Assembly: GCA_030605085.1 (NCBI GenBank)
Contig: JAUWBH010000023.1
Span: forward strand, 1 to 46,929
Source of the DNA: Promethearchaeota archaeon
GTDB lineage: Archaea; Asgardarchaeota; Lokiarchaeia; Sigynarchaeales; SOKP01
Reading direction: 5' to 3'
Length of the DNA stretch: 46,929 nt
The first letter of the stretch is position 1; the number at the start of each line of letters is the position of its first letter. This document shows, in pieces, positions 1-46,929 of the stretch. A program made the position numbers and the translations under genes. Below the pieces are notes generated by a model, which saw only the letters and a list, made by a program, of their open reading frames with translations, was not told where the DNA came from and did not search any database.

Positions 1-2
1 AA

Positions 3-482
3 CATAAAAGGTTTTGGAAATCTAACATATCGATAGTTGAGCGATTTGTAAATAGATTATTATCTCCAGGATTCATAGGAGGAAAAATCAGAGGTCATAA
101 AAGTTCGTACAACAGCGGAAAAAAAAATAAGTTAATAAAAAGTATAAAAACTGCATTTAAATTAATAGAATATATTACCGATCAAAATCCTATTCAAATT
201 TTAGTAGACGCTATAACTAATACAGCCCCAAGGGAAGAAACTACACGAATTGCTATGGGGGGTATTTCTTACGCGTCAGCAGTTGACATAGCCCCACAAA
301 GAAGAGTGGACTTAGCCATCAAATACTTAGTACAAGCAATTGGCTCACGATCACACAATAGTCTACATCAATTTGAAGAAAATATTGCTCAAGAATTAAT
401 TTTAGCGGCTAAAAACTCGCAAGACTCAAGAGCTGTAAAAAGAAAGGACGAAATTGAGAGAATTGCAGTTTCGGCTCGATAA
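3..482 (+). CDS. rps7: Small ribosomal subunit protein uS7, 5'-truncated by window edge
   Basis: This is the C-terminal 159 residues of archaeal uS7, which binds the 3' major domain of 16S rRNA and contacts the mRNA exit/E-site region. The frame is open from position 3, well upstream of the first ATG at 255. It reads SIVERFVNRLLSPG, a lysine-rich stretch, then the family hallmark NPIQILVDAITNTAPREETT followed by GGISYASAVDIAPQRRVDLA, and ends with IERIAVSAR. Archaeal uS7 is usually a little longer than this and lies directly upstream of EF-1A. Here EF-1A begins about 11.6 kb downstream, so the classical uS12-uS7-EF1A string has been opened up. Confidence 0.95.
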   Translation, partial: HKRFWKSNISIVERFVNRLLSPGFIGGKIRGHKSSYNSGKKNKLIKSIKTAFKLIEYITDQNPIQILVDAITNTAPREETTRIAMGGISYASAVDIAPQRRVDLAIKYLVQAIGSRSHNSLHQFEENIAQELILAAKNSQDSRAVKRKDEIERIAVSAR

Positions 483-648
483 TGATTTTTCTTTTTGTCC
501 TAAATTTTTAATTCAAGGTTAAAATATCACCTACATATTATAAGAAATTATTTTAAGATTGTAAAAATCCTAAATTTTTATATAATTGAATATCCTATAA
601 TTATCTTAATAAAAGTTAAAGAATTAGATTTTATCTAACAAGTAGAGA

Positions 649-2652
649 ATGGATTCCGACAAAAATTCTAAAATTTTAGAATTGCAACTGAAAACTTTAG
701 GAAAGAAGATTAGAATAGATATTTTAAAGAAATTAACGACTAGTTCGATTCCTTTAACTTTCTCAACGCTTCAAAAAGAAATTGGTAAGAATTCTCCTAC
801 TTCTATAAACTTTTCTTTTCATTTGAATGCTTTAAAAAAGTGCGATTTGGTAAATTCGTCTGAAGATGGTTATTCAATATCAATTTTAGGAAAGAAAATC
901 ATGGGAAAAATTCTATCTATCGAACAACTTCTAACTAATCAAAATAAAACGATAATGATAAGAACTTCGAAATATTCAAAAGAACCCTTTGATGCAGGGA
1001 AAATTACAGAATATTTAATAAGAGAAGGCGAATTGGAGAAGAATCTTGCAATAAAAATTGCTCAAGTGGTTAAAGAACGCCTTTCGAAGACTAACATAGA
1101 ATACTTAACTGCTCCTTTGATGCGAGAATACATAAATGGAATTCTATTAGAAAATGGTCTAGAACAAGTAAGGCATAAATTAACCCGGTTAGGAACTCCT
1201 CCTTTTGAAGTATTCAAGTTATTTAATTCTATGATAAATAAGCACCAAAATCCTGAAAGATTTATAAATAAATTAGGTTCTGATGTCTCCGAACAATTTC
1301 TCTTGTTAAATTTATTACCCAACAAGTTAGCAGACATGTATTTATCAGGAGAAGTGGCTTTACTTCATTTGAATCATTGGGCTCTGAGGCCTTTAAGTAT
1401 TTATCTAAATACTGACAGCGTGATAAATTTAATTTCCAAGAAAAGTTCAAACAAAATTAAAAATTCCATCGATTTAGTAAATCTCATTTTAAGGGCTATG
1501 GATGTTCTATACTCTTTTAATCCTTTTTTTTCTGAAGATTTATTATTAGGTGATTTTAACAAAAATTTTCTTTCTCTTTTTAGTTTAAAGAAAATAGGAA
1601 AAATTTCGAACCTTTTTAGTACATTGGTCTCTCAAATTTTAAGATATAACAAAAGTTTTGAAGATAAAAGACGATATATATCTTTAGAATTTTCCTATTC
1701 TAATAAGGACGATTTAAATGACGACTATTTCTCTCAATTTCAAATCGATAACTTGTTTTTAAACATATTAAATCAAAAAACTATTTTTAATGGACACATG
1801 TTAAATCCATTAATCATGTTAGATTACTCAAAATTCAATCTATCGAATTTTAAACTTAACTTTTTAGAAGGTGCAAATTCTACAATTTTAAAAAACGATA
1901 TCGTGTTTTATAACAAAGAATCCTCAAGTTTAATGAATTCAAATGTTATCAAAATTAAGAAAAATGATGCTTCTAAAAGGTTTTATGATGTCATTATTAT
2001 GGACAAAATTTTAATTAATTTATACTTAATTGCAAAAGAATCTAATCAAAATGACGATGTTTTTCAAGATTTGATACAAGATCGGGTAAAATCTGTTTTT
2101 GAATTCTTTAAATACAAAGAATTGCTAGTAAAAAAGAAACTAAATTCTTTAAAAGGTTGGAAAAGATTAATTTCTCAATTAAATGGTATAGATGTAAACG
2201 ATTGGAATAAAGACGCTATAAAATCAATTAGTTTCTTAGGATTGAATGAAGCTATTAAGAATCATTGTGGGATTGAACTCGATAGAATAGAAAAAAGCGA
2301 AAAATTTGCGTTAAATATTTTATCTTTAATTAAAGATCTTATTGACGAAAAAAACGATAAAGATAACGATACATTCGTTTTAAGTCAACCACAGCACGAT
2401 AAATACTCTTTTAATTCAATAAAAAATGGAACAATGAAATTAAATAAAAATCTAAGTCCTTATTCTTCAAGAATAATCAGAAAAGACTCTAACCTACCTC
2501 TGGACAAACAAATTTCATTATTCAAAAAATTTGAAGAAATTATCAAAGGAGGATCTTTATTCTCTACCTCAATTATTTCTAACGATATAACAAACGAACC
2601 AAATTTAAAACTACTTCTTTCTTCGAAGTTAAATGCATTTCGAATGAATTAA
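649..2652 (+). CDS. HTH + ATP-cone + NrdD-like protein lacking catalytic residues (putative nucleotide-sensing regulator)
   Basis: Residues 10-90 look like a winged helix-turn-helix of ArsR type. Residues about 100-192 match an ATP-cone (IMIRTSKYSKEPFDAGKITE, then LENGLEQVRHK). The remainder resembles class III ribonucleotide reductase NrdD: a segment LSGEVALLHLNHWALRP, and near the C-terminus FLGLNEAIKNHCGIELDR and LPLDKQISLFKKFEEIIKGG. NrdD needs active-site cysteines, a C-terminal zinc-binding cysteine cluster and a glycyl-radical loop. This protein has only two cysteines (Cys65 in the HTH and one in the NHCGIE segment) and stops at FSTSI...AFRMN with no radical motif, so it should not reduce nucleotides. 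I infer a dATP/ATP-sensing DNA-binding regulator, functionally like bacterial NrdR. The gene stands alone after uS7, and its targets are not visible. Confidence 0.75.
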   Translation: MDSDKNSKILELQLKTLGKKIRIDILKKLTTSSIPLTFSTLQKEIGKNSPTSINFSFHLNALKKCDLVNSSEDGYSISILGKKIMGKILSIEQLLTNQNKTIMIRTSKYSKEPFDAGKITEYLIREGELEKNLAIKIAQVVKERLSKTNIEYLTAPLMREYINGILLENGLEQVRHKLTRLGTPPFEVFKLFNSMINKHQNPERFINKLGSDVSEQFLLLNLLPNKLADMYLSGEVALLHLNHWALRPLSIYLNTDSVINLISKKSSNKIKNSIDLVNLILRAMDVLYSFNPFFSEDLLLGDFNKNFLSLFSLKKIGKISNLFSTLVSQILRYNKSFEDKRRYISLEFSYSNKDDLNDDYFSQFQIDNLFLNILNQKTIFNGHMLNPLIMLDYSKFNLSNFKLNFLEGANSTILKNDIVFYNKESSSLMNSNVIKIKKNDASKRFYDVIIMDKILINLYLIAKESNQNDDVFQDLIQDRVKSVFEFFKYKELLVKKKLNSLKGWKRLISQLNGIDVNDWNKDAIKSISFLGLNEAIKNHCGIELDRIEKSEKFALNILSLIKDLIDEKNDKDNDTFVLSQPQHDKYSFNSIKNGTMKLNKNLSPYSSRIIRKDSNLPLDKQISLFKKFEEIIKGGSLFSTSIISNDITNEPNLKLLLSSKLNAFRMN

Positions 2653-2706
2653 CTTAAAAGATAAGTTTTAGTAGTTTAAGTTAATTTCAATTTTAGATAA
2701 TTAGTA

Positions 2707-3633
2707 TTAATCTTTTAACAGTTCTGCTAGAAGCGCCTTCCTTAAATGCAATCCATAACCCGTCTGTTTAAAATAAATTGCCTTTTCATGGAATTTATCT
2801 ATTTTTGGAGATATTTCAGTTATCCTTGGAAGTGGATGCATAAGTTTAAAAGAATCTTTAGTCTCCTTTAGGTCTTCTTCTTTAAATATAAAAGAGTTCT
2901 TTACTTTTTCGTACTCCTCAATATCAACAAATCGTTCTTTCTGAATGCGCGTCATATAAAGTACATCAAAAACATTTAATAAGTTTTTGTATTGTGTAGC
3001 TTCTTTAAATTTAACTTGACGCTGAATTAAAAACTCTCTTTCTTGATTCCTCATTGCTAATTCTTTAGGACTAATAAAATAGAGGTGTACATCGAAATTT
3101 GATAGTAAAATTGAGAGAGAATGTACTGTTCTACCGTATTTTATATCCCCAACAATTCCAATATTTAAACCATCTAAATTTCCACTTCCATATTCCTCTT
3201 TAATGGTTAATAGATCCAGTAATGCTTGGGTAGGATGCTCACCGCTGCCTGATCCCGCATTAATAATGGGAATTCTTGCGAATCTTGAAGCCAATTTAGC
3301 AGCACCTTCAAGTGAATGTCTTATTACTATACAATCGCAATAATTTTCTACGGTTCTTATCGTATCGGCGAGACTCTCTCCTTTCTTAATTGAAGATACC
3401 TCTCCAGAATGAAAACCAATAATATTTCCCCCCAATCTATACATTGCAGATTCAAAGCTAAGACGAGTACGCGTAGAAGGTTCAAAAAATAACGTAGCGA
3501 GTATTTTTCCTTTGAGGAGAGCTGAGTTTTTTACTTGTATCATTTCTTTCCCTTTTTTTAAAATGTATTCAATATCTTCTCTATTGAACTGATTTGCGCT
3601 TATAATCCCGTTGTTGAACTTCTCTTTAAACAT
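2707..3633 (-). CDS. pyrB: Aspartate carbamoyltransferase, catalytic chain
   Basis: This enzyme catalyses carbamoyl phosphate + L-aspartate to N-carbamoyl-L-aspartate, the first committed step of pyrimidine synthesis, in the cytoplasm. At 308 aa it has the usual length. The carbamoyl-phosphate loop FFEPSTRTRLSFESAM lies near residues 50-65, followed by the GSGSGEHPTQALLDLLTI segment and the C-terminal HPLPRITEISPKID motif that closes the active site. All catalytic motifs appear intact. The usual archaeal partner pyrI (regulatory chain) is not adjacent or elsewhere in the window, so allosteric control is unclear. It is divergent from the eL42 gene, with a 260-nt shared upstream region. Confidence 0.96.
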   Translation of the reverse strand: MFKEKFNNGIISANQFNREDIEYILKKGKEMIQVKNSALLKGKILATLFFEPSTRTRLSFESAMYRLGGNIIGFHSGEVSSIKKGESLADTIRTVENYCDCIVIRHSLEGAAKLASRFARIPIINAGSGSGEHPTQALLDLLTIKEEYGSGNLDGLNIGIVGDIKYGRTVHSLSILLSNFDVHLYFISPKELAMRNQEREFLIQRQVKFKEATQYKNLLNVFDVLYMTRIQKERFVDIEEYEKVKNSFIFKEEDLKETKDSFKLMHPLPRITEISPKIDKFHEKAIYFKQTGYGLHLRKALLAELLKD

Positions 3634-3893
3634 AACTGAAAATTTTTAATGTTTTCATTAAATTATATATAATTGGTATTTGATTTTTATTAAATTATTC
3701 TTCTTTTTTGATAAATGTATTTAAATATAAATAATGGAGCTTGTACTAATTAATTATGGTTGAAATGATCTTTGTTGTTACAATAATTACTTTTGTAAGA
3801 ATATAGCTTTTTGTTATCAGAACTCATAAAATTTAAAATTTAAAAATAATTATAATATATGTTGATTTAAAAGAGAAAAAAGGTTTGTAAAAA

Positions 3894-4175
3894 TTGAAAT
3901 ACCCTAGAACAATAAATCGGTACTGTCCCAAATGCAGAACCCATACGCGGCATAATGTCTCAATCTACAAAAAAGGAAAAGAAAATACTATGGCACATGG
4001 AAAAAGAAGATTTGAAAGGAAAAAAAAAGGATACGGGTCGTTTCCCAAGGAGATATTTCATAAAAATGCAAAAATAAACAAAAGAACAACACCTCTTTTA
4101 GAATGTCCTGAATGTGGTCATAAACATTACGCGAAATCTTATCGAGTAAAAAAATTTGAATTACAAGAAGTTTAA
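3894..4175 (+). CDS. rpl44e: Large ribosomal subunit protein eL42 (L44e)
   Basis: Archaeal/eukaryotic eL42 lies near the 50S E-site. The 93-aa protein has the typical start KYPRTINRYCPKCRTHTRHNV, a basic middle (GKRRFERKKKGYG) and a second CxxC in LLECPECGHKHYAKSYR, together a four-cysteine zinc ribbon. Translation starts at a TTG (3894). No in-frame ATG fits the conserved N-terminus, and AGGT lies about 11 nt upstream. It is followed 24 nt later by eS27, the conserved archaeal pair that normally continues into aIF2-alpha and Nop10. Here those two genes sit 6 kb away on the other strand. Confidence 0.96.
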   Translation: MKYPRTINRYCPKCRTHTRHNVSIYKKGKENTMAHGKRRFERKKKGYGSFPKEIFHKNAKINKRTTPLLECPECGHKHYAKSYRVKKFELQEV

Positions 4176-4199
4176 ATAAAAAAGTAGTGTAATTAAATT

Positions 4200-4406
4200 A
4201 TGGTAAAATACATAAGAAATAAAAAACTTATTCCACAACCTAAAAGTCGATTTTTACGGGTAAAATGTTTAAACTGTGGTAATCATCAAATAATATTTGG
4301 GTGTTCTGCTACTGATGTCCTCTGTTTAGTGTGCGGAAAAACGCTGCTTCAATCTACAGGTGGCAAAGCCCGGATACTTACAAAAATATTAGAAGTACTT
4401 TCTTAA
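4200..4406 (+). CDS. rps27e: Small ribosomal subunit protein eS27
   Basis: A 68-aa zinc-ribbon ribosomal protein of the 30S subunit. The pattern is [20 protein letters not shown], then [19 protein letters not shown], giving two CxxC pairs (CLNC and CLVC) for zinc and the characteristic STGGKA segment. Length and motif order match the family. It is co-oriented with eL42 24 nt upstream and probably co-transcribed. A strong hairpin follows the stop codon by about 26 nt. Confidence 0.96.
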
Positions 4407-4432
4407 AAGAATACGATTTATTTATTTAATAA

Positions 4433-4458
4433 ATTCGTGAAACTGCCCTTTCACGAAT
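4433..4458. terminator. Perfect 10-bp inverted repeat between convergent genes
   Basis: A perfect 10-bp stem (ATTCGTGAAA at 4433-4442 pairs with TTTCACGAAT at 4449-4458) encloses a 6-nt loop, CTGCCC. It lies between the convergent eS27 and TFS genes, so a bidirectional 3'-end or processing signal is the simplest reading. A structured RNA or a protein-binding palindrome is also possible. Confidence 0.5.
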
Positions 4459-4508
4459 AAACTACCATACTTGGATATTATCGCATATTAATTTAATTTG
4501 TTAACTTT

Positions 4509-4853
4509 TCAATACTCGCGCCAAGTATATCTACACTTTAAACACCTAAAGAAAGTAGTACTTGGCTCGTCAGCACTTCTCGTTTGTTCTTGCCATGTTT
4601 CAGCTTCTTTATAACTACATTTAGGGCAAATCCGAATAACTTTAAGGTTTGGTGTAATTTTGTCTTTTTTAGATACAACAATAAGTTTTTTTTCAAACTC
4701 TTTCTTCTTTTTCTTAATATTTTTTTCGTTCTCTTTTTTTTGCGCTTCTGGGCTTATTTCCTCCTTGTAACCACATCTACAGGCTAGAAATGCTTTGTTT
4801 TCTTCTATTTTTTTCCGTAAGAGGCCCGAACACTCAGGACAAAAGTTAACCAT
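4509..4853 (-). CDS. tfs: Transcription factor S (TFIIS/RPB9-like cleavage factor)
   Basis: Archaeal TFS rescues backtracked RNA polymerase by stimulating transcript cleavage. The 114-aa protein has an N-terminal zinc ribbon (CPECSGLL and CRCG) and a lysine-rich linker. The C-terminal TFIIS-type ribbon (CPKCSYKEAETWQEQTRSADEPSTTFFRCLKC) keeps the acidic pair in RSADE that activates the RNAP cleavage centre. The length is typical. Seven nucleotides separate it from the upstream OB-fold gene, so both form one operon, and PCNA is divergent on the other side, the arrangement seen in many archaea. Confidence 0.95.
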   Translation of the reverse strand: MVNFCPECSGLLRKKIEENKAFLACRCGYKEEISPEAQKKENEKNIKKKKKEFEKKLIVVSKKDKITPNLKVIRICPKCSYKEAETWQEQTRSADEPSTTFFRCLKCRYTWREY

Positions 4854-4859
4854 TTTATC

Positions 4860-5186
4860 TTACTTAATTAGTTTTTTTTTCAACTCATATAACTTTAGGT
4901 AATAATCGAAATTTAATTTATTCATATCCTGAATAATATCTGCCTGAATAGTTTTTTCTCCATCCATATTAATGATTAAATCCCCGATTACATTAACTAA
5001 GTCTTTTTCTCTGATATTTTGGATAAAATCTAAGGCGTTTGTAGTATTTACTGTCATTTCCCCCATAGTATCATCTAATATAATATAATCACTTTCTTTC
5101 CTTTTAACATAATCAGTGATTTGGATTCGGGTATCATCATTTCTTACATCTTTTATTATTCTCTGTTTCGCATATTTGTTTTCCAT
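4860..5186 (-). CDS. Small OB-fold protein, probably nucleic-acid binding
   Basis: The product is about 108 aa. The segment TRIQITDYVKRKESDYIILDDTMGEMTV is a typical OB-fold strand pattern (entry strand, then a D-D-x-x-G turn), as in RPA/Stn1-like or tRNA-anticodon-like domains. It is followed by helices and a lysine-rich C-terminus. The ATG at 5186 (MENKYAKQR) is preferred; an in-frame TTG at 5204 would add six hydrophobic residues. It is the first gene of a two-gene unit with TFS and is divergent from PCNA, which points to replication or transcription. No specific family name can be assigned. Confidence 0.65.
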   Translation of the reverse strand: MENKYAKQRIIKDVRNDDTRIQITDYVKRKESDYIILDDTMGEMTVNTTNALDFIQNIREKDLVNVIGDLIINMDGEKTIQADIIQDMNKLNFDYYLKLYELKKKLIK

Positions 5187-5453
5187 ATAAATCAGCATAT
5201 ACAATTTGTTATTTATGCATCAATTAAATTTGAAATTTTAATTTCAATAAAAAATTTTCAATAAATTATTAATTCAAATAGTAAAAATTAGTTTTATTAT
5301 TTTTTTATATTAAATCTGAAAATTTTAGATGACTATAAATATTTAAGTCAAAATGTCAAAACATGTGTTATTAAAAGATTAATATTAAAATTTAATAAGA
5401 TTGGTAAAAATTCTATATTAATACAAACAATTTTAGAACAAAAGTGCTCAAAA

Positions 5454-6257
5454 ATGACTTTCACATTAAAATTAGAAAATAGTCGGATTTTAAAGGGAAT
5501 TGTGGAGACGCTTGCAAGTATAATTGACGAAACAGAATTTAAAGTGACTCCCAAAGAATTTACAATCTCGGCAATGGACCCCTCTAGAATATGCTTGCTA
5601 AAACTTTCCATTAAGAAAGATAATTTTGACGAGTATAAATGTAGTAAAGAATCTAAAATAGGATTGAATTTGGACGATTTAGATAAAATTTTAAAAAGGA
5701 GTTCGGCTAACGATTCGGTTGAAATCGATTTCAACGAGAAAGAGCAGAAAATTAAGATTAAAATGAAGAGAGAAGGGACATCGCGTACTCGTACTTTTAG
5801 TTTGGCGTTATTGGATATTGATATCGAAGAAATCCCTATGGAAAACTTAATAGGAATTGAATATCCTTCAAAATGGGTGATAGATCCTAATTTTTTAGTA
5901 GAAGCAATAAAAGACGCAGAGATTTATTCTGAAATTCTAAATATGAAATCTATGGAAGAACAAGGGTTGCTCTTTAATTCTTCTGGACAGATTGGGGAGA
6001 TGAATTACGAACTTGAGCTGGACGAGTTAATAGAGTCTGATATTAACGGTACAAGTAGCGGCGCATACTCGCTTACGTTTTTAAAAGCAATTTTGAAGAT
6101 TGCTTCAATCACCGAAAAGCTAGAGATCTCTTTGAAGACAGATCACCCGTTGAAAATGATATTTAACCTCCTTGAAGGGGGCGAATTATTCTATTTCCTT
6201 GCGCCGAGAGTCGAAGAAGCAGAGTTTGACGAAAATGAAGATATGGACGAATTCTAA
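5454..6257 (+). CDS. pcn: DNA polymerase sliding clamp PCNA
   Basis: PCNA forms the trimeric ring that tethers polymerases, FEN1 and ligase to DNA. The start MTFTLKLENSRILKGIVETLASIIDE and the segment FTISAMDPSRICLLKLSI are classical for domain 1. The C-terminal LAPRVEE is the terminal strand of domain 2. At 267 aa it is somewhat longer than most archaeal PCNAs because of an acidic tail (EAEFDENEDMDEF). It lies next to TFS/OB-fold and upstream of the primase genes, the conserved archaeal replication neighbourhood. Confidence 0.96.
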   Translation: MTFTLKLENSRILKGIVETLASIIDETEFKVTPKEFTISAMDPSRICLLKLSIKKDNFDEYKCSKESKIGLNLDDLDKILKRSSANDSVEIDFNEKEQKIKIKMKREGTSRTRTFSLALLDIDIEEIPMENLIGIEYPSKWVIDPNFLVEAIKDAEIYSEILNMKSMEEQGLLFNSSGQIGEMNYELELDELIESDINGTSSGAYSLTFLKAILKIASITEKLEISLKTDHPLKMIFNLLEGGELFYFLAPRVEEAEFDENEDMDEF

Positions 6258-6481
6258 CTTAAGAATTTTTGTAACTTTTCAAAATAGTTTAGAAAATTTC
6301 AAAAAAAGTTAGAAAAATTCCAGAATATATTAGAAAACTTAATTGCAGTAACTCTGAAAAATAACTGAAAAATGAAAAAAAGACAAGGGGGCGATAAATT
6401 TGGAAAAAATTTTTAAAGAAGTTATACATCGACACATAGAATATTAAATAAACTTCATATGTCTAAACTTTTAAATATTAA

Positions 6482-6637
6482 ATTTCAGTATTCATTGATG
6501 ATTTTTATCACCATGGAGATACAATGGCAAGAATGATGGAGATCCTTTCTCTTTATGAGATAAAAGGAATTTTAGGAATCGTCATTGCCAGATCTTACGG
6601 AAAAAAAGGGATAAAGCCAAAAATCTTCCCTAAATAA
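6482..6637 (+). pseudogene. Coding-like remnant without a start (about 51 codons)
   Basis: The frame is open from 6482 after a stop, with the first ATG at 6524, and ends at TAA 6635-6637. It reads SVFIDDFYHHGDTMARMMEI, then LYEIKGILGIVIARSYGKKG. The beta-strand/loop/helix pattern with YHHGDT is loosely like a flavodoxin-type phosphate loop, but I cannot place it in a family. The conserved-looking stretch begins upstream of the only ATG, which suggests a decayed fragment rather than a functional 37-aa protein. Confidence 0.3.
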
Positions 6638-6795
6638 ATATAATTGAACAGACATAAATTATTATTTAAAAAATTAAAATATAAATAATAATTATATGCG
6701 CTTCTAAAAAAGTAGTGAACTTTATATTTTCGCCGCGCTGTCCGAGATCCTAAAAAGAAAAAGAAAGAAAATAAATAATTCGAGTTTTAATATTT

Positions 6796-6820
6796 CTTAG
6801 CTATATAATACATAGCCAAG
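6796..6820 (+). terminator. Hairpin followed by a T-run
   Basis: CTTAGCTAT (6796-6804) pairs with ATAGCCAAG (6812-6820) with one A-C mismatch and a 7-nt loop. A T8 run follows within about 15 nt. This could be the 3' end of a small transcript starting near 6710, downstream of the TATAAATA at 6680. Confidence 0.35.
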
Positions 6821-7036
6821 AGATTATTTTTTTTAATTTTTCAATTAATTTTCTGTTTTTAACCCATATTTTATGAAAATTTGATTCAGTCATATTTTAT
6901 TTAATGATTAATACTCAAATTTTATTTAACAATTTCTTTATAATATTTTATCCACATATCAATTAGTTTTGTTAAAGTTTAATATCTTCAGTTAACAAAG
7001 TAAATAATAATTCAACTTATAGGAGATAAATAAGAA

Positions 7037-8245
7037 TTGCCCGTTAGAACGGATCTAATACAACATTATCCATGGCTACCCTCTTTAAAAAGGAATTATA
7101 CTACTCTTGCCTCAAAAGATCCTATTGAGTTTATAAAAGAAATTTTTCAAAAGGCTCCCTCGTTTGAAATTGAAGAAAGGATTTTAAAATTATTTAAAGC
7201 AGCGTTCGAGAATTTAGAAGAAATTTCAGACTATAAAATTGACGAGTTAAATGTACGTTTATATTTAATACTAAAAATTTTGCTATATCTTTTAAACAAT
7301 AAAATTATCGCAAACAGAATGGCAAATCTATATTCTAAAATAAATTACGATGAATTACTCAAGGAAATAGATAAAGAAAATTATTATATTATATATAATA
7401 TCTGTGAAGATTTAAATATAGATGTCTTATATAACGAAAAACCTTGGGAATATGGAAAAAATATCTATAAGGACCAGCAAGAAACATTGAAAACAAAATT
7501 TAAAATTCATTATACCGATTATTTAAAATTGGTGGCAATGGGAAATTTAAAGGACGAGTATAGAAAATTGATTAACAACTCCATTTCTAATGGTTATGTT
7601 TTTGTTCAAGAGAAAAGACTAGCTAGATTATTACAAGAATACGTTCGAAAAAAATTTATAATAACACAAGAAGAAAATACAAGTGAATTAGAAGCTTTTA
7701 AAAAAGAAGCGTTAAAAATTGAGAAGTTTAAAGATTTATACGATAATATTTTTAATTTATGGTCATTAAGAGAAGATGAGTTCGAATATTTGATCGAAAT
7801 CGATTTTGCTCAAGGAAAAGATGTTTCGAGTAGTTATCCCCCTTGTGCTAAGGAAATTCTTAAAAAAGCCCAAGAAGGACAAAACTTAACTCACAATGAA
7901 AGACTTTTTATTGTGTGGTTTTTACTTGCTTTTAATTATCCTGTAGATCAAATAGTAAATATTTTTTCAACATTACCTGACTTTGATAGAGGAAAAACAG
8001 AATATCAAGTTAATTATGCGAAAAGGAAAGGTTATAATCCTTATAAATGTTCTACATTAAAATCTTTTAATTTATGTTTAGCAACTAATTACAAAGATGA
8101 TTTATGTTTAAAAGGTTATTATTCGAAAAAGCAAGAAAAAGAAAAAAATATTACGCATCCACTATCTTATGTTCGTATAGCGCAATATCGAGCTTCTAGA
8201 AAGAAAGATAATACTAACAATCAATCTAATAAAAAAGATGAGTGA
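7037..8245 (+). CDS. priL: DNA primase large subunit PriL
   Basis: PriL is the regulatory Fe-S subunit of archaeal/eukaryotic primase, which starts and counts RNA-DNA primers. The N-terminal helical domain begins VRTDLIQHYPWLPSL. The C-terminal domain carries the four cluster cysteines in PPCAKEILKKAQ, NPYKCSTLKSFNLCLA and DDLCLKGYYSKK, with HPLSYVRIAQYR at the end. The 402-aa length is normal. Translation starts at TTG 7037 with AGGAG at 7021-7025. The stop codon overlaps the priS start (ATGAGTGA), so the two subunits are translationally coupled. Confidence 0.95.
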   Translation: MPVRTDLIQHYPWLPSLKRNYTTLASKDPIEFIKEIFQKAPSFEIEERILKLFKAAFENLEEISDYKIDELNVRLYLILKILLYLLNNKIIANRMANLYSKINYDELLKEIDKENYYIIYNICEDLNIDVLYNEKPWEYGKNIYKDQQETLKTKFKIHYTDYLKLVAMGNLKDEYRKLINNSISNGYVFVQEKRLARLLQEYVRKKFIITQEENTSELEAFKKEALKIEKFKDLYDNIFNLWSLREDEFEYLIEIDFAQGKDVSSSYPPCAKEILKKAQEGQNLTHNERLFIVWFLLAFNYPVDQIVNIFSTLPDFDRGKTEYQVNYAKRKGYNPYKCSTLKSFNLCLATNYKDDLCLKGYYSKKQEKEKNITHPLSYVRIAQYRASRKKDNTNNQSNKKDE

Positions 8246-9515
8246 TAAAGCGTATTTAAAGCGTTTATTTCAAGCGTATTATAAAAAGAAGAAGTTTGTT
8301 ATTCCGAATATCAATTTATTTGACCAGAGAGAATTTGGATTTATTCCTTGGGACAAACAAATAATGATTCGACATATGGCATTTAGAAGTCCCGAAAATT
8401 TATTAAAATATTTAAGCGAAAATGGACCAAGACACGTCTATTCAAGTGGAAGTATTTATTTACAACCAGATAATCTGGATATGAATAAAAAAGAATACAA
8501 AGAATGTGATTTAATCGTAGATATAGACGTAGATCATTTTTATACTCCTTGTAAAGACGATCACGATTTATGGTGGTGCGAGGAATGTGGTAAGTCTGGG
8601 AAAGGTATGCCTGAAGAATGTCCTAAATGTGGCAAATCAAAATTTAAAACAACTAATTGGATTTGTAGCGATTGTCTGGAAATAGCAAAAAACGAAATCA
8701 AAAAACTAATTAACAATTTTCTAATTCCTGATTTTGGAATAGACGAAAAAGACTTAAAAATAGCATTTTCTGGACACCGGGGGTATCACTTGAAAGTAGA
8801 AAATAAAAAAATCATGAGTTTATTGTCCGAAGAGAGAAGAGAAATTGTGGATTATATAACGGGTGATAATCTCTCATTTGAAATTTTAGGATTAACGGAA
8901 AAAAGAGGGACTATTTATGGGCTTTCAAAAGCAAATTTAGGATGGTCTCAAAAAATTGTAACAAAAATTGAGGAATTATTAAGAAAATCTAATGTTGAAA
9001 TTGAACATTTCTTATTAGATAAACGCAAAGTTGGATTTAATCCACATATAGTAAAAGCTTTTATAAAATCAAAAGATGATTTTCTAGAAGTCTTATCTAA
9101 TAGTAACAAGAATATCTGGTCAATTGAAGGCTTTGGATTACAAAAATGGAAAAAATTCTTGAAAGGTATAGTAAATGAGATTGGTGTTAACATTGATGAG
9201 CCCGTTACGATTGATATACATAGACTGATACGATATCCAGGTTCATTGCACGGTAAATCGGGTTTTAAAGTACAAGAACTTACACTTGAAGAGCTAGACG
9301 ATTTTAATTTTTTGAATGAACAAAATATGACGCTTGATCCTATAGTATTTGAAGGTCAAAATTTTCAAAAACTTGAGATTATCGAGCAAAATTTACCAGC
9401 TACAAAGATTAAAGGAGAAAGCTTTGGACCATATAAAAAAGGAGAGAAAATTGATGTACCCCACCATATTGCGGTATTTTTACTATGTAAAGAAGTGGCA
9501 AAAATAATAGATTAA
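8238..9515 (+). CDS. priS: DNA primase small (catalytic) subunit PriS
   Basis: PriS is the polymerising subunit of the AEP superfamily. The catalytic acidic pair sits in CDLIVDIDVDHF. A zinc-stem insertion follows (WWCEECGKSGKGMPEECPKC ... WICSDC), then the SGHRGYHLKVEN motif used in nucleotide binding. Near the C-terminus is IDIHRLIRYPGSLHGKSGFK, also conserved in archaeal PriS. The 425-aa length is slightly above average, partly because of the six-cysteine zinc insertion. Its ATG overlaps the end of priL by 8 nt. Confidence 0.95.
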   Translation: MSDKAYLKRLFQAYYKKKKFVIPNINLFDQREFGFIPWDKQIMIRHMAFRSPENLLKYLSENGPRHVYSSGSIYLQPDNLDMNKKEYKECDLIVDIDVDHFYTPCKDDHDLWWCEECGKSGKGMPEECPKCGKSKFKTTNWICSDCLEIAKNEIKKLINNFLIPDFGIDEKDLKIAFSGHRGYHLKVENKKIMSLLSEERREIVDYITGDNLSFEILGLTEKRGTIYGLSKANLGWSQKIVTKIEELLRKSNVEIEHFLLDKRKVGFNPHIVKAFIKSKDDFLEVLSNSNKNIWSIEGFGLQKWKKFLKGIVNEIGVNIDEPVTIDIHRLIRYPGSLHGKSGFKVQELTLEELDDFNFLNEQNMTLDPIVFEGQNFQKLEIIEQNLPATKIKGESFGPYKKGEKIDVPHHIAVFLLCKEVAKIID

Positions 9516-9570
9516 AAATATATAAATCCGAAACCTCACTTATAATATAATTCAAATATTATCGATCTTT

Positions 9571-10239
9571 ATGGATATAAAAAACGAGTACGAAAAGCTC
9601 TATCAACATTGGCTAAAAGAATTTAGACAATTAGAGTTAACACTATTACCTATGGAATCTTTTAACAATTACAAAAACGCAATTAATTATGTTAACGAAT
9701 TTAGACCTAATCAAAACGAAAAAATTAGTAATGAAATTTTAAAATCTTATCAAGAGAATTTTAACTTTCTATTCAACGATCTTTTGAAGATTAGAGAAAT
9801 CAAAATAATTAATTTTGCTTTAGCATTACAAGAAATTAATTTAAATAATCTCGTAGAAGCAGAGAAATTGTTATATCAAAATCTAATAAGTATTCTTAAG
9901 GGATTTAAAAAAGTAAGAGATTTTTCGGTTTATGAAGAAGTTCAAGATGATAAAATCAAAAACATACTAGAGAACGCAATAATTGAAAATTCTAATGATT
10001 ATGAATCTGAAAAAATTGAATTAAAACGAGAATTTGCTCGTCCTAAAGTAGGATTTAAGCTAAACAAAGAAGATGTTAATTATACTTTAGTCAGATTTTT
10101 AACAAAAACACCTCCCTTAGTTGGAGTAGATCTTATAAATTATGGCCCATTTGAAAAGGAGGATATTGCTAATATACCTTATAAAAATGCTAAAATTCTA
10201 ATTGGCGAAAAATTCGCAGAAAAAATCGATTTAGATTAA
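9571..10239 (+). CDS. GINS complex subunit (Gins51/Sld5-like)
   Basis: GINS joins MCM and the GAN/Cdc45-like protein in the archaeal replicative helicase. The 222-aa protein has a helical A domain at the N-terminus and, after an acidic linker, a small C-terminal B domain reading VRFLTKTPPLVGVDLINYGPFEKEDIANIP and ending in NAKILIGEKFAEKI, the typical Gins51 signature. It is the third gene of the priL-priS-gins run (55-nt gap), a classical archaeal association. No second GINS gene is in the window, so a homotetramer or a distant Gins23 is possible. Confidence 0.88.
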   Translation: MDIKNEYEKLYQHWLKEFRQLELTLLPMESFNNYKNAINYVNEFRPNQNEKISNEILKSYQENFNFLFNDLLKIREIKIINFALALQEINLNNLVEAEKLLYQNLISILKGFKKVRDFSVYEEVQDDKIKNILENAIIENSNDYESEKIELKREFARPKVGFKLNKEDVNYTLVRFLTKTPPLVGVDLINYGPFEKEDIANIPYKNAKILIGEKFAEKIDLD

Positions 10240-10241
10240 CT

Positions 10242-10424
10242 TTATTTAAACTTTTTATCAAATATCTCTTTAAAATATTGTAATCGATATTTTCCAAATT
10301 TATCTATCAATGAGAATTTTGGAGGTTTAGGATTTATCAATTGTCCTCCACATAAACGACATTTCGATTGTGGATTAGATAATCCGTATTCGCTACAATT
10401 TTTACATTTTTGAAGATGCTTCAT
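10242..10424 (-). CDS. nop10: H/ACA ribonucleoprotein protein Nop10
   Basis: Nop10 is a subunit of the H/ACA RNP that guides pseudouridylation with Cbf5, Gar1 and L7Ae. The 60-aa protein has a zinc ribbon (CKNCSEYGLS...KCRLCGG) followed by the family signature PKPPKFSLIDKFGKYRLQY. It lies directly downstream of aIF2-alpha (28-nt gap, same strand), as in most archaea. Its 3' end meets the GINS gene with only 2 nt between stops. Confidence 0.95.
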   Translation of the reverse strand: MKHLQKCKNCSEYGLSNPQSKCRLCGGQLINPKPPKFSLIDKFGKYRLQYFKEIFDKKFK

Positions 10425-10452
10425 ACTTTAAAAACACCATTAGGAATATTAA

Positions 10453-11271
10453 TTAATCTCGTATAAAATCGAAGGAACCTTTATATTCGTTTGCTTTAGT
10501 CTCTATAATCTGTAAAGCATCAGAAAGAATTTGTTCCGCATCTAAATAATCTTTGGCGACAATATCTAGACGATAATAAGGTGCAGCTATATAGCTAATA
10601 TTTAAATATCTAGTTTCTTTAGGGTTTTCAATTACTTTTTTTGCTTTAGATAAAGCCTCTTTAACAAGATCTATTCCATTTTCAGCATTATAAGAAATCA
10701 CAATTTTTCCAACTATATTGACAGTAGAGATTTTTACGTTCTCGTCGACAATTTTGAGAAACTTTTCTTTTACATCTTCTGACACAGTCTTTATATCATC
10801 TAAAATCGATTTACCATTTTCTTTAAGCTCTTCAATAGCTTCTTGATAAGTATAAAAAGAATCTAATACGGGAAAACCAATTAGCTCATACGCTTGGTCA
10901 AGAGTTAGGTCTGTCGTCTCTGTAAGAAATTGTAAAAGATTTTCGAATTTTAAAGCATATTTCCATTCTTTCATCCGATTTTCCTTTTGAGCAGAATTCA
11001 CCCTCCTCAAAGATAAATCAACGTGCCCTTTTTCAGGATCTACCCTTATTACTCTTAATACAATCCGCTGACCTATTCTCACGAAGTTTCGTATGTTCTT
11101 TATCCATCTACTTGAAATCTCTGAGATGTGAATCATTCCCCTGGCATATTCCTCGCTATCGAATCCTTCGTAATCTATTAAATCCACGTAAACATACTGT
11201 TTCTCAATATCTGACACTTTTCCAACAATGAACTCTCCGTCCCGTGGGAATCTAGTTCTTGACCTTGGCAT
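10453..11271 (-). CDS. Translation initiation factor aIF2 subunit alpha
   Basis: aIF2-alpha is part of the heterotrimer that brings initiator Met-tRNA to the ribosome. The 272-aa protein starts with an S1/OB domain (PRDGEFIVGKVSDIEKQYVYVDL, then GMIHISEISSRWIKNIRNFV and KGHVDLSLRRV). A helical domain follows, then the alpha-beta C-terminal domain (ISTVNIVGKIVISYNAENGIDLVKEAL). The length is standard. It forms an operon with Nop10. The eL42-eS27 pair that usually precedes it is 6 kb away on the opposite strand. Confidence 0.95.
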   Translation of the reverse strand: MPRSRTRFPRDGEFIVGKVSDIEKQYVYVDLIDYEGFDSEEYARGMIHISEISSRWIKNIRNFVRIGQRIVLRVIRVDPEKGHVDLSLRRVNSAQKENRMKEWKYALKFENLLQFLTETTDLTLDQAYELIGFPVLDSFYTYQEAIEELKENGKSILDDIKTVSEDVKEKFLKIVDENVKISTVNIVGKIVISYNAENGIDLVKEALSKAKKVIENPKETRYLNISYIAAPYYRLDIVAKDYLDAEQILSDALQIIETKANEYKGSFDFIRD

Positions 11272-11452
11272 TTGTAGAATCAGGTTGAATGTAATTTAAA
11301 TAGATTAAATATATTTTATTTTTTTAAGACCTTAATTTTATTTAAAAATCCATAGCTTTTTATTTTTATTATAACGACTCTAAAAATTAATAATTTTATA
11401 GAAATTACGAATTTTTTATGAATTAATCAGAAGGTTATCTTAAATTGCTTAA

Positions 11453-11962
11453 ACTTATTTTTTAAGCACAATTTTTTTTAAACATAAATTACTTTCAAGT
11501 GAATTTAAAATACCTAATTGGTCTATTCATAACAAATGGGCAATTAAAACGGGGATTGATGAATTAATTTCCAATGTCGTAAATAGATACATTGATTATG
11601 GTTCTCATTATTGCGTGTATGATGAAAAAGATGTTCTGGTTTTTGACGAGAATGATTCTAATATACTCCGTCAGTTAAAATATTTCCATCAAATGGATAT
11701 CAAGAAAAAATATAGTAACGAAAATTTATATGTTAAATGCTTTTATTTACACCATTTATTGGATTTCTTCAAAGAAACTCGAGTAAATATTTATGATATC
11801 GATCTCGTTTTTGAAAAATTTTTACAACAAAAAGTTAAGACTGAATTTTCGGATAATATAGGCAATTTAATAAATTTTAACAATGAAATAAACGAAATTT
11901 TTCAATTGTTAAGAGAAAATAAGCAAGAACTATTAAGTGACCTAAAAGGTAATAATTTCTGA
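11453..11962 (+). CDS. Unknown protein; coding frame continues upstream of any standard start
   Basis: The only standard start is GTG at 11615 (115 aa). However, the same frame is open back to 11453 and reads protein-like sequence (FKIPNWSIHNKWAIKTGIDE, then LISNVVNRYIDYGSHYCVYD) with no ATG, GTG or TTG. The region after 11615 is charged and helical (NILRQLKYFHQMDIKKKYSN ... FYLHHLLDFFKETRVNIYDI). Either the gene uses ATT or another rare start, or its 5' end has decayed. An 8-bp hairpin (TGCTTAAA at 11446-11453 with TTTAAGCA at 11461-11468) sits at the edge of the open frame. I do not recognise the family. It lies in the EF-1A upstream region, with no obvious link to it. Confidence 0.45.
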   Translation, partial: TYFLSTIFFKHKLLSSEFKIPNWSIHNKWAIKTGIDELISNVVNRYIDYGSHYCVYDEKDVLVFDENDSNILRQLKYFHQMDIKKKYSNENLYVKCFYLHHLLDFFKETRVNIYDIDLVFEKFLQQKVKTEFSDNIGNLINFNNEINEIFQLLRENKQELLSDLKGNNF

Positions 11963-12120
11963 AATTTCCCTTTTAATTCCCTATATAATCCTTAACCTTT
12001 TCGATATAGTAAAAAATATAAATTCCACAACATTTAAGTTCATTATCATCTAATGAAAATTTAAATACAATTTAAAATTATTAACCAAAAAAATATAATA
12101 AAACAGTAAAGGAATTAATC

Positions 12121-13455
12121 ATGAGCAAAAAAGATAAAGAGCACTTAAATCTCGTGATCATTGGCCACCGTTATTAAACATATCGTTATAACGACCACAT
12201 TGACCACGGGAAAAGCACCATGATGGGTGCGCTCCTTATAGAGTCGGGGGCAATTTCAGAGAGAGAATCACGCGAACTCGAAAAATTGGCAAAAGAATAC
12301 GATAGAGAATCGTGGTCTTACGCTTTTGTTTTTGATAGACTAAAGGAAGAACGACAACGTGGAATTACAATTGACCTTGCGTTTAGAAAATTTGAAACTA
12401 AAAATAAATACTTTACAATTATTGATGCTCCTGGTCACGCTGATTTTGTTAAGAATATGATTACAGGAGCGTCTCAAGCTGACGCTGCTATTTTAGTAGT
12501 TTCTGGAAAAAAAGGTGAAATGGAAGTAGGAATTGCTGCTAACGGTCAAACTAGAGAACACGCGTACCTTGCACAAACTCTTGGCGTTAAGCAATTAGTT
12601 GTAGCAATTAATAAAGCTGATATTTACGATTACAAAGAAGATAGATTTAACGAATGTAAGGAAGGTATTTCTGACCTTTTGAGAAATATCGGTTTTCCGG
12701 TAAAGAAGATCCCATTTATTCCTGTAAGTGGTCTCGTAATGGAGAATTTGTCGAAATCTAGCGATAAAACTCCCTGGTATAAAGGACCAACCTTAATCGA
12801 TGCAATTGATGCTTTTGAAGTTCCTGAAAAACCTACTGACAAACCATTAAGACTTCCCATTCAAGATTCTTATAGCATCAAAGGTACTGGGGTCGTTCCT
12901 GTCGGTAGAGTAGAAACGGGTATTTTAAAAAAGGGAGATAAAATTGTCATTATGCCTTCGGGCTTTGAGGGAGAAATAAGATCAATAGAAATGCATCACG
13001 AGGAAATTCCACAAGCAATTCCAGGAGATAACATAGGTTTTAGCATCAGAGGCATTGAAATGGAAGACGCAAGGCGGGGTGATTGCTTAGGACATCCTGA
13101 TAATCCACCTACAGTCATCAATCCTTCTGGAAAATGGACGGGACAAATAATTGTTATTTGGCATCCAACGGCAATTGCGCAAGGTTATACGCCGGTGGTT
13201 CACGCTCACACTGCCCAAGTTGCTGCGAAGTTTCTCACACTTTCTAAAAAATTAGATCAAAAAACAGGTGCGGTAATTGAAGATAACCCCAAGTTTTTAA
13301 AGCGAAATGAGGCAGCGATAATTGAATTGTCTCCAATTAAGAAACTATGTATTGAAAAATACACGGATTTCCCTGAAATGGGTCGATTTGCAATTAGAGA
13401 CATGGGCAGAACCGTAGCGGTTGGCATCGTTAAGGATATAGAGACAGGAGCCTAA
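12121..13455 (+). CDS. tuf: Elongation factor 1-alpha (aEF1A), P-loop split by a stop-containing 30-nt insertion
   Basis: EF-1A is the GTPase that delivers aminoacyl-tRNA to the ribosome. The ATG at 12121 has AAAGGA about 7 nt upstream. Translation gives SKKDKEHLNLVIIGH and then meets CGT TAT TAA at 12169-12177. From 12199 the same frame resumes as IDHGKSTMMGALLIESG. Removing 30 nt gives NLVIIGHIDHGKSTMMG, the textbook G1 loop. The rest is intact: RGITIDL (G2), DAPGHADFVKNM (G3), NKAD (G4), and the domain 2/3 motifs QDSYSIKGTGVVPVGRVETG and YTPVVHAHTAQVA. The start at 12220 would lack the P-loop and could not bind GTP. Because the downstream frame shows no decay, the insert is presumably removed or bypassed, is recent, or is an assembly error. 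Confidence 0.9.
12169..12198 (+). other. 30-nt in-frame insertion in the EF-1A P-loop with 4-nt direct repeat and hairpin
   Basis: The insert starts after GGC CAC and ends before ATT GAC CAC. The boundaries are flanked by the direct repeat CCAC (12165-12168 and 12195-12198), so the exact junction can slide by 4 nt. CGTTAT (12169-12174) pairs with ATAACG (12188-12193), and TCGTTATAACGA (12183-12194) is itself a palindrome. UGG (12162-12164) can pair with CCA (12195-12197), giving a relaxed bulge-helix-bulge-like fold around the junctions. The insert contains TAA in frame (12175-12177). Confidence 0.85.
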
Positions 13456-13648
13456 AGAAATCCCCGTTTTTTTTTGATTACTTTTGTTTTTTTTTATTAA
13501 TTCTACATATTTAATTAGCAAAATTCAATTGTTCTTGTTTTATTGAAAATTTCTACAAAAAAAATAATGAAATAAAGAGTTTTATAAAAAATAGAGAATT
13601 ATTAAGAATTATAAGAATAAAACTTGCGAATTAAAGAATTGATAAAAT

Positions 13649-14410
13649 TTGTCGCTGACACAGAAATACTTTAACCGATTTGAGCTAAAATATCAAATAT
13701 CAGTAATGGATCGGGATAGAATTATTAAGCAGATAAGGCCTTTCATGGAATTAGACAAGCATGTTAAGACAGACAAATACAATAATCCGGGATTTTACGA
13801 AGTAAGGAGCGTATATTACGACAACCCATTTCGAAAAGCTTTTTTTGAAAAAATTAATGGAATTATGGTTAGATATAAGCTTCGAATTCGATTTTATCCT
13901 GATTTTGAAGATGGCGATGAGGAAATAGTCTTTATTGAAGTTAAAAGCAAATATAACGAAAATGTTGCAAAGAGTCGCGTTATAGTGCCTTTTGAAAAAG
14001 CTTTCAAAATTGTTGACGAGACTACTCCCGAAGCAAAAGAATTTTATAAAAACGCCTCCTATCAAGATAAATTGGTTTTAAATGGGATTTGGTATCTTTA
14101 TAAAAGATTTTACATCGTACCGGTTTGCGTTGTTTGTTATAAACGGCAACCGTATATGGCTAAAATAGAGAAAACGTTTCGAATAACTTTTGATACGGAC
14201 GTAAAAATTCGGGATTATAATTTTGATTTACATGTTGGTGGGGGGAGAAAATATGTCGTTCCGCCACACATATGCGTGATGGAGATTAAATTTAATAGTT
14301 TCATTCCCAATTGGGCGATAAGGTTAATACAGAGGAACGAGTGTATCCAACTTAAAATATCAAAATTTGTTGACGGTCTCAAACAGATAAAAGTATATAG
14401 CGTAATTTAA
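13649..14410 (+). CDS. VTC-domain protein, putative polyphosphate polymerase
   Basis: The protein belongs to the VTC/CYTH-like tunnel fold that makes polyphosphate from ATP. It reads NRFELKYQISVMDRDRIIKQ, then VRSVYYDNPFRKAFFEKING, VRYKLRIRFYP, EIVFIEVKSKYNENVAKSRV and, near the end, VCVMEIKFNSFIPNWAIRLI. These are the Lys/Arg/Glu-rich strands (YKLRIR, EVKSK, MEIKF) that line the tunnel in VTC4-type enzymes. The 253-aa length fits the stand-alone bacterial form, and there is no SPX domain. It starts at a TTG (13649). It heads a VTC/DUF4956/CotH cassette known from bacteria, which suggests acquisition as a unit. Confidence 0.85.
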   Translation: MSLTQKYFNRFELKYQISVMDRDRIIKQIRPFMELDKHVKTDKYNNPGFYEVRSVYYDNPFRKAFFEKINGIMVRYKLRIRFYPDFEDGDEEIVFIEVKSKYNENVAKSRVIVPFEKAFKIVDETTPEAKEFYKNASYQDKLVLNGIWYLYKRFYIVPVCVVCYKRQPYMAKIEKTFRITFDTDVKIRDYNFDLHVGGGRKYVVPPHICVMEIKFNSFIPNWAIRLIQRNECIQLKISKFVDGLKQIKVYSVI

Positions 14411-14509
14411 AAAGATTTTTTTATAAAGTAAGTTTTTATAAAGCATTAGAAGGATTTAATATAAAAATATAAAAAAAAAAAGAAAAAAAACAGGAATATA
14501 TACAATACA

Positions 14510-15325
14510 ATGATAATGCAGGATTTTTTTTCGGAGTTTATTAATAAATTTGTTGAGGATTCTTTCGTTCACTTCGGCGGCGAAGTATAACCACATTTCG
14601 TGGTTACACGCTAAGTTGCCTTTATTACCATCACCGATGTGGTTATTGCGTGTTTCTGGAGCATATTTTTGTCGTTTATGATAGCAATGACTTATCGAGG
14701 AACTCACCGAGGAGTTAGTTATTCCCAGAGTTTTACCCAAAATCTCATTCTTATTTGCTTTGTTGTATCAATCGTGATGTTAGTAATTGGGTCTGATATT
14801 GCGCGAGCCTTTACTTTAGTCGGAGCGCTTTCGATCATCCGTTTCCGAAACGCAATAAAAGATACCCGGGATGTAGGGTTTATCTTTTTTGTAATGGCAA
14901 TCGGGATGGCATGTGGTACGAGATTTTACATCTTAGCCATAATAACCGCATTTGTAGGATGTGGTTTAATATATTTCATGACCTCAACCAATTTCGGGCA
15001 AAAGGGCTACGCACAAGATATTATAGAGATCTATTTCCCAACGTCCAGAGATTACGCTAAGATATTAAGCCCTATTTTTGTCAGGCATCTTAAATATTAT
15101 TCCATTTTAGGCGTTGATTCGGTTGATGAGAACACTAATCGTTTGAGTTTTATCGTAACTTTTAAGCAAAAAAGTAGAGCTGCGCTAGTTTTTAAGCGTG
15201 GAAAAAAGCGGGGAGAAATCTTTGATGACTTAGGGGCTAAGGCGGCTTTATTAAAAGAAATTCAAGCCCTTGAATATATTAAAGATGTGAAAGTAATAGA
15301 TGGCAGTAATGCCTCGGAACTATAA
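14510..15325 (+). CDS. DUF4956 membrane protein, interrupted by a stop-containing 30-nt insertion
   Basis: The family is found next to VTC-type polyphosphate polymerases. From ATG 14510 the frame reads MIMQDFFSEFINKFVEDSFV HFGGE. It then meets TAA at 14588 and TAA at 14612, and resumes as VAFITITDVVIACFWSIFLS, followed by YRGTHRGVSYSQSF and the family core GSDIARAFTLVGALSIIRFR with VGFIFFVMAIGMACG. Removing 30 nt joins GGE to VAFITITD without a gap and restores the usual N-terminal helix before the YRxTHRGVSYS motif. Four or so membrane helices are followed by a soluble C-terminal domain. A start at GTG 14639 would drop the first segment. The stops lie only in the insert; the rest is clean. 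Confidence 0.8.
14583..14612 (+). other. 30-nt in-frame insertion in DUF4956 with 4-nt direct repeat and hairpin
   Basis: The insert is bounded by the direct repeat AAGT (14583-14586 and 14613-14616), exactly 30 nt apart. Inside it, TAACCAC (14588-14594) pairs perfectly with GTGGTTA (14600-14606) around the 5-nt loop ATTTC. Flanking GGCG/UGCC and GCG/CGC pairings can extend this into a bulge-helix-bulge-like fold with both junctions in unpaired bulges. It carries stops in frame at 14588 and 14612. It shares ACATWTCGT with the EF-1A insert (14593-14601 and 12178-12186). Confidence 0.8.
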
Positions 15326-15456
15326 GAAGGCGAGATTAATCTCGTTCTTTCTAATATAAATCCTCAAGGAAAGTTATTTATTAGAATATTCTCGCGTATA
15401 GAAAAATTAGAATATTATTTTTTATCTCTTTTTCCAAATTTAATTATGTATTCAGA

Positions 15457-15828
15457 TTAGAAATCTTCAAAAACAGAATCGCAAAATTCTAATCGATCTT
15501 TGATCCAATCATACAAATAGTTGATATATTCGTCCAAATCAAATTCTTTTGTACTGTATATATACTTATCTGGATACTTATCCTCCGGTTCTTCATCTAC
15601 AGTTATAGGTTTCCACATACGCACATCGATTTCGAGAATATCTTTTATTTCTTCGTATATGTCATCAATCATTCCTAATATAGTGTCTTCCGACCATACA
15701 TCTTTTCTCAGTTCAAACCATCGATCGCTACAACTTTGCTCAAATTCATCATTATCTAATAACCGATCGTATAACGCACTTCTCTCCTGGATTTCAGATT
15801 TATCGTATACATCAGCATCGTATTTAAT
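15457..15828 (-). pseudogene. C-terminal continuation of the CotH gene after the amber codon
   Basis: In the same frame as the CotH gene, immediately after TAG, the sequence reads IKYDADVYDKSEIQERSALY, then DRLLDNDEFEQSCSDRWFEL and an acidic helical end (MIDDIYEEIKDILEIDVRMW ... CDSVFEDF), ending at TAG 15457-15459. ALYDRLLDN and the RW pair match the helical lobe that normally follows the WDFD motif in CotH proteins, so this is one gene split by a single stop. A separate 71-aa protein from the ATG at 15672 is unlikely. Confidence 0.75.
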
Positions 15829-16734
15829 CTATCCATACTGACCAAAACTTCCATCAAAATCCCAAGGAATTAAATGAAACTTGCTGGGAGCAGTATCTCT
15901 AATTAAAAAATAATTCTTATTCCAAAAATCTCTATGATAATTGAAAAAATTGAACAGAAAAAAGTCGATCAAATTTATCTTTTCAAATTTAGAATAAATT
16001 CCATATGTACTATTAAAAAACTCATCGTCGGGAGAATCGTTAATAAAATCAATCAAATCAGGTAAAATTTCGTCAATTATCTCCAAATCTTCTGGATTAG
16101 GCCAATCTTGTTCCCAAGATCCTTTTTCGTAATCCTCTATATTTGTATGACCTTTTGTTTGAAAAATTAAGCTGGAATCTAGTTCATGTAGGGATTGATC
16201 GAGACCAAATAACTTTCTATCGTTTTTTTCAGCAAGTAAATATAACCCCTGAAATTTTCGGTTTACAAACAAGCTAACATATTCAGACTCGGGTAGTATG
16301 GCCATATCGTGGTCTTTTTCTTGTAAACTACGCCATAAATCAAACGATAATTTCACTCGCATTCGAGTATGATCCATATAATTTGCAAATAATAGCCAAT
16401 CGTCGTCCTCGCGCATACCAAGGAGGGATATTTGTTGATCAAATTCTAAGCGATACCCTTTTTTTGGACGGTTTGCGTTAGTTGCACCTCTATATCTTAT
16501 TTTTCCTAATATATATTCGTCATTCAAATCAAAAGCACAATCAATATAATCTTTTTTATTTATTCCGCCTGAATACGATATATATACCTCTGGTAAATAT
16601 GAAGGCGCTTTTTCAGCATAAATATAATAAATGATCATCGAAAACATAAGAAGGAAAATAATAGTAAATCCTATAAAATCTTTTTTCCGTTGATGTATTG
16701 GTCTCTTATTTTTGAAACTTCTCGAGCTCAACAT
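15829..16734 (-). CDS. CotH-family protein kinase, N-terminal and catalytic part, ending at an in-frame amber
   Basis: CotH proteins are secreted or membrane-anchored atypical kinases. A cytoplasmic basic N-terminus (FKNKRPIHQRKKD) is followed by one membrane helix (FIGFTIIFLLMFSMIIYYIY), so the domain lies outside the cell. Family motifs are GKIRYRGATNANRPKKGYRL (the nucleotide-binding lysine region), MDHTRMRVKLSFDL, YVSLFVNRKFQGLYLLAEKN and the metal-binding IPWDFDGSFGQYG. The frame stops at TAG (15829-15831) directly after GQYG but continues open for 123 more codons. It is probably a Trp or Gln codon mutated to amber, or readthrough. It is convergent with the VTC/DUF4956 genes that CotH accompanies in bacteria. 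Confidence 0.8.
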   Translation of the reverse strand: MLSSRSFKNKRPIHQRKKDFIGFTIIFLLMFSMIIYYIYAEKAPSYLPEVYISYSGGINKKDYIDCAFDLNDEYILGKIRYRGATNANRPKKGYRLEFDQQISLLGMREDDDWLLFANYMDHTRMRVKLSFDLWRSLQEKDHDMAILPESEYVSLFVNRKFQGLYLLAEKNDRKLFGLDQSLHELDSSLIFQTKGHTNIEDYEKGSWEQDWPNPEDLEIIDEILPDLIDFINDSPDDEFFNSTYGIYSKFEKINLIDFFLFNFFNYHRDFWNKNYFLIRDTAPSKFHLIPWDFDGSFGQYG

Positions 16735-16901
16735 TTAAACCTTAAGGATGTCTTAATCTATGAAAATGCAATAAATACAAAGATATTATTGAAAGTTGAA
16801 TATTTATATTTTTTTTATACAGTATATTTTAAATAATCATAACTCTTACTTATTTATTTCTCGATTGTTAAAAAGATTATTTTTCTAATAGAAGGGTTGG
16901 G

Positions 16902-16922
16902 TTATCACCTAAAAGGTGTTAA
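16902..16922 (-). terminator. Hairpin downstream of the zinc-ribbon membrane protein gene
   Basis: TTATCACCT (16902-16910) pairs with AGGTGTTAA (16914-16922) around a 3-nt loop with one T-T mismatch. It starts 18 nt past the stop of the minus-strand gene ending at 16940, so a 3'-end signal for that gene is likely. Confidence 0.35.
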
Positions 16923-16939
16923 TGCCTTATTTGTAGATT

Positions 16940-17293
16940 TTATTTTTTTAGATTTGTCCCGCATTCACTACAAAATGTATCATCAATAGAAACGCGCACT
17001 CCACAGAAGGGGCAATACATCGTTTTAGGTTGAACTTCTCCTGATTGTTTTGTTTCAATTTTTTCTTCTTTCCTTTCCATAGGAATTGTTTCTTTTTTCT
17101 GTTTTACTTTACTCTTACTAGTTACAATAACCAATACGACTACAATTAAAACTACTAAACCTACGATTAATATACCCGCTAATATAAAGATAATGAAGGG
17201 TGTATAGTCAGGGGGCTCCGTAATAGGTTCTATTTTTTCCAAGTCTATTTCTACAAGTGTCTCGTAATCGTAAATATATTTACTTTTTATCAA
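16940..17293 (-). CDS. Single-pass membrane protein with C-terminal zinc ribbon
   Basis: The 117-aa protein has a short N-terminal segment (TLVEIDLEKIEPITEPPDY) and one strong membrane helix (PFIIFILAGILIVGLVVLIV). A lysine-rich cytoplasmic linker follows, then a double-CxxC zinc ribbon (MYCPFCGVRVSIDDTFCSEC GTNLKK). It starts at TTG 17293 directly after an in-frame stop. It lacks a signal peptide or ectodomain, so it could be the 3' remnant of a larger surface protein. Function is unknown. It is divergent from the small GTPase. Confidence 0.6.
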   Translation of the reverse strand: MIKSKYIYDYETLVEIDLEKIEPITEPPDYTPFIIFILAGILIVGLVVLIVVVLVIVTSKSKVKQKKETIPMERKEEKIETKQSGEVQPKTMYCPFCGVRVSIDDTFCSECGTNLKK

Positions 17294-17514
17294 AACTTAT
17301 AATTTTTGAATTTCTTCCAACTTAATTGAGAACCAATAATTAATTTCAATATACGTAAATCAACTCTTTTTTATAAATGATTGGAAATAAGATGATGAAG
17401 AACAGAAGAAAAAAAATCGTAGATTCTTCATCATTGTTAATACCTACATATTACTCTATTTTTTGAAATTTAGTTAGCTTTTTCTAATTAACAAATTAAT
17501 AATTAGAAGGTAAT

Positions 17515-18000
17515 TTGAAATTGATTCACATTAAAAATAAGATATGTTTCCTCGGAGAGAGTGGAGTTGGAAAAACTTCGTTGTTGACATTATTACAAGG
17601 TAAAGAGATCTCAAAAGAAAGAAATCCCACAGTCGGACTTGAGATAGACACAGAAAACTTGGAGCACTATGGAAAAGTTAGTATATGGGACTTTGGAGGC
17701 CAACGTAAATTCGTGTTCATGTGGAAAGATTTTTTAAGAGGGGCAGGACTAGCAGTTTTGGTTACAGATTCGACAGAAGAAAATATTTCCAAGAGTAAAT
17801 TAATATACGATAGATTCTCACGCCATATAAACGCAAAAATTATCGCAATAGCAAATAAACAGGACCTTCCTGGTGCCTTGGACGAATCAGAAGTTCAAAA
17901 AAGATTAGGAGGAATAAAAACTTACGGAATGAGTGCTATTCGTACTGAACTGCGTCAAAGAATGCACGATATTTTAGATTACGAAATGAGCACTGATTAA
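17515..18000 (+). CDS. Small GTPase of the Arf/Rab-like superfamily
   Basis: The 161-aa protein carries all five G motifs: GESGVGKTSL (P-loop), PTVGLEID (switch I Thr), WDFGGQRKF (switch II, Arf-like FGGQ), NKQD (G4) and a short MSAIR (G5, usually SA). WDFGGQ and NKQD are Arf/Arl-type rather than Ras-type. It lacks the Arf N-terminal amphipathic helix with Gly2 and has no C-terminal prenylation cysteine, so membrane attachment is unclear. Expanded small-GTPase sets are a hallmark of Asgard archaea. It starts at TTG 17515 with AAGGT upstream and stands alone. Confidence 0.88.
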   Translation: MKLIHIKNKICFLGESGVGKTSLLTLLQGKEISKERNPTVGLEIDTENLEHYGKVSIWDFGGQRKFVFMWKDFLRGAGLAVLVTDSTEENISKSKLIYDRFSRHINAKIIAIANKQDLPGALDESEVQKRLGGIKTYGMSAIRTELRQRMHDILDYEMSTD

Positions 18001-18183
18001 AATCCTTCTTTTACATTATTATTTTTTACTTAAAATCTATTAAAAAGAAATATGAAATCTACAACTTAATAATATAAATTTAAGCAAAGATTTAACCTAA
18101 CTTTCAAAAATATTTCAAATTATAATAAATTTTAATATCGTAACTGTATATTTTGTCAACATTAATAAAAATTAAAAAATATT

Positions 18184-18264
18184 CTATTTAAATTCCTTTA
18201 GCTTAGTACCACATTGCTCGCAAAACTTTTTATCAACTGTAACGGGCTTTCCACATTTTATTAT
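18184..18264 (-). pseudogene. Zinc-ribbon remnant without a start
   Basis: The frame reads IIKCGKPVTVDKKFCEQCGT and ends KLKEFK at TAG (18184-18186). This is the second half of a zinc ribbon of the same type as in the membrane protein ending at 16940. The first cysteine of the leading CxxC is missing and stops lie upstream, so only a fragment remains. Confidence 0.45.
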
Positions 18265-18342
18265 AAATTTTTTTATATTTTAATTAATAAGTTTTAAATT
18301 TTTGGTATTTTATTTTCGGTGTTAATAACATCGAAAAATTGT

Positions 18343-18903
18343 TTAAAATAATCTACCAATTATATGTGCAAGACGAACAGGTTCAGGTATTTTTGAATCA
18401 ATACATACTTTTTGTAATAAAAGTTCTACCTCGTTAATTTCAATTCCTTTTGCGTGGAAAAAAACTTTTGAATTTCCTCCAGCGGTTTCAATGTTCGTTT
18501 CGTATAAATTACCGGCTTTTATTATATTCTGAAATTTTCTTTTGTAATCCGTCGGAAATTTTTTTATCAATGCTTTTTCGACCGCTTCGAGATTTACTTC
18601 TCTTTCGGTTATAGCTATAATGGGTTTATTAGTTTCGTTAAAAATTTTCTCTAAATCAGCTATATTGAATCCTCCGAATGTAATTGAATCTGTTAATACG
18701 TATTGCATATGCTTTTCTGTTTGCTTTATCATTTCTATTAAAGCTTCAGTAGCATCATCACCATCGATTATTATATCCTTTTTAACAACGTTGACAACTC
18801 GAGTTCCTTGGCAGACTACTCCGATTAATGAAGTTTTCTTAATGAATGATTTGAATCCGAAAGGAGCGTCATCGATTCCTATAGTGATAGGATTTTCTTT
18901 CAT
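18343..18903 (-). CDS. DUF99 family protein (endonuclease V-like fold)
   Basis: Archaeal UPF0215/DUF99 protein, 186 aa, starting ENPITIGIDDAPFGF, then LIGVVCQGTRVVNVVKKDII, YVLTDSITFGGFNIADLEKI and IAITEREVNLEAVEKAL, and ending EPVRLAHIIGRLF. The GIDD start and the TDSITFGGFN segment are family hallmarks. The fold is related to endonuclease V, but no activity is established. It is the last gene of the Csl4-RpoL operon, 2 nt after the RNase III-like gene, consistent with a role in RNA metabolism. Confidence 0.88.
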   Translation of the reverse strand: MKENPITIGIDDAPFGFKSFIKKTSLIGVVCQGTRVVNVVKKDIIIDGDDATEALIEMIKQTEKHMQYVLTDSITFGGFNIADLEKIFNETNKPIIAITEREVNLEAVEKALIKKFPTDYKRKFQNIIKAGNLYETNIETAGGNSKVFFHAKGIEINEVELLLQKVCIDSKIPEPVRLAHIIGRLF

Positions 18904-18905
18904 AT

Positions 18906-19352
18906 TTAATTCTCAGGCAAAAATTTTTTAATGTAATTCAAAAGATTTGTAAAGGCTTCCGTAGCGTTTATTATTTCTTCTGATCTACTTGATAAATTTC
19001 CCGAAATATTATCCGCTAAAAATTCAATAATTTCCTTTAAGGTCATTTTGTTCTTTAGCCAAACATACGCAATTATAGCTTCTACTGTATCAGCAAGATC
19101 GTGAGCGTCAGCCCTAGATCTTGCAAACTTTTTCATGTCGGCGTTTTTTAGTGCGTTAGATAGTATTTTTTGGCTAACTTTTTTACCAGTACGATAAATT
19201 TTATTGTTTTTACTATTATTTGTCAAATATATAGACTTTGCTACAGAATAAGCTAAATTAACGATCCCATCTCCAATTTTAGCTAAGCCTTTATCAGTTC
19301 CAATATTTTTTTGAGAAAAAGTTAGATCGTTAATTAAAAACTCATATGTCAT
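18906..19352 (-). CDS. RNase III-fold protein without dsRNA-binding domain
   Basis: The 148-aa helical protein resembles the catalytic domain of RNase III: LAKIGDGIVNLAYSVAKSIY (compare the GDAVL helix) and a second signature helix, HDLADTVEAIIAYVWLKNKM (compare DxxEA). Asp and Glu residues suited to metal binding are kept. There is no dsRBD. Archaea commonly carry such short RNase III-family proteins, with roles in RNA processing suspected but poorly defined. It lies between rpoL and DUF99 on the same strand (2 nt to DUF99), in an exosome/polymerase operon. Confidence 0.75.
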   Translation of the reverse strand: MTYEFLINDLTFSQKNIGTDKGLAKIGDGIVNLAYSVAKSIYLTNNSKNNKIYRTGKKVSQKILSNALKNADMKKFARSRADAHDLADTVEAIIAYVWLKNKMTLKEIIEFLADNISGNLSSRSEEIINATEAFTNLLNYIKKFLPEN

Positions 19353-19410
19353 AAGTTAAGTAGAACATTATCGTAATATAAATTTTTCATAGAAAATATA
19401 AAAAGTTATT

Positions 19411-19941
19411 TCACATAATATCTTTGAAAAGATTTTGAACCTCTATAACTTTTTCTCTCAATGATTCAATTCCTTTAAGTAAAATGGCTTTAATTTTATA
19501 TCCCTTTTCCAGTCTTATATAAATTTTTGTAGGTTCAATAAGAGTTATTTTATATGCTGCGATATTAACACCTTCTAAATCTAAAAGATGTTTAACGAAT
19601 ATATTACAAAAACCATGTGATTGACCTATAATGTCTAATTCGTAATCGTTTTTTGCGGAACCTTTTTGTATATTTAATTTTACATGCTTGAAATCAGGAA
19701 TTTCTTCGATTTCTAAATCTAAATCCTCTTCGTATTCTTCTTCACTTATATCGGAAGGGGATTCTTCTAATTCTTCTTGACCTTTAGAAGGGGATTCTTC
19801 TAATTCTTCTTGAGCTTTAGAAGACTTTTCTTCTAATTTGGGATAAACAGTTTCTATTTCTTCGTCTTCAACCTCATCTTCTAAATCTTCTAGGTCATCC
19901 TCTAAATCTTCATCAGGTTCAACAACTTTTTTCTTTGTCAT
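19411..19941 (-). CDS. rpoL: RNA polymerase subunit RpoL (Rpb11) with long acidic N-terminal extension
   Basis: The C-terminal half, about residues 87-176, is RpoL/Rpb11, which pairs with RpoD in the polymerase assembly platform: VKLNIQKGSAKNDYELDIIG, then QSHGFCNIFVKHLL (compare DHTLxNLL), and a final helix LREKVIEVQNLFKDIM. It is preceded by about 85 very acidic residues with an imperfect repeat (EELEESPSKGQ, EELEESPSD). Archaeal RpoL is normally about 90 aa, so this extension is unusual. It lies downstream of Csl4 and a 78-aa protein, an archaeal arrangement that links transcription with RNA decay. Confidence 0.85.
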   Translation of the reverse strand: MTKKKVVEPDEDLEDDLEDLEDEVEDEEIETVYPKLEEKSSKAQEELEESPSKGQEELEESPSDISEEEYEEDLDLEIEEIPDFKHVKLNIQKGSAKNDYELDIIGQSHGFCNIFVKHLLDLEGVNIAAYKITLIEPTKIYIRLEKGYKIKAILLKGIESLREKVIEVQNLFKDIM

Positions 19942-20024
19942 TATAATAACTTCGATTTGTCTGGATTAATTAAGCTTAATGTTAAATAAAATAAATGTTT
20001 TTTGGTTTGTTAATTAAATAGATA

Positions 20025-20261
20025 CTAATCTTTCAAATAGCGTTGAGCCAACTCTCTTAACCTTTCACATGCTAAATATTGAAGATCTTTTGAACCATAT
20101 AAAATGACCTTAATATTTTTGCGTCCTTCTACTGATACGTTTAAACTAACATAATTTATCTTTTTCTGAACATTCTCAAGAAATGTTATTACGTTTTCTA
20201 ATCGCCCGCTCGTATTGTAAAAATGAAGAACTTTCTTTCTCTTTTTTGTCAAATATAACAA
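20025..20261 (-). CDS. Small conserved-looking protein in the Csl4-RpoL operon
   Basis: The 78-aa protein has a basic start (LYLTKKRKKVLHFYNTSGRL) followed by a helix (ENVITFLENVQKKI), strands (VSLNVSVEGRKNIKVILYG) and a final helix (YLACERLRELAQRYLKD). The alpha-beta-beta-alpha order is similar in size and pattern to Pcc1/KEOPS-type or KH-like small domains, but I cannot assign it. It is co-oriented between csl4 (51-nt gap) and rpoL, so a role in RNA metabolism is an inference from context. Confidence 0.6.
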   Translation of the reverse strand: MLYLTKKRKKVLHFYNTSGRLENVITFLENVQKKINYVSLNVSVEGRKNIKVILYGSKDLQYLACERLRELAQRYLKD

Positions 20262-20312
20262 TCTCGTTATTTTTTAACTACATTTCTAAGAATTTTGTTT
20301 ATTTTAAAAAAG

Positions 20313-20909
20313 TTAAAATCTTAAGATATAAGATACATTACCATAATCGTCCGCTATCTTCCTATTTTCAATATTTCCACAAAAAGAGCATTTTAATTTA
20401 TTAAGACCAATTTTTTTTAGAGATGTTCCACAAATAACGCAATCTGCGTGAATGACGCCAAAATCTTTTCCAATTGTACTTAATGTATACTCATTAGCTT
20501 TTTTATCAACAACTTGCGCCCGCAAAATATCTGTAATTTGAAAAGCATCTGTAATCCTTTCTACATATCTATTAGATATCTGCGACACGTGAATATTTCC
20601 TAAATATGAAGAATTGAAATGAATTTTGCGGTTAATTGCATAAAAGTTAACTCCAACAGAAAATTTTCTTAAAAAGACGACTGTTCCGAGAACAGCATCT
20701 CCAATTTTAATCGTTTTTCGATCTTCTTCTTGATGAGTATTTACCTCAATTTCTCGTTTTTTCTCATCAATTTTAACCGTACCAGTTTTGGTAGCAAAAA
20801 TTTGACCTTCTATAACGAATGTTGATTGTTCGTCAGGTAAAAATTCTTCTACTACACCTAAATATTGACCTGTTGTTACGATCTCGTTGTCTTTCACTGA
20901 TTCCTTCAT
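20313..20909 (-). CDS. csl4: Exosome complex RNA-binding subunit Csl4
   Basis: Csl4 caps the archaeal Rrp41/Rrp42 exosome and recruits DnaG. The 198-aa protein has an N-terminal domain (TTGQYLGVVEEFLPDEQSTF, then IFATKTGTVKID), a central S1 domain (IKIGDAVLGTVVFLRKFSVG, then GNIHVSQIS) and a C-terminal zinc ribbon (CVICGTSLKKIGLNKLKCSF CG). Order, length and cysteines match the family. It heads a minus-strand operon with a 78-aa protein, RpoL, an RNase III-like protein and DUF99. Confidence 0.95.
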   Translation of the reverse strand: MKESVKDNEIVTTGQYLGVVEEFLPDEQSTFVIEGQIFATKTGTVKIDEKKREIEVNTHQEEDRKTIKIGDAVLGTVVFLRKFSVGVNFYAINRKIHFNSSYLGNIHVSQISNRYVERITDAFQITDILRAQVVDKKANEYTLSTIGKDFGVIHADCVICGTSLKKIGLNKLKCSFCGNIENRKIADDYGNVSYILRF

Positions 20910-21001
20910 AATCTTTTAATTTCTTTCTTTTTTAAGTAATAATTATTAAATAATGTAAATAAATTTATGTGTATTTAGTTATAAATGAGAACATGTTTTG
21001 A

Positions 21002-21658
21002 GGGATAACAATTAAAAAAAAAGATTTAATTTCTATAATTCAAAACACCAAAATTTTCATTGATCCTAAAATCCAATTAGAACAATATAGCATTGACGCC
21101 ACCTGCGCGGTAGATATTATTTATTTCGCTGGTTTCGAGTTTGATGACATAAAAAATAAACTAATTTTTGATTTTGGAACTGGAACGGGTAGATTATCTA
21201 TTGCATCAGCTTTTTTAAAAGCAAGTAGAGTTATTAGCATAGATATAGATTTGAGTGCTCTAAATATATTAAGAGAAAATATTCATAACCTTGAACTTGA
21301 AGATGTTATCTTTCCAATTTGTGCAAATATCAAATATTTTCATGTTTCAAAAAGGATTATCCCTAATAACATGAAAATATCAACAATTATGAATCCTCCT
21401 TTCGGAGTAAAAAAAAGAGGAGCAGACAGAATCTTTTTAGAAAAAGCATTTTCAATTTCTGATGTTGTATATTCTATACATTTAGCTAACGAAAAAGTTA
21501 GAAAATTTATAACGAATTTCGTTAAAAAATTCAAATGGAAAATTGATAATGTTTTACATTACAATATGATTCTTGAAAGATCTTTTCAGTTTCATACCCA
21601 TAAAACAAAAAAGATTGATGTAGATGTATATAGATTTGTTAAAAATAGAAATCATTAA
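21002..21658 (+). CDS. METTL5-like RNA/rRNA adenine methyltransferase, 5' end unclear
   Basis: A Rossmann-fold SAM-dependent methyltransferase. LEQYSIDATCAVDIIYFA is the METTL5-type LEQYxT motif, IFDFGTGTGRLSIASAFL is motif I, VISIDIDLSALNIL is motif II, and NPPFGVKKRGADRIFLEKAF is the NPPF catalytic motif of N6-adenine methyltransferases. Archaeal members act on rRNA/tRNA. The coding frame is open from 21002 but has no standard start before TTG 21251, which would remove the SAM-binding site. An ATG at 20993 is in frame but separated by TGA (ATG TTT TGA GGG ATA). A rare start (ATA 21005 or ATT 21011) or a mutated start region is likely. Confidence 0.8.
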   Translation, partial: GITIKKKDLISIIQNTKIFIDPKIQLEQYSIDATCAVDIIYFAGFEFDDIKNKLIFDFGTGTGRLSIASAFLKASRVISIDIDLSALNILRENIHNLELEDVIFPICANIKYFHVSKRIIPNNMKISTIMNPPFGVKKRGADRIFLEKAFSISDVVYSIHLANEKVRKFITNFVKKFKWKIDNVLHYNMILERSFQFHTHKTKKIDVDVYRFVKNRNH

Positions 21659-21686
21659 TTTTAAAAAATAATTTCTTAGTTTAAAT

Positions 21687-22991
21687 TTATTGAAAATTTT
21701 TCCATGAACCGAAATTTTTAGGGTATTTTGCGTTATCACCTAGAATTTCCTCTATTCTAAGAAGCTGGTTATACTTAGAACAACGATCAGAGCGACATGT
21801 TGCTCCGGTTTTAATTTGGCCCGAACAAAGACCCACTGCTAAATCGGCAATAAAAGGATCTTCTGTTTCACCTGAGCGATGTGATACCATTACGTTAAAT
21901 CCGTTATTAAAAGACATCTTAGCAGCCTTAATAGCTTCTGTTAAGCTCCCGATTTGATTTACTTTAAGTAGTAAAGCGTTCCCTGCCTTTTCTTTTATTG
22001 CTCTTTCAAGAATTTTAATATTGGTTACAGTAATATCATCATCCATAATTTGTATTGATTCATCTACCTTTGCAGTTAGATGTGTAAAACCACTAAACGC
22101 CTTTTCATCAAACGGATCTTCAATTGAATTTAACGGGTAATCGTGAATTAAATCTAAATAGTATTGTAATAATTCTTCTTCCGTTAATTTTTTTCCATCA
22201 ATGTGATAAACATTATCTTTGTAAAATTCGCTAGCGGCGGCATCCATTCCCAAGACAAAATCAATTCCCATCATAAACCCTACATCTTCAATTGCGTCAA
22301 TTATTATATCAATTGCCTCTCTGGTTAAAGATAGATTAGGAGCAAAGCCCCCCTCATCTCCAACATTTGCTGCAGGTCTGCCGTATTTTTTTGACAATAG
22401 GCCTTTTAGCGTTTGATATACTTCTGCTACATTTTGTAACGTTTTAGAAAAAGATTCTGCTCGTACCGGTAAAACCATAAATTCTTGTATTGCCAAATTG
22501 TTTCCTGCGTGTTCTCCACCGTTTAAAATGTTAGAACATGGAAGAGGTAATAAGTAATCTTCTCTACTTTTATTATAAGTTAATTCATATAAATAAGCAA
22601 ATAAAGATCGCCCAGATAATTTAGCTGCTAATTTTGCTGTTGCCAACGAAACGGATAATATCGCATTCGCACCTAGGATGCTTTTATTTTCAGTTCCATC
22701 GATCGTTATCATCTCCTCGTCAATTTTAGTCTGATCCCTTACATCGAAACCAATTAATTTCTTAGCGATAATGTCATTCACGTTAGATACGGCTTTAGTC
22801 ACATGTTTTCCAAGAAATGCCTTACCTCCATCCCTTAATTCAAGCGCTTCTGAGGCTCCAGTCGAAGCTCCAGAAGGAACAGCCGCTCTCGCAAAGTCAT
22901 CTTCAGAATAGACTTCAGTTTCTACTGTAGGATTACCTCTAGAATCTAAAATCCATCGAGATTTTATCTTTTTAATTTTAAAATCAGCCAT
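21687..22991 (-). CDS. eno: Enolase (phosphopyruvate hydratase)
   Basis: Enolase interconverts 2-phosphoglycerate and phosphoenolpyruvate in glycolysis/gluconeogenesis. The 434-aa protein shows the N-terminal SRWILDSRGNPTVETEV and GASTGASEALELRDG, the GDEGGFAPNLS loop, Mg-binding segments (VLGMDAAASEF and SIEDPFDE), the catalytic lysine region LLLKVNQIGSLTEAI, and the substrate-binding SHRSGETEDPFIADLAVG. All catalytic segments are present and the length is typical. It has its own unit, divergent from rfcS. Confidence 0.97.
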   Translation of the reverse strand: MADFKIKKIKSRWILDSRGNPTVETEVYSEDDFARAAVPSGASTGASEALELRDGGKAFLGKHVTKAVSNVNDIIAKKLIGFDVRDQTKIDEEMITIDGTENKSILGANAILSVSLATAKLAAKLSGRSLFAYLYELTYNKSREDYLLPLPCSNILNGGEHAGNNLAIQEFMVLPVRAESFSKTLQNVAEVYQTLKGLLSKKYGRPAANVGDEGGFAPNLSLTREAIDIIIDAIEDVGFMMGIDFVLGMDAAASEFYKDNVYHIDGKKLTEEELLQYYLDLIHDYPLNSIEDPFDEKAFSGFTHLTAKVDESIQIMDDDITVTNIKILERAIKEKAGNALLLKVNQIGSLTEAIKAAKMSFNNGFNVMVSHRSGETEDPFIADLAVGLCSGQIKTGATCRSDRCSKYNQLLRIEEILGDNAKYPKNFGSWKNFQ

Positions 22992-23224
22992 AAAAATATA
23001 CTCTCTATTTTTTTTAAATTTGATTATTAATAAAAATTAAGAAAATTTAATCTTAATAGTTTCTTCTAAACTTATTTAAAAGAGTAAATTAAGAAAAAAC
23101 AGTATAATATTAATAATTTTAACAAAATTGATAACATGACGAAACAATAGTAAATTTTCTATATTCTATAACCTTTAAAATATATATTATTTTATTATAA
23201 ATTTTCAATATAATTGGAATCGAA

Positions 23225-24196
23225 ATGTCAAGCGCTAGACCTTGGGTTGAGAAATATCGACCGCGTTTATTAAATGATGTTGTAAACCAAACAGCCATCA
23301 TCAAACGTCTTAAGCAATTTGTAAAAGATAAATCGATGCCACACTTGATCTTCGCCGGATCAGCTGGAACTGGGAAAACTACATCTGCATTGTGTATGGT
23401 CCGGGAATTATACGGTAGAAAAAGGGCTCCAAATATCACTTATTTAGAACTAAATGCTAGCGATGCGCGAGGCATTGATGTTATTCGAACATACATTAAA
23501 GATTTTGCCAAAGCACGCCCTCCTGTAGATATTCCTTTTAAGATTTTAATTTTAGATGAAGCAGATAACATGACATCACCAGCTCAACAAGCTCTAAGGA
23601 GAACTATGGAAAAATATACTAAAAATTGTAGGATGATTTTAATTTGCAATTATTCTAATAAAATTATCCCTCCTATTCAATCCAGATGCGTCGTTTTTAG
23701 ATTTGCCTCCTTAAGTAATGACGATATAAAAGAAAGAATTAAGTTGGTCGCAAAACAAGAAAAAATAACCCTCGTTGCGAATGGGTTGAATGCCTTAGTA
23801 GATGTTTCTAGAGGTGATTGTCGAAGAGCAATAAATTATTTACAATCCTGTGGAACAATCTCAAAAAAAATCGATCAAGAGATCGTTTTTCGAGTGGCTG
23901 GAGAAGTTCCGCCCGATAAAATTAAAGATATTTTACAAGTTGCTCTAGATGGACAATTACAATTATCGATAAAGCTCTTAAACGATTTAATTAAAGATTA
24001 TGGGCTTTCAGGACAAAATATTATTAAAAATATACATAGGGAAGTCTACGATCTTAACGTATCAGAAGATATAAAAATAGAATTATCTAAGCTCTTGGCA
24101 GAATTCGAATTTCGTTTAAGTCAAGGTGCGACCGAAGAAATCCAATTACAAGCGTTATTAGCAAAAATTGTTTTGCTGCAAGATTTTAATAAATAA
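23225..24196 (+). CDS. rfcS: Replication factor C small subunit
   Basis: This is the small subunit of the RFC clamp loader, which opens PCNA and loads it on primed DNA. The 323-aa protein starts WVEKYRPRLLNDVVNQ. It has Walker A (GSAGTGKTTSA), LELNASDARGIDVIR, Walker B (ILDEADNM), the SPAQQALRRTME sensor segment and the arginine-finger SRC box (IQSRCVVFRF). A C-terminal collar domain follows. Length and motifs are standard. RfcL is not in the window. The gene is convergent with the ubiquitin-like operon. Confidence 0.96.
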   Translation: MSSARPWVEKYRPRLLNDVVNQTAIIKRLKQFVKDKSMPHLIFAGSAGTGKTTSALCMVRELYGRKRAPNITYLELNASDARGIDVIRTYIKDFAKARPPVDIPFKILILDEADNMTSPAQQALRRTMEKYTKNCRMILICNYSNKIIPPIQSRCVVFRFASLSNDDIKERIKLVAKQEKITLVANGLNALVDVSRGDCRRAINYLQSCGTISKKIDQEIVFRVAGEVPPDKIKDILQVALDGQLQLSIKLLNDLIKDYGLSGQNIIKNIHREVYDLNVSEDIKIELSKLLAEFEFRLSQGATEEIQLQALLAKIVLLQDFNK

Positions 24197-24262
24197 CTAG
24201 CCATGAAGCAAGCGTTAATTAATCATGATGCTTTCAATAATTGAAGTAATTCGCAAGATTTT

Positions 24263-25075
24263 TTAACATTCTTTTTTGTCAAATTCTTCAATTATAACAT
24301 TCTGTTGGGCAGCCCACCACACCCATACTTGCCTAATAAAAAAATGAGCAATACCGAGATTTTGTTTCCAAGCGTGTGTATTTGACATATGCTCATGGCA
24401 AATCATAATATATTTTTTATTATTTTGCTCCCAGATATTTTTTAAAAAGAGCTTTCCACAATAATCTATAATTTTGGATTCAGCAAAACATCTAGGGCAA
24501 ACTTTCGGATATTCAGATGTTAAAAGAACTTTAATTTCGAAAGTAATTTCAGGGCGCTCTGGAACAAGTAAATTTCCGTTCCAGATTATATAGTTGTACC
24601 GAATATTTTTTTCAGGAAATAATTTAAACCACGGTCTATTTTGAGTATTTTTTAGAAAATTAATATATTTTAGAATTTTTTCAATTTCGAGTTTAATGCG
24701 ATCTTTCCAAGCGGGATGCTTTGGTCCAACCTCCATCCATTTTTGAGGAAATTCTTGAATTAATTCGTCAAGAATAGATCTTTGCCAACTTATTTCAGTT
24801 GATTTTGAACCAACAATTCCTCGATCTATGATATCGAAAGTATTACCGAATTTATCGACCAGATCTTTAATTGAACAGAGTAGATCTGTTGCAGTAAGCA
24901 CTTGCCCACCCATATTTGTTATACAGACATTATGAGAGGATATTCCAAACTTTTTTGAAATTTCAGGGACAATATCCATTAATTTTACATTTGGCGCAAC
25001 TGGAAAGGGTATTTGTTTTTTTTCCGAACCAAATTTATTCACAAAATAAATCGTATTCAATTCTGGTGATGTCAT
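24263..25075 (-). CDS. Fusion of a ubiquitin-like (beta-grasp) domain and an E2-like conjugating domain
   Basis: Residues about 8-88 look like a ubiquitin-like beta-grasp domain (TIYFVNKFGSEKKQIPFPVA, then KLMDIVPEISKKFGISSHNV and a terminal strand FDIIDRGIVG). Residues about 95-270 follow the E2 layout: helix 1 (RSILDELIQEF), then strands ending in LTSEYPKVCPRCF (compare YPxxPPxxxF). The segment YIMICHEHMSNTHAW follows, comparable to the E2 G-x-I-C-L...W block, which makes Cys226 the candidate thioester cysteine. It is the last gene of the operon, behind the JAMM and E1 genes. Whether the UBL is a modifier to be released or an interaction module is unknown, because there is no classical terminal Gly-Gly before the E2. 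Confidence 0.7.
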   Translation of the reverse strand: MTSPELNTIYFVNKFGSEKKQIPFPVAPNVKLMDIVPEISKKFGISSHNVCITNMGGQVLTATDLLCSIKDLVDKFGNTFDIIDRGIVGSKSTEISWQRSILDELIQEFPQKWMEVGPKHPAWKDRIKLEIEKILKYINFLKNTQNRPWFKLFPEKNIRYNYIIWNGNLLVPERPEITFEIKVLLTSEYPKVCPRCFAESKIIDYCGKLFLKNIWEQNNKKYIMICHEHMSNTHAWKQNLGIAHFFIRQVWVWWAAQQNVIIEEFDKKEC

Positions 25076-25108
25076 TATAATTCTTATTTTTAGTAGTTTT
25101 TCTCTTAA

Positions 25109-26302
25109 TTAATTATTGAATATAATACTTTTATTTTTATTTAATTCAAAATTTTTAAAGACGATTTTAATATCGTTAAATGACTTTTGAATTTGTTTTT
25201 TCATTTTAGTGCTTAATTCAAGATTAGCAAAAGATTCAAGCACAGAAATCAACTTCAAAATAAATTCGAAATTCTTATTTGAAAGTCCATTTTCGTTTAA
25301 TTTTTTCTTATTATAGTGTAAAATTCCAATATAAAATCCAAAAAACCTTATGTAAAAGGCGTCGGGGATTACAATTTTGTTGTTATCGCAATCGAGAATA
25401 CTATAATAAACTTTTTGGAGAATTTTATTATTTACCAATTCTATTTTAACTTTTTGGTTGATATCTTCATATGTATAATTATCGTTATTAATATAAATTG
25501 GAACTAAAACTTCTAGATTTAATTTTAAGGAAAAATAATCTCGCTTATTCTTACTTTCAAGTTTGATTTGATTATCAAATTTGTTATCAATAATAATTTG
25601 ATTCTTTTTCCCTACTTTAAATTTATTAGGAATTTTAAGTCGAATTGATTCAGATGTTAATTTAGTGGCAAAGTATTTTGAGATCGGTTCAAACTGAGAT
25701 ATCTTTGAGTTTTTATAGAATATCTCTAAATCATTCCATACTTTTTCAAAATAGTCTTTTAGCTCGTTTAGTATCTTTATTTTTATTCTTTCTTTATCGT
25801 TTAAATCGCTTTTTATAATATTAATATCAAAAATTTCTTCCATAGAAATTAATAAAAACTTAGGAGTTTCTGATTCAATAAATTTAACGATAATTTCCTT
25901 GGATTTATTATTTTTGCCCATATGGTAATAATTAATGTTTGTACCATTTGTAACAATTGAAACGCAATTAGGAAATTGTTTACTTAAGCTTACAAAAGTA
26001 GTATCGTCAATATGACTATGAAAAATTTCGCTCGAAAAAGGATGCGAGTGATATATACCAATAGAACCGATTCCTTGAGGCAATATGGAACTTATTTCTT
26101 GGAATTCTTGGACGTCTGGAATTGCACTTATAAGGGTTTGCTGTTCGAATCTCTTACATTCAATAATTGCTAAAACAATGGGGATATTATCCTTTTGGTA
26201 TCCAATTAGCCAACCATATATTTCATTTTCGCTTGATAACGCTTGATTTTTAATTACATCGATGAATATTTCTGGTGTATAGAATATTTTTATTAAATTC
26301 AC
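25109..26302 (-). CDS. JAMM/MPN+ metalloprotease with long C-terminal extension
   Basis: The N-terminal 150 residues are a JAB/MPN+ domain: Glu27 in SSENEIYGWLIG and the zinc motif YHSHPFSSEIFHSHIDD with His85, His87, Ser96 and Asp99. The spacing from HxHP to SxxD is one residue longer than in Rpn11. JAMM enzymes cleave isopeptide or C-terminal bonds of ubiquitin-like proteins. The remaining 250 residues (Lys/Asn/Ile-rich, mixed helix and strand) are not recognised; they could bind substrate. The gene begins 3 nt after E1 ends, so the two are tightly coupled, and the UBL-E2 gene follows after 33 nt. Confidence 0.85.
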   Translation of the reverse strand: MNLIKIFYTPEIFIDVIKNQALSSENEIYGWLIGYQKDNIPIVLAIIECKRFEQQTLISAIPDVQEFQEISSILPQGIGSIGIYHSHPFSSEIFHSHIDDTTFVSLSKQFPNCVSIVTNGTNINYYHMGKNNKSKEIIVKFIESETPKFLLISMEEIFDINIIKSDLNDKERIKIKILNELKDYFEKVWNDLEIFYKNSKISQFEPISKYFATKLTSESIRLKIPNKFKVGKKNQIIIDNKFDNQIKLESKNKRDYFSLKLNLEVLVPIYINNDNYTYEDINQKVKIELVNNKILQKVYYSILDCDNNKIVIPDAFYIRFFGFYIGILHYNKKKLNENGLSNKNFEFILKLISVLESFANLELSTKMKKQIQKSFNDIKIVFKNFELNKNKSIIFNN

Positions 26303-26305
26303 CTT

Positions 26306-27142
26306 TTATTCTTTGATTTTATCAATTAAATCATTTAATTCTTCTTGCGATATTTTAGGTTTCACTGATTTTTCTCCAACCATAAATTTTTTGCCACATA
26401 TAGGGCAATTTTCATCTCTTTTAGTTTTATATGTTAAAAAATTCCCTGTTATCATATTGTACGTGAGATAATCAATCATTTGGCCAAACTTTAGAAGATA
26501 TTTTAGCATCTCTTGGATCTGAACGCTTGCTAAGATTGCCATTGTTGAAGGCAAGGATGCAACACAAGATTCACTTCTCTCGTCTGAAATGTTAATCGGG
26601 ATATTACTTAAGCATTTAGCACAAGCGGTCTTATGTGGGATAATAGGGTGAACATAACCCGATAATCCACTTCGAGAAACGCCAGCATCTATATAGGGTA
26701 CATTTAATAGAACACATTTAACATTTAAATATTCTCTTGCGGGAACATTATCTAATCCATTTAAAATAATATCCATTTGTTTAATTTCATCCTCAAAATG
26801 AGGTTCGAAGCTTGGATCCATGATATTATTTTCGAAACTTCTTATTTCTACATCAGGATTTATATCTTTCAATATTTCTGAAGCGACTTTAACTTTCGGT
26901 TGTCCTATATGTGCTTCTTTAAACAAATGTCTGTTTAAGTTTACAATGTCTACAGTATCAAAATCGAATAAGGAAACCTTCCCTACCCCGCACCTTACAG
27001 ACATTTCAGCAGAAACGCAACCAAGGCCTCCAACGCCAATAATTCCGATATGATGTTGTCTAAGATTATCCCAATTAACATTATAACCAAAATCTTTAAT
27101 CGCTTTTAATCTTGTATATCTTGTATTTCCTTTTTGAGTCAT
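26306..27142 (-). CDS. E1-like (ThiF/MoeB/UBA-type) activating enzyme
   Basis: E1 enzymes adenylate the C-terminus of a ubiquitin-like protein and pass it to a cysteine. The 278-aa protein has the Rossmann ATP-binding loop GIIGVGGLGCVSAEMSVRCG, then VSLFDFDTVDIVNLNRHLF and IGQPKVKVASEIL, and DIILNGLDNVPAREYLN. The zinc pairs are CAKC and CPIC. The active-site cysteine is probably Cys193 in ESCVASLPSTMAILASVQIQ. This is the compact MoeB/HesA size rather than eukaryotic UBA1. It lies between the CDC48-N-like protein (18-nt gap) and the JAMM protein (3-nt gap) in one operon. Confidence 0.9.
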   Translation of the reverse strand: MTQKGNTRYTRLKAIKDFGYNVNWDNLRQHHIGIIGVGGLGCVSAEMSVRCGVGKVSLFDFDTVDIVNLNRHLFKEAHIGQPKVKVASEILKDINPDVEIRSFENNIMDPSFEPHFEDEIKQMDIILNGLDNVPAREYLNVKCVLLNVPYIDAGVSRSGLSGYVHPIIPHKTACAKCLSNIPINISDERSESCVASLPSTMAILASVQIQEMLKYLLKFGQMIDYLTYNMITGNFLTYKTKRDENCPICGKKFMVGEKSVKPKISQEELNDLIDKIKE

Positions 27143-27160
27143 TCTTATCCAATATTTAAT

Positions 27161-28243
27161 TTAATATCTTAATGCTTTCGGAATTCTTGAAATTCTATTA
27201 CAATGAATACACTCAACAACCCCATTTAAATCAATATTTTTTATTGGAAGACTTGCGCCGCATTCTGGGCATTGAGCGCTTAAAACTTCAGCCTTTTGTT
27301 CGAGTCCTTGCTTTAATTGAGAAATTATTAAATCGTATTTTTCCAATGTTTTCGAAATTATAGTATCGTTTTCACCCGTAACCCAAATTATGAGAGTACC
27401 TGAGTTGCCTGAAGCCATAACTTGTATATCAATTAATTGAATTGAATCAGATTTTTGTTTAATTAAAAACACAGCCGAACCAAGATAGACTTGTTCTTCT
27501 TCATCAAATGTTTGTTCTATAGGATTTTCTATGGAATCCAATCCTTTAAAAACATTGAGAATCGAGTTAAATAATTGTTTTGGATTAGTCGCTTTAAATA
27601 AATACTTCTGCCCTTTATTGGGATAATTATTCTGTTTTACTTCTCTTATTAATTTGTAAGTTTTTTGTTTTATTTGTCTTTTTAAAATATCGACTCGGAC
27701 CACTTGACGCGATAATCTGTCTCTTTTAATCATTGAGAGCTCTTCATTAGAGATTTTCTCTATGAAAATCTTTGTTTTTTCTCCAATATATACTGGCGGA
27801 TTTGGTAATGTTGAATTTACAATTCCAGTAGCAACTATAGGTGCTCCGCCTTCCCAAGGAATTAAGAACGTGATCTCTTGACCATAATCTATAGATTTAT
27901 TTATTAGCGAAGGTTTAACATTTGAAGTCCATTCTCCCTTAGTAATTATCGCGTGTTCTTTTGAAATATTTATGTGAACCTCTAGAGCTTCAGCAGGATT
28001 GTATTTTAAAGCAAATACCTCGTCATTCTCTCCAAAATTTCCTAAAATTCGTTCGTTTATAAAAATTTTAGGTTCTTCAGAATATTCAATTGCTTCAATT
28101 TTGGTTATAATCGAATATTTTTTAGTAGGTAAATCAGAAATTAAAAAGATTGTATCTCCTACTTTAAAATTTGACAATTGCTCTTTTTTACCCTGAATAA
28201 CACAATTCTCCCGAAATTGTGGAATTAGTTTAAAATTCTTCAT
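27161..28243 (-). CDS. CDC48 N-domain-like protein with zinc ribbon, no ATPase
   Basis: Residues about 20-180 resemble the N-terminal domain of CDC48/p97: a double-psi-like half (FKVGDTIFLISDL ... KIFINERILGNFGENDEVFA) and a second half (KPSLINKSIDYGQEITFLIP, then PVYIGEKTKIFIEKIS). In p97 this domain binds ubiquitin adaptors. A central alpha/beta segment follows. The C-terminus is a zinc ribbon (AQCPECGASLP ... VECIHCNRIS). No AAA ATPase domain is present, so this may be a stand-alone receptor for conjugates or cofactors. The assignment is by motif pattern and moderately sure. It sits directly upstream of E1. Confidence 0.6.
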   Translation of the reverse strand: MKNFKLIPQFRENCVIQGKKEQLSNFKVGDTIFLISDLPTKKYSIITKIEAIEYSEEPKIFINERILGNFGENDEVFALKYNPAEALEVHINISKEHAIITKGEWTSNVKPSLINKSIDYGQEITFLIPWEGGAPIVATGIVNSTLPNPPVYIGEKTKIFIEKISNEELSMIKRDRLSRQVVRVDILKRQIKQKTYKLIREVKQNNYPNKGQKYLFKATNPKQLFNSILNVFKGLDSIENPIEQTFDEEEQVYLGSAVFLIKQKSDSIQLIDIQVMASGNSGTLIIWVTGENDTIISKTLEKYDLIISQLKQGLEQKAEVLSAQCPECGASLPIKNIDLNGVVECIHCNRISRIPKALRY

Positions 28244-28307
28244 TATTTTTTAGATATATTATTATCTTATTATAATTTAATTACAAACAACATTTATAAG
28301 CAATATA

Positions 28308-29171
28308 TTAATCAAATTTTTTTAATTCCTCTTGAGTCTCCTTAATAAAAAGTTGAATTTGTTTTTTCTTCTTATTATAGTCTTCTTGAGAAATTTTATC
28401 TTTCAGTAGAAGATCTTGTTGTTCTTTTAAATTATTCTTTAATTCTTCAATCCGAATTTGGAGATTCTTTCTTTGTTTGATTAAGTACTCAGTCTTCAGT
28501 TCTTCGTGCTTTAAAATGTTTTGAGTGTCGCCAGGAGCATTTATTCCAATAACGTTAAATGTCTCAAGCTCAAGCCCATATCTTAAAAATTCCTCCGTTA
28601 TTTTAGATGTTAACAAATTAATTGCGCGTTCTCGATCTTCCAAAATAATATTCTTAGCAGTATAATTCTTAAAAATATCTCTTAAAGAAGAGTGAAGAAG
28701 GCCTATGATCCACTCTTTAAGGTCTTGTATTTTCCACACTTTTGTTCCCGCTACAACATCGTTATAAAAGATTTTAACTTGGTTAATTCTAAGTTTTAAA
28801 TCTCCATGAAGTCCAACTATGTAGCCGTCTTTGGTTGGAATACCATCTGATTGTGGAATTCCCCATGGTATTTCGGTAAGCGAAATATCAATCCAGACAA
28901 TTTCGGTTCCTTTTATCCTTGCCTTCTTATCGAGTTCATACACACCTCCTCCAAGAATGCCAATTAATTCTCCTTTTTTGTAAAAAAGAGCTTTTTCGTA
29001 ATCTTTTACCACAAAAAGTTTCTTACCTTTAATATTATCTCCAGGTTGAGGAAATGAGTACATTAATGGGGTTTTAAGGGCACCTTTATCCTCTCTTTGC
29101 CACGCAATAATTTCAGGTTCGTTATCCTTAAATTTTTTATATTCAATTTCCCTATACATTATCTTTAACAC
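28308..29171 (-). CDS. SPFH/Band-7-like domain protein with C-terminal coiled coil
   Basis: The 287-aa protein reads KKLFVVKDYEKALFYKKGEL, then GGGVYELDKKARIKGTEIVW, ISLTEIPWGIPQSDGIPTKD and GYIVGLHGDLKLRIN, the strand pattern of SPFH domains of the bacterial virion-core/YdjI-like kind. This is followed by GLLHSSLRDIFKNY and the LETFNVIGINAPGD segment. The C-terminal 60 residues form a charged coiled coil (KNLQIRIEELKNNLKEQQDL). There is no membrane helix, so it may assemble at the membrane periphery as an oligomeric scaffold. It lies between the wHTH and the CDC48-N-like genes. Confidence 0.8.
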   Translation of the reverse strand: MLKIMYREIEYKKFKDNEPEIIAWQREDKGALKTPLMYSFPQPGDNIKGKKLFVVKDYEKALFYKKGELIGILGGGVYELDKKARIKGTEIVWIDISLTEIPWGIPQSDGIPTKDGYIVGLHGDLKLRINQVKIFYNDVVAGTKVWKIQDLKEWIIGLLHSSLRDIFKNYTAKNIILEDRERAINLLTSKITEEFLRYGLELETFNVIGINAPGDTQNILKHEELKTEYLIKQRKNLQIRIEELKNNLKEQQDLLLKDKISQEDYNKKKKQIQLFIKETQEELKKFD

Positions 29172-29194
29172 CCTTTTTTAAAATTATTATAAAT

Positions 29195-30589
29195 TTAAAT
29201 ATTTCTTTCAGATACTATATACCAAGTCTCACCATGTAAAAACGATTTCGAATATTTGAGAATTCCATGTGAAGTAAGATTGTTTAAGATTTTAAGAGTT
29301 TTTTCCTTAGTCCAATCAAATGCGCTAACCATATCGGCTAAAGTGAATTTTTTAAATTTTGTAGCAAACAATATGAGTTTAGTTTCGTCTTCTGAAATAT
29401 CGTGAGCCTTTAATTGTACTATTTTGAGATAATGATCTTCGTCTTCTTGAATAAACATTATCCCTGGTATATATCCTTTATTGGCAAGTGAATTTATGAC
29501 TTGCTCCAAATCTTCAATAGTAAAATATAAATAAGGATTCTCGTCCAATATTAATTGATATAAAGCAAATAAAGGTATAGTTTCAGTAATTTCATAACTG
29601 TGATCATTTAGTTGTTTTTGACCCTTATCCAACATTGCTAAGAATTTTAAGACAACATCTTTAATTCCTTCTTTCATTGTATCTTCATTTAATGGAATCT
29701 GAATTATATTATCCAAAATCTTCGAATCAATTTTGTTTTTCGATAGCTTTTTTAAATCATCTTCAAGTAAGATGTGAGAATTTACATTTATAGACTCTCT
29801 CTGGTAAATTAGGCTCGTAAGCGTTCTAATCTCTTCCCTTAAATCTTTTGTCAACGTATATGCGTTAGAAATTTCTTTATTTTCAACAAAATGCGATATA
29901 TTTGTATTGAACTCAGAGATTCTTTTTAATTCATTCTTAATGATTGAATTAAAGAAAAAGATCTCTAAAAACAAAATCTTTTCGTCTTGCTTGGAAATCT
30001 TTTTCTGTTTTTCACCCATCTTCTTTATTGTATAAATAACAAGCGGGTCAGATGGCAAATTTGAAACTCGCATTTTAAGAAATTTAATTCTTTTCATAAT
30101 AAAACTTATTAAATCTTCAAAAACAGGATTATTTAAGTTCAATATTGGACCAAGCAATTTGCTTAACTCAACTTGTATTATATCTAAATCATAGAGAATT
30201 GTATCGTATTTTTGTTTACTTAACTCCTTTAGTTTTTCAAAACTATCGGGAATATTGATACGATATATCAACTCGTCTTCTATACTTGGAAATTTAACAG
30301 TCTTTTCAATACCTTTTGCTTCTTTTATAACTCTTTTTCCGAATTTTGTTATTCTCCATTTAGGAAGTATGTTATTTTTTTCGACAACCCTTTCTACTTG
30401 GTTAAATCTTTCTAACTGTAAAAGAACATTTTTAGCCACTCTCATCGAAAATCCCGTACGTTCGCTAATATTTCGGATGCTAAACAGCTTTTTTTCTCCT
30501 TCATTTAAATAAAGCAGAATAGTTTCAATTCCCTGTAAACTTATTGGTAAATCCCGAGTTGGATTTCTTTTTTCATCCATAAATTCCAA
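29195..30589 (-). CDS. Two-winged-helix protein heading the ubiquitin-like operon
   Basis: The 464-aa protein has an N-terminal winged helix (LPISLQGIETILLYLNEGEK, then SIRNISERTGFSMRVAKNVL). A long helical middle with coiled-coil character follows. The C-terminal part contains further winged-helix units (FTIEDLEQVINSLANKGYIP and TLADMVSAFDWTKEKTLKIL). Tandem winged helices are found both in DNA-binding regulators and in ESCRT-II-type proteins, so either is possible. The palindrome 50 nt upstream favours an autoregulator. The start may be the ATG at 30580 (MDEKRNPT) rather than 30589. It is the first gene of the operon, 23 nt ahead of the SPFH gene. Confidence 0.65.
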   Translation of the reverse strand: MEFMDEKRNPTRDLPISLQGIETILLYLNEGEKKLFSIRNISERTGFSMRVAKNVLLQLERFNQVERVVEKNNILPKWRITKFGKRVIKEAKGIEKTVKFPSIEDELIYRINIPDSFEKLKELSKQKYDTILYDLDIIQVELSKLLGPILNLNNPVFEDLISFIMKRIKFLKMRVSNLPSDPLVIYTIKKMGEKQKKISKQDEKILFLEIFFFNSIIKNELKRISEFNTNISHFVENKEISNAYTLTKDLREEIRTLTSLIYQRESINVNSHILLEDDLKKLSKNKIDSKILDNIIQIPLNEDTMKEGIKDVVLKFLAMLDKGQKQLNDHSYEITETIPLFALYQLILDENPYLYFTIEDLEQVINSLANKGYIPGIMFIQEDEDHYLKIVQLKAHDISEDETKLILFATKFKKFTLADMVSAFDWTKEKTLKILNNLTSHGILKYSKSFLHGETWYIVSERNI

Positions 30590-30639
30590 TTTTATATACT
30601 TGTCGTTCTTATTATAACATAAATCACATTAACATATAA

Positions 30640-30659
30640 ATGTTTCCATATGGAGACAT
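30640..30659. promoter_or_regulatory. Operator-like palindrome upstream of the ubiquitin-like operon
   Basis: ATGTTTCCATATGGAGACAT is a 20-bp palindrome with one mismatched pair. On the minus strand it lies just upstream of a TATA-like TTTATATG, about 50 nt before the first gene of the operon, a place where a bound wHTH protein could block or recruit TFB/TBP. Confidence 0.5.
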
Positions 30660-30770
30660 TTTAAAATTTTGAAAGTAACAAAAAACTCAAAAAAATAAAA
30701 AATTAATTAAAAAAATTTTATATTTATATTATTAAATTGTTTGGCCATTCTCTCCTTTTCTCTTGTATCC

Positions 30771-31751
30771 CTATTTTTCGTGAAGTAATTCTCCGCAATT
30801 TACGCAGAATTTGTGACCTCTTTTATTTTGAATTCCACAAGCCCTGCAATATATGAACTCTTTAGAAGCAGATTTTTCCCTCGTTTCTACCGTAGTTGGA
30901 GCTGTTTTAAAGGACTTTTCAAACCTTTTAAAGGATTCTGAAAAATCTTCTGGAAGTTCTTTATCTTTTTGAAGTGCTTTTTTATCTATTTTTCCTTCCC
31001 CTTTATCTTCCCATTCTTTATACGCCGACATTAAAGCATCTATTTCGTCGATGTTTGTTAGTTGATTAAAAACAATTGATCTAGTGCTCGAAAAATATTC
31101 AGCGTCTATTTCTTGATTTTTTATCATGGACTGAATTACGCCGATAATCAAAGTTTCGTCTTTAATTCCAGTTTTTTCGGTAATTTCAACTGTTTGTATG
31201 CGACTGAATTTTGATCCTAACTCTAAAACTGTCGTCTTAACTAACAAATAACTACATAAGCGCATTTTTTCGTCGGTCCACGCCAAGATCTCTTTGAAAT
31301 TATATTGCCTGGCGGGACTTCTAATACCCTCTAATTCGGCAATGGCTCTCGAAAAGTCTTTTGCTTGAATTAATTCTTCCACCGTAGGAAAATTCTCTTC
31401 AAGAATCGTTTTCTTCTTTTCTAATTCTTGACATGCGTTTAATTTTTGTTTTGCCTCGTTAACAACTGCGCTTAATCTATGAGGTATCGCATCTTCAATA
31501 ATCGTATTCAGTTCTTTTATCGCGTTCTTAAATCGTTTTTCGCGAATAAGAGCGTCTATCTTAACCAGTCTGTCTTTGAATCCTTCCTCTAAAATAACTT
31601 TTTCTATCTCTTCGCATTTGGTTAACTTCTCGCTTGCCAAGTTAACAACTTTTTTAACGTTTTGGAGTCTCGCTTCTTTGATAATTTCGTGCAATTCTTT
31701 TTTAGCGCGCGAAATGTGTCTTTCTCGAATTAATTCGTCCACAATAACCAA
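30771..31751 (-). CDS. TPR-like repeat protein with winged-helix (PCI-like) domain and zinc ribbon
   Basis: Three similar helical repeats occupy about residues 1-165: VDELIRERHISRAKKELHEI, IDALIREKRFKNAIKELNTI and VEELIQAKDFSRAIAELEGI. They are followed by a winged helix (LELGSKFSRIQTVEITEKTG, then LIIGVIQSMIKNQEIDAEYF). This is the layout of PCI proteins, which in eukaryotes build the proteasome lid, COP9 signalosome and eIF3. A C-terminal zinc ribbon ends it (YCRACGIQNKRGHKFCVNCG). It starts at TTG 31751 with AAAAAGGA upstream. It is transcribed towards the ubiquitin-like operon, 180 nt ahead of it. Function unknown. Confidence 0.65.
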   Translation of the reverse strand: MVIVDELIRERHISRAKKELHEIIKEARLQNVKKVVNLASEKLTKCEEIEKVILEEGFKDRLVKIDALIREKRFKNAIKELNTIIEDAIPHRLSAVVNEAKQKLNACQELEKKKTILEENFPTVEELIQAKDFSRAIAELEGIRSPARQYNFKEILAWTDEKMRLCSYLLVKTTVLELGSKFSRIQTVEITEKTGIKDETLIIGVIQSMIKNQEIDAEYFSSTRSIVFNQLTNIDEIDALMSAYKEWEDKGEGKIDKKALQKDKELPEDFSESFKRFEKSFKTAPTTVETREKSASKEFIYCRACGIQNKRGHKFCVNCGELLHEK

Positions 31752-31802
31752 CTCGTTTTTGAAATCCTTTTTAACAGTCTTTTTCGAAGGCTCCTCTCGT
31801 AA

Positions 31803-33050
31803 TTACTTCTTCTTCCTTGCTTTGATATAGACCAACGCTCCCGTAATTCCTACACCTCCTACTATACCTAAAATTACGATTAAAAGGAGGCTATTTTCAA
31901 AAATATTCGTTGGGGTTTCCGCCTTATCATCATCGTCACCTCCACCTCCACCGTCACCGCCACCATCGCCGCCATCGTCGCCACCTCCATTCGGTGGTGG
32001 CAGCGGTTCCTCGATACCAGATAGTGCAAAAATCGATGCGTGATCTATTGAAATGGTAATTTCGTTTCCATCAACGCTAATCGCAACTTCCTGCCATTCC
32101 CCGATTCCACCGTTGGCTGATTCGTTAAACCACCAGCATTTAAGATTCGATAAACTTGTAGCTCCTTGGTATATAAAGGTTATGTTTAACATACCGCTCA
32201 AATTATCCGTGTCGTTAAGTAGGATCTCAACGAACAATAGCCCGTTGGAAAGCGGAGTACTGAGAGGATTATCTCTAAAACCGGCGTAAAGCAATTCCGT
32301 AACGCCGTCGATTCCGATTGATATGTTAACTTTATAGTCTGTCGTACCTTCGGGGTCAGTTTGAAATAGATATGCTCCAGCAACTATTATTTGCATAGTA
32401 AGATATTCTTTTACGCAAAAATGCACTACCTCCGAGTGATACATGGTTCCTAACGAGTCGTTTCCGAACAGTTGGATGTTATGTGGTCCATTCGAAGGCA
32501 ACGGTATTGTTGCGTTCCCTAAAATCGTTCTGTTAGCTTGACCGTCCAATGGATAACCCATCCAATCTAAACTGGTATCGTTTTCGAAGCTAAGCAGTAA
32601 TCCTTCGTTAAGATTATCTCCAATGTTATAGTTTGGATCCCATGAATATCCGATAGCATCAAAATAAGTAACTCCCTCATATAAGCTATCAGTAAGGACT
32701 AATATTTTACTAATCGATGAGACATTATTTTTAAATAAGAAATTTCCTCTGTAGATCCCATCAACATAACAATCAAATCTATTGCTTACACAATCAAAAT
32801 CAATTCGTATATGGTACCATCGATCGTATGAAATGCCTGTTTGTATGTCTTGGGCACCCATTGGACCATCAGCATATATTTTATACCACGTGAAATAGCC
32901 TAAACTAACCGTTATTGCTTGAGTTGTATCATTCCATAATTGAATCCATGCTCCTTGTAAACCATCCCCTCCTGCGTTATCTGAAGATTTCATGCACCAA
33001 TATTCAACAGTCCCTGTGGTATGTGATGTAGGAAGCTCATTATCCTCCAT
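31803..33050 (-). CDS. Surface protein with LamG-like domain and C-terminal membrane anchor, N-terminus missing
   Basis: The protein begins MEDNELPTSHTTGTVEYWCM without a signal peptide and reads as a concanavalin/LamG-like fold (TGTVEYWCMKSSDNAGGDGL, then DRWYHIRIDFDC and CYVDGIYRGNF). Beta-rich domains follow, then a Gly/Asp linker (about residues 355-380, GGGDDGGDGGGDGG) and a membrane helix with a basic stop (LLLIVILGIVGGVGITGALV, KARKKK). Topology predicts an outside-facing ectodomain, but the first part is lost upstream of 33050, where an in-frame TAA lies four codons before the ATG. It is likely a 5'-truncated gene. Confidence 0.65.
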   Translation of the reverse strand: MEDNELPTSHTTGTVEYWCMKSSDNAGGDGLQGAWIQLWNDTTQAITVSLGYFTWYKIYADGPMGAQDIQTGISYDRWYHIRIDFDCVSNRFDCYVDGIYRGNFLFKNNVSSISKILVLTDSLYEGVTYFDAIGYSWDPNYNIGDNLNEGLLLSFENDTSLDWMGYPLDGQANRTILGNATIPLPSNGPHNIQLFGNDSLGTMYHSEVVHFCVKEYLTMQIIVAGAYLFQTDPEGTTDYKVNISIGIDGVTELLYAGFRDNPLSTPLSNGLLFVEILLNDTDNLSGMLNITFIYQGATSLSNLKCWWFNESANGGIGEWQEVAISVDGNEITISIDHASIFALSGIEEPLPPPNGGGDDGGDGGGDGGGGGDDDDKAETPTNIFENSLLLIVILGIVGGVGITGALVYIKARKKK

Positions 33051-33148
33051 TGACTTTATATTTACTTCTCTTTTTCAAATTTATTTCTTTTAATAGTTTT
33101 GAATTATATGTATTTTAAGCTTTTAGTTTAGAGTTATTAGTCTGCTTT

Positions 33149-33904
33149 TTGTTTTATTTTGTCTTGAGAAAGTATAAAGCTCCTAATAGAAATCTTGTTT
33201 TAGGTCTATTTTTAATTAACCCATTTGTCTTCTTAAATAATGTTTTTAGCCCAACTAACTGTGGTTATCACTTGACTGACTCCTTCTTTTATCTTTTTTT
33301 ATTGATTTCTTTATATTTTTATCCAAATGAAGATAAATCGTGGTTTTATCTTTTTTCGGGATTAGCTATGTGCGCAAAATGGTTTACTTTACCTGCCGCA
33401 ATATATTTCTTTATTAAATTTTTATATCAAAAAAATTGGAATGAAATTAAAAAAATTATTTTATTTATAGGTACACCCATTTTAATATTTTTAATTAGTC
33501 CAATCTTATACTTTCCAAATTATCTGAATCTCTATTTAATGTGGCTTTCAGAATCAAACGCAACAGGCGGTACTCAAATACCATTAATAATAAAAATTTT
33601 AATATTTTCTTTAATTTTCACAGGTTTTCTTATAATTCGATTAAAAAAAGCAGACCTTTTAGAGATAATTTTCTTTTCAATAATATTAATGTTTTCAATA
33701 ATGTTTTGGGCGAGACCTTATGTTCGATATTTAACACCATTAATTTTTTATGGACACTTAAAGATCAAAGGAGATATTTTGATAATAGATTTTAATATAA
33801 AAACCACTCGTATTTATTTCAAAGTTGGAAATAATTTATTAACATTTACCATGTCTATATTAGGATGTATTGCCGCAATAATAATAATAATTTTTATTAT
33901 TTAA
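33149..33904 (+). pseudogene. 5'-truncated membrane glycosyltransferase (GT-C type) fragment
   Basis: The 251-aa frame starts at TTG 33149 in the middle of a membrane protein: FYFVLRKYKAPNRN, then FLINPFVFLNNVFSPTNCGY, SGLAMCAKWFTLPAAIYFFI, and MFWARPYVRYLTPLIF. The pattern of short loops and hydrophobic helices with the YxRYLTPLI motif is that of dolichyl-phosphate-sugar-dependent GT-C enzymes. The first helices and the catalytic acidic loop are absent. The C-terminus switches to a short unrelated-looking tail (IDFNIKTTRIYFKVGNN) plus one helix. It is divergent from the equally truncated surface gene across about 100 nt. Confidence 0.55.
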
Positions 33905-34021
33905 TATAAACCAGCATCATAAATGTGTATAAAATAATTGGAATTTTTAACATATCTTTTTATAGAATTAAATTATCGTTTATGGTAAGATATAACAGAA
34001 CAAACCTAGTTACAAGCTCTA

Positions 34022-34879
34022 TTAGCTAAAATTGCTTTTTTGTAAGATATTAAACAACTGCTTTTTAAGTCCAAATTCAATTTCTTGTTGCTGAAAGTAT
34101 TTATTCATCCTTTCTTTTGATTTTGGATCTATTTTGAATTTGATTACATCGTCAAATATAATATCCCATAAAATTAATCCTGAAGGATCGGCTGGTTGGT
34201 AAGAGAATCGGTAAGATTTGTCAAATAATTTCAGAAAATCATCGTATTCAATTTTGCCTGTACCTAATTCTACAACTTTTTGTACTATTCGTCGAATTTG
34301 TTGTCTCAAAAAAGCCCGACTTTTAAAATCAAAAATTAAGTAGCCATATCTCACAGTCATTTTTACAGAATTCATATCTCGTAAAGTTTTTACCGGTTCC
34401 TTTTCTTGTTTGTAAAAATTTGCAAAGTCATGCTGACCTTCTAATTCTTTACAAGCTTTTCGCATAATTTTAAGATTAATATTTTCCCGCTTTTTAAGAT
34501 AACTAAGAGGTTGAGGAACTATATATTTATAATGGCGAAACACCGCATTAAATCTTGATAAAAAATCTATTGGAACTTTTGCGAAAGCCCATATACCTAT
34601 TTCTTTTGGTAATACTGTATTAATTTCCATTAAAATTGGTTCCTTCTGTGTTACAAAAGAACATGCGGCTCCTCGAGCAGATACATATCTATCTGTTCTA
34701 CTCGCAAGTTCAAATCGAGATTCTTCATCATTTTTAACGTAGTTTTTTTCCTTTAAAACATTTAACAGGCATTCTTCTATGGTTAAAAGATTAGGTTGTT
34801 TTTGTGAACCATGAAATTTTTTCGTTCCTATGTAGTAAAATTTTAAGAGATATCTTCGATAATTCATTATCATTTTCAT
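34022..34879 (-). CDS. truA: tRNA pseudouridine synthase TruA
   Basis: TruA modifies U38-U40 in the tRNA anticodon arm. The 285-aa protein shows KFYYIGTKKFHGSQKQPN near the start, then the catalytic aspartate segment LASRTDRYVSARGAACSF, a central strand FNAVFRHYKYIVP, and FLRQQIRRIVQKVVELGTGK near the end. Catalytic Asp is present and the length is typical. The start may be the ATG of MNYRRYLL, four codons inside. It follows a GT-C membrane gene by 8 nt on the same strand. Confidence 0.93.
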   Translation of the reverse strand: MKMIMNYRRYLLKFYYIGTKKFHGSQKQPNLLTIEECLLNVLKEKNYVKNDEESRFELASRTDRYVSARGAACSFVTQKEPILMEINTVLPKEIGIWAFAKVPIDFLSRFNAVFRHYKYIVPQPLSYLKKRENINLKIMRKACKELEGQHDFANFYKQEKEPVKTLRDMNSVKMTVRYGYLIFDFKSRAFLRQQIRRIVQKVVELGTGKIEYDDFLKLFDKSYRFSYQPADPSGLILWDIIFDDVIKFKIDPKSKERMNKYFQQQEIEFGLKKQLFNILQKSNFS

Positions 34880-34887
34880 GAAAGATG

Positions 34888-36198
34888 TTAAAATTCAATA
34901 GGTAATGCATCAAGAATAAATTGACTCATATAGAAAATTCCCATCATAAAATTTACTAAAATGTAGAGTCCCATAAGAAAACAATACCAAAAGTACCTAT
35001 TAAAATTTTTTCTATTACCTTTACTTTCTAATTTTTTACTAATCTCGTGCAAACCTAAAGCAGATAATGGTAAAAAGAATGGAAAAAACATAAAAAAAAT
35101 TCGATACTGAGCATGTATCGCGCCTGGCTCCATAATAAAATATTGCAAAATCATTGGAATAATCATAATCATAGAATATATAATCATGAATTTCCGTCGG
35201 TTTTTGTCTTCCTCGTTAATATAACCAACTATTAAAAAGATATAATTTAAATTGAAAGCAACAAGGATGATAAATACCGCATCAAGAATTACTTCTAACC
35301 TAAAAAGCATTAAAAGATTAATCTTTATCGAGCTAAAATCTAAAATGGAAATGTTCATGCCATAAGTAATCCATAGTATAATTGGAATTAATGCACTCCC
35401 TAAAACTAAAATCATGAAGATAAGATTTTTCATTTCAGAATAAAGCCATCCCTTTTTATAATATTTTAAATCCTGCATTAAAATATAAATAAAAATTGCT
35501 AATGTAGTGAAAAAAACTGTCTCACGTATTAACATTCCAATTCCAGTTAATATTGATAAGAGTAAATATTTTTTGATTGAAAATTTTTCTCCTAAAAATC
35601 CATCATTATTCGAATTCCAATGCTCTTTTATTGGATCAGTCGTATAAAAAAGTATTAAAATTGAAAAAAAGTAAGCCCCCACATCGGTTAGACAACTTGC
35701 ACCAACTGCCAACAGTGTAAACGAACACGAATATAAAAGAGACGAAGTAAATGCGATATTTTTTCTATATCCTAATTTTTTTATAAAATAATAAAAAAGT
35801 ATAACAGAAGAAAAGTAGAAACACGAATTAATGATTGCAAATCCTATTTCGAGAGGTATACGAAAAAAATAATACAATAACGCCGCTAACGCAGGGATTA
35901 ATGGTCTTTTGAAAAAATTTAAATAAGCTCTTCTTCCATATGTACCATATTTTTTAAAAAATTCATTAAGGGTCATTTCGTTAAGAAATATTCTAGACAT
36001 ATCAAGATAAAATTTAGGATCGCTTACAAATTTCTCATGTCTTCCAAAATGTAGAGCTATTTGAATTACCGTTATTAGCATAAGTAATATTATTAACCTT
36101 TTCTCAGAAAAAGTTAAAAATTTTTTTAGTTTAATCGAGTTCTTATTAAGAAAATGAAATAAATTTTTCTTTTTATTGTTACTAATTATTAAATACAC
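34888..36198 (-). CDS. Multi-pass GT-C-type glycosyltransferase-like membrane protein
   Basis: The 436-aa protein has about ten membrane helices. After a cytoplasmic basic start (KFLTFSEKRLIILLMLITVI) comes the first external loop, HFGRHEKFVSDPKFYLDMSR, with the acidic SDPKFYLD motif of PMT/ArnT-like enzymes. Then FKRPLIPALAALLYYFFRIP, LLYSCSFTLLAVGASCLTDV and LLSILTGIGMLIRETVFFTT follow. The RPLIPALAALLYYF and SCLTDVGAYF segments are typical of lipid-linked sugar transferases. It probably acts in N-glycan or cell-surface glycan assembly, near AglB. It is co-transcribed with truA. Confidence 0.75.
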   Translation of the reverse strand: MYLIISNNKKKNLFHFLNKNSIKLKKFLTFSEKRLIILLMLITVIQIALHFGRHEKFVSDPKFYLDMSRIFLNEMTLNEFFKKYGTYGRRAYLNFFKRPLIPALAALLYYFFRIPLEIGFAIINSCFYFSSVILFYYFIKKLGYRKNIAFTSSLLYSCSFTLLAVGASCLTDVGAYFFSILILFYTTDPIKEHWNSNNDGFLGEKFSIKKYLLLSILTGIGMLIRETVFFTTLAIFIYILMQDLKYYKKGWLYSEMKNLIFMILVLGSALIPIILWITYGMNISILDFSSIKINLLMLFRLEVILDAVFIILVAFNLNYIFLIVGYINEEDKNRRKFMIIYSMIMIIPMILQYFIMEPGAIHAQYRIFFMFFPFFLPLSALGLHEISKKLESKGNRKNFNRYFWYCFLMGLYILVNFMMGIFYMSQFILDALPIEF

Positions 36199-36385
36199 CT
36201 AATAGTCATCGAGTGAACACTAAATATTGAAAATATAGAAAATTTTTTTAAATTATCCTATTTTCAGTATAGGATTTATTATTTTATTTATTATTATTTT
36301 ATTTATTATTTAATTAATTAAAAAGATTAAAAATGGATTTACAAAAAAAATAGATTAATTAATGGTAATTATATTACCATTTTAA

Positions 36386-36700
36386 ACCGATATAGTTCTT
36401 ATCCATTATCTTATTTCAGCAGCCATCGCATATCTGTGCGGGATGATTACAAATTACTCGTTGAATAAGTATATTAACTTTAAAAACAAAAGTAAGCAAA
36501 TAATACCTCAATTTAGCATATTTGCGGTAGTGGCATTGATCGGATTGGGACTCAATGAATTGATACTATTTATCTTAGTTGAATTTTTTAGAATATGGTA
36601 TATTTTCTCAAAAGTTATTTCTGTGTGCATTGTCGTTTTCTGGAGCTTCTATGGGCATAAAAAGTTTACTTTTTATTTAATTCTTAAGTTTACAAGTTAA
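36386..36700 (+). pseudogene. gtrA-like membrane protein remnant
   Basis: After an in-frame stop (TAA 36383-36385) the frame reads TDIVLIHYLISAAIAYLCGM, then ITNYSLNKYINFKNKSK and helices FAVVALIGLGLNELILFILV and SKVISVCIVVFWSFYGHKKF TF. This matches GtrA proteins (polyprenyl-phosphate sugar flipping, cell-wall glycan) from the end of helix 1, with the NNFLLNKYWTF-type motif. An ATG at 36362 is in the same frame but followed by the stop after seven codons. Helix 1 is missing. The last codons lie inside the left arm of an inverted repeat. Confidence 0.65.
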
Positions 36701-36962
36701 CAACTTTTTTTAAATTTTTCTTAAGCCTTCTTTAATTACACATCCGACATTATTTTAAGTAGTGCACTATACTCCATTACAGTTGGCTCAAGTTTTTGTC
36801 GTAGAGGACATCTATTAAATCTTATCGCAATCGAATTTAAATAATAAATTCTTACATCCCCCCTACTTTTTTACTCCAAAGTCTTGTAATTCATTAATGT
36901 CGGTAGTCATATCATGAAAAAATAACTTTTTATTGATTAACTTGTAAACTTAAGAATTAAAT
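36675..36962. mobile_element. 288-nt element with perfect 26-bp inverted repeats
   Basis: The left arm 36675-36700 and right arm 36937-36962 are exact reverse complements (beginning ATTTAATTCTTAAGTTTACA). They enclose 236 nt containing a broken minus-strand reading frame. A second small inverted repeat (AACAACTTTTTT, near 36699-36710, against AAAAAAGTTGTT, near 36974-36985) overlaps the left edge. No convincing target duplication is visible. It looks like a miniature or degenerate IS that reached the end of gtrA. Confidence 0.5.
36736..36910 (-). pseudogene. Frameshifted short reading frame inside the inverted-repeat element
   Basis: One frame gives MTTDINELQDFGVKK from ATG at 36908-36910. 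After a stretch of A and G runs, a neighbouring frame continues GDVRIYYLNSIAIRFNRCPL, then RQKLEPTVMEYSALLKIMSD V, ending at TAA (36736-36738). Together they would make a protein of about 58 residues with one frameshift. I do not recognise it; it may be a passenger or a transposase end. Confidence 0.3.
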
Positions 36963-37102
36963 GATTTTTTTAAAAAAGTTGTTTTAGAAAATTAAAGATA
37001 CATATTGGATAATCTGTATAAAAAAGTTTTTAATGAAAAGGAATTTTTTATATCCTAACTTTCATTATGGTTTTTAGTCAATTTAAATAAAAAAAAAGGA
37101 TT
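36963..37102. other. Short spacer upstream of aglB
   Basis: This is AT-rich sequence between the inverted-repeat element and the aglB start, with no gene. The 36701-37102 gap as a whole holds only the element interior and this spacer. Confidence 0.5.
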
Positions 37103-40100
37103 ATGAAGATAGGAACTTCTCTAAGAAACTTCCGAGATCGCATTAGTGCCTCTGTCAGCTTTAAAATGAAAAATGTACTTTTCTTTTTCGCTCTTTTCCT
37201 CGTTTTTTTCTTAGCTATAATGATTAGAATGACGCCAGTCCTAAGAGGTCCAACTTTAATCAAAGCTTTTGACCCTTGGATACAATATTATAACGCGAAA
37301 TACCTCTCTGAGCATACTATTTACGAATACTTTCATTGGCACGATGACAAAAGCTGGTACCCCGGAGGTGCAGATAGATATAAACTACGTCCAGGATTAA
37401 CTTTTACCGTCGTAATAATTTACTGGATTTTGCGCGCCCTCGGACTCCCAATAACACTGTACGAGGTTTGCTTTTACTTTCCCGCATTTATGGGGGGTTT
37501 CACAGTTCTTGCCATGTATTTTCTTGGAAAAGAAATGCTTGATAGAAATTGCGGACTCTTGGCGGCCTTCTTCCTAGCGTTCAATCCGGGGCACATGCAA
37601 CGTACTATGGCTGGCTTCTTTGATAATGAAACTATTGGCGTGTTTGCGGTAATTATGACCTTTTTATTTTTCTTAAAAACTGTAAAAACAGGTAAATTTT
37701 CCTACTCTATAATTGGGGGTATTTTTCTTGGATATTTATCCTTGAGTTGGGGCGGTTATCAGTATGTTTTTTTCATTTTACCAATAGTTTGTATCGTTAT
37801 GATTATAATGAATAAATATAACGAGAACTTTTTAATTGCTAGCTCAGGAGTTTTAGGGACCGGTATTCTCATATACGCGCTATATGTAACATTCGATCCG
37901 ACCGTATTTTATAAAGATGCAAGTATTGGTGGAATATTTTTATTTATAATCGCATTATTAATATTTCATTTGATATTTACTAAGAGGCACGATATTCCAA
38001 GATTTTACAACGGTTTTTTAAATACCGTGAGATGGGCCGTAATTCCTGGAGTTATAATTCTTGCGGTTTTAATTTGGATGCGACCTGATTTGGTTCCATT
38101 AGGTATAGGTGGTAGGTTAAATACCGTTCTTAGCCCTTTAATGCGAGATAAGATGCACATAGTTGCATCAGTTGCAGAGCACGCTCCAAGTTCTTGGGGT
38201 ATTTTTTATTATAATACTTTGATTCCTCTAATTCTTTTACCCCTTGGAATTTTCTTTTGTTTTAAGAGGTTGGATTATCGAGATATATTTATGATGGTAT
38301 TTGTGCTAACGTTGTTTTATTTTACAGGAAGCATGATTCGTATTATCCTGTTATTCGCTCCTGCAGCTTCATTAATGGGTGCTTATGGATTAGTTAATGT
38401 TTTAAAAATTTATGGTAGTTTCATTGGAGAAAAAAGGTTTAGCGTGAGTAGAAAACGAAAAAGACAATTAAAAAGGACAGTTGGGAATTCTGAGGTTTTT
38501 GGGGTATATTTTCTTGTTGGATTTTTATGCGTTGCTCAAGTTTTTCACGCAAGCGATTTAGCAGTTAATCAATTATCGTACAGTCAAATGGTAACTGGCG
38601 GCGAATATCACGATTGGGAGGAAATGTTATCTTGGATGAGGAACAATTTAGATGGTACAGATGTAGTAGTAAGTTGGTGGGATTACGGTTATTGGTTAAC
38701 CCCAATTGGAAATGTGACAACAGTTAACGATAACGCTACAGTTGATGATAAGCGGATAGGATTAGTCGGTATGGCCTTAATGCAAACTAACGAGATTTAT
38801 AGTGCAAAAATATTCAAAGAGTTAGAAGCTAATTATGTATTGGTGTATTTCGGGTTCTTAATTCCGGGACTAGGAGGAGATGAGGGTAAATGGCCTTGGA
38901 TGTTGAGAATTTGTAACGATCACTACGAGCATTACAAAGATCAGGATTACGAAGAGGACAATTGGGAAAATAATATGGTTTTTGATGAAAGTGAATATGT
39001 AAATGAAACAAGTGGATTGTACAGAGAAAATTGGTTTCAATGTCAATTGGTCAGGTTAATGTTTGGGTATGAACCCACAGATCCGTACGGAGTTAGTTCA
39101 AGTACCGATTATCTAAGATGGTACTACGCTTCGCAAGTATCCGGTAATCCCTCTGCAGGTATTCGCGCTAGGAAAGATGACGAGGGCAATGAATGGAGCG
39201 AGAGTATACCTGATGATGGAGAGTACGATTTTAAAGTGTTTAAAGAAGAATATTTCACAAGGAACGGATTGGTCAAATTATATAAGCTAGATTATACGGC
39301 ATTAGAATCTAGTTTTTTAATTCACGATGCTAAAGTGTTTGATAATGGATACGCTACATTCAATTTAGAAAACGATGGAGAAAGAGATTTAAGAATTAAA
39401 AATGTAAAAATCAATGATGAGGAATTCGATTTTACGATGGGAAGTGGAGGTTATGAATTGGAGGAAAATGATGAAGATACTGTGTGGGTAAAAGCTACTG
39501 AAAATTACGAAATAAATGATGTCATAAATTTGATAGTTACAGCTGAAGCGGACGCTTTAGACGACAAAACATACACATTTACTAGGAGTACATTAAATTT
39601 CTTTGTATCAGAAGCGGAAGAAGGAGCAATTCAAATAAATAGAGAAAACAGTAAGGTTGAGCATGTAGACGATTCAACTGTAGTTGTTCTTGAAGTAGAA
39701 AACACCGGAGATACTATTGAAAATTTAGAAAAATTCTACATAAATAATGAAGGAAATTCATTTAACGATACCGAATACTTTAGTGGCTCGTCTTCCGTAA
39801 TTGCGCCTGGAGATAAAACCACCGTAAAACTGTTAAACGCAGATGAATTAGCAGACTTCTCCCCTACTGAAGGGATAAATGCTCACATGATTGGAGTAAA
39901 ATCTTCGCTCGGTGTAAAAGACGAAACATTGTTTTCATTCAATTCTGAGGATATTAAGCTGTCGATCTTAAGTGAAGAGAGAAATGTCTCTCCAGAACTC
40001 CTAGCATCGACAAGCAACAGTACTTATCGGAACCACATTCCTATTGATTTTAGTACGACTGGTACCCATGTTTACGATAATGGAAATATAATAATAAAAA

Positions 40101-41041
40101 TGAAGAACAATGGAGATATACCAGTGAGTTTGGATTCCGTTTATATCGCAGAATCAAGTTCTGTAAAGAATGGCAACAGTTTTGAGTTAAGAGAAGCCAT
40201 CGATAGTGATTATTGGGCAACGGAGGATGCCGATCCAAACTTAATCCCTGGTCAAGTAAATACAATAATAGTGGATGGCAAGGGACTTGATTTTGATATG
40301 GATATCAATGACGAGTTAGTGATGTGTATAACGGCGAGTTTCGGTGGGTCAACCGTTGCCTCGGATGTTGGATTAATTCATGTAATTAATGATGACACTA
40401 ATGTTCAAATAATTGAAAAAATAGATAGTTTAACGGCATCTTATATTCTGGCAAATGAAACTGGAGTAATTCTCGCAAAAAACACAGGTAATGAGGCATT
40501 CAATATACAAAACATACAAATTAACGGAACAGCGCCTCTTAATCTTAAGTATATTTATGGTGATGCTTCTCTAAATAGACAAGAATGCGCGCTTATGTCA
40601 TTTGACATTCAAAGTTCGTTAAAAATTAATAAAACCGATGATGTGTCTATAAATGTAACAACAACTCCTTCAGCTGAAGATTTCGAAATTTTAAAAGCAC
40701 TCGAAAATCCTCCAGGTGTAACAGATTATTACGATATTGAAATTGATACAGCTAATACTGAAGTCATCGGTAACGATTTACAAATAAGAGTAAATAATTA
40801 TGGCAAAACAACTGTTACCGTTGATTCCGTGTACATTAATGATACCTATGTCGATATAAATGAATTCACTGGTGCGCCCTATGAAATTGCCTCAGATGGC
40901 TCGATAGATTTAATAATTGATAGAACAACGCTAGAAAATATGATACCCAGCATTTCATCCATCGACGCAGGTGATAAATTGAAAATATTAGTTCGAACGC
41001 GAGAAGGGGCTGAAGACGAAGAGGATAATCATATAGTTTAA
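37103..41041 (+). CDS. aglB: Oligosaccharyltransferase AglB (STT3-type) with very long C-terminal domain
   Basis: AglB transfers lipid-linked glycans to Asn-X-Ser/Thr in secreted proteins. The first 480 residues are a membrane domain. External loop 1 has KAFDPWIQYYNAKYLSEH (catalytic Asp), then FFDNETIGVFAVIM, and VASVAEHAPSSWGIFYY contains the SVSE-like loop. The acceptor-recognition motif WWDYGYWLTPIG starts near residue 525, followed by NVTTVNDNATVDDKR. At 1312 aa it is much longer than usual. The extra 550 residues form repeated beta-sandwich-like modules (VKIDNxxEFxF-type, with NG/NTGxE turns), similar to CARDB. They lie outside the cell and probably shape acceptor or surface contacts. 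Confidence 0.92.
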   Translation: MKIGTSLRNFRDRISASVSFKMKNVLFFFALFLVFFLAIMIRMTPVLRGPTLIKAFDPWIQYYNAKYLSEHTIYEYFHWHDDKSWYPGGADRYKLRPGLTFTVVIIYWILRALGLPITLYEVCFYFPAFMGGFTVLAMYFLGKEMLDRNCGLLAAFFLAFNPGHMQRTMAGFFDNETIGVFAVIMTFLFFLKTVKTGKFSYSIIGGIFLGYLSLSWGGYQYVFFILPIVCIVMIIMNKYNENFLIASSGVLGTGILIYALYVTFDPTVFYKDASIGGIFLFIIALLIFHLIFTKRHDIPRFYNGFLNTVRWAVIPGVIILAVLIWMRPDLVPLGIGGRLNTVLSPLMRDKMHIVASVAEHAPSSWGIFYYNTLIPLILLPLGIFFCFKRLDYRDIFMMVFVLTLFYFTGSMIRIILLFAPAASLMGAYGLVNVLKIYGSFIGEKRFSVSRKRKRQLKRTVGNSEVFGVYFLVGFLCVAQVFHASDLAVNQLSYSQMVTGGEYHDWEEMLSWMRNNLDGTDVVVSWWDYGYWLTPIGNVTTVNDNATVDDKRIGLVGMALMQTNEIYSAKIFKELEANYVLVYFGFLIPGLGGDEGKWPWMLRICNDHYEHYKDQDYEEDNWENNMVFDESEYVNETSGLYRENWFQCQLVRLMFGYEPTDPYGVSSSTDYLRWYYASQVSGNPSAGIRARKDDEGNEWSESIPDDGEYDFKVFKEEYFTRNGLVKLYKLDYTALESSFLIHDAKVFDNGYATFNLENDGERDLRIKNVKINDEEFDFTMGSGGYELEENDEDTVWVKATENYEINDVINLIVTAEADALDDKTYTFTRSTLNFFVSEAEEGAIQINRENSKVEHVDDSTVVVLEVENTGDTIENLEKFYINNEGNSFNDTEYFSGSSSVIAPGDKTTVKLLNADELADFSPTEGINAHMIGVKSSLGVKDETLFSFNSEDIKLSILSEERNVSPELLASTSNSTYRNHIPIDFSTTGTHVYDNGNIIIKMKNNGDIPVSLDSVYIAESSSVKNGNSFELREAIDSDYWATEDADPNLIPGQVNTIIVDGKGLDFDMDINDELVMCITASFGGSTVASDVGLIHVINDDTNVQIIEKIDSLTASYILANETGVILAKNTGNEAFNIQNIQINGTAPLNLKYIYGDASLNRQECALMSFDIQSSLKINKTDDVSINVTTTPSAEDFEILKALENPPGVTDYYDIEIDTANTEVIGNDLQIRVNNYGKTTVTVDSVYINDTYVDINEFTGAPYEIASDGSIDLIIDRTTLENMIPSISSIDAGDKLKILVRTREGAEDEEDNHIV

Positions 41042-41166
41042 TAAAAAACTCTGATTTTTTTAATTTAAATTCTGTTTAAAATCTATAACTTAACTTTCTT
41101 TTATTTTAAATAAACTCTAACTATTTTACCTCAAATTACTCTTTTTTATCATCGGTATCAATTTAC

Positions 41167-41234
41167 AAAATCAAAAGTTATTAAACATTAAAATATCTCG
41201 TAAAAATCAAAAGTTATTAAACATTAAAATATCT
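41167..41234 (+). repeat. Two direct copies of a 32-nt unit in the uvrB upstream region
   Basis: Positions 41167-41198 and 41203-41234 are identical 32-nt copies with a 36-nt period (each contains TCAAAAGTTATTAAACATTA). They lie 50-115 nt before the uvrB start, so they could carry duplicated regulator sites, or be a simple replication slip. Confidence 0.6.
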
Positions 41235-41282
41235 AACAATTTTTTTAAAAATAATTACTAATAATTTCATTTTTAAAAACTT

Positions 41283-43283
41283 ATGAGTTCTAAATTTAAA
41301 ATTGAGTCCGATTATGTACCACGTGGCGACCAACCCGAAGCAATTGACATTTTAGCAGAAAATATAATGAAAGGTATAAAGTTTCAGACGCTTCTAGGAG
41401 CCACTGGAACCGGTAAAACGTTCTCCGTTGCTCACATCATTCAAAAAGTCCAGAAACCAACACTCGTAATGGCTCCGAATAAGACATTAGCCGCTCAATT
41501 ATATAACGAATTTAAAGAACTATTTCCTCAGAATGCGGTTCATTATTTTGTAAGTTATTACGATTACTACCAGCCAGAGGCATATATGCCTATTACAGGC
41601 CTTTATATTGAAAAAGATTTCTCAGTGAACGAAGAAATCGAGAAATTACGGCTTGCATCAACGCATGGAATAAAAACTAGAAAGGATGTAATCATCGTTG
41701 CGACAGTTTCGTGTATTTATGGGATTGGGAATCCTGATGAGTGGGTAAAAGTTTCTTTAGAATTAGAAGTTGGTCAAGTTATTAAAAGATCCGAGATAAT
41801 TAAGGGTCTCGTAAAGATGAATTACGAGAGAAGTGCAGTTGAATTCAAATATGGTCAAGTGAGAGTTAAAGGCGATATCATAGATATTTTTCCCGCTTAT
41901 TTAGATACGGCAATCCGCATTTCCCTTTTTGGAGATGAGATAGAGATGATTCAGGAGATACATCCTATTTCAAATCATGCTATTAAAAACATGCCTAACT
42001 GTAGAATCTTTCCTGCAACCCATTTTGTAATTCCTGAGGAAAATAAGATTAAAGCGCTTGAAACTATTGAGGAGGAATTGAAAGAACAAATTAAGAAATT
42101 TAAGAAAGAAAAAAAATACGCGGAAGCTCAAAGAATTGAAAGATGTGTAAAATTTGATTTAGAAATGATGAGAGAAATGGGTTATTGTAAAGGAATCGAA
42201 AATTATTCTAGACATTTGGATGGTCGACCCCCAGGAACTCCTCCAATGAATCTAATCGATTATTTTCCGGAAGATTTTTTAATTGTAGTTGATGAATCTC
42301 ATGTTACTGTGCCACAAATTCACGGAATGATCGGTGGGGATAAATCTCGTAAAAAAAATCTAGTAGATTATGGCTGGAGATTACCAAGTGCATTCGATAA
42401 TAGACCTCTAGCCTTTGAGGAATGGGAAAGCAAAATAAAATTTGTTGTTTTTATGAGTGCTACACCTGCAAACTACGAGATTGAGAAAAGTAGCGGCATT
42501 TCTGCAGAACAGATCATTAGGCCAACGGGGCTAATTGATCCTAAAGTTGAAGTGAGACCTGCTGAAAATCAAATTGATGACTTATTAGGAGAAATAAGGA
42601 AGGTTATTAACAACAAAGGACGAACTTTAGTTACAACTCTTACTAAACGAATGGCAGAAGATATCGCTGAATATTACTCTGAATTAGGATTAAAAATAAC
42701 ATATCTCCACTCGGAAATTAACACAATCGAGAGATTTGATATTCTAAGACAATTAAGAGATGGGACTTTTGATGTGCTCGTTGGAATTAATCTCCTTAGA
42801 GAAGGATTAGATTTACCAGAAGTCCAATTAGTAGCTATCTTGGACGCAGATAAACTCGGGTTTTTAAGGGATAAAAGGTCGTTAATTCAAACTATCGGTC
42901 GAGCCTCCAGAAATGTAAATGGGAGAGCGATACTATATGGCGATAGAACTTCTCCTGCAATGAGAGCGGCAATTAAAGAAACAAATCGAAGGAGAAAAAA
43001 ACAAATAGATTTCAACAAAGTCCACAATATCACCCCTCAAACAATTAATAAAAATATATTGGATTCACTCTCAGAGGAAAAAGAATTTAAAGAGAGAGGA
43101 TTTAAAAGATTGAAGAAAACTATTGAAGAAAAACTTGAAGAATTAGGAGATATTGACATTATCATACAATATCTTGAAAATAAAATGTTTTTGGCGGCTA
43201 AAGAGCTAAGATTTGAGGATGCTGCTTATCTGAGAGATAAAATAAAAGATATTAAAGAAAAAAGTTATAAAATAAAAGCGTAA
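41283..43283 (+). CDS. uvrB: Excinuclease ABC subunit B
   Basis: UvrB is the DNA-helicase-like damage-verifying subunit of bacterial nucleotide excision repair. The 666-aa protein has GATGTGKTFSVAHII (Walker A), TLAAQLYNEFKELFPQNAVH with YFVSYYDYYQPEAYMP (the beta-hairpin region), the helicase motifs VDESHVTVPQ and TRLTKRMAEDIAEY-like segments, and INLLREGLDLPEVQLVAILD AD. The C-terminal UVR domain is complete (ENKMFLAAKELRFEDAAYLR DKI). All parts appear intact. This is a bacterial-type gene in an archaeon, probably acquired with uvrA. uvrC is not in the window. Confidence 0.97.
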   Translation: MSSKFKIESDYVPRGDQPEAIDILAENIMKGIKFQTLLGATGTGKTFSVAHIIQKVQKPTLVMAPNKTLAAQLYNEFKELFPQNAVHYFVSYYDYYQPEAYMPITGLYIEKDFSVNEEIEKLRLASTHGIKTRKDVIIVATVSCIYGIGNPDEWVKVSLELEVGQVIKRSEIIKGLVKMNYERSAVEFKYGQVRVKGDIIDIFPAYLDTAIRISLFGDEIEMIQEIHPISNHAIKNMPNCRIFPATHFVIPEENKIKALETIEEELKEQIKKFKKEKKYAEAQRIERCVKFDLEMMREMGYCKGIENYSRHLDGRPPGTPPMNLIDYFPEDFLIVVDESHVTVPQIHGMIGGDKSRKKNLVDYGWRLPSAFDNRPLAFEEWESKIKFVVFMSATPANYEIEKSSGISAEQIIRPTGLIDPKVEVRPAENQIDDLLGEIRKVINNKGRTLVTTLTKRMAEDIAEYYSELGLKITYLHSEINTIERFDILRQLRDGTFDVLVGINLLREGLDLPEVQLVAILDADKLGFLRDKRSLIQTIGRASRNVNGRAILYGDRTSPAMRAAIKETNRRRKKQIDFNKVHNITPQTINKNILDSLSEEKEFKERGFKRLKKTIEEKLEELGDIDIIIQYLENKMFLAAKELRFEDAAYLRDKIKDIKEKSYKIKA

Positions 43284-43320
43284 AATTTTCTTTTTATAAT
43301 AGTTGAATAGAAATATAATC

Positions 43321-43455
43321 ATGACTGAAAATCTAATCATTAAGGGAGCGCGGCAAAATAATCTTAAAAATATTGATGTTGTGATCCCCAGAAATAAATT
43401 AATAGTCGTTACGGGTGTCAGTGGAAGCGTCTTTGTAACTTTAAACGAAAGTTGA
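43321..43455 (+). pseudogene. 5' fragment of a second uvrA gene
   Basis: The 44-codon frame reads [36 protein letters not shown], the exact UvrA N-terminus up to the first P-loop, then VFVTLNES and stop. It matches the functional uvrA start ([20 protein letters not shown]) closely in protein but differs at many bases. The break falls inside GVSGSGKSS. It lies 37 nt after uvrB, where an original uvrA would be expected. Confidence 0.75.
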
Positions 43456-43771
43456 CGCAACCCCAGCCACAGGAACAGGTAAAAGCAATTTTATTCAAAA
43501 TTTTTTAATAAATCTTTCTAAACAGTATAAAATTCCTTTTTTTCTGGTGGAATTTAAAGGTGAATACCATCTGAAAAGTTTCAATTTAGAATGTCTTATT
43601 TTTACAAAAAATGATATATGGATATTTGATCCCATTTTTTTAAGAGAAAAGGCTATTGACTTTATTAAATATACTAATAGTCTCAGAAAAAGAAATCTTA
43701 AGAGTTTACGTTTTGCGAAAAGTTTACCAAGAACCGATCTTTTAAGTGACTTAGAAGATGTTTTTTATTAA
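43445..43771 (+). pseudogene. HerA/VirB4-like ATPase N-terminal fragment
   Basis: The frame is open from 43445 and shows a P-loop ATPATGTGKSNFIQNFLINL, then IPFFLVEFKGEYHLKSFN, the Walker A/B spacing of HerA-type DNA-pumping ATPases. It continues as DIWIFDPIFLREKAIDFIKY and ends at 43771. It lacks a start codon and the catalytic core beyond the first 110 residues. It overlaps the tail of the uvrA fragment by 11 nt in another frame. It is a recombination remnant. Confidence 0.5.
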
Positions 43772-43811
43772 TCTTTTATCTTTTATTTTACTTTAATGTT
43801 AGTAATTATTT

Positions 43812-46682
43812 ATGAATGATTATATATCAATAAAAGGAGCTAGACAGAATAATTTAAAAAATATTGACATTAAAATTCCAAGAAATAAGCTCATAGTTGT
43901 TACTGGCGTTTCTGGGTGTGGTAAGAGTTCATTAGTTATTGACACCCTCTATGCGGAGGGACAGAGACGTTTTCTAGAGTCGTTATCTAGTTATGCTAGA
44001 CAATTTTTAGGAGAAATGGATAAGCCTGATGTTGATTCTATAGAGGGGCTATCTCCAGCGATTGCAATAGAACAAAAACCCTTGTCAAAAAATCCAAGAA
44101 GTACTGTTGGTACTGTTACTGAAATATACGATTATTATCGGTTGTTATTTGCCAATGTGGGAGTGCCTCACTGTCCAAATTGTGCGAAAGAAATTAAACC
44201 TCAAACACCTCAACAGATTATTGAGCAAGTATTGAATTCCATTAAAGAAAATCAAAAATTCGTAATTAAAGCTCCTCTAATTCGAGATAGAAAAGGAGAA
44301 TATAAGGATCTCCTGCAAGATCTAAAAAAGCAGGGTTATGTTAGAGTAGAAATTGATGGTATTCAATATACCCTAGATGAAGATATTTCAATGGATAAAA
44401 ATGTAAAACATAACATCAGCGTTATAGTGGATCGGTTAATAATGAAGGGAAATATAAAAACTCGCTTTGCAGATTCTATAGAGACAGCCTTGGAATTAAC
44501 AGATGGAATAGTGACGATTGAGGAAGTTGGGAAAGAAGAGCAAATATATTCAGAGCATTATGCGTGCTTAGATTGTCAGATTTCCTTACCCCCAATAGAT
44601 CATAAAATGTTCTCATTTAACATACCACACGGTAGCTGTAAATACTGTAATGGATTAGGCACTGTTATGGAGTTTGACTATAGTTTGGTTTTAGGTAATG
44701 ATGTCTCAATACCACTTCAAGAAAGTGGGATAAGGAATATCCCTGGATTCGGAAGTTCTACTGGCTATTCTTGGCAAATGCTAAAACAAGTAGCCAATCA
44801 CTATGAGTTCGATCTTAATAAAACCCCCATTAAGGAGATCGAACCTCAAAAACTGCATAAATTATTATTCGGGTCTGGAGAAGAAAATATAAATTTTCAC
44901 TTCAAAAGTGAAAGAAATGATTATAAAAATAATAGTAATGGGTCTTTTTCGTCTTGGAAAACGAATAGACCTTTCGAAGGAATTATTCCAATGCTCCATC
45001 GAAGATATATGGAAACATCTTCTTTAACAGCTCGGGATGTGTATGAGAGTTTTATGAATAGAATTCATTGCCCTCAATGTGATGGACAACGATTAAAACC
45101 TGAAAGCTTAGCGGTAACTGTTAATGGTCTAAATATCGCAGAGTTATCAAATCTGGCGGTGAAAGATTCTATTAAATTCTTTAAGGAATTACAACTTGAT
45201 GATATCCAAAAAACCATAGTAAAAGAAGTTTTAAAAGAAATTAAAGAAAGATTATCTTTTTTGGCTAATGTAGGATTAGATTACATTCAGTTAAGCCGAA
45301 GATCAGCTACATTATCCGTGGGTGAAGCTGAAAGAATAAGACTTGCAACTCAGTTAGGATCAAGTTTAGTAGGAATTTTATATGTGCTCGATGAGCCTAG
45401 CGTTGGTCTTCACGCCCGAGATATTTTTCGTTTAATTAACATGTTAAAAAAATTAAGAGATTTAGGAAATACCGTTATAGTTGTTGAACACGACGAAGCC
45501 ATTATAAGAAACGCAGATCACATAATTGATTTGGGCCCGTTGGCTGGAGAAAATGGAGGTGAAGTTGTTGCCCAAGGTTCTTTAGAAGTGATCCAAAATT
45601 CAAATACCATTACAGGAAAATATTTAACGGGGAAAGAAAAAATAGAAATTCCAAAAAAAAGACGCGAAATTTCAGATCAATTTATTGAAATTCAAGGTGC
45701 TAGAGAAAACAATTTAAAGAATATAAGTTTGAAAATCCCGTTAGGCGTATTTACGTGCATTACAGGAGTTTCAGGCGCAGGAAAAACGAGTTTAATTATT
45801 GACTGTCTTTATAAAGGCTTATATAATGTTGTAAATACTCGCAGTTCTAAAATAAAGACTGGTGATTACGATAAAATTATTGGATATGAACGTATTGATA
45901 AAATAATAAATATTGATCAATCGCCAATAGGAAGAACACCTAGATCCGTACCAGCAACCTATACTAAAGCGATGGATTATATAAGAGATACTTTTGCTCT
46001 ATTACCAGAGTCAAGAGAAAGAGGGTATAATAAAGGAAGGTTTAGCTTCAATACTAAAGCTGGTCATTGTAAGAAATGTAGGGGCAAAGGTTTTATTCTT
46101 AAAGAAATGTATTTCCTCCCTGATGTTTACATTAAATGTGATTTGTGCAAAGGAAAGAGATATAACGCCGAAACTCTCGAAATTAAATATAAAAGCAAAA
46201 CCATTTCGGATGTTTTAGAAATGACCTTTGATCGTGCGCTGGAATTTTTTGACAGTTTTCCAAATTTAAAACGAACTTTGAAGACTGTGGTTGATGTAGG
46301 TTTAGGTTATTTAGAGTTAGGTCAATCGTCAACTACATTAAGTGGGGGAGAATCTCAAAGATTAAAAATTGCAAGAGAGTTGAGAAAAGTAAGTATAGGA
46401 AATACCCTATACATATTAGACGAACCTACGACTGGTTTAAGCGCTTATGATATAAAAATTTTATTAAAAGTCCTTCATCGACTTGTTGATAAAGGTAATA
46501 CTGTAATAATTATAGAACATAATATGGAAATTATTAAATCAGTTGATTACATTATTAATTTAGGGCCCGAAGGCGGTGAAAAGGGAGGAAGAATTGTTGT
46601 TATGGGAAGTCCCGAAGAAATCATTAAGGACGAGAATAGTTATACCGCAAATTATCTAAAAAAATATTTAAATCATAAATAA
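43812..46682 (+). CDS. uvrA: Excinuclease ABC subunit A
   Basis: UvrA is the dimeric ABC ATPase that finds helix-distorting lesions and loads UvrB. The 956-aa protein has two ABC modules: Walker A GVSGCGKSSLVIDTLYAEGQ (Ser to Cys in the loop) and GVSGAGKTSLIIDCLYKG. The zinc fingers are CPNCAKEI with CLDCQ...CKYCNG, the IHCPQCDGQR pair, and CKKCRGKGF...CDLCKG. The signatures are LSVGEAERIRLATQLGSS and LSGGESQRLKIARELRK. Family length and motif order are complete. It is the second gene of a bacterial-type uvrB-uvrA pair, separated by the remnants at 43321-43771. Confidence 0.96.
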   Translation: MNDYISIKGARQNNLKNIDIKIPRNKLIVVTGVSGCGKSSLVIDTLYAEGQRRFLESLSSYARQFLGEMDKPDVDSIEGLSPAIAIEQKPLSKNPRSTVGTVTEIYDYYRLLFANVGVPHCPNCAKEIKPQTPQQIIEQVLNSIKENQKFVIKAPLIRDRKGEYKDLLQDLKKQGYVRVEIDGIQYTLDEDISMDKNVKHNISVIVDRLIMKGNIKTRFADSIETALELTDGIVTIEEVGKEEQIYSEHYACLDCQISLPPIDHKMFSFNIPHGSCKYCNGLGTVMEFDYSLVLGNDVSIPLQESGIRNIPGFGSSTGYSWQMLKQVANHYEFDLNKTPIKEIEPQKLHKLLFGSGEENINFHFKSERNDYKNNSNGSFSSWKTNRPFEGIIPMLHRRYMETSSLTARDVYESFMNRIHCPQCDGQRLKPESLAVTVNGLNIAELSNLAVKDSIKFFKELQLDDIQKTIVKEVLKEIKERLSFLANVGLDYIQLSRRSATLSVGEAERIRLATQLGSSLVGILYVLDEPSVGLHARDIFRLINMLKKLRDLGNTVIVVEHDEAIIRNADHIIDLGPLAGENGGEVVAQGSLEVIQNSNTITGKYLTGKEKIEIPKKRREISDQFIEIQGARENNLKNISLKIPLGVFTCITGVSGAGKTSLIIDCLYKGLYNVVNTRSSKIKTGDYDKIIGYERIDKIINIDQSPIGRTPRSVPATYTKAMDYIRDTFALLPESRERGYNKGRFSFNTKAGHCKKCRGKGFILKEMYFLPDVYIKCDLCKGKRYNAETLEIKYKSKTISDVLEMTFDRALEFFDSFPNLKRTLKTVVDVGLGYLELGQSSTTLSGGESQRLKIARELRKVSIGNTLYILDEPTTGLSAYDIKILLKVLHRLVDKGNTVIIIEHNMEIIKSVDYIINLGPEGGEKGGRIVVMGSPEEIIKDENSYTANYLKKYLNHK

Positions 46683-46770
46683 ATAAAAATAAAAAAAAAG
46701 AAGAATGAAGTTCAAACTTCTTTTAAAAAAAGTTTTTTCATCCAATCAGGTAAAACAAATCCACCTTGAA

Positions 46771-46929
46771 CTACCACTCACTAAAGTGTGTGGATTCCTA
46801 ATTCATCGAAAACAGCTCAACAAGATTCGGGAATCGTGCCGAGTCTTACATTTTCTCCAAAGGCTTAACTTCCCGCTATTCCCTCGGTAGAATTCCGTTT
46901 CTTTTTGTATCGTTGGTTATCCGACCAAA
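46771..46929 (-). mobile_element. Decayed 3' end of an IS200/IS605-type tnpB with right-end hairpin
   Basis: On the minus strand one frame reads GILPRE, stop, REVKPLEKM, stop, DSARFPNLVELFSMN, stop, ESTHFSEW, stop at 46771-46773. EVKPLE and ELFSMx(Q)ES are the usual TnpB tail, and three internal stops show that it is dead. The hairpin CCACTCAC-TAAA-GTGTGTGG (46774-46793, one T-T mismatch) at the extreme 3' end is the typical right-end structure. The rest of the element lies beyond the window edge. Confidence 0.6.

Follow-up and report, generated by a model that had tools for sequence, protein, structure and literature searches.

Introduction

Short hairpin inserts occur in conserved coding sequences of Magnusiomyces mitochondria, where these elements, called byps, are kept in the mRNA and skipped by ribosomes; we know of no exon-intron bulge-helix-bulge (BHB) pairing in them. 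Among archaeal protein-coding genes, the cbf5 genes of Crenarchaeota (Desulfurococcales and Sulfolobales) carry introns which have a BHB-like and partly unconventional fold, are cleaved between bulge bases 2 and 3, show lineage-specific loss and belong to mRNA tied to a hetero-oligomeric tRNA-splicing endonuclease, EndA (PMC2738675). For tRNA genes, introns are reported in 92-95% of those in three Asgard genomes (PMC11291895), and a study on Thermoproteales describes intron transposition, with near-alike BHB introns patchily distributed at several targets and a mechanism that is unknown (PMC4090602). Among the matches listed from the open-licence literature, preprints aside, we met no archaeal mRNA BHB intron outside crenarchaeal cbf5.

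Here we analyse two 30-nt inserts, in the EF-1A and DUF4956 genes of a Promethearchaeota archaeon, within a window of 46,929 nucleotides (contig JAUWBH010000023.1, positions 1 to 46,929). Comparison with related sequences indicates that both are very probably archaeal BHB introns. Like byps, they interrupt conserved coding sequences as short hairpins. They share the motif and the predicted enzyme with the BHB introns of archaeal tRNAs, Asgard ones among them, but their class sits in mRNAs, where removal must restore the reading frame. Their closest counterparts would be the cbf5 introns, which they resemble in interrupting protein-coding genes, in a BHB-like and partly unconventional predicted fold, in the predicted cut between bulge bases 2 and 3, in the association with a hetero-oligomeric EndA and in lineage-specific loss; the differences lie in the phylum, in the genes interrupted (EF-1A, EF-2, aIF2-gamma, IscU and DUF4956) and in the lengths of 27-33 nt (compare PMC2738675).

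Two interrupted genes and their predicted introns

In translation, the EF-1A gene (12121-13455, + strand) reads ...NLVIIGH RY*TYRYNDH IDHGKST... and the DUF4956 gene (14510-15325, + strand) reads ...HFGGE V*PHFVVTR* VAFITITD..., each interrupted by 30 nt with one or more in-frame stops. The N-terminal EF-1A stretch is insert-free in 22 of the 24 Lokiarchaeota loci compared, and the DUF4956 site is uninterrupted in all nine genomes of the class with a good match covering it (nine of the 12 rows). These translations and uninterrupted relatives confirm the two inserts that had been read from the window alone. Pfam GTP_EFTU and domains 2-3 were matched at 12220-13452 in EF-1A exon 2, and PF16316 at 14639-15322 in DUF4956 exon 2. 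The predicted features are given below; for each intron, four alternative registers yield identical joined DNA.

12121-12168, + strand: EF-1A exon 1 (MSKKDKEHLNLVIIGH), from translation and junction register
12163-12166, + strand: EF-1A central BHB helix, 5' strand GGCC, in exon 1; possible pairing at 3 of 4 positions with GACC at 12193-12196
12167-12169, + strand: EF-1A 5' bulge AC^C, predicted cut after 12168, from register fitting
12169-12198, + strand: EF-1A predicted BHB intron, 30 nt, between P-loop His16 and Ile17, from translation, relatives and register fitting
12170-12192, + strand: EF-1A intron inner hairpin, GUUAU/AUAAC stem, from folding
12193-12196, + strand: EF-1A central helix, 3' strand GACC, intronic, from register fitting
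12197-12199, + strand: EF-1A 3' bulge AC^A, predicted cut after 12198, from register fitting
12199-13455, + strand: EF-1A exon 2 (IDHGKST... to stop), from translation and Pfam
14510-14584, + strand: DUF4956 exon 1 (MIMQDFF...HFGGE), from translation
14579-14582, + strand: DUF4956 central helix, 5' strand GGCG; possible pairing at 4 of 4 positions with CGCU at 14609-14612
14583-14585, + strand: DUF4956 5' bulge AA^G, predicted cut after 14584, from register fitting
14585-14614, + strand: DUF4956 predicted BHB intron, 30 nt, from translation, relatives and register fitting
14586-14608, + strand: DUF4956 intron inner hairpin, AACCAC/GUGGUU stem, from folding
14609-14612, + strand: DUF4956 central helix, 3' strand CGCU, intronic, from register fitting
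14613-14615, + strand: DUF4956 3' bulge AA^G, predicted cut after 14614, from register fitting
14615-15325, + strand: DUF4956 exon 2, from translation and PF16316

The ends of each insert can pair into the shape cut by EndA, with a single mismatch in EF-1A, which suggests that the inserts are true introns. The central helix would join an exon 4-mer to an intron 4-mer, the first stopping 2 nt short of the 5' junction and the second 2 nt short of the 3' junction. It would be flanked by 3-nt bulges, and the remainder of each window intron would form a 23-nt hairpin. Such a build (1 + 23 + 4 + 2) accounts for the length of 30 nt, and the similarity of the bulges for the direct repeats. EndA would cut the inserts out of the EF-1A and DUF4956 mRNA, and RtcB would then join the exons; we infer that the RNA adopts the BHB fold in the cell and is spliced. 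No Rfam model, those of group I and group II introns included, matched the window at the gathering score. A stop in CotH (15829-15831) was considered as a further intron and rejected, being a Trp-to-TAG point change without an insert.

Inserts of the same build in other Asgard genomes

A homology-based insert search with 1305 ORFs over 1.5 Mb of Asgard DNA, biased towards the genes searched, gave 61 clusters. We judged as convincing the clusters in translation GTPases, IscU and DUF4956 alone, the remainder lying at gene starts or in upstream regions. Counting the window and 39 Asgard genomes together, 52 inserts of 27-33 nt were found; they occupy 14 gene positions, and the interrupted genes are EF-1A, EF-2 paralogs, aIF2-gamma, IscU and DUF4956. 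Beyond the window pair, the 50 inserts of the 39 genomes lie in genes for translation GTPases and, in a single gene, for IscU. Insert-bearing genomes make up 36 of the 83 in the Lokiarchaeal class searched, with up to three interrupted genes per genome (G012, G046). In the same class, none of the 81 cbf5 rows listed (80 of 83 genomes; three rows partial) contains a stop.

The recurrence of this build in relatives supports the sequence-only reading in treating the two inserts as one family and in naming an intron class as a candidate for it. The sequence ACATWTCGT, which that reading took to be shared, does occur at 12178 and 14593, its sole sites on the two strands of the window, but it is present in just 2 of the 50 introns tested and is hence no family signature. 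Likewise, the 4-nt direct repeats are real at both window sites, whereas across one representative of each of 13 sites their length runs from 0 to 4 nt and reaches 4 nt at these two only.

Pairing rule and fold energies

In this set the exon 4-mer upstream of the insert can pair with the terminal 4-mer of the intron, between two 3-nt bulges; a central helix of 4 bp is possible for 48 of the 52 introns, and one of 3 bp for the remaining four, window EF-1A included. With both bulges cut between bases 2 and 3, the joined exons are open and conserved at the sites fitted. Sliding the intron 4-mer to other offsets gave 4 bp in 38 of 1500 tries (50 of the 52 introns), and swapping partners between 13 gene positions yielded 31.7 pairs on average and never more than 44 over 20000 swaps (50 introns), against the 51 of 52 pairs observed; where the DNA was ambiguous the best-pairing register was chosen, a choice for which the swap test allows and the slide test does not. 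For the 30-nt introns (n = 25, 23 distinct), 274 of 299 central and inner pairs form, compared with 35-50% when the partner is slid by 1-3 nt. Exon and intron also change jointly at one site, with ATGG/CCAT and ACGG/CTGT as one example and GGTC/GACC and GGCC/GGCT as a second. Codon choice follows the introns: EF-1A His19 is CAT in 5 of 5 genes with the G^K intron versus 21 of 63 with neither P-loop intron, and EF-2 uses GCG for the Ala in 3 of 3 genes carrying the H^I intron versus 1 of 15 readable genes without it.

The hairpin folding noticed earlier holds for both window inserts, which beat dinucleotide shuffles (z of -3.0 and -3.8), with a minimum-energy fold that is not the BHB form. When folded to minimum energy with 20-nt flanks, 31 of the 52 introns show all central pairs and 21 show none; the GGCC/GACC helix of EF-1A, with its one C.A mismatch, and the GGCG/CGCU helix of DUF4956 are both absent. 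Forcing the BHB form costs 5.0 kcal/mol for EF-1A and 5.5 kcal/mol for DUF4956, among the three highest values of the 52, and because of these unfavourable energies we regard the BHB reading as slightly less firm. Window EF-1A also has 0 of 4 outer pairs beside the central helix and, together with the mismatch, would be a relaxed BHB.

Splicing enzymes and translational bypass

EndA (PF01974) is encoded in 23 of 24 Lokiarchaeal relatives, with two paralogs in 17 of the 24, and RtcB in 8 of 8 relatives examined, so the search for EndA that had been proposed from the window succeeded in relatives as far as genes are concerned. Both EndA genes were read in three genomes: one paralog keeps His and Lys, which we take to be active-site residues, and the second has Ser at the His position; on these residue roles such relatives would possess two paralogs, one of them catalytic, as expected of a hetero-oligomeric EndA. 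We infer that the organism of the window shares EndA and RtcB with its relatives.

A programmed translational bypass, in which the mRNA retains the insert and the hairpin is skipped by ribosomes as in Magnusiomyces byps, had been suggested earlier and appears improbable. Short hairpin inserts in conserved genes, some of them shifting the frame, match byps in size and shape, the 4-nt repeats of the window sites could serve as take-off and landing sites, and at minimum energy both window inserts form hairpins that lack the BHB helix. Nevertheless, the repeats vary between 0 and 4 nt over the 13 sites, the relatives encode splicing enzymes, and bypass leaves the fixed-spacing pairing of exon and intron 3' 4-mers, perfect in 48 of 52, unexplained; on sequence grounds this pairing rule disfavours it.

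Gene integrity and other explanations

Disrupted genes, either decaying copies with insertions or assembly errors, might be suspected from the in-frame stops that both carry, but this is highly unlikely given inserts of the same build in 39 other genomes, joined exons that are still conserved and pairing that covaries. The product of EF-1A is essential, and a single EF-1A match at E<=1e-60 was found in all 11 genomes examined with an EF-1A intron.

There is an equally slight chance that the inserts represent a miniature transposable element that duplicates 4 nt of its target and is not removed at the RNA level. A mobile miniature element had already been raised from the window, and this reading draws on the 4-nt direct repeats at both window sites and on the patchy distribution on the EF-1A tree. 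Against it, the repeats lack a constant length (0 to 4 nt, 13 sites) and overlap the BHB bulges, the majority of the introns found sit at conserved GTPase codons, and the protein would be broken without removal. Recoding of stop codons (to selenocysteine or pyrrolysine) has been put forward for Asgard lineages (PMC9723677). As an explanation here, with extra residues translated from the insert, it can practically be dismissed, since the insert stops include TAA besides TAG and TGA, 24 of the 52 inserts shift the frame, with joined exons conserved nonetheless (sites fitted), and many would split the GTPase P-loop.

Possible mobility, significance and rarity

Returning to BHB introns, the same P-loop codon is split by sequence-dissimilar introns in paralogous GTPase genes. 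One tentative possibility is an Asgard family of mobile mini-introns of ~30 nt homing repeatedly into GTPase-motif codons (chiefly the P-loop GHxDHGK) of EF-1A, EF-2 and aIF2-gamma; reverse splicing or gene conversion over short tracts would be the means of spread, and turnover would be fast. A regulatory switch on translation capacity could conceivably result, as the introns would tie elongation-factor production to the tRNA-splicing machinery. BHB introns patchily spread over several targets are a feature in common with the Thermoproteales, where tRNA genes are hit; here translation GTPase genes would be the recurrent target, at the P-loop and the codons next to it, and transposition is a possibility. 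Mobility has indirect support, weakened by a comparison of intron-free EF-1A pairs. A co-conversion footprint was considered: in 6 of 9 intron-discordant pairs the first 30 nt downstream are the bin with the most mismatches (3-8) among the first 11 bins, and in 3 of 9 they are not. It was not relied on because the same burst appears in G001/G044, intron-free on both sides, and in several intron-free EF-1A pairs.

If the BHB reading is correct, enzyme-based mRNA splicing would be in regular use in the archaea closest to eukaryotes, providing a natural setting in which to measure how introns are gained and lost at defined codons; automatic annotation could also truncate or miss core Asgard genes. 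A scan for a BHB motif plus an ORF gave 8 sites in the window against 3 to 7 for wrong geometries, and 87 sites in 0.8 Mb of the relative G055 against 85, 87, 87, 92, 93 and 101 for six wrong geometries. The G055 count falls within the wrong-geometry range, which implies that the motif alone is powerless as a finder and that such introns are rare in G055. The scan picked up the introns of DUF4956 and of EF-2 in G055 and missed the window EF-1A intron, which has 3 of 4 pairs. In the G055 sample, 2 of the 7 tRNA genes found by ARAGORN contain introns.

Short inserts that follow one pairing rule

The 30-nt interruptions of EF-1A and DUF4956, which the sequence-only reading had assigned to a single family, are borne out, and the phenomenon is more general, comprising 52 predicted introns across Asgard genomes and the window. 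The two interrupted genes are:

12121-13455, EF-1A gene, 30-nt insert with in-frame stops
14510-15325, DUF4956 gene, 30-nt insert with in-frame stops

The window is Lokiarchaeal (the identity of its EF-1A to that of Lokiarchaeota MAGs reaches 89-90%), and its insert positions are uninterrupted in 22 of 24 loci of relatives for EF-1A and in 9 of 12 rows for DUF4956. Inserts near the P-loop also occur in two of 24 Lokiarchaeota EF-1A loci: that of L012 has a different sequence at a codon boundary identical to the window's, and that of L009 lies inside the P-loop lysine codon. One rule fits all four inserts, namely that an exon 4-mer whose end lies 2 nt short of the 5' junction can pair with an intron 4-mer whose end lies 2 nt short of the 3' junction. 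Judged from sequence, this is the archaeal bulge-helix-bulge (BHB) motif; cleavage of this motif falls between bulge bases 2 and 3, according to PMC2738675. The best-supported mechanism is that the inserts are BHB introns in mRNA, predicted to be spliced by the tRNA-splicing endonuclease EndA and the joining enzyme RtcB.

Distribution and insertion sites

The 52 introns come from 36 of the 83 genomes in the class of genome G009 (which includes the Sigynarchaeota-named MAG G082), three genomes from a different class and the window. Since any genome with no detected gene was scored as intron-less, the numbers of genomes are minimum values. Among the 73 class genomes that match EF-1A strongly (two or more of them over part of the gene), 8 have it interrupted, as do at least three further genomes of the phylum (G190, G194 and G212), all of one other class. 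EF-2, searched in rows showing stops or splits among the matches listed, with some partial rows left out, contributes at least 20 introns from at least 18 genomes and at least two paralogs. For aIF2-gamma, 72 class genomes match over nearly the whole gene and 18 of these have it interrupted; IscU of G007 carries a 27-nt intron. In the class of G212, aIF2-gamma showed no stops (match in 46 of 47 genomes; five rows partial, the P-loop covered in all), and no inserts were found in it among the other genomes (match in 48 of 50, a set including G082 from G009's class; 50 of 56 loci examined, two partial rows missing the P-loop). Within G009's class, the cbf5 control had no stop in any of its 81 rows, three of them partial, which represent 80 of the 83 genomes; nor did full-length rows of the AtpA control among the matches listed. 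Of two stop-bearing rows in the AtpA search, one is a contig-start match and the other an AtpB match overrunning its gene end.

The sites are V^I, H^I, G^K, D^F and I^K in EF-1A; H^I, G^K, SD^D, TD^S and GH^V in EF-2; G^K in EF-2 paralog A and in aIF2-gamma; and one each in IscU and DUF4956. Most lie in or near motifs of translational GTPases, namely G1 (P-loop), switch-I and G3. An intron falls within the same lysine codon of the P-loop in EF-1A, in aIF2-gamma and in two paralogs of EF-2. The patchy distribution suggests that insertion recurred at a favoured sequence and was not inherited from before the paralog split. On the EF-1A tree at least 11 changes are required for the aIF2-gamma site and at least eight for EF-2 SD^D, the tree being a quick one of 70 genes, in which 20 of the 67 inner branches have poor support and gene absence was scored as intron-less.

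Pairing, covariation and folding

All four pairs of the central helix can form in 48 of the 52 introns and three in the remaining four, including window EF-1A. Slide and swap controls took in 50 introns, leaving out two EF-2 paralog-A introns found later: four base pairs were reached at 38 of 1500 slid offsets, and the observed 51 of 52 pairs over 13 gene positions was never reached in 20000 swap trials. In the 30-nt introns 274 of 299 pairs can be made, and sliding the partner brings the share down to 35-50%. Exon and intron covary at the EF-2 paralog-A P-loop (ATGG/CCAT in G041, ACGG/CTGT in G040) and at EF-2 GH^V (GGTC/GACC, GGCC/GGCT). The EF-1A exon codon is CAT in 5/5 genes with the G^K intron versus 21/63 with neither P-loop intron, and at EF-2 H^I it is GCG in 3/3 with the intron versus 1/15 readable genes without. 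Lengths are 27 (1 intron), 29 (16), 30 (25), 31 (5), 32 (3) and 33 nt (2), and 24 of the 52 shift the frame.

With 20-nt flanks, the full set of central pairs is present in the minimum-energy fold of 31 of the 52 introns and wholly absent from that of 21, among them both window inserts, whose hairpin z-scores thus describe a competing fold. To force them into the BHB form takes 5.0 kcal/mol (EF-1A) and 5.5 kcal/mol (DUF4956), both among the three highest values of a set whose median is 1.3. The BHB reading is kept for the window since length, build and, for EF-1A, exact position are common to better-folding introns of relatives; among these, G012 has all four central pairs in its minimum-energy fold. 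As modelled, the window inserts would be relaxed or weak EndA substrates.

Splicing machinery

Of 24 Lokiarchaeal relatives, 23 have an EndA match and 17 have two paralogs; RtcB is present in all eight intron-bearing genomes tested. One EndA paralog aligns with chain 3p1z_B over most of its length, sharing the EHSPF-type His and SVRKKF Lys, presumably active-site residues; the other aligns best with 1a79 and has Ser in place of that His. The pair can be read as putative catalytic and structural subunits. It resembles the hetero-oligomeric EndA that a 2009 study connects with cbf5 pre-mRNA cleavage (PMC2738675). The Asgard inserts are of the kind already known from cbf5. They depart from it in the phylum and genes concerned, in interrupting more than one gene of a genome, in their narrow range of sizes and in recurring at P-loop codons, features of which no earlier description was found in the open-licence literature, preprints excluded.

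Possible mobility

An EF-2 intron is identical (30/30) in G050 and G046. The 30 nt upstream of it are 97% identical and the exon downstream only 80% over 600 nt, a hint either of recent transfer or of local constraint. In six of nine intron-discordant pairs mismatches are concentrated in the 30 nt that follow the junction, and at times this is seen in intron-free pairs as well. From these comparisons, intron mobility is possible. EF-2 of the close relatives G001, G044 and G002 (L256 and L257 versus L143) diverges markedly over a short stretch at the intron site, and this includes the two intron-less genes among them. The motif ACATWTCGT, which the sequence-only reading saw in both window inserts (12178-12186 and 14593-14601), is present in two of 50 introns tested, with no third copy in the window; it could reflect a recent shared origin of the two, or chance.

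Other stops and inserts

Unlike the introns, a single in-frame TAA in aIF2-gamma (G090:C70:2742-3950) and a single TAG or TAA in EF-2 of G074 (L156) add no length. The window's CotH-like gene (15829-16734, minus strand) has TAG at 15829-15831 where a relative (L130) has Trp (SFGQYG*IKYD versus SFGQMGWKKY), and the frame goes on past it with no insert; the TAG is either a nonsense point mutation or an error of sequencing. AtpA of G016, G019, G025, G029, G040 and G050 matches in two pieces meeting near profile position 232-253, each gene being one open frame of 1124-1175 aa. This looks like a putative in-frame intein near the P-loop, so that a P-loop-type codon appears to be struck in AtpA by an insert of a different kind. 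At 24263-27142 (minus strand) of the window, UFC1-like E2, JAB-domain and ThiF/E1-like genes adjoin one another in an apparent ubiquitin-like conjugation cluster. In the G055 sample (L171-L210), ARAGORN identified seven tRNA genes, two of which have an intron: one of 15 nt in Gln-CTG and one of 29 nt in Thr-TGT.
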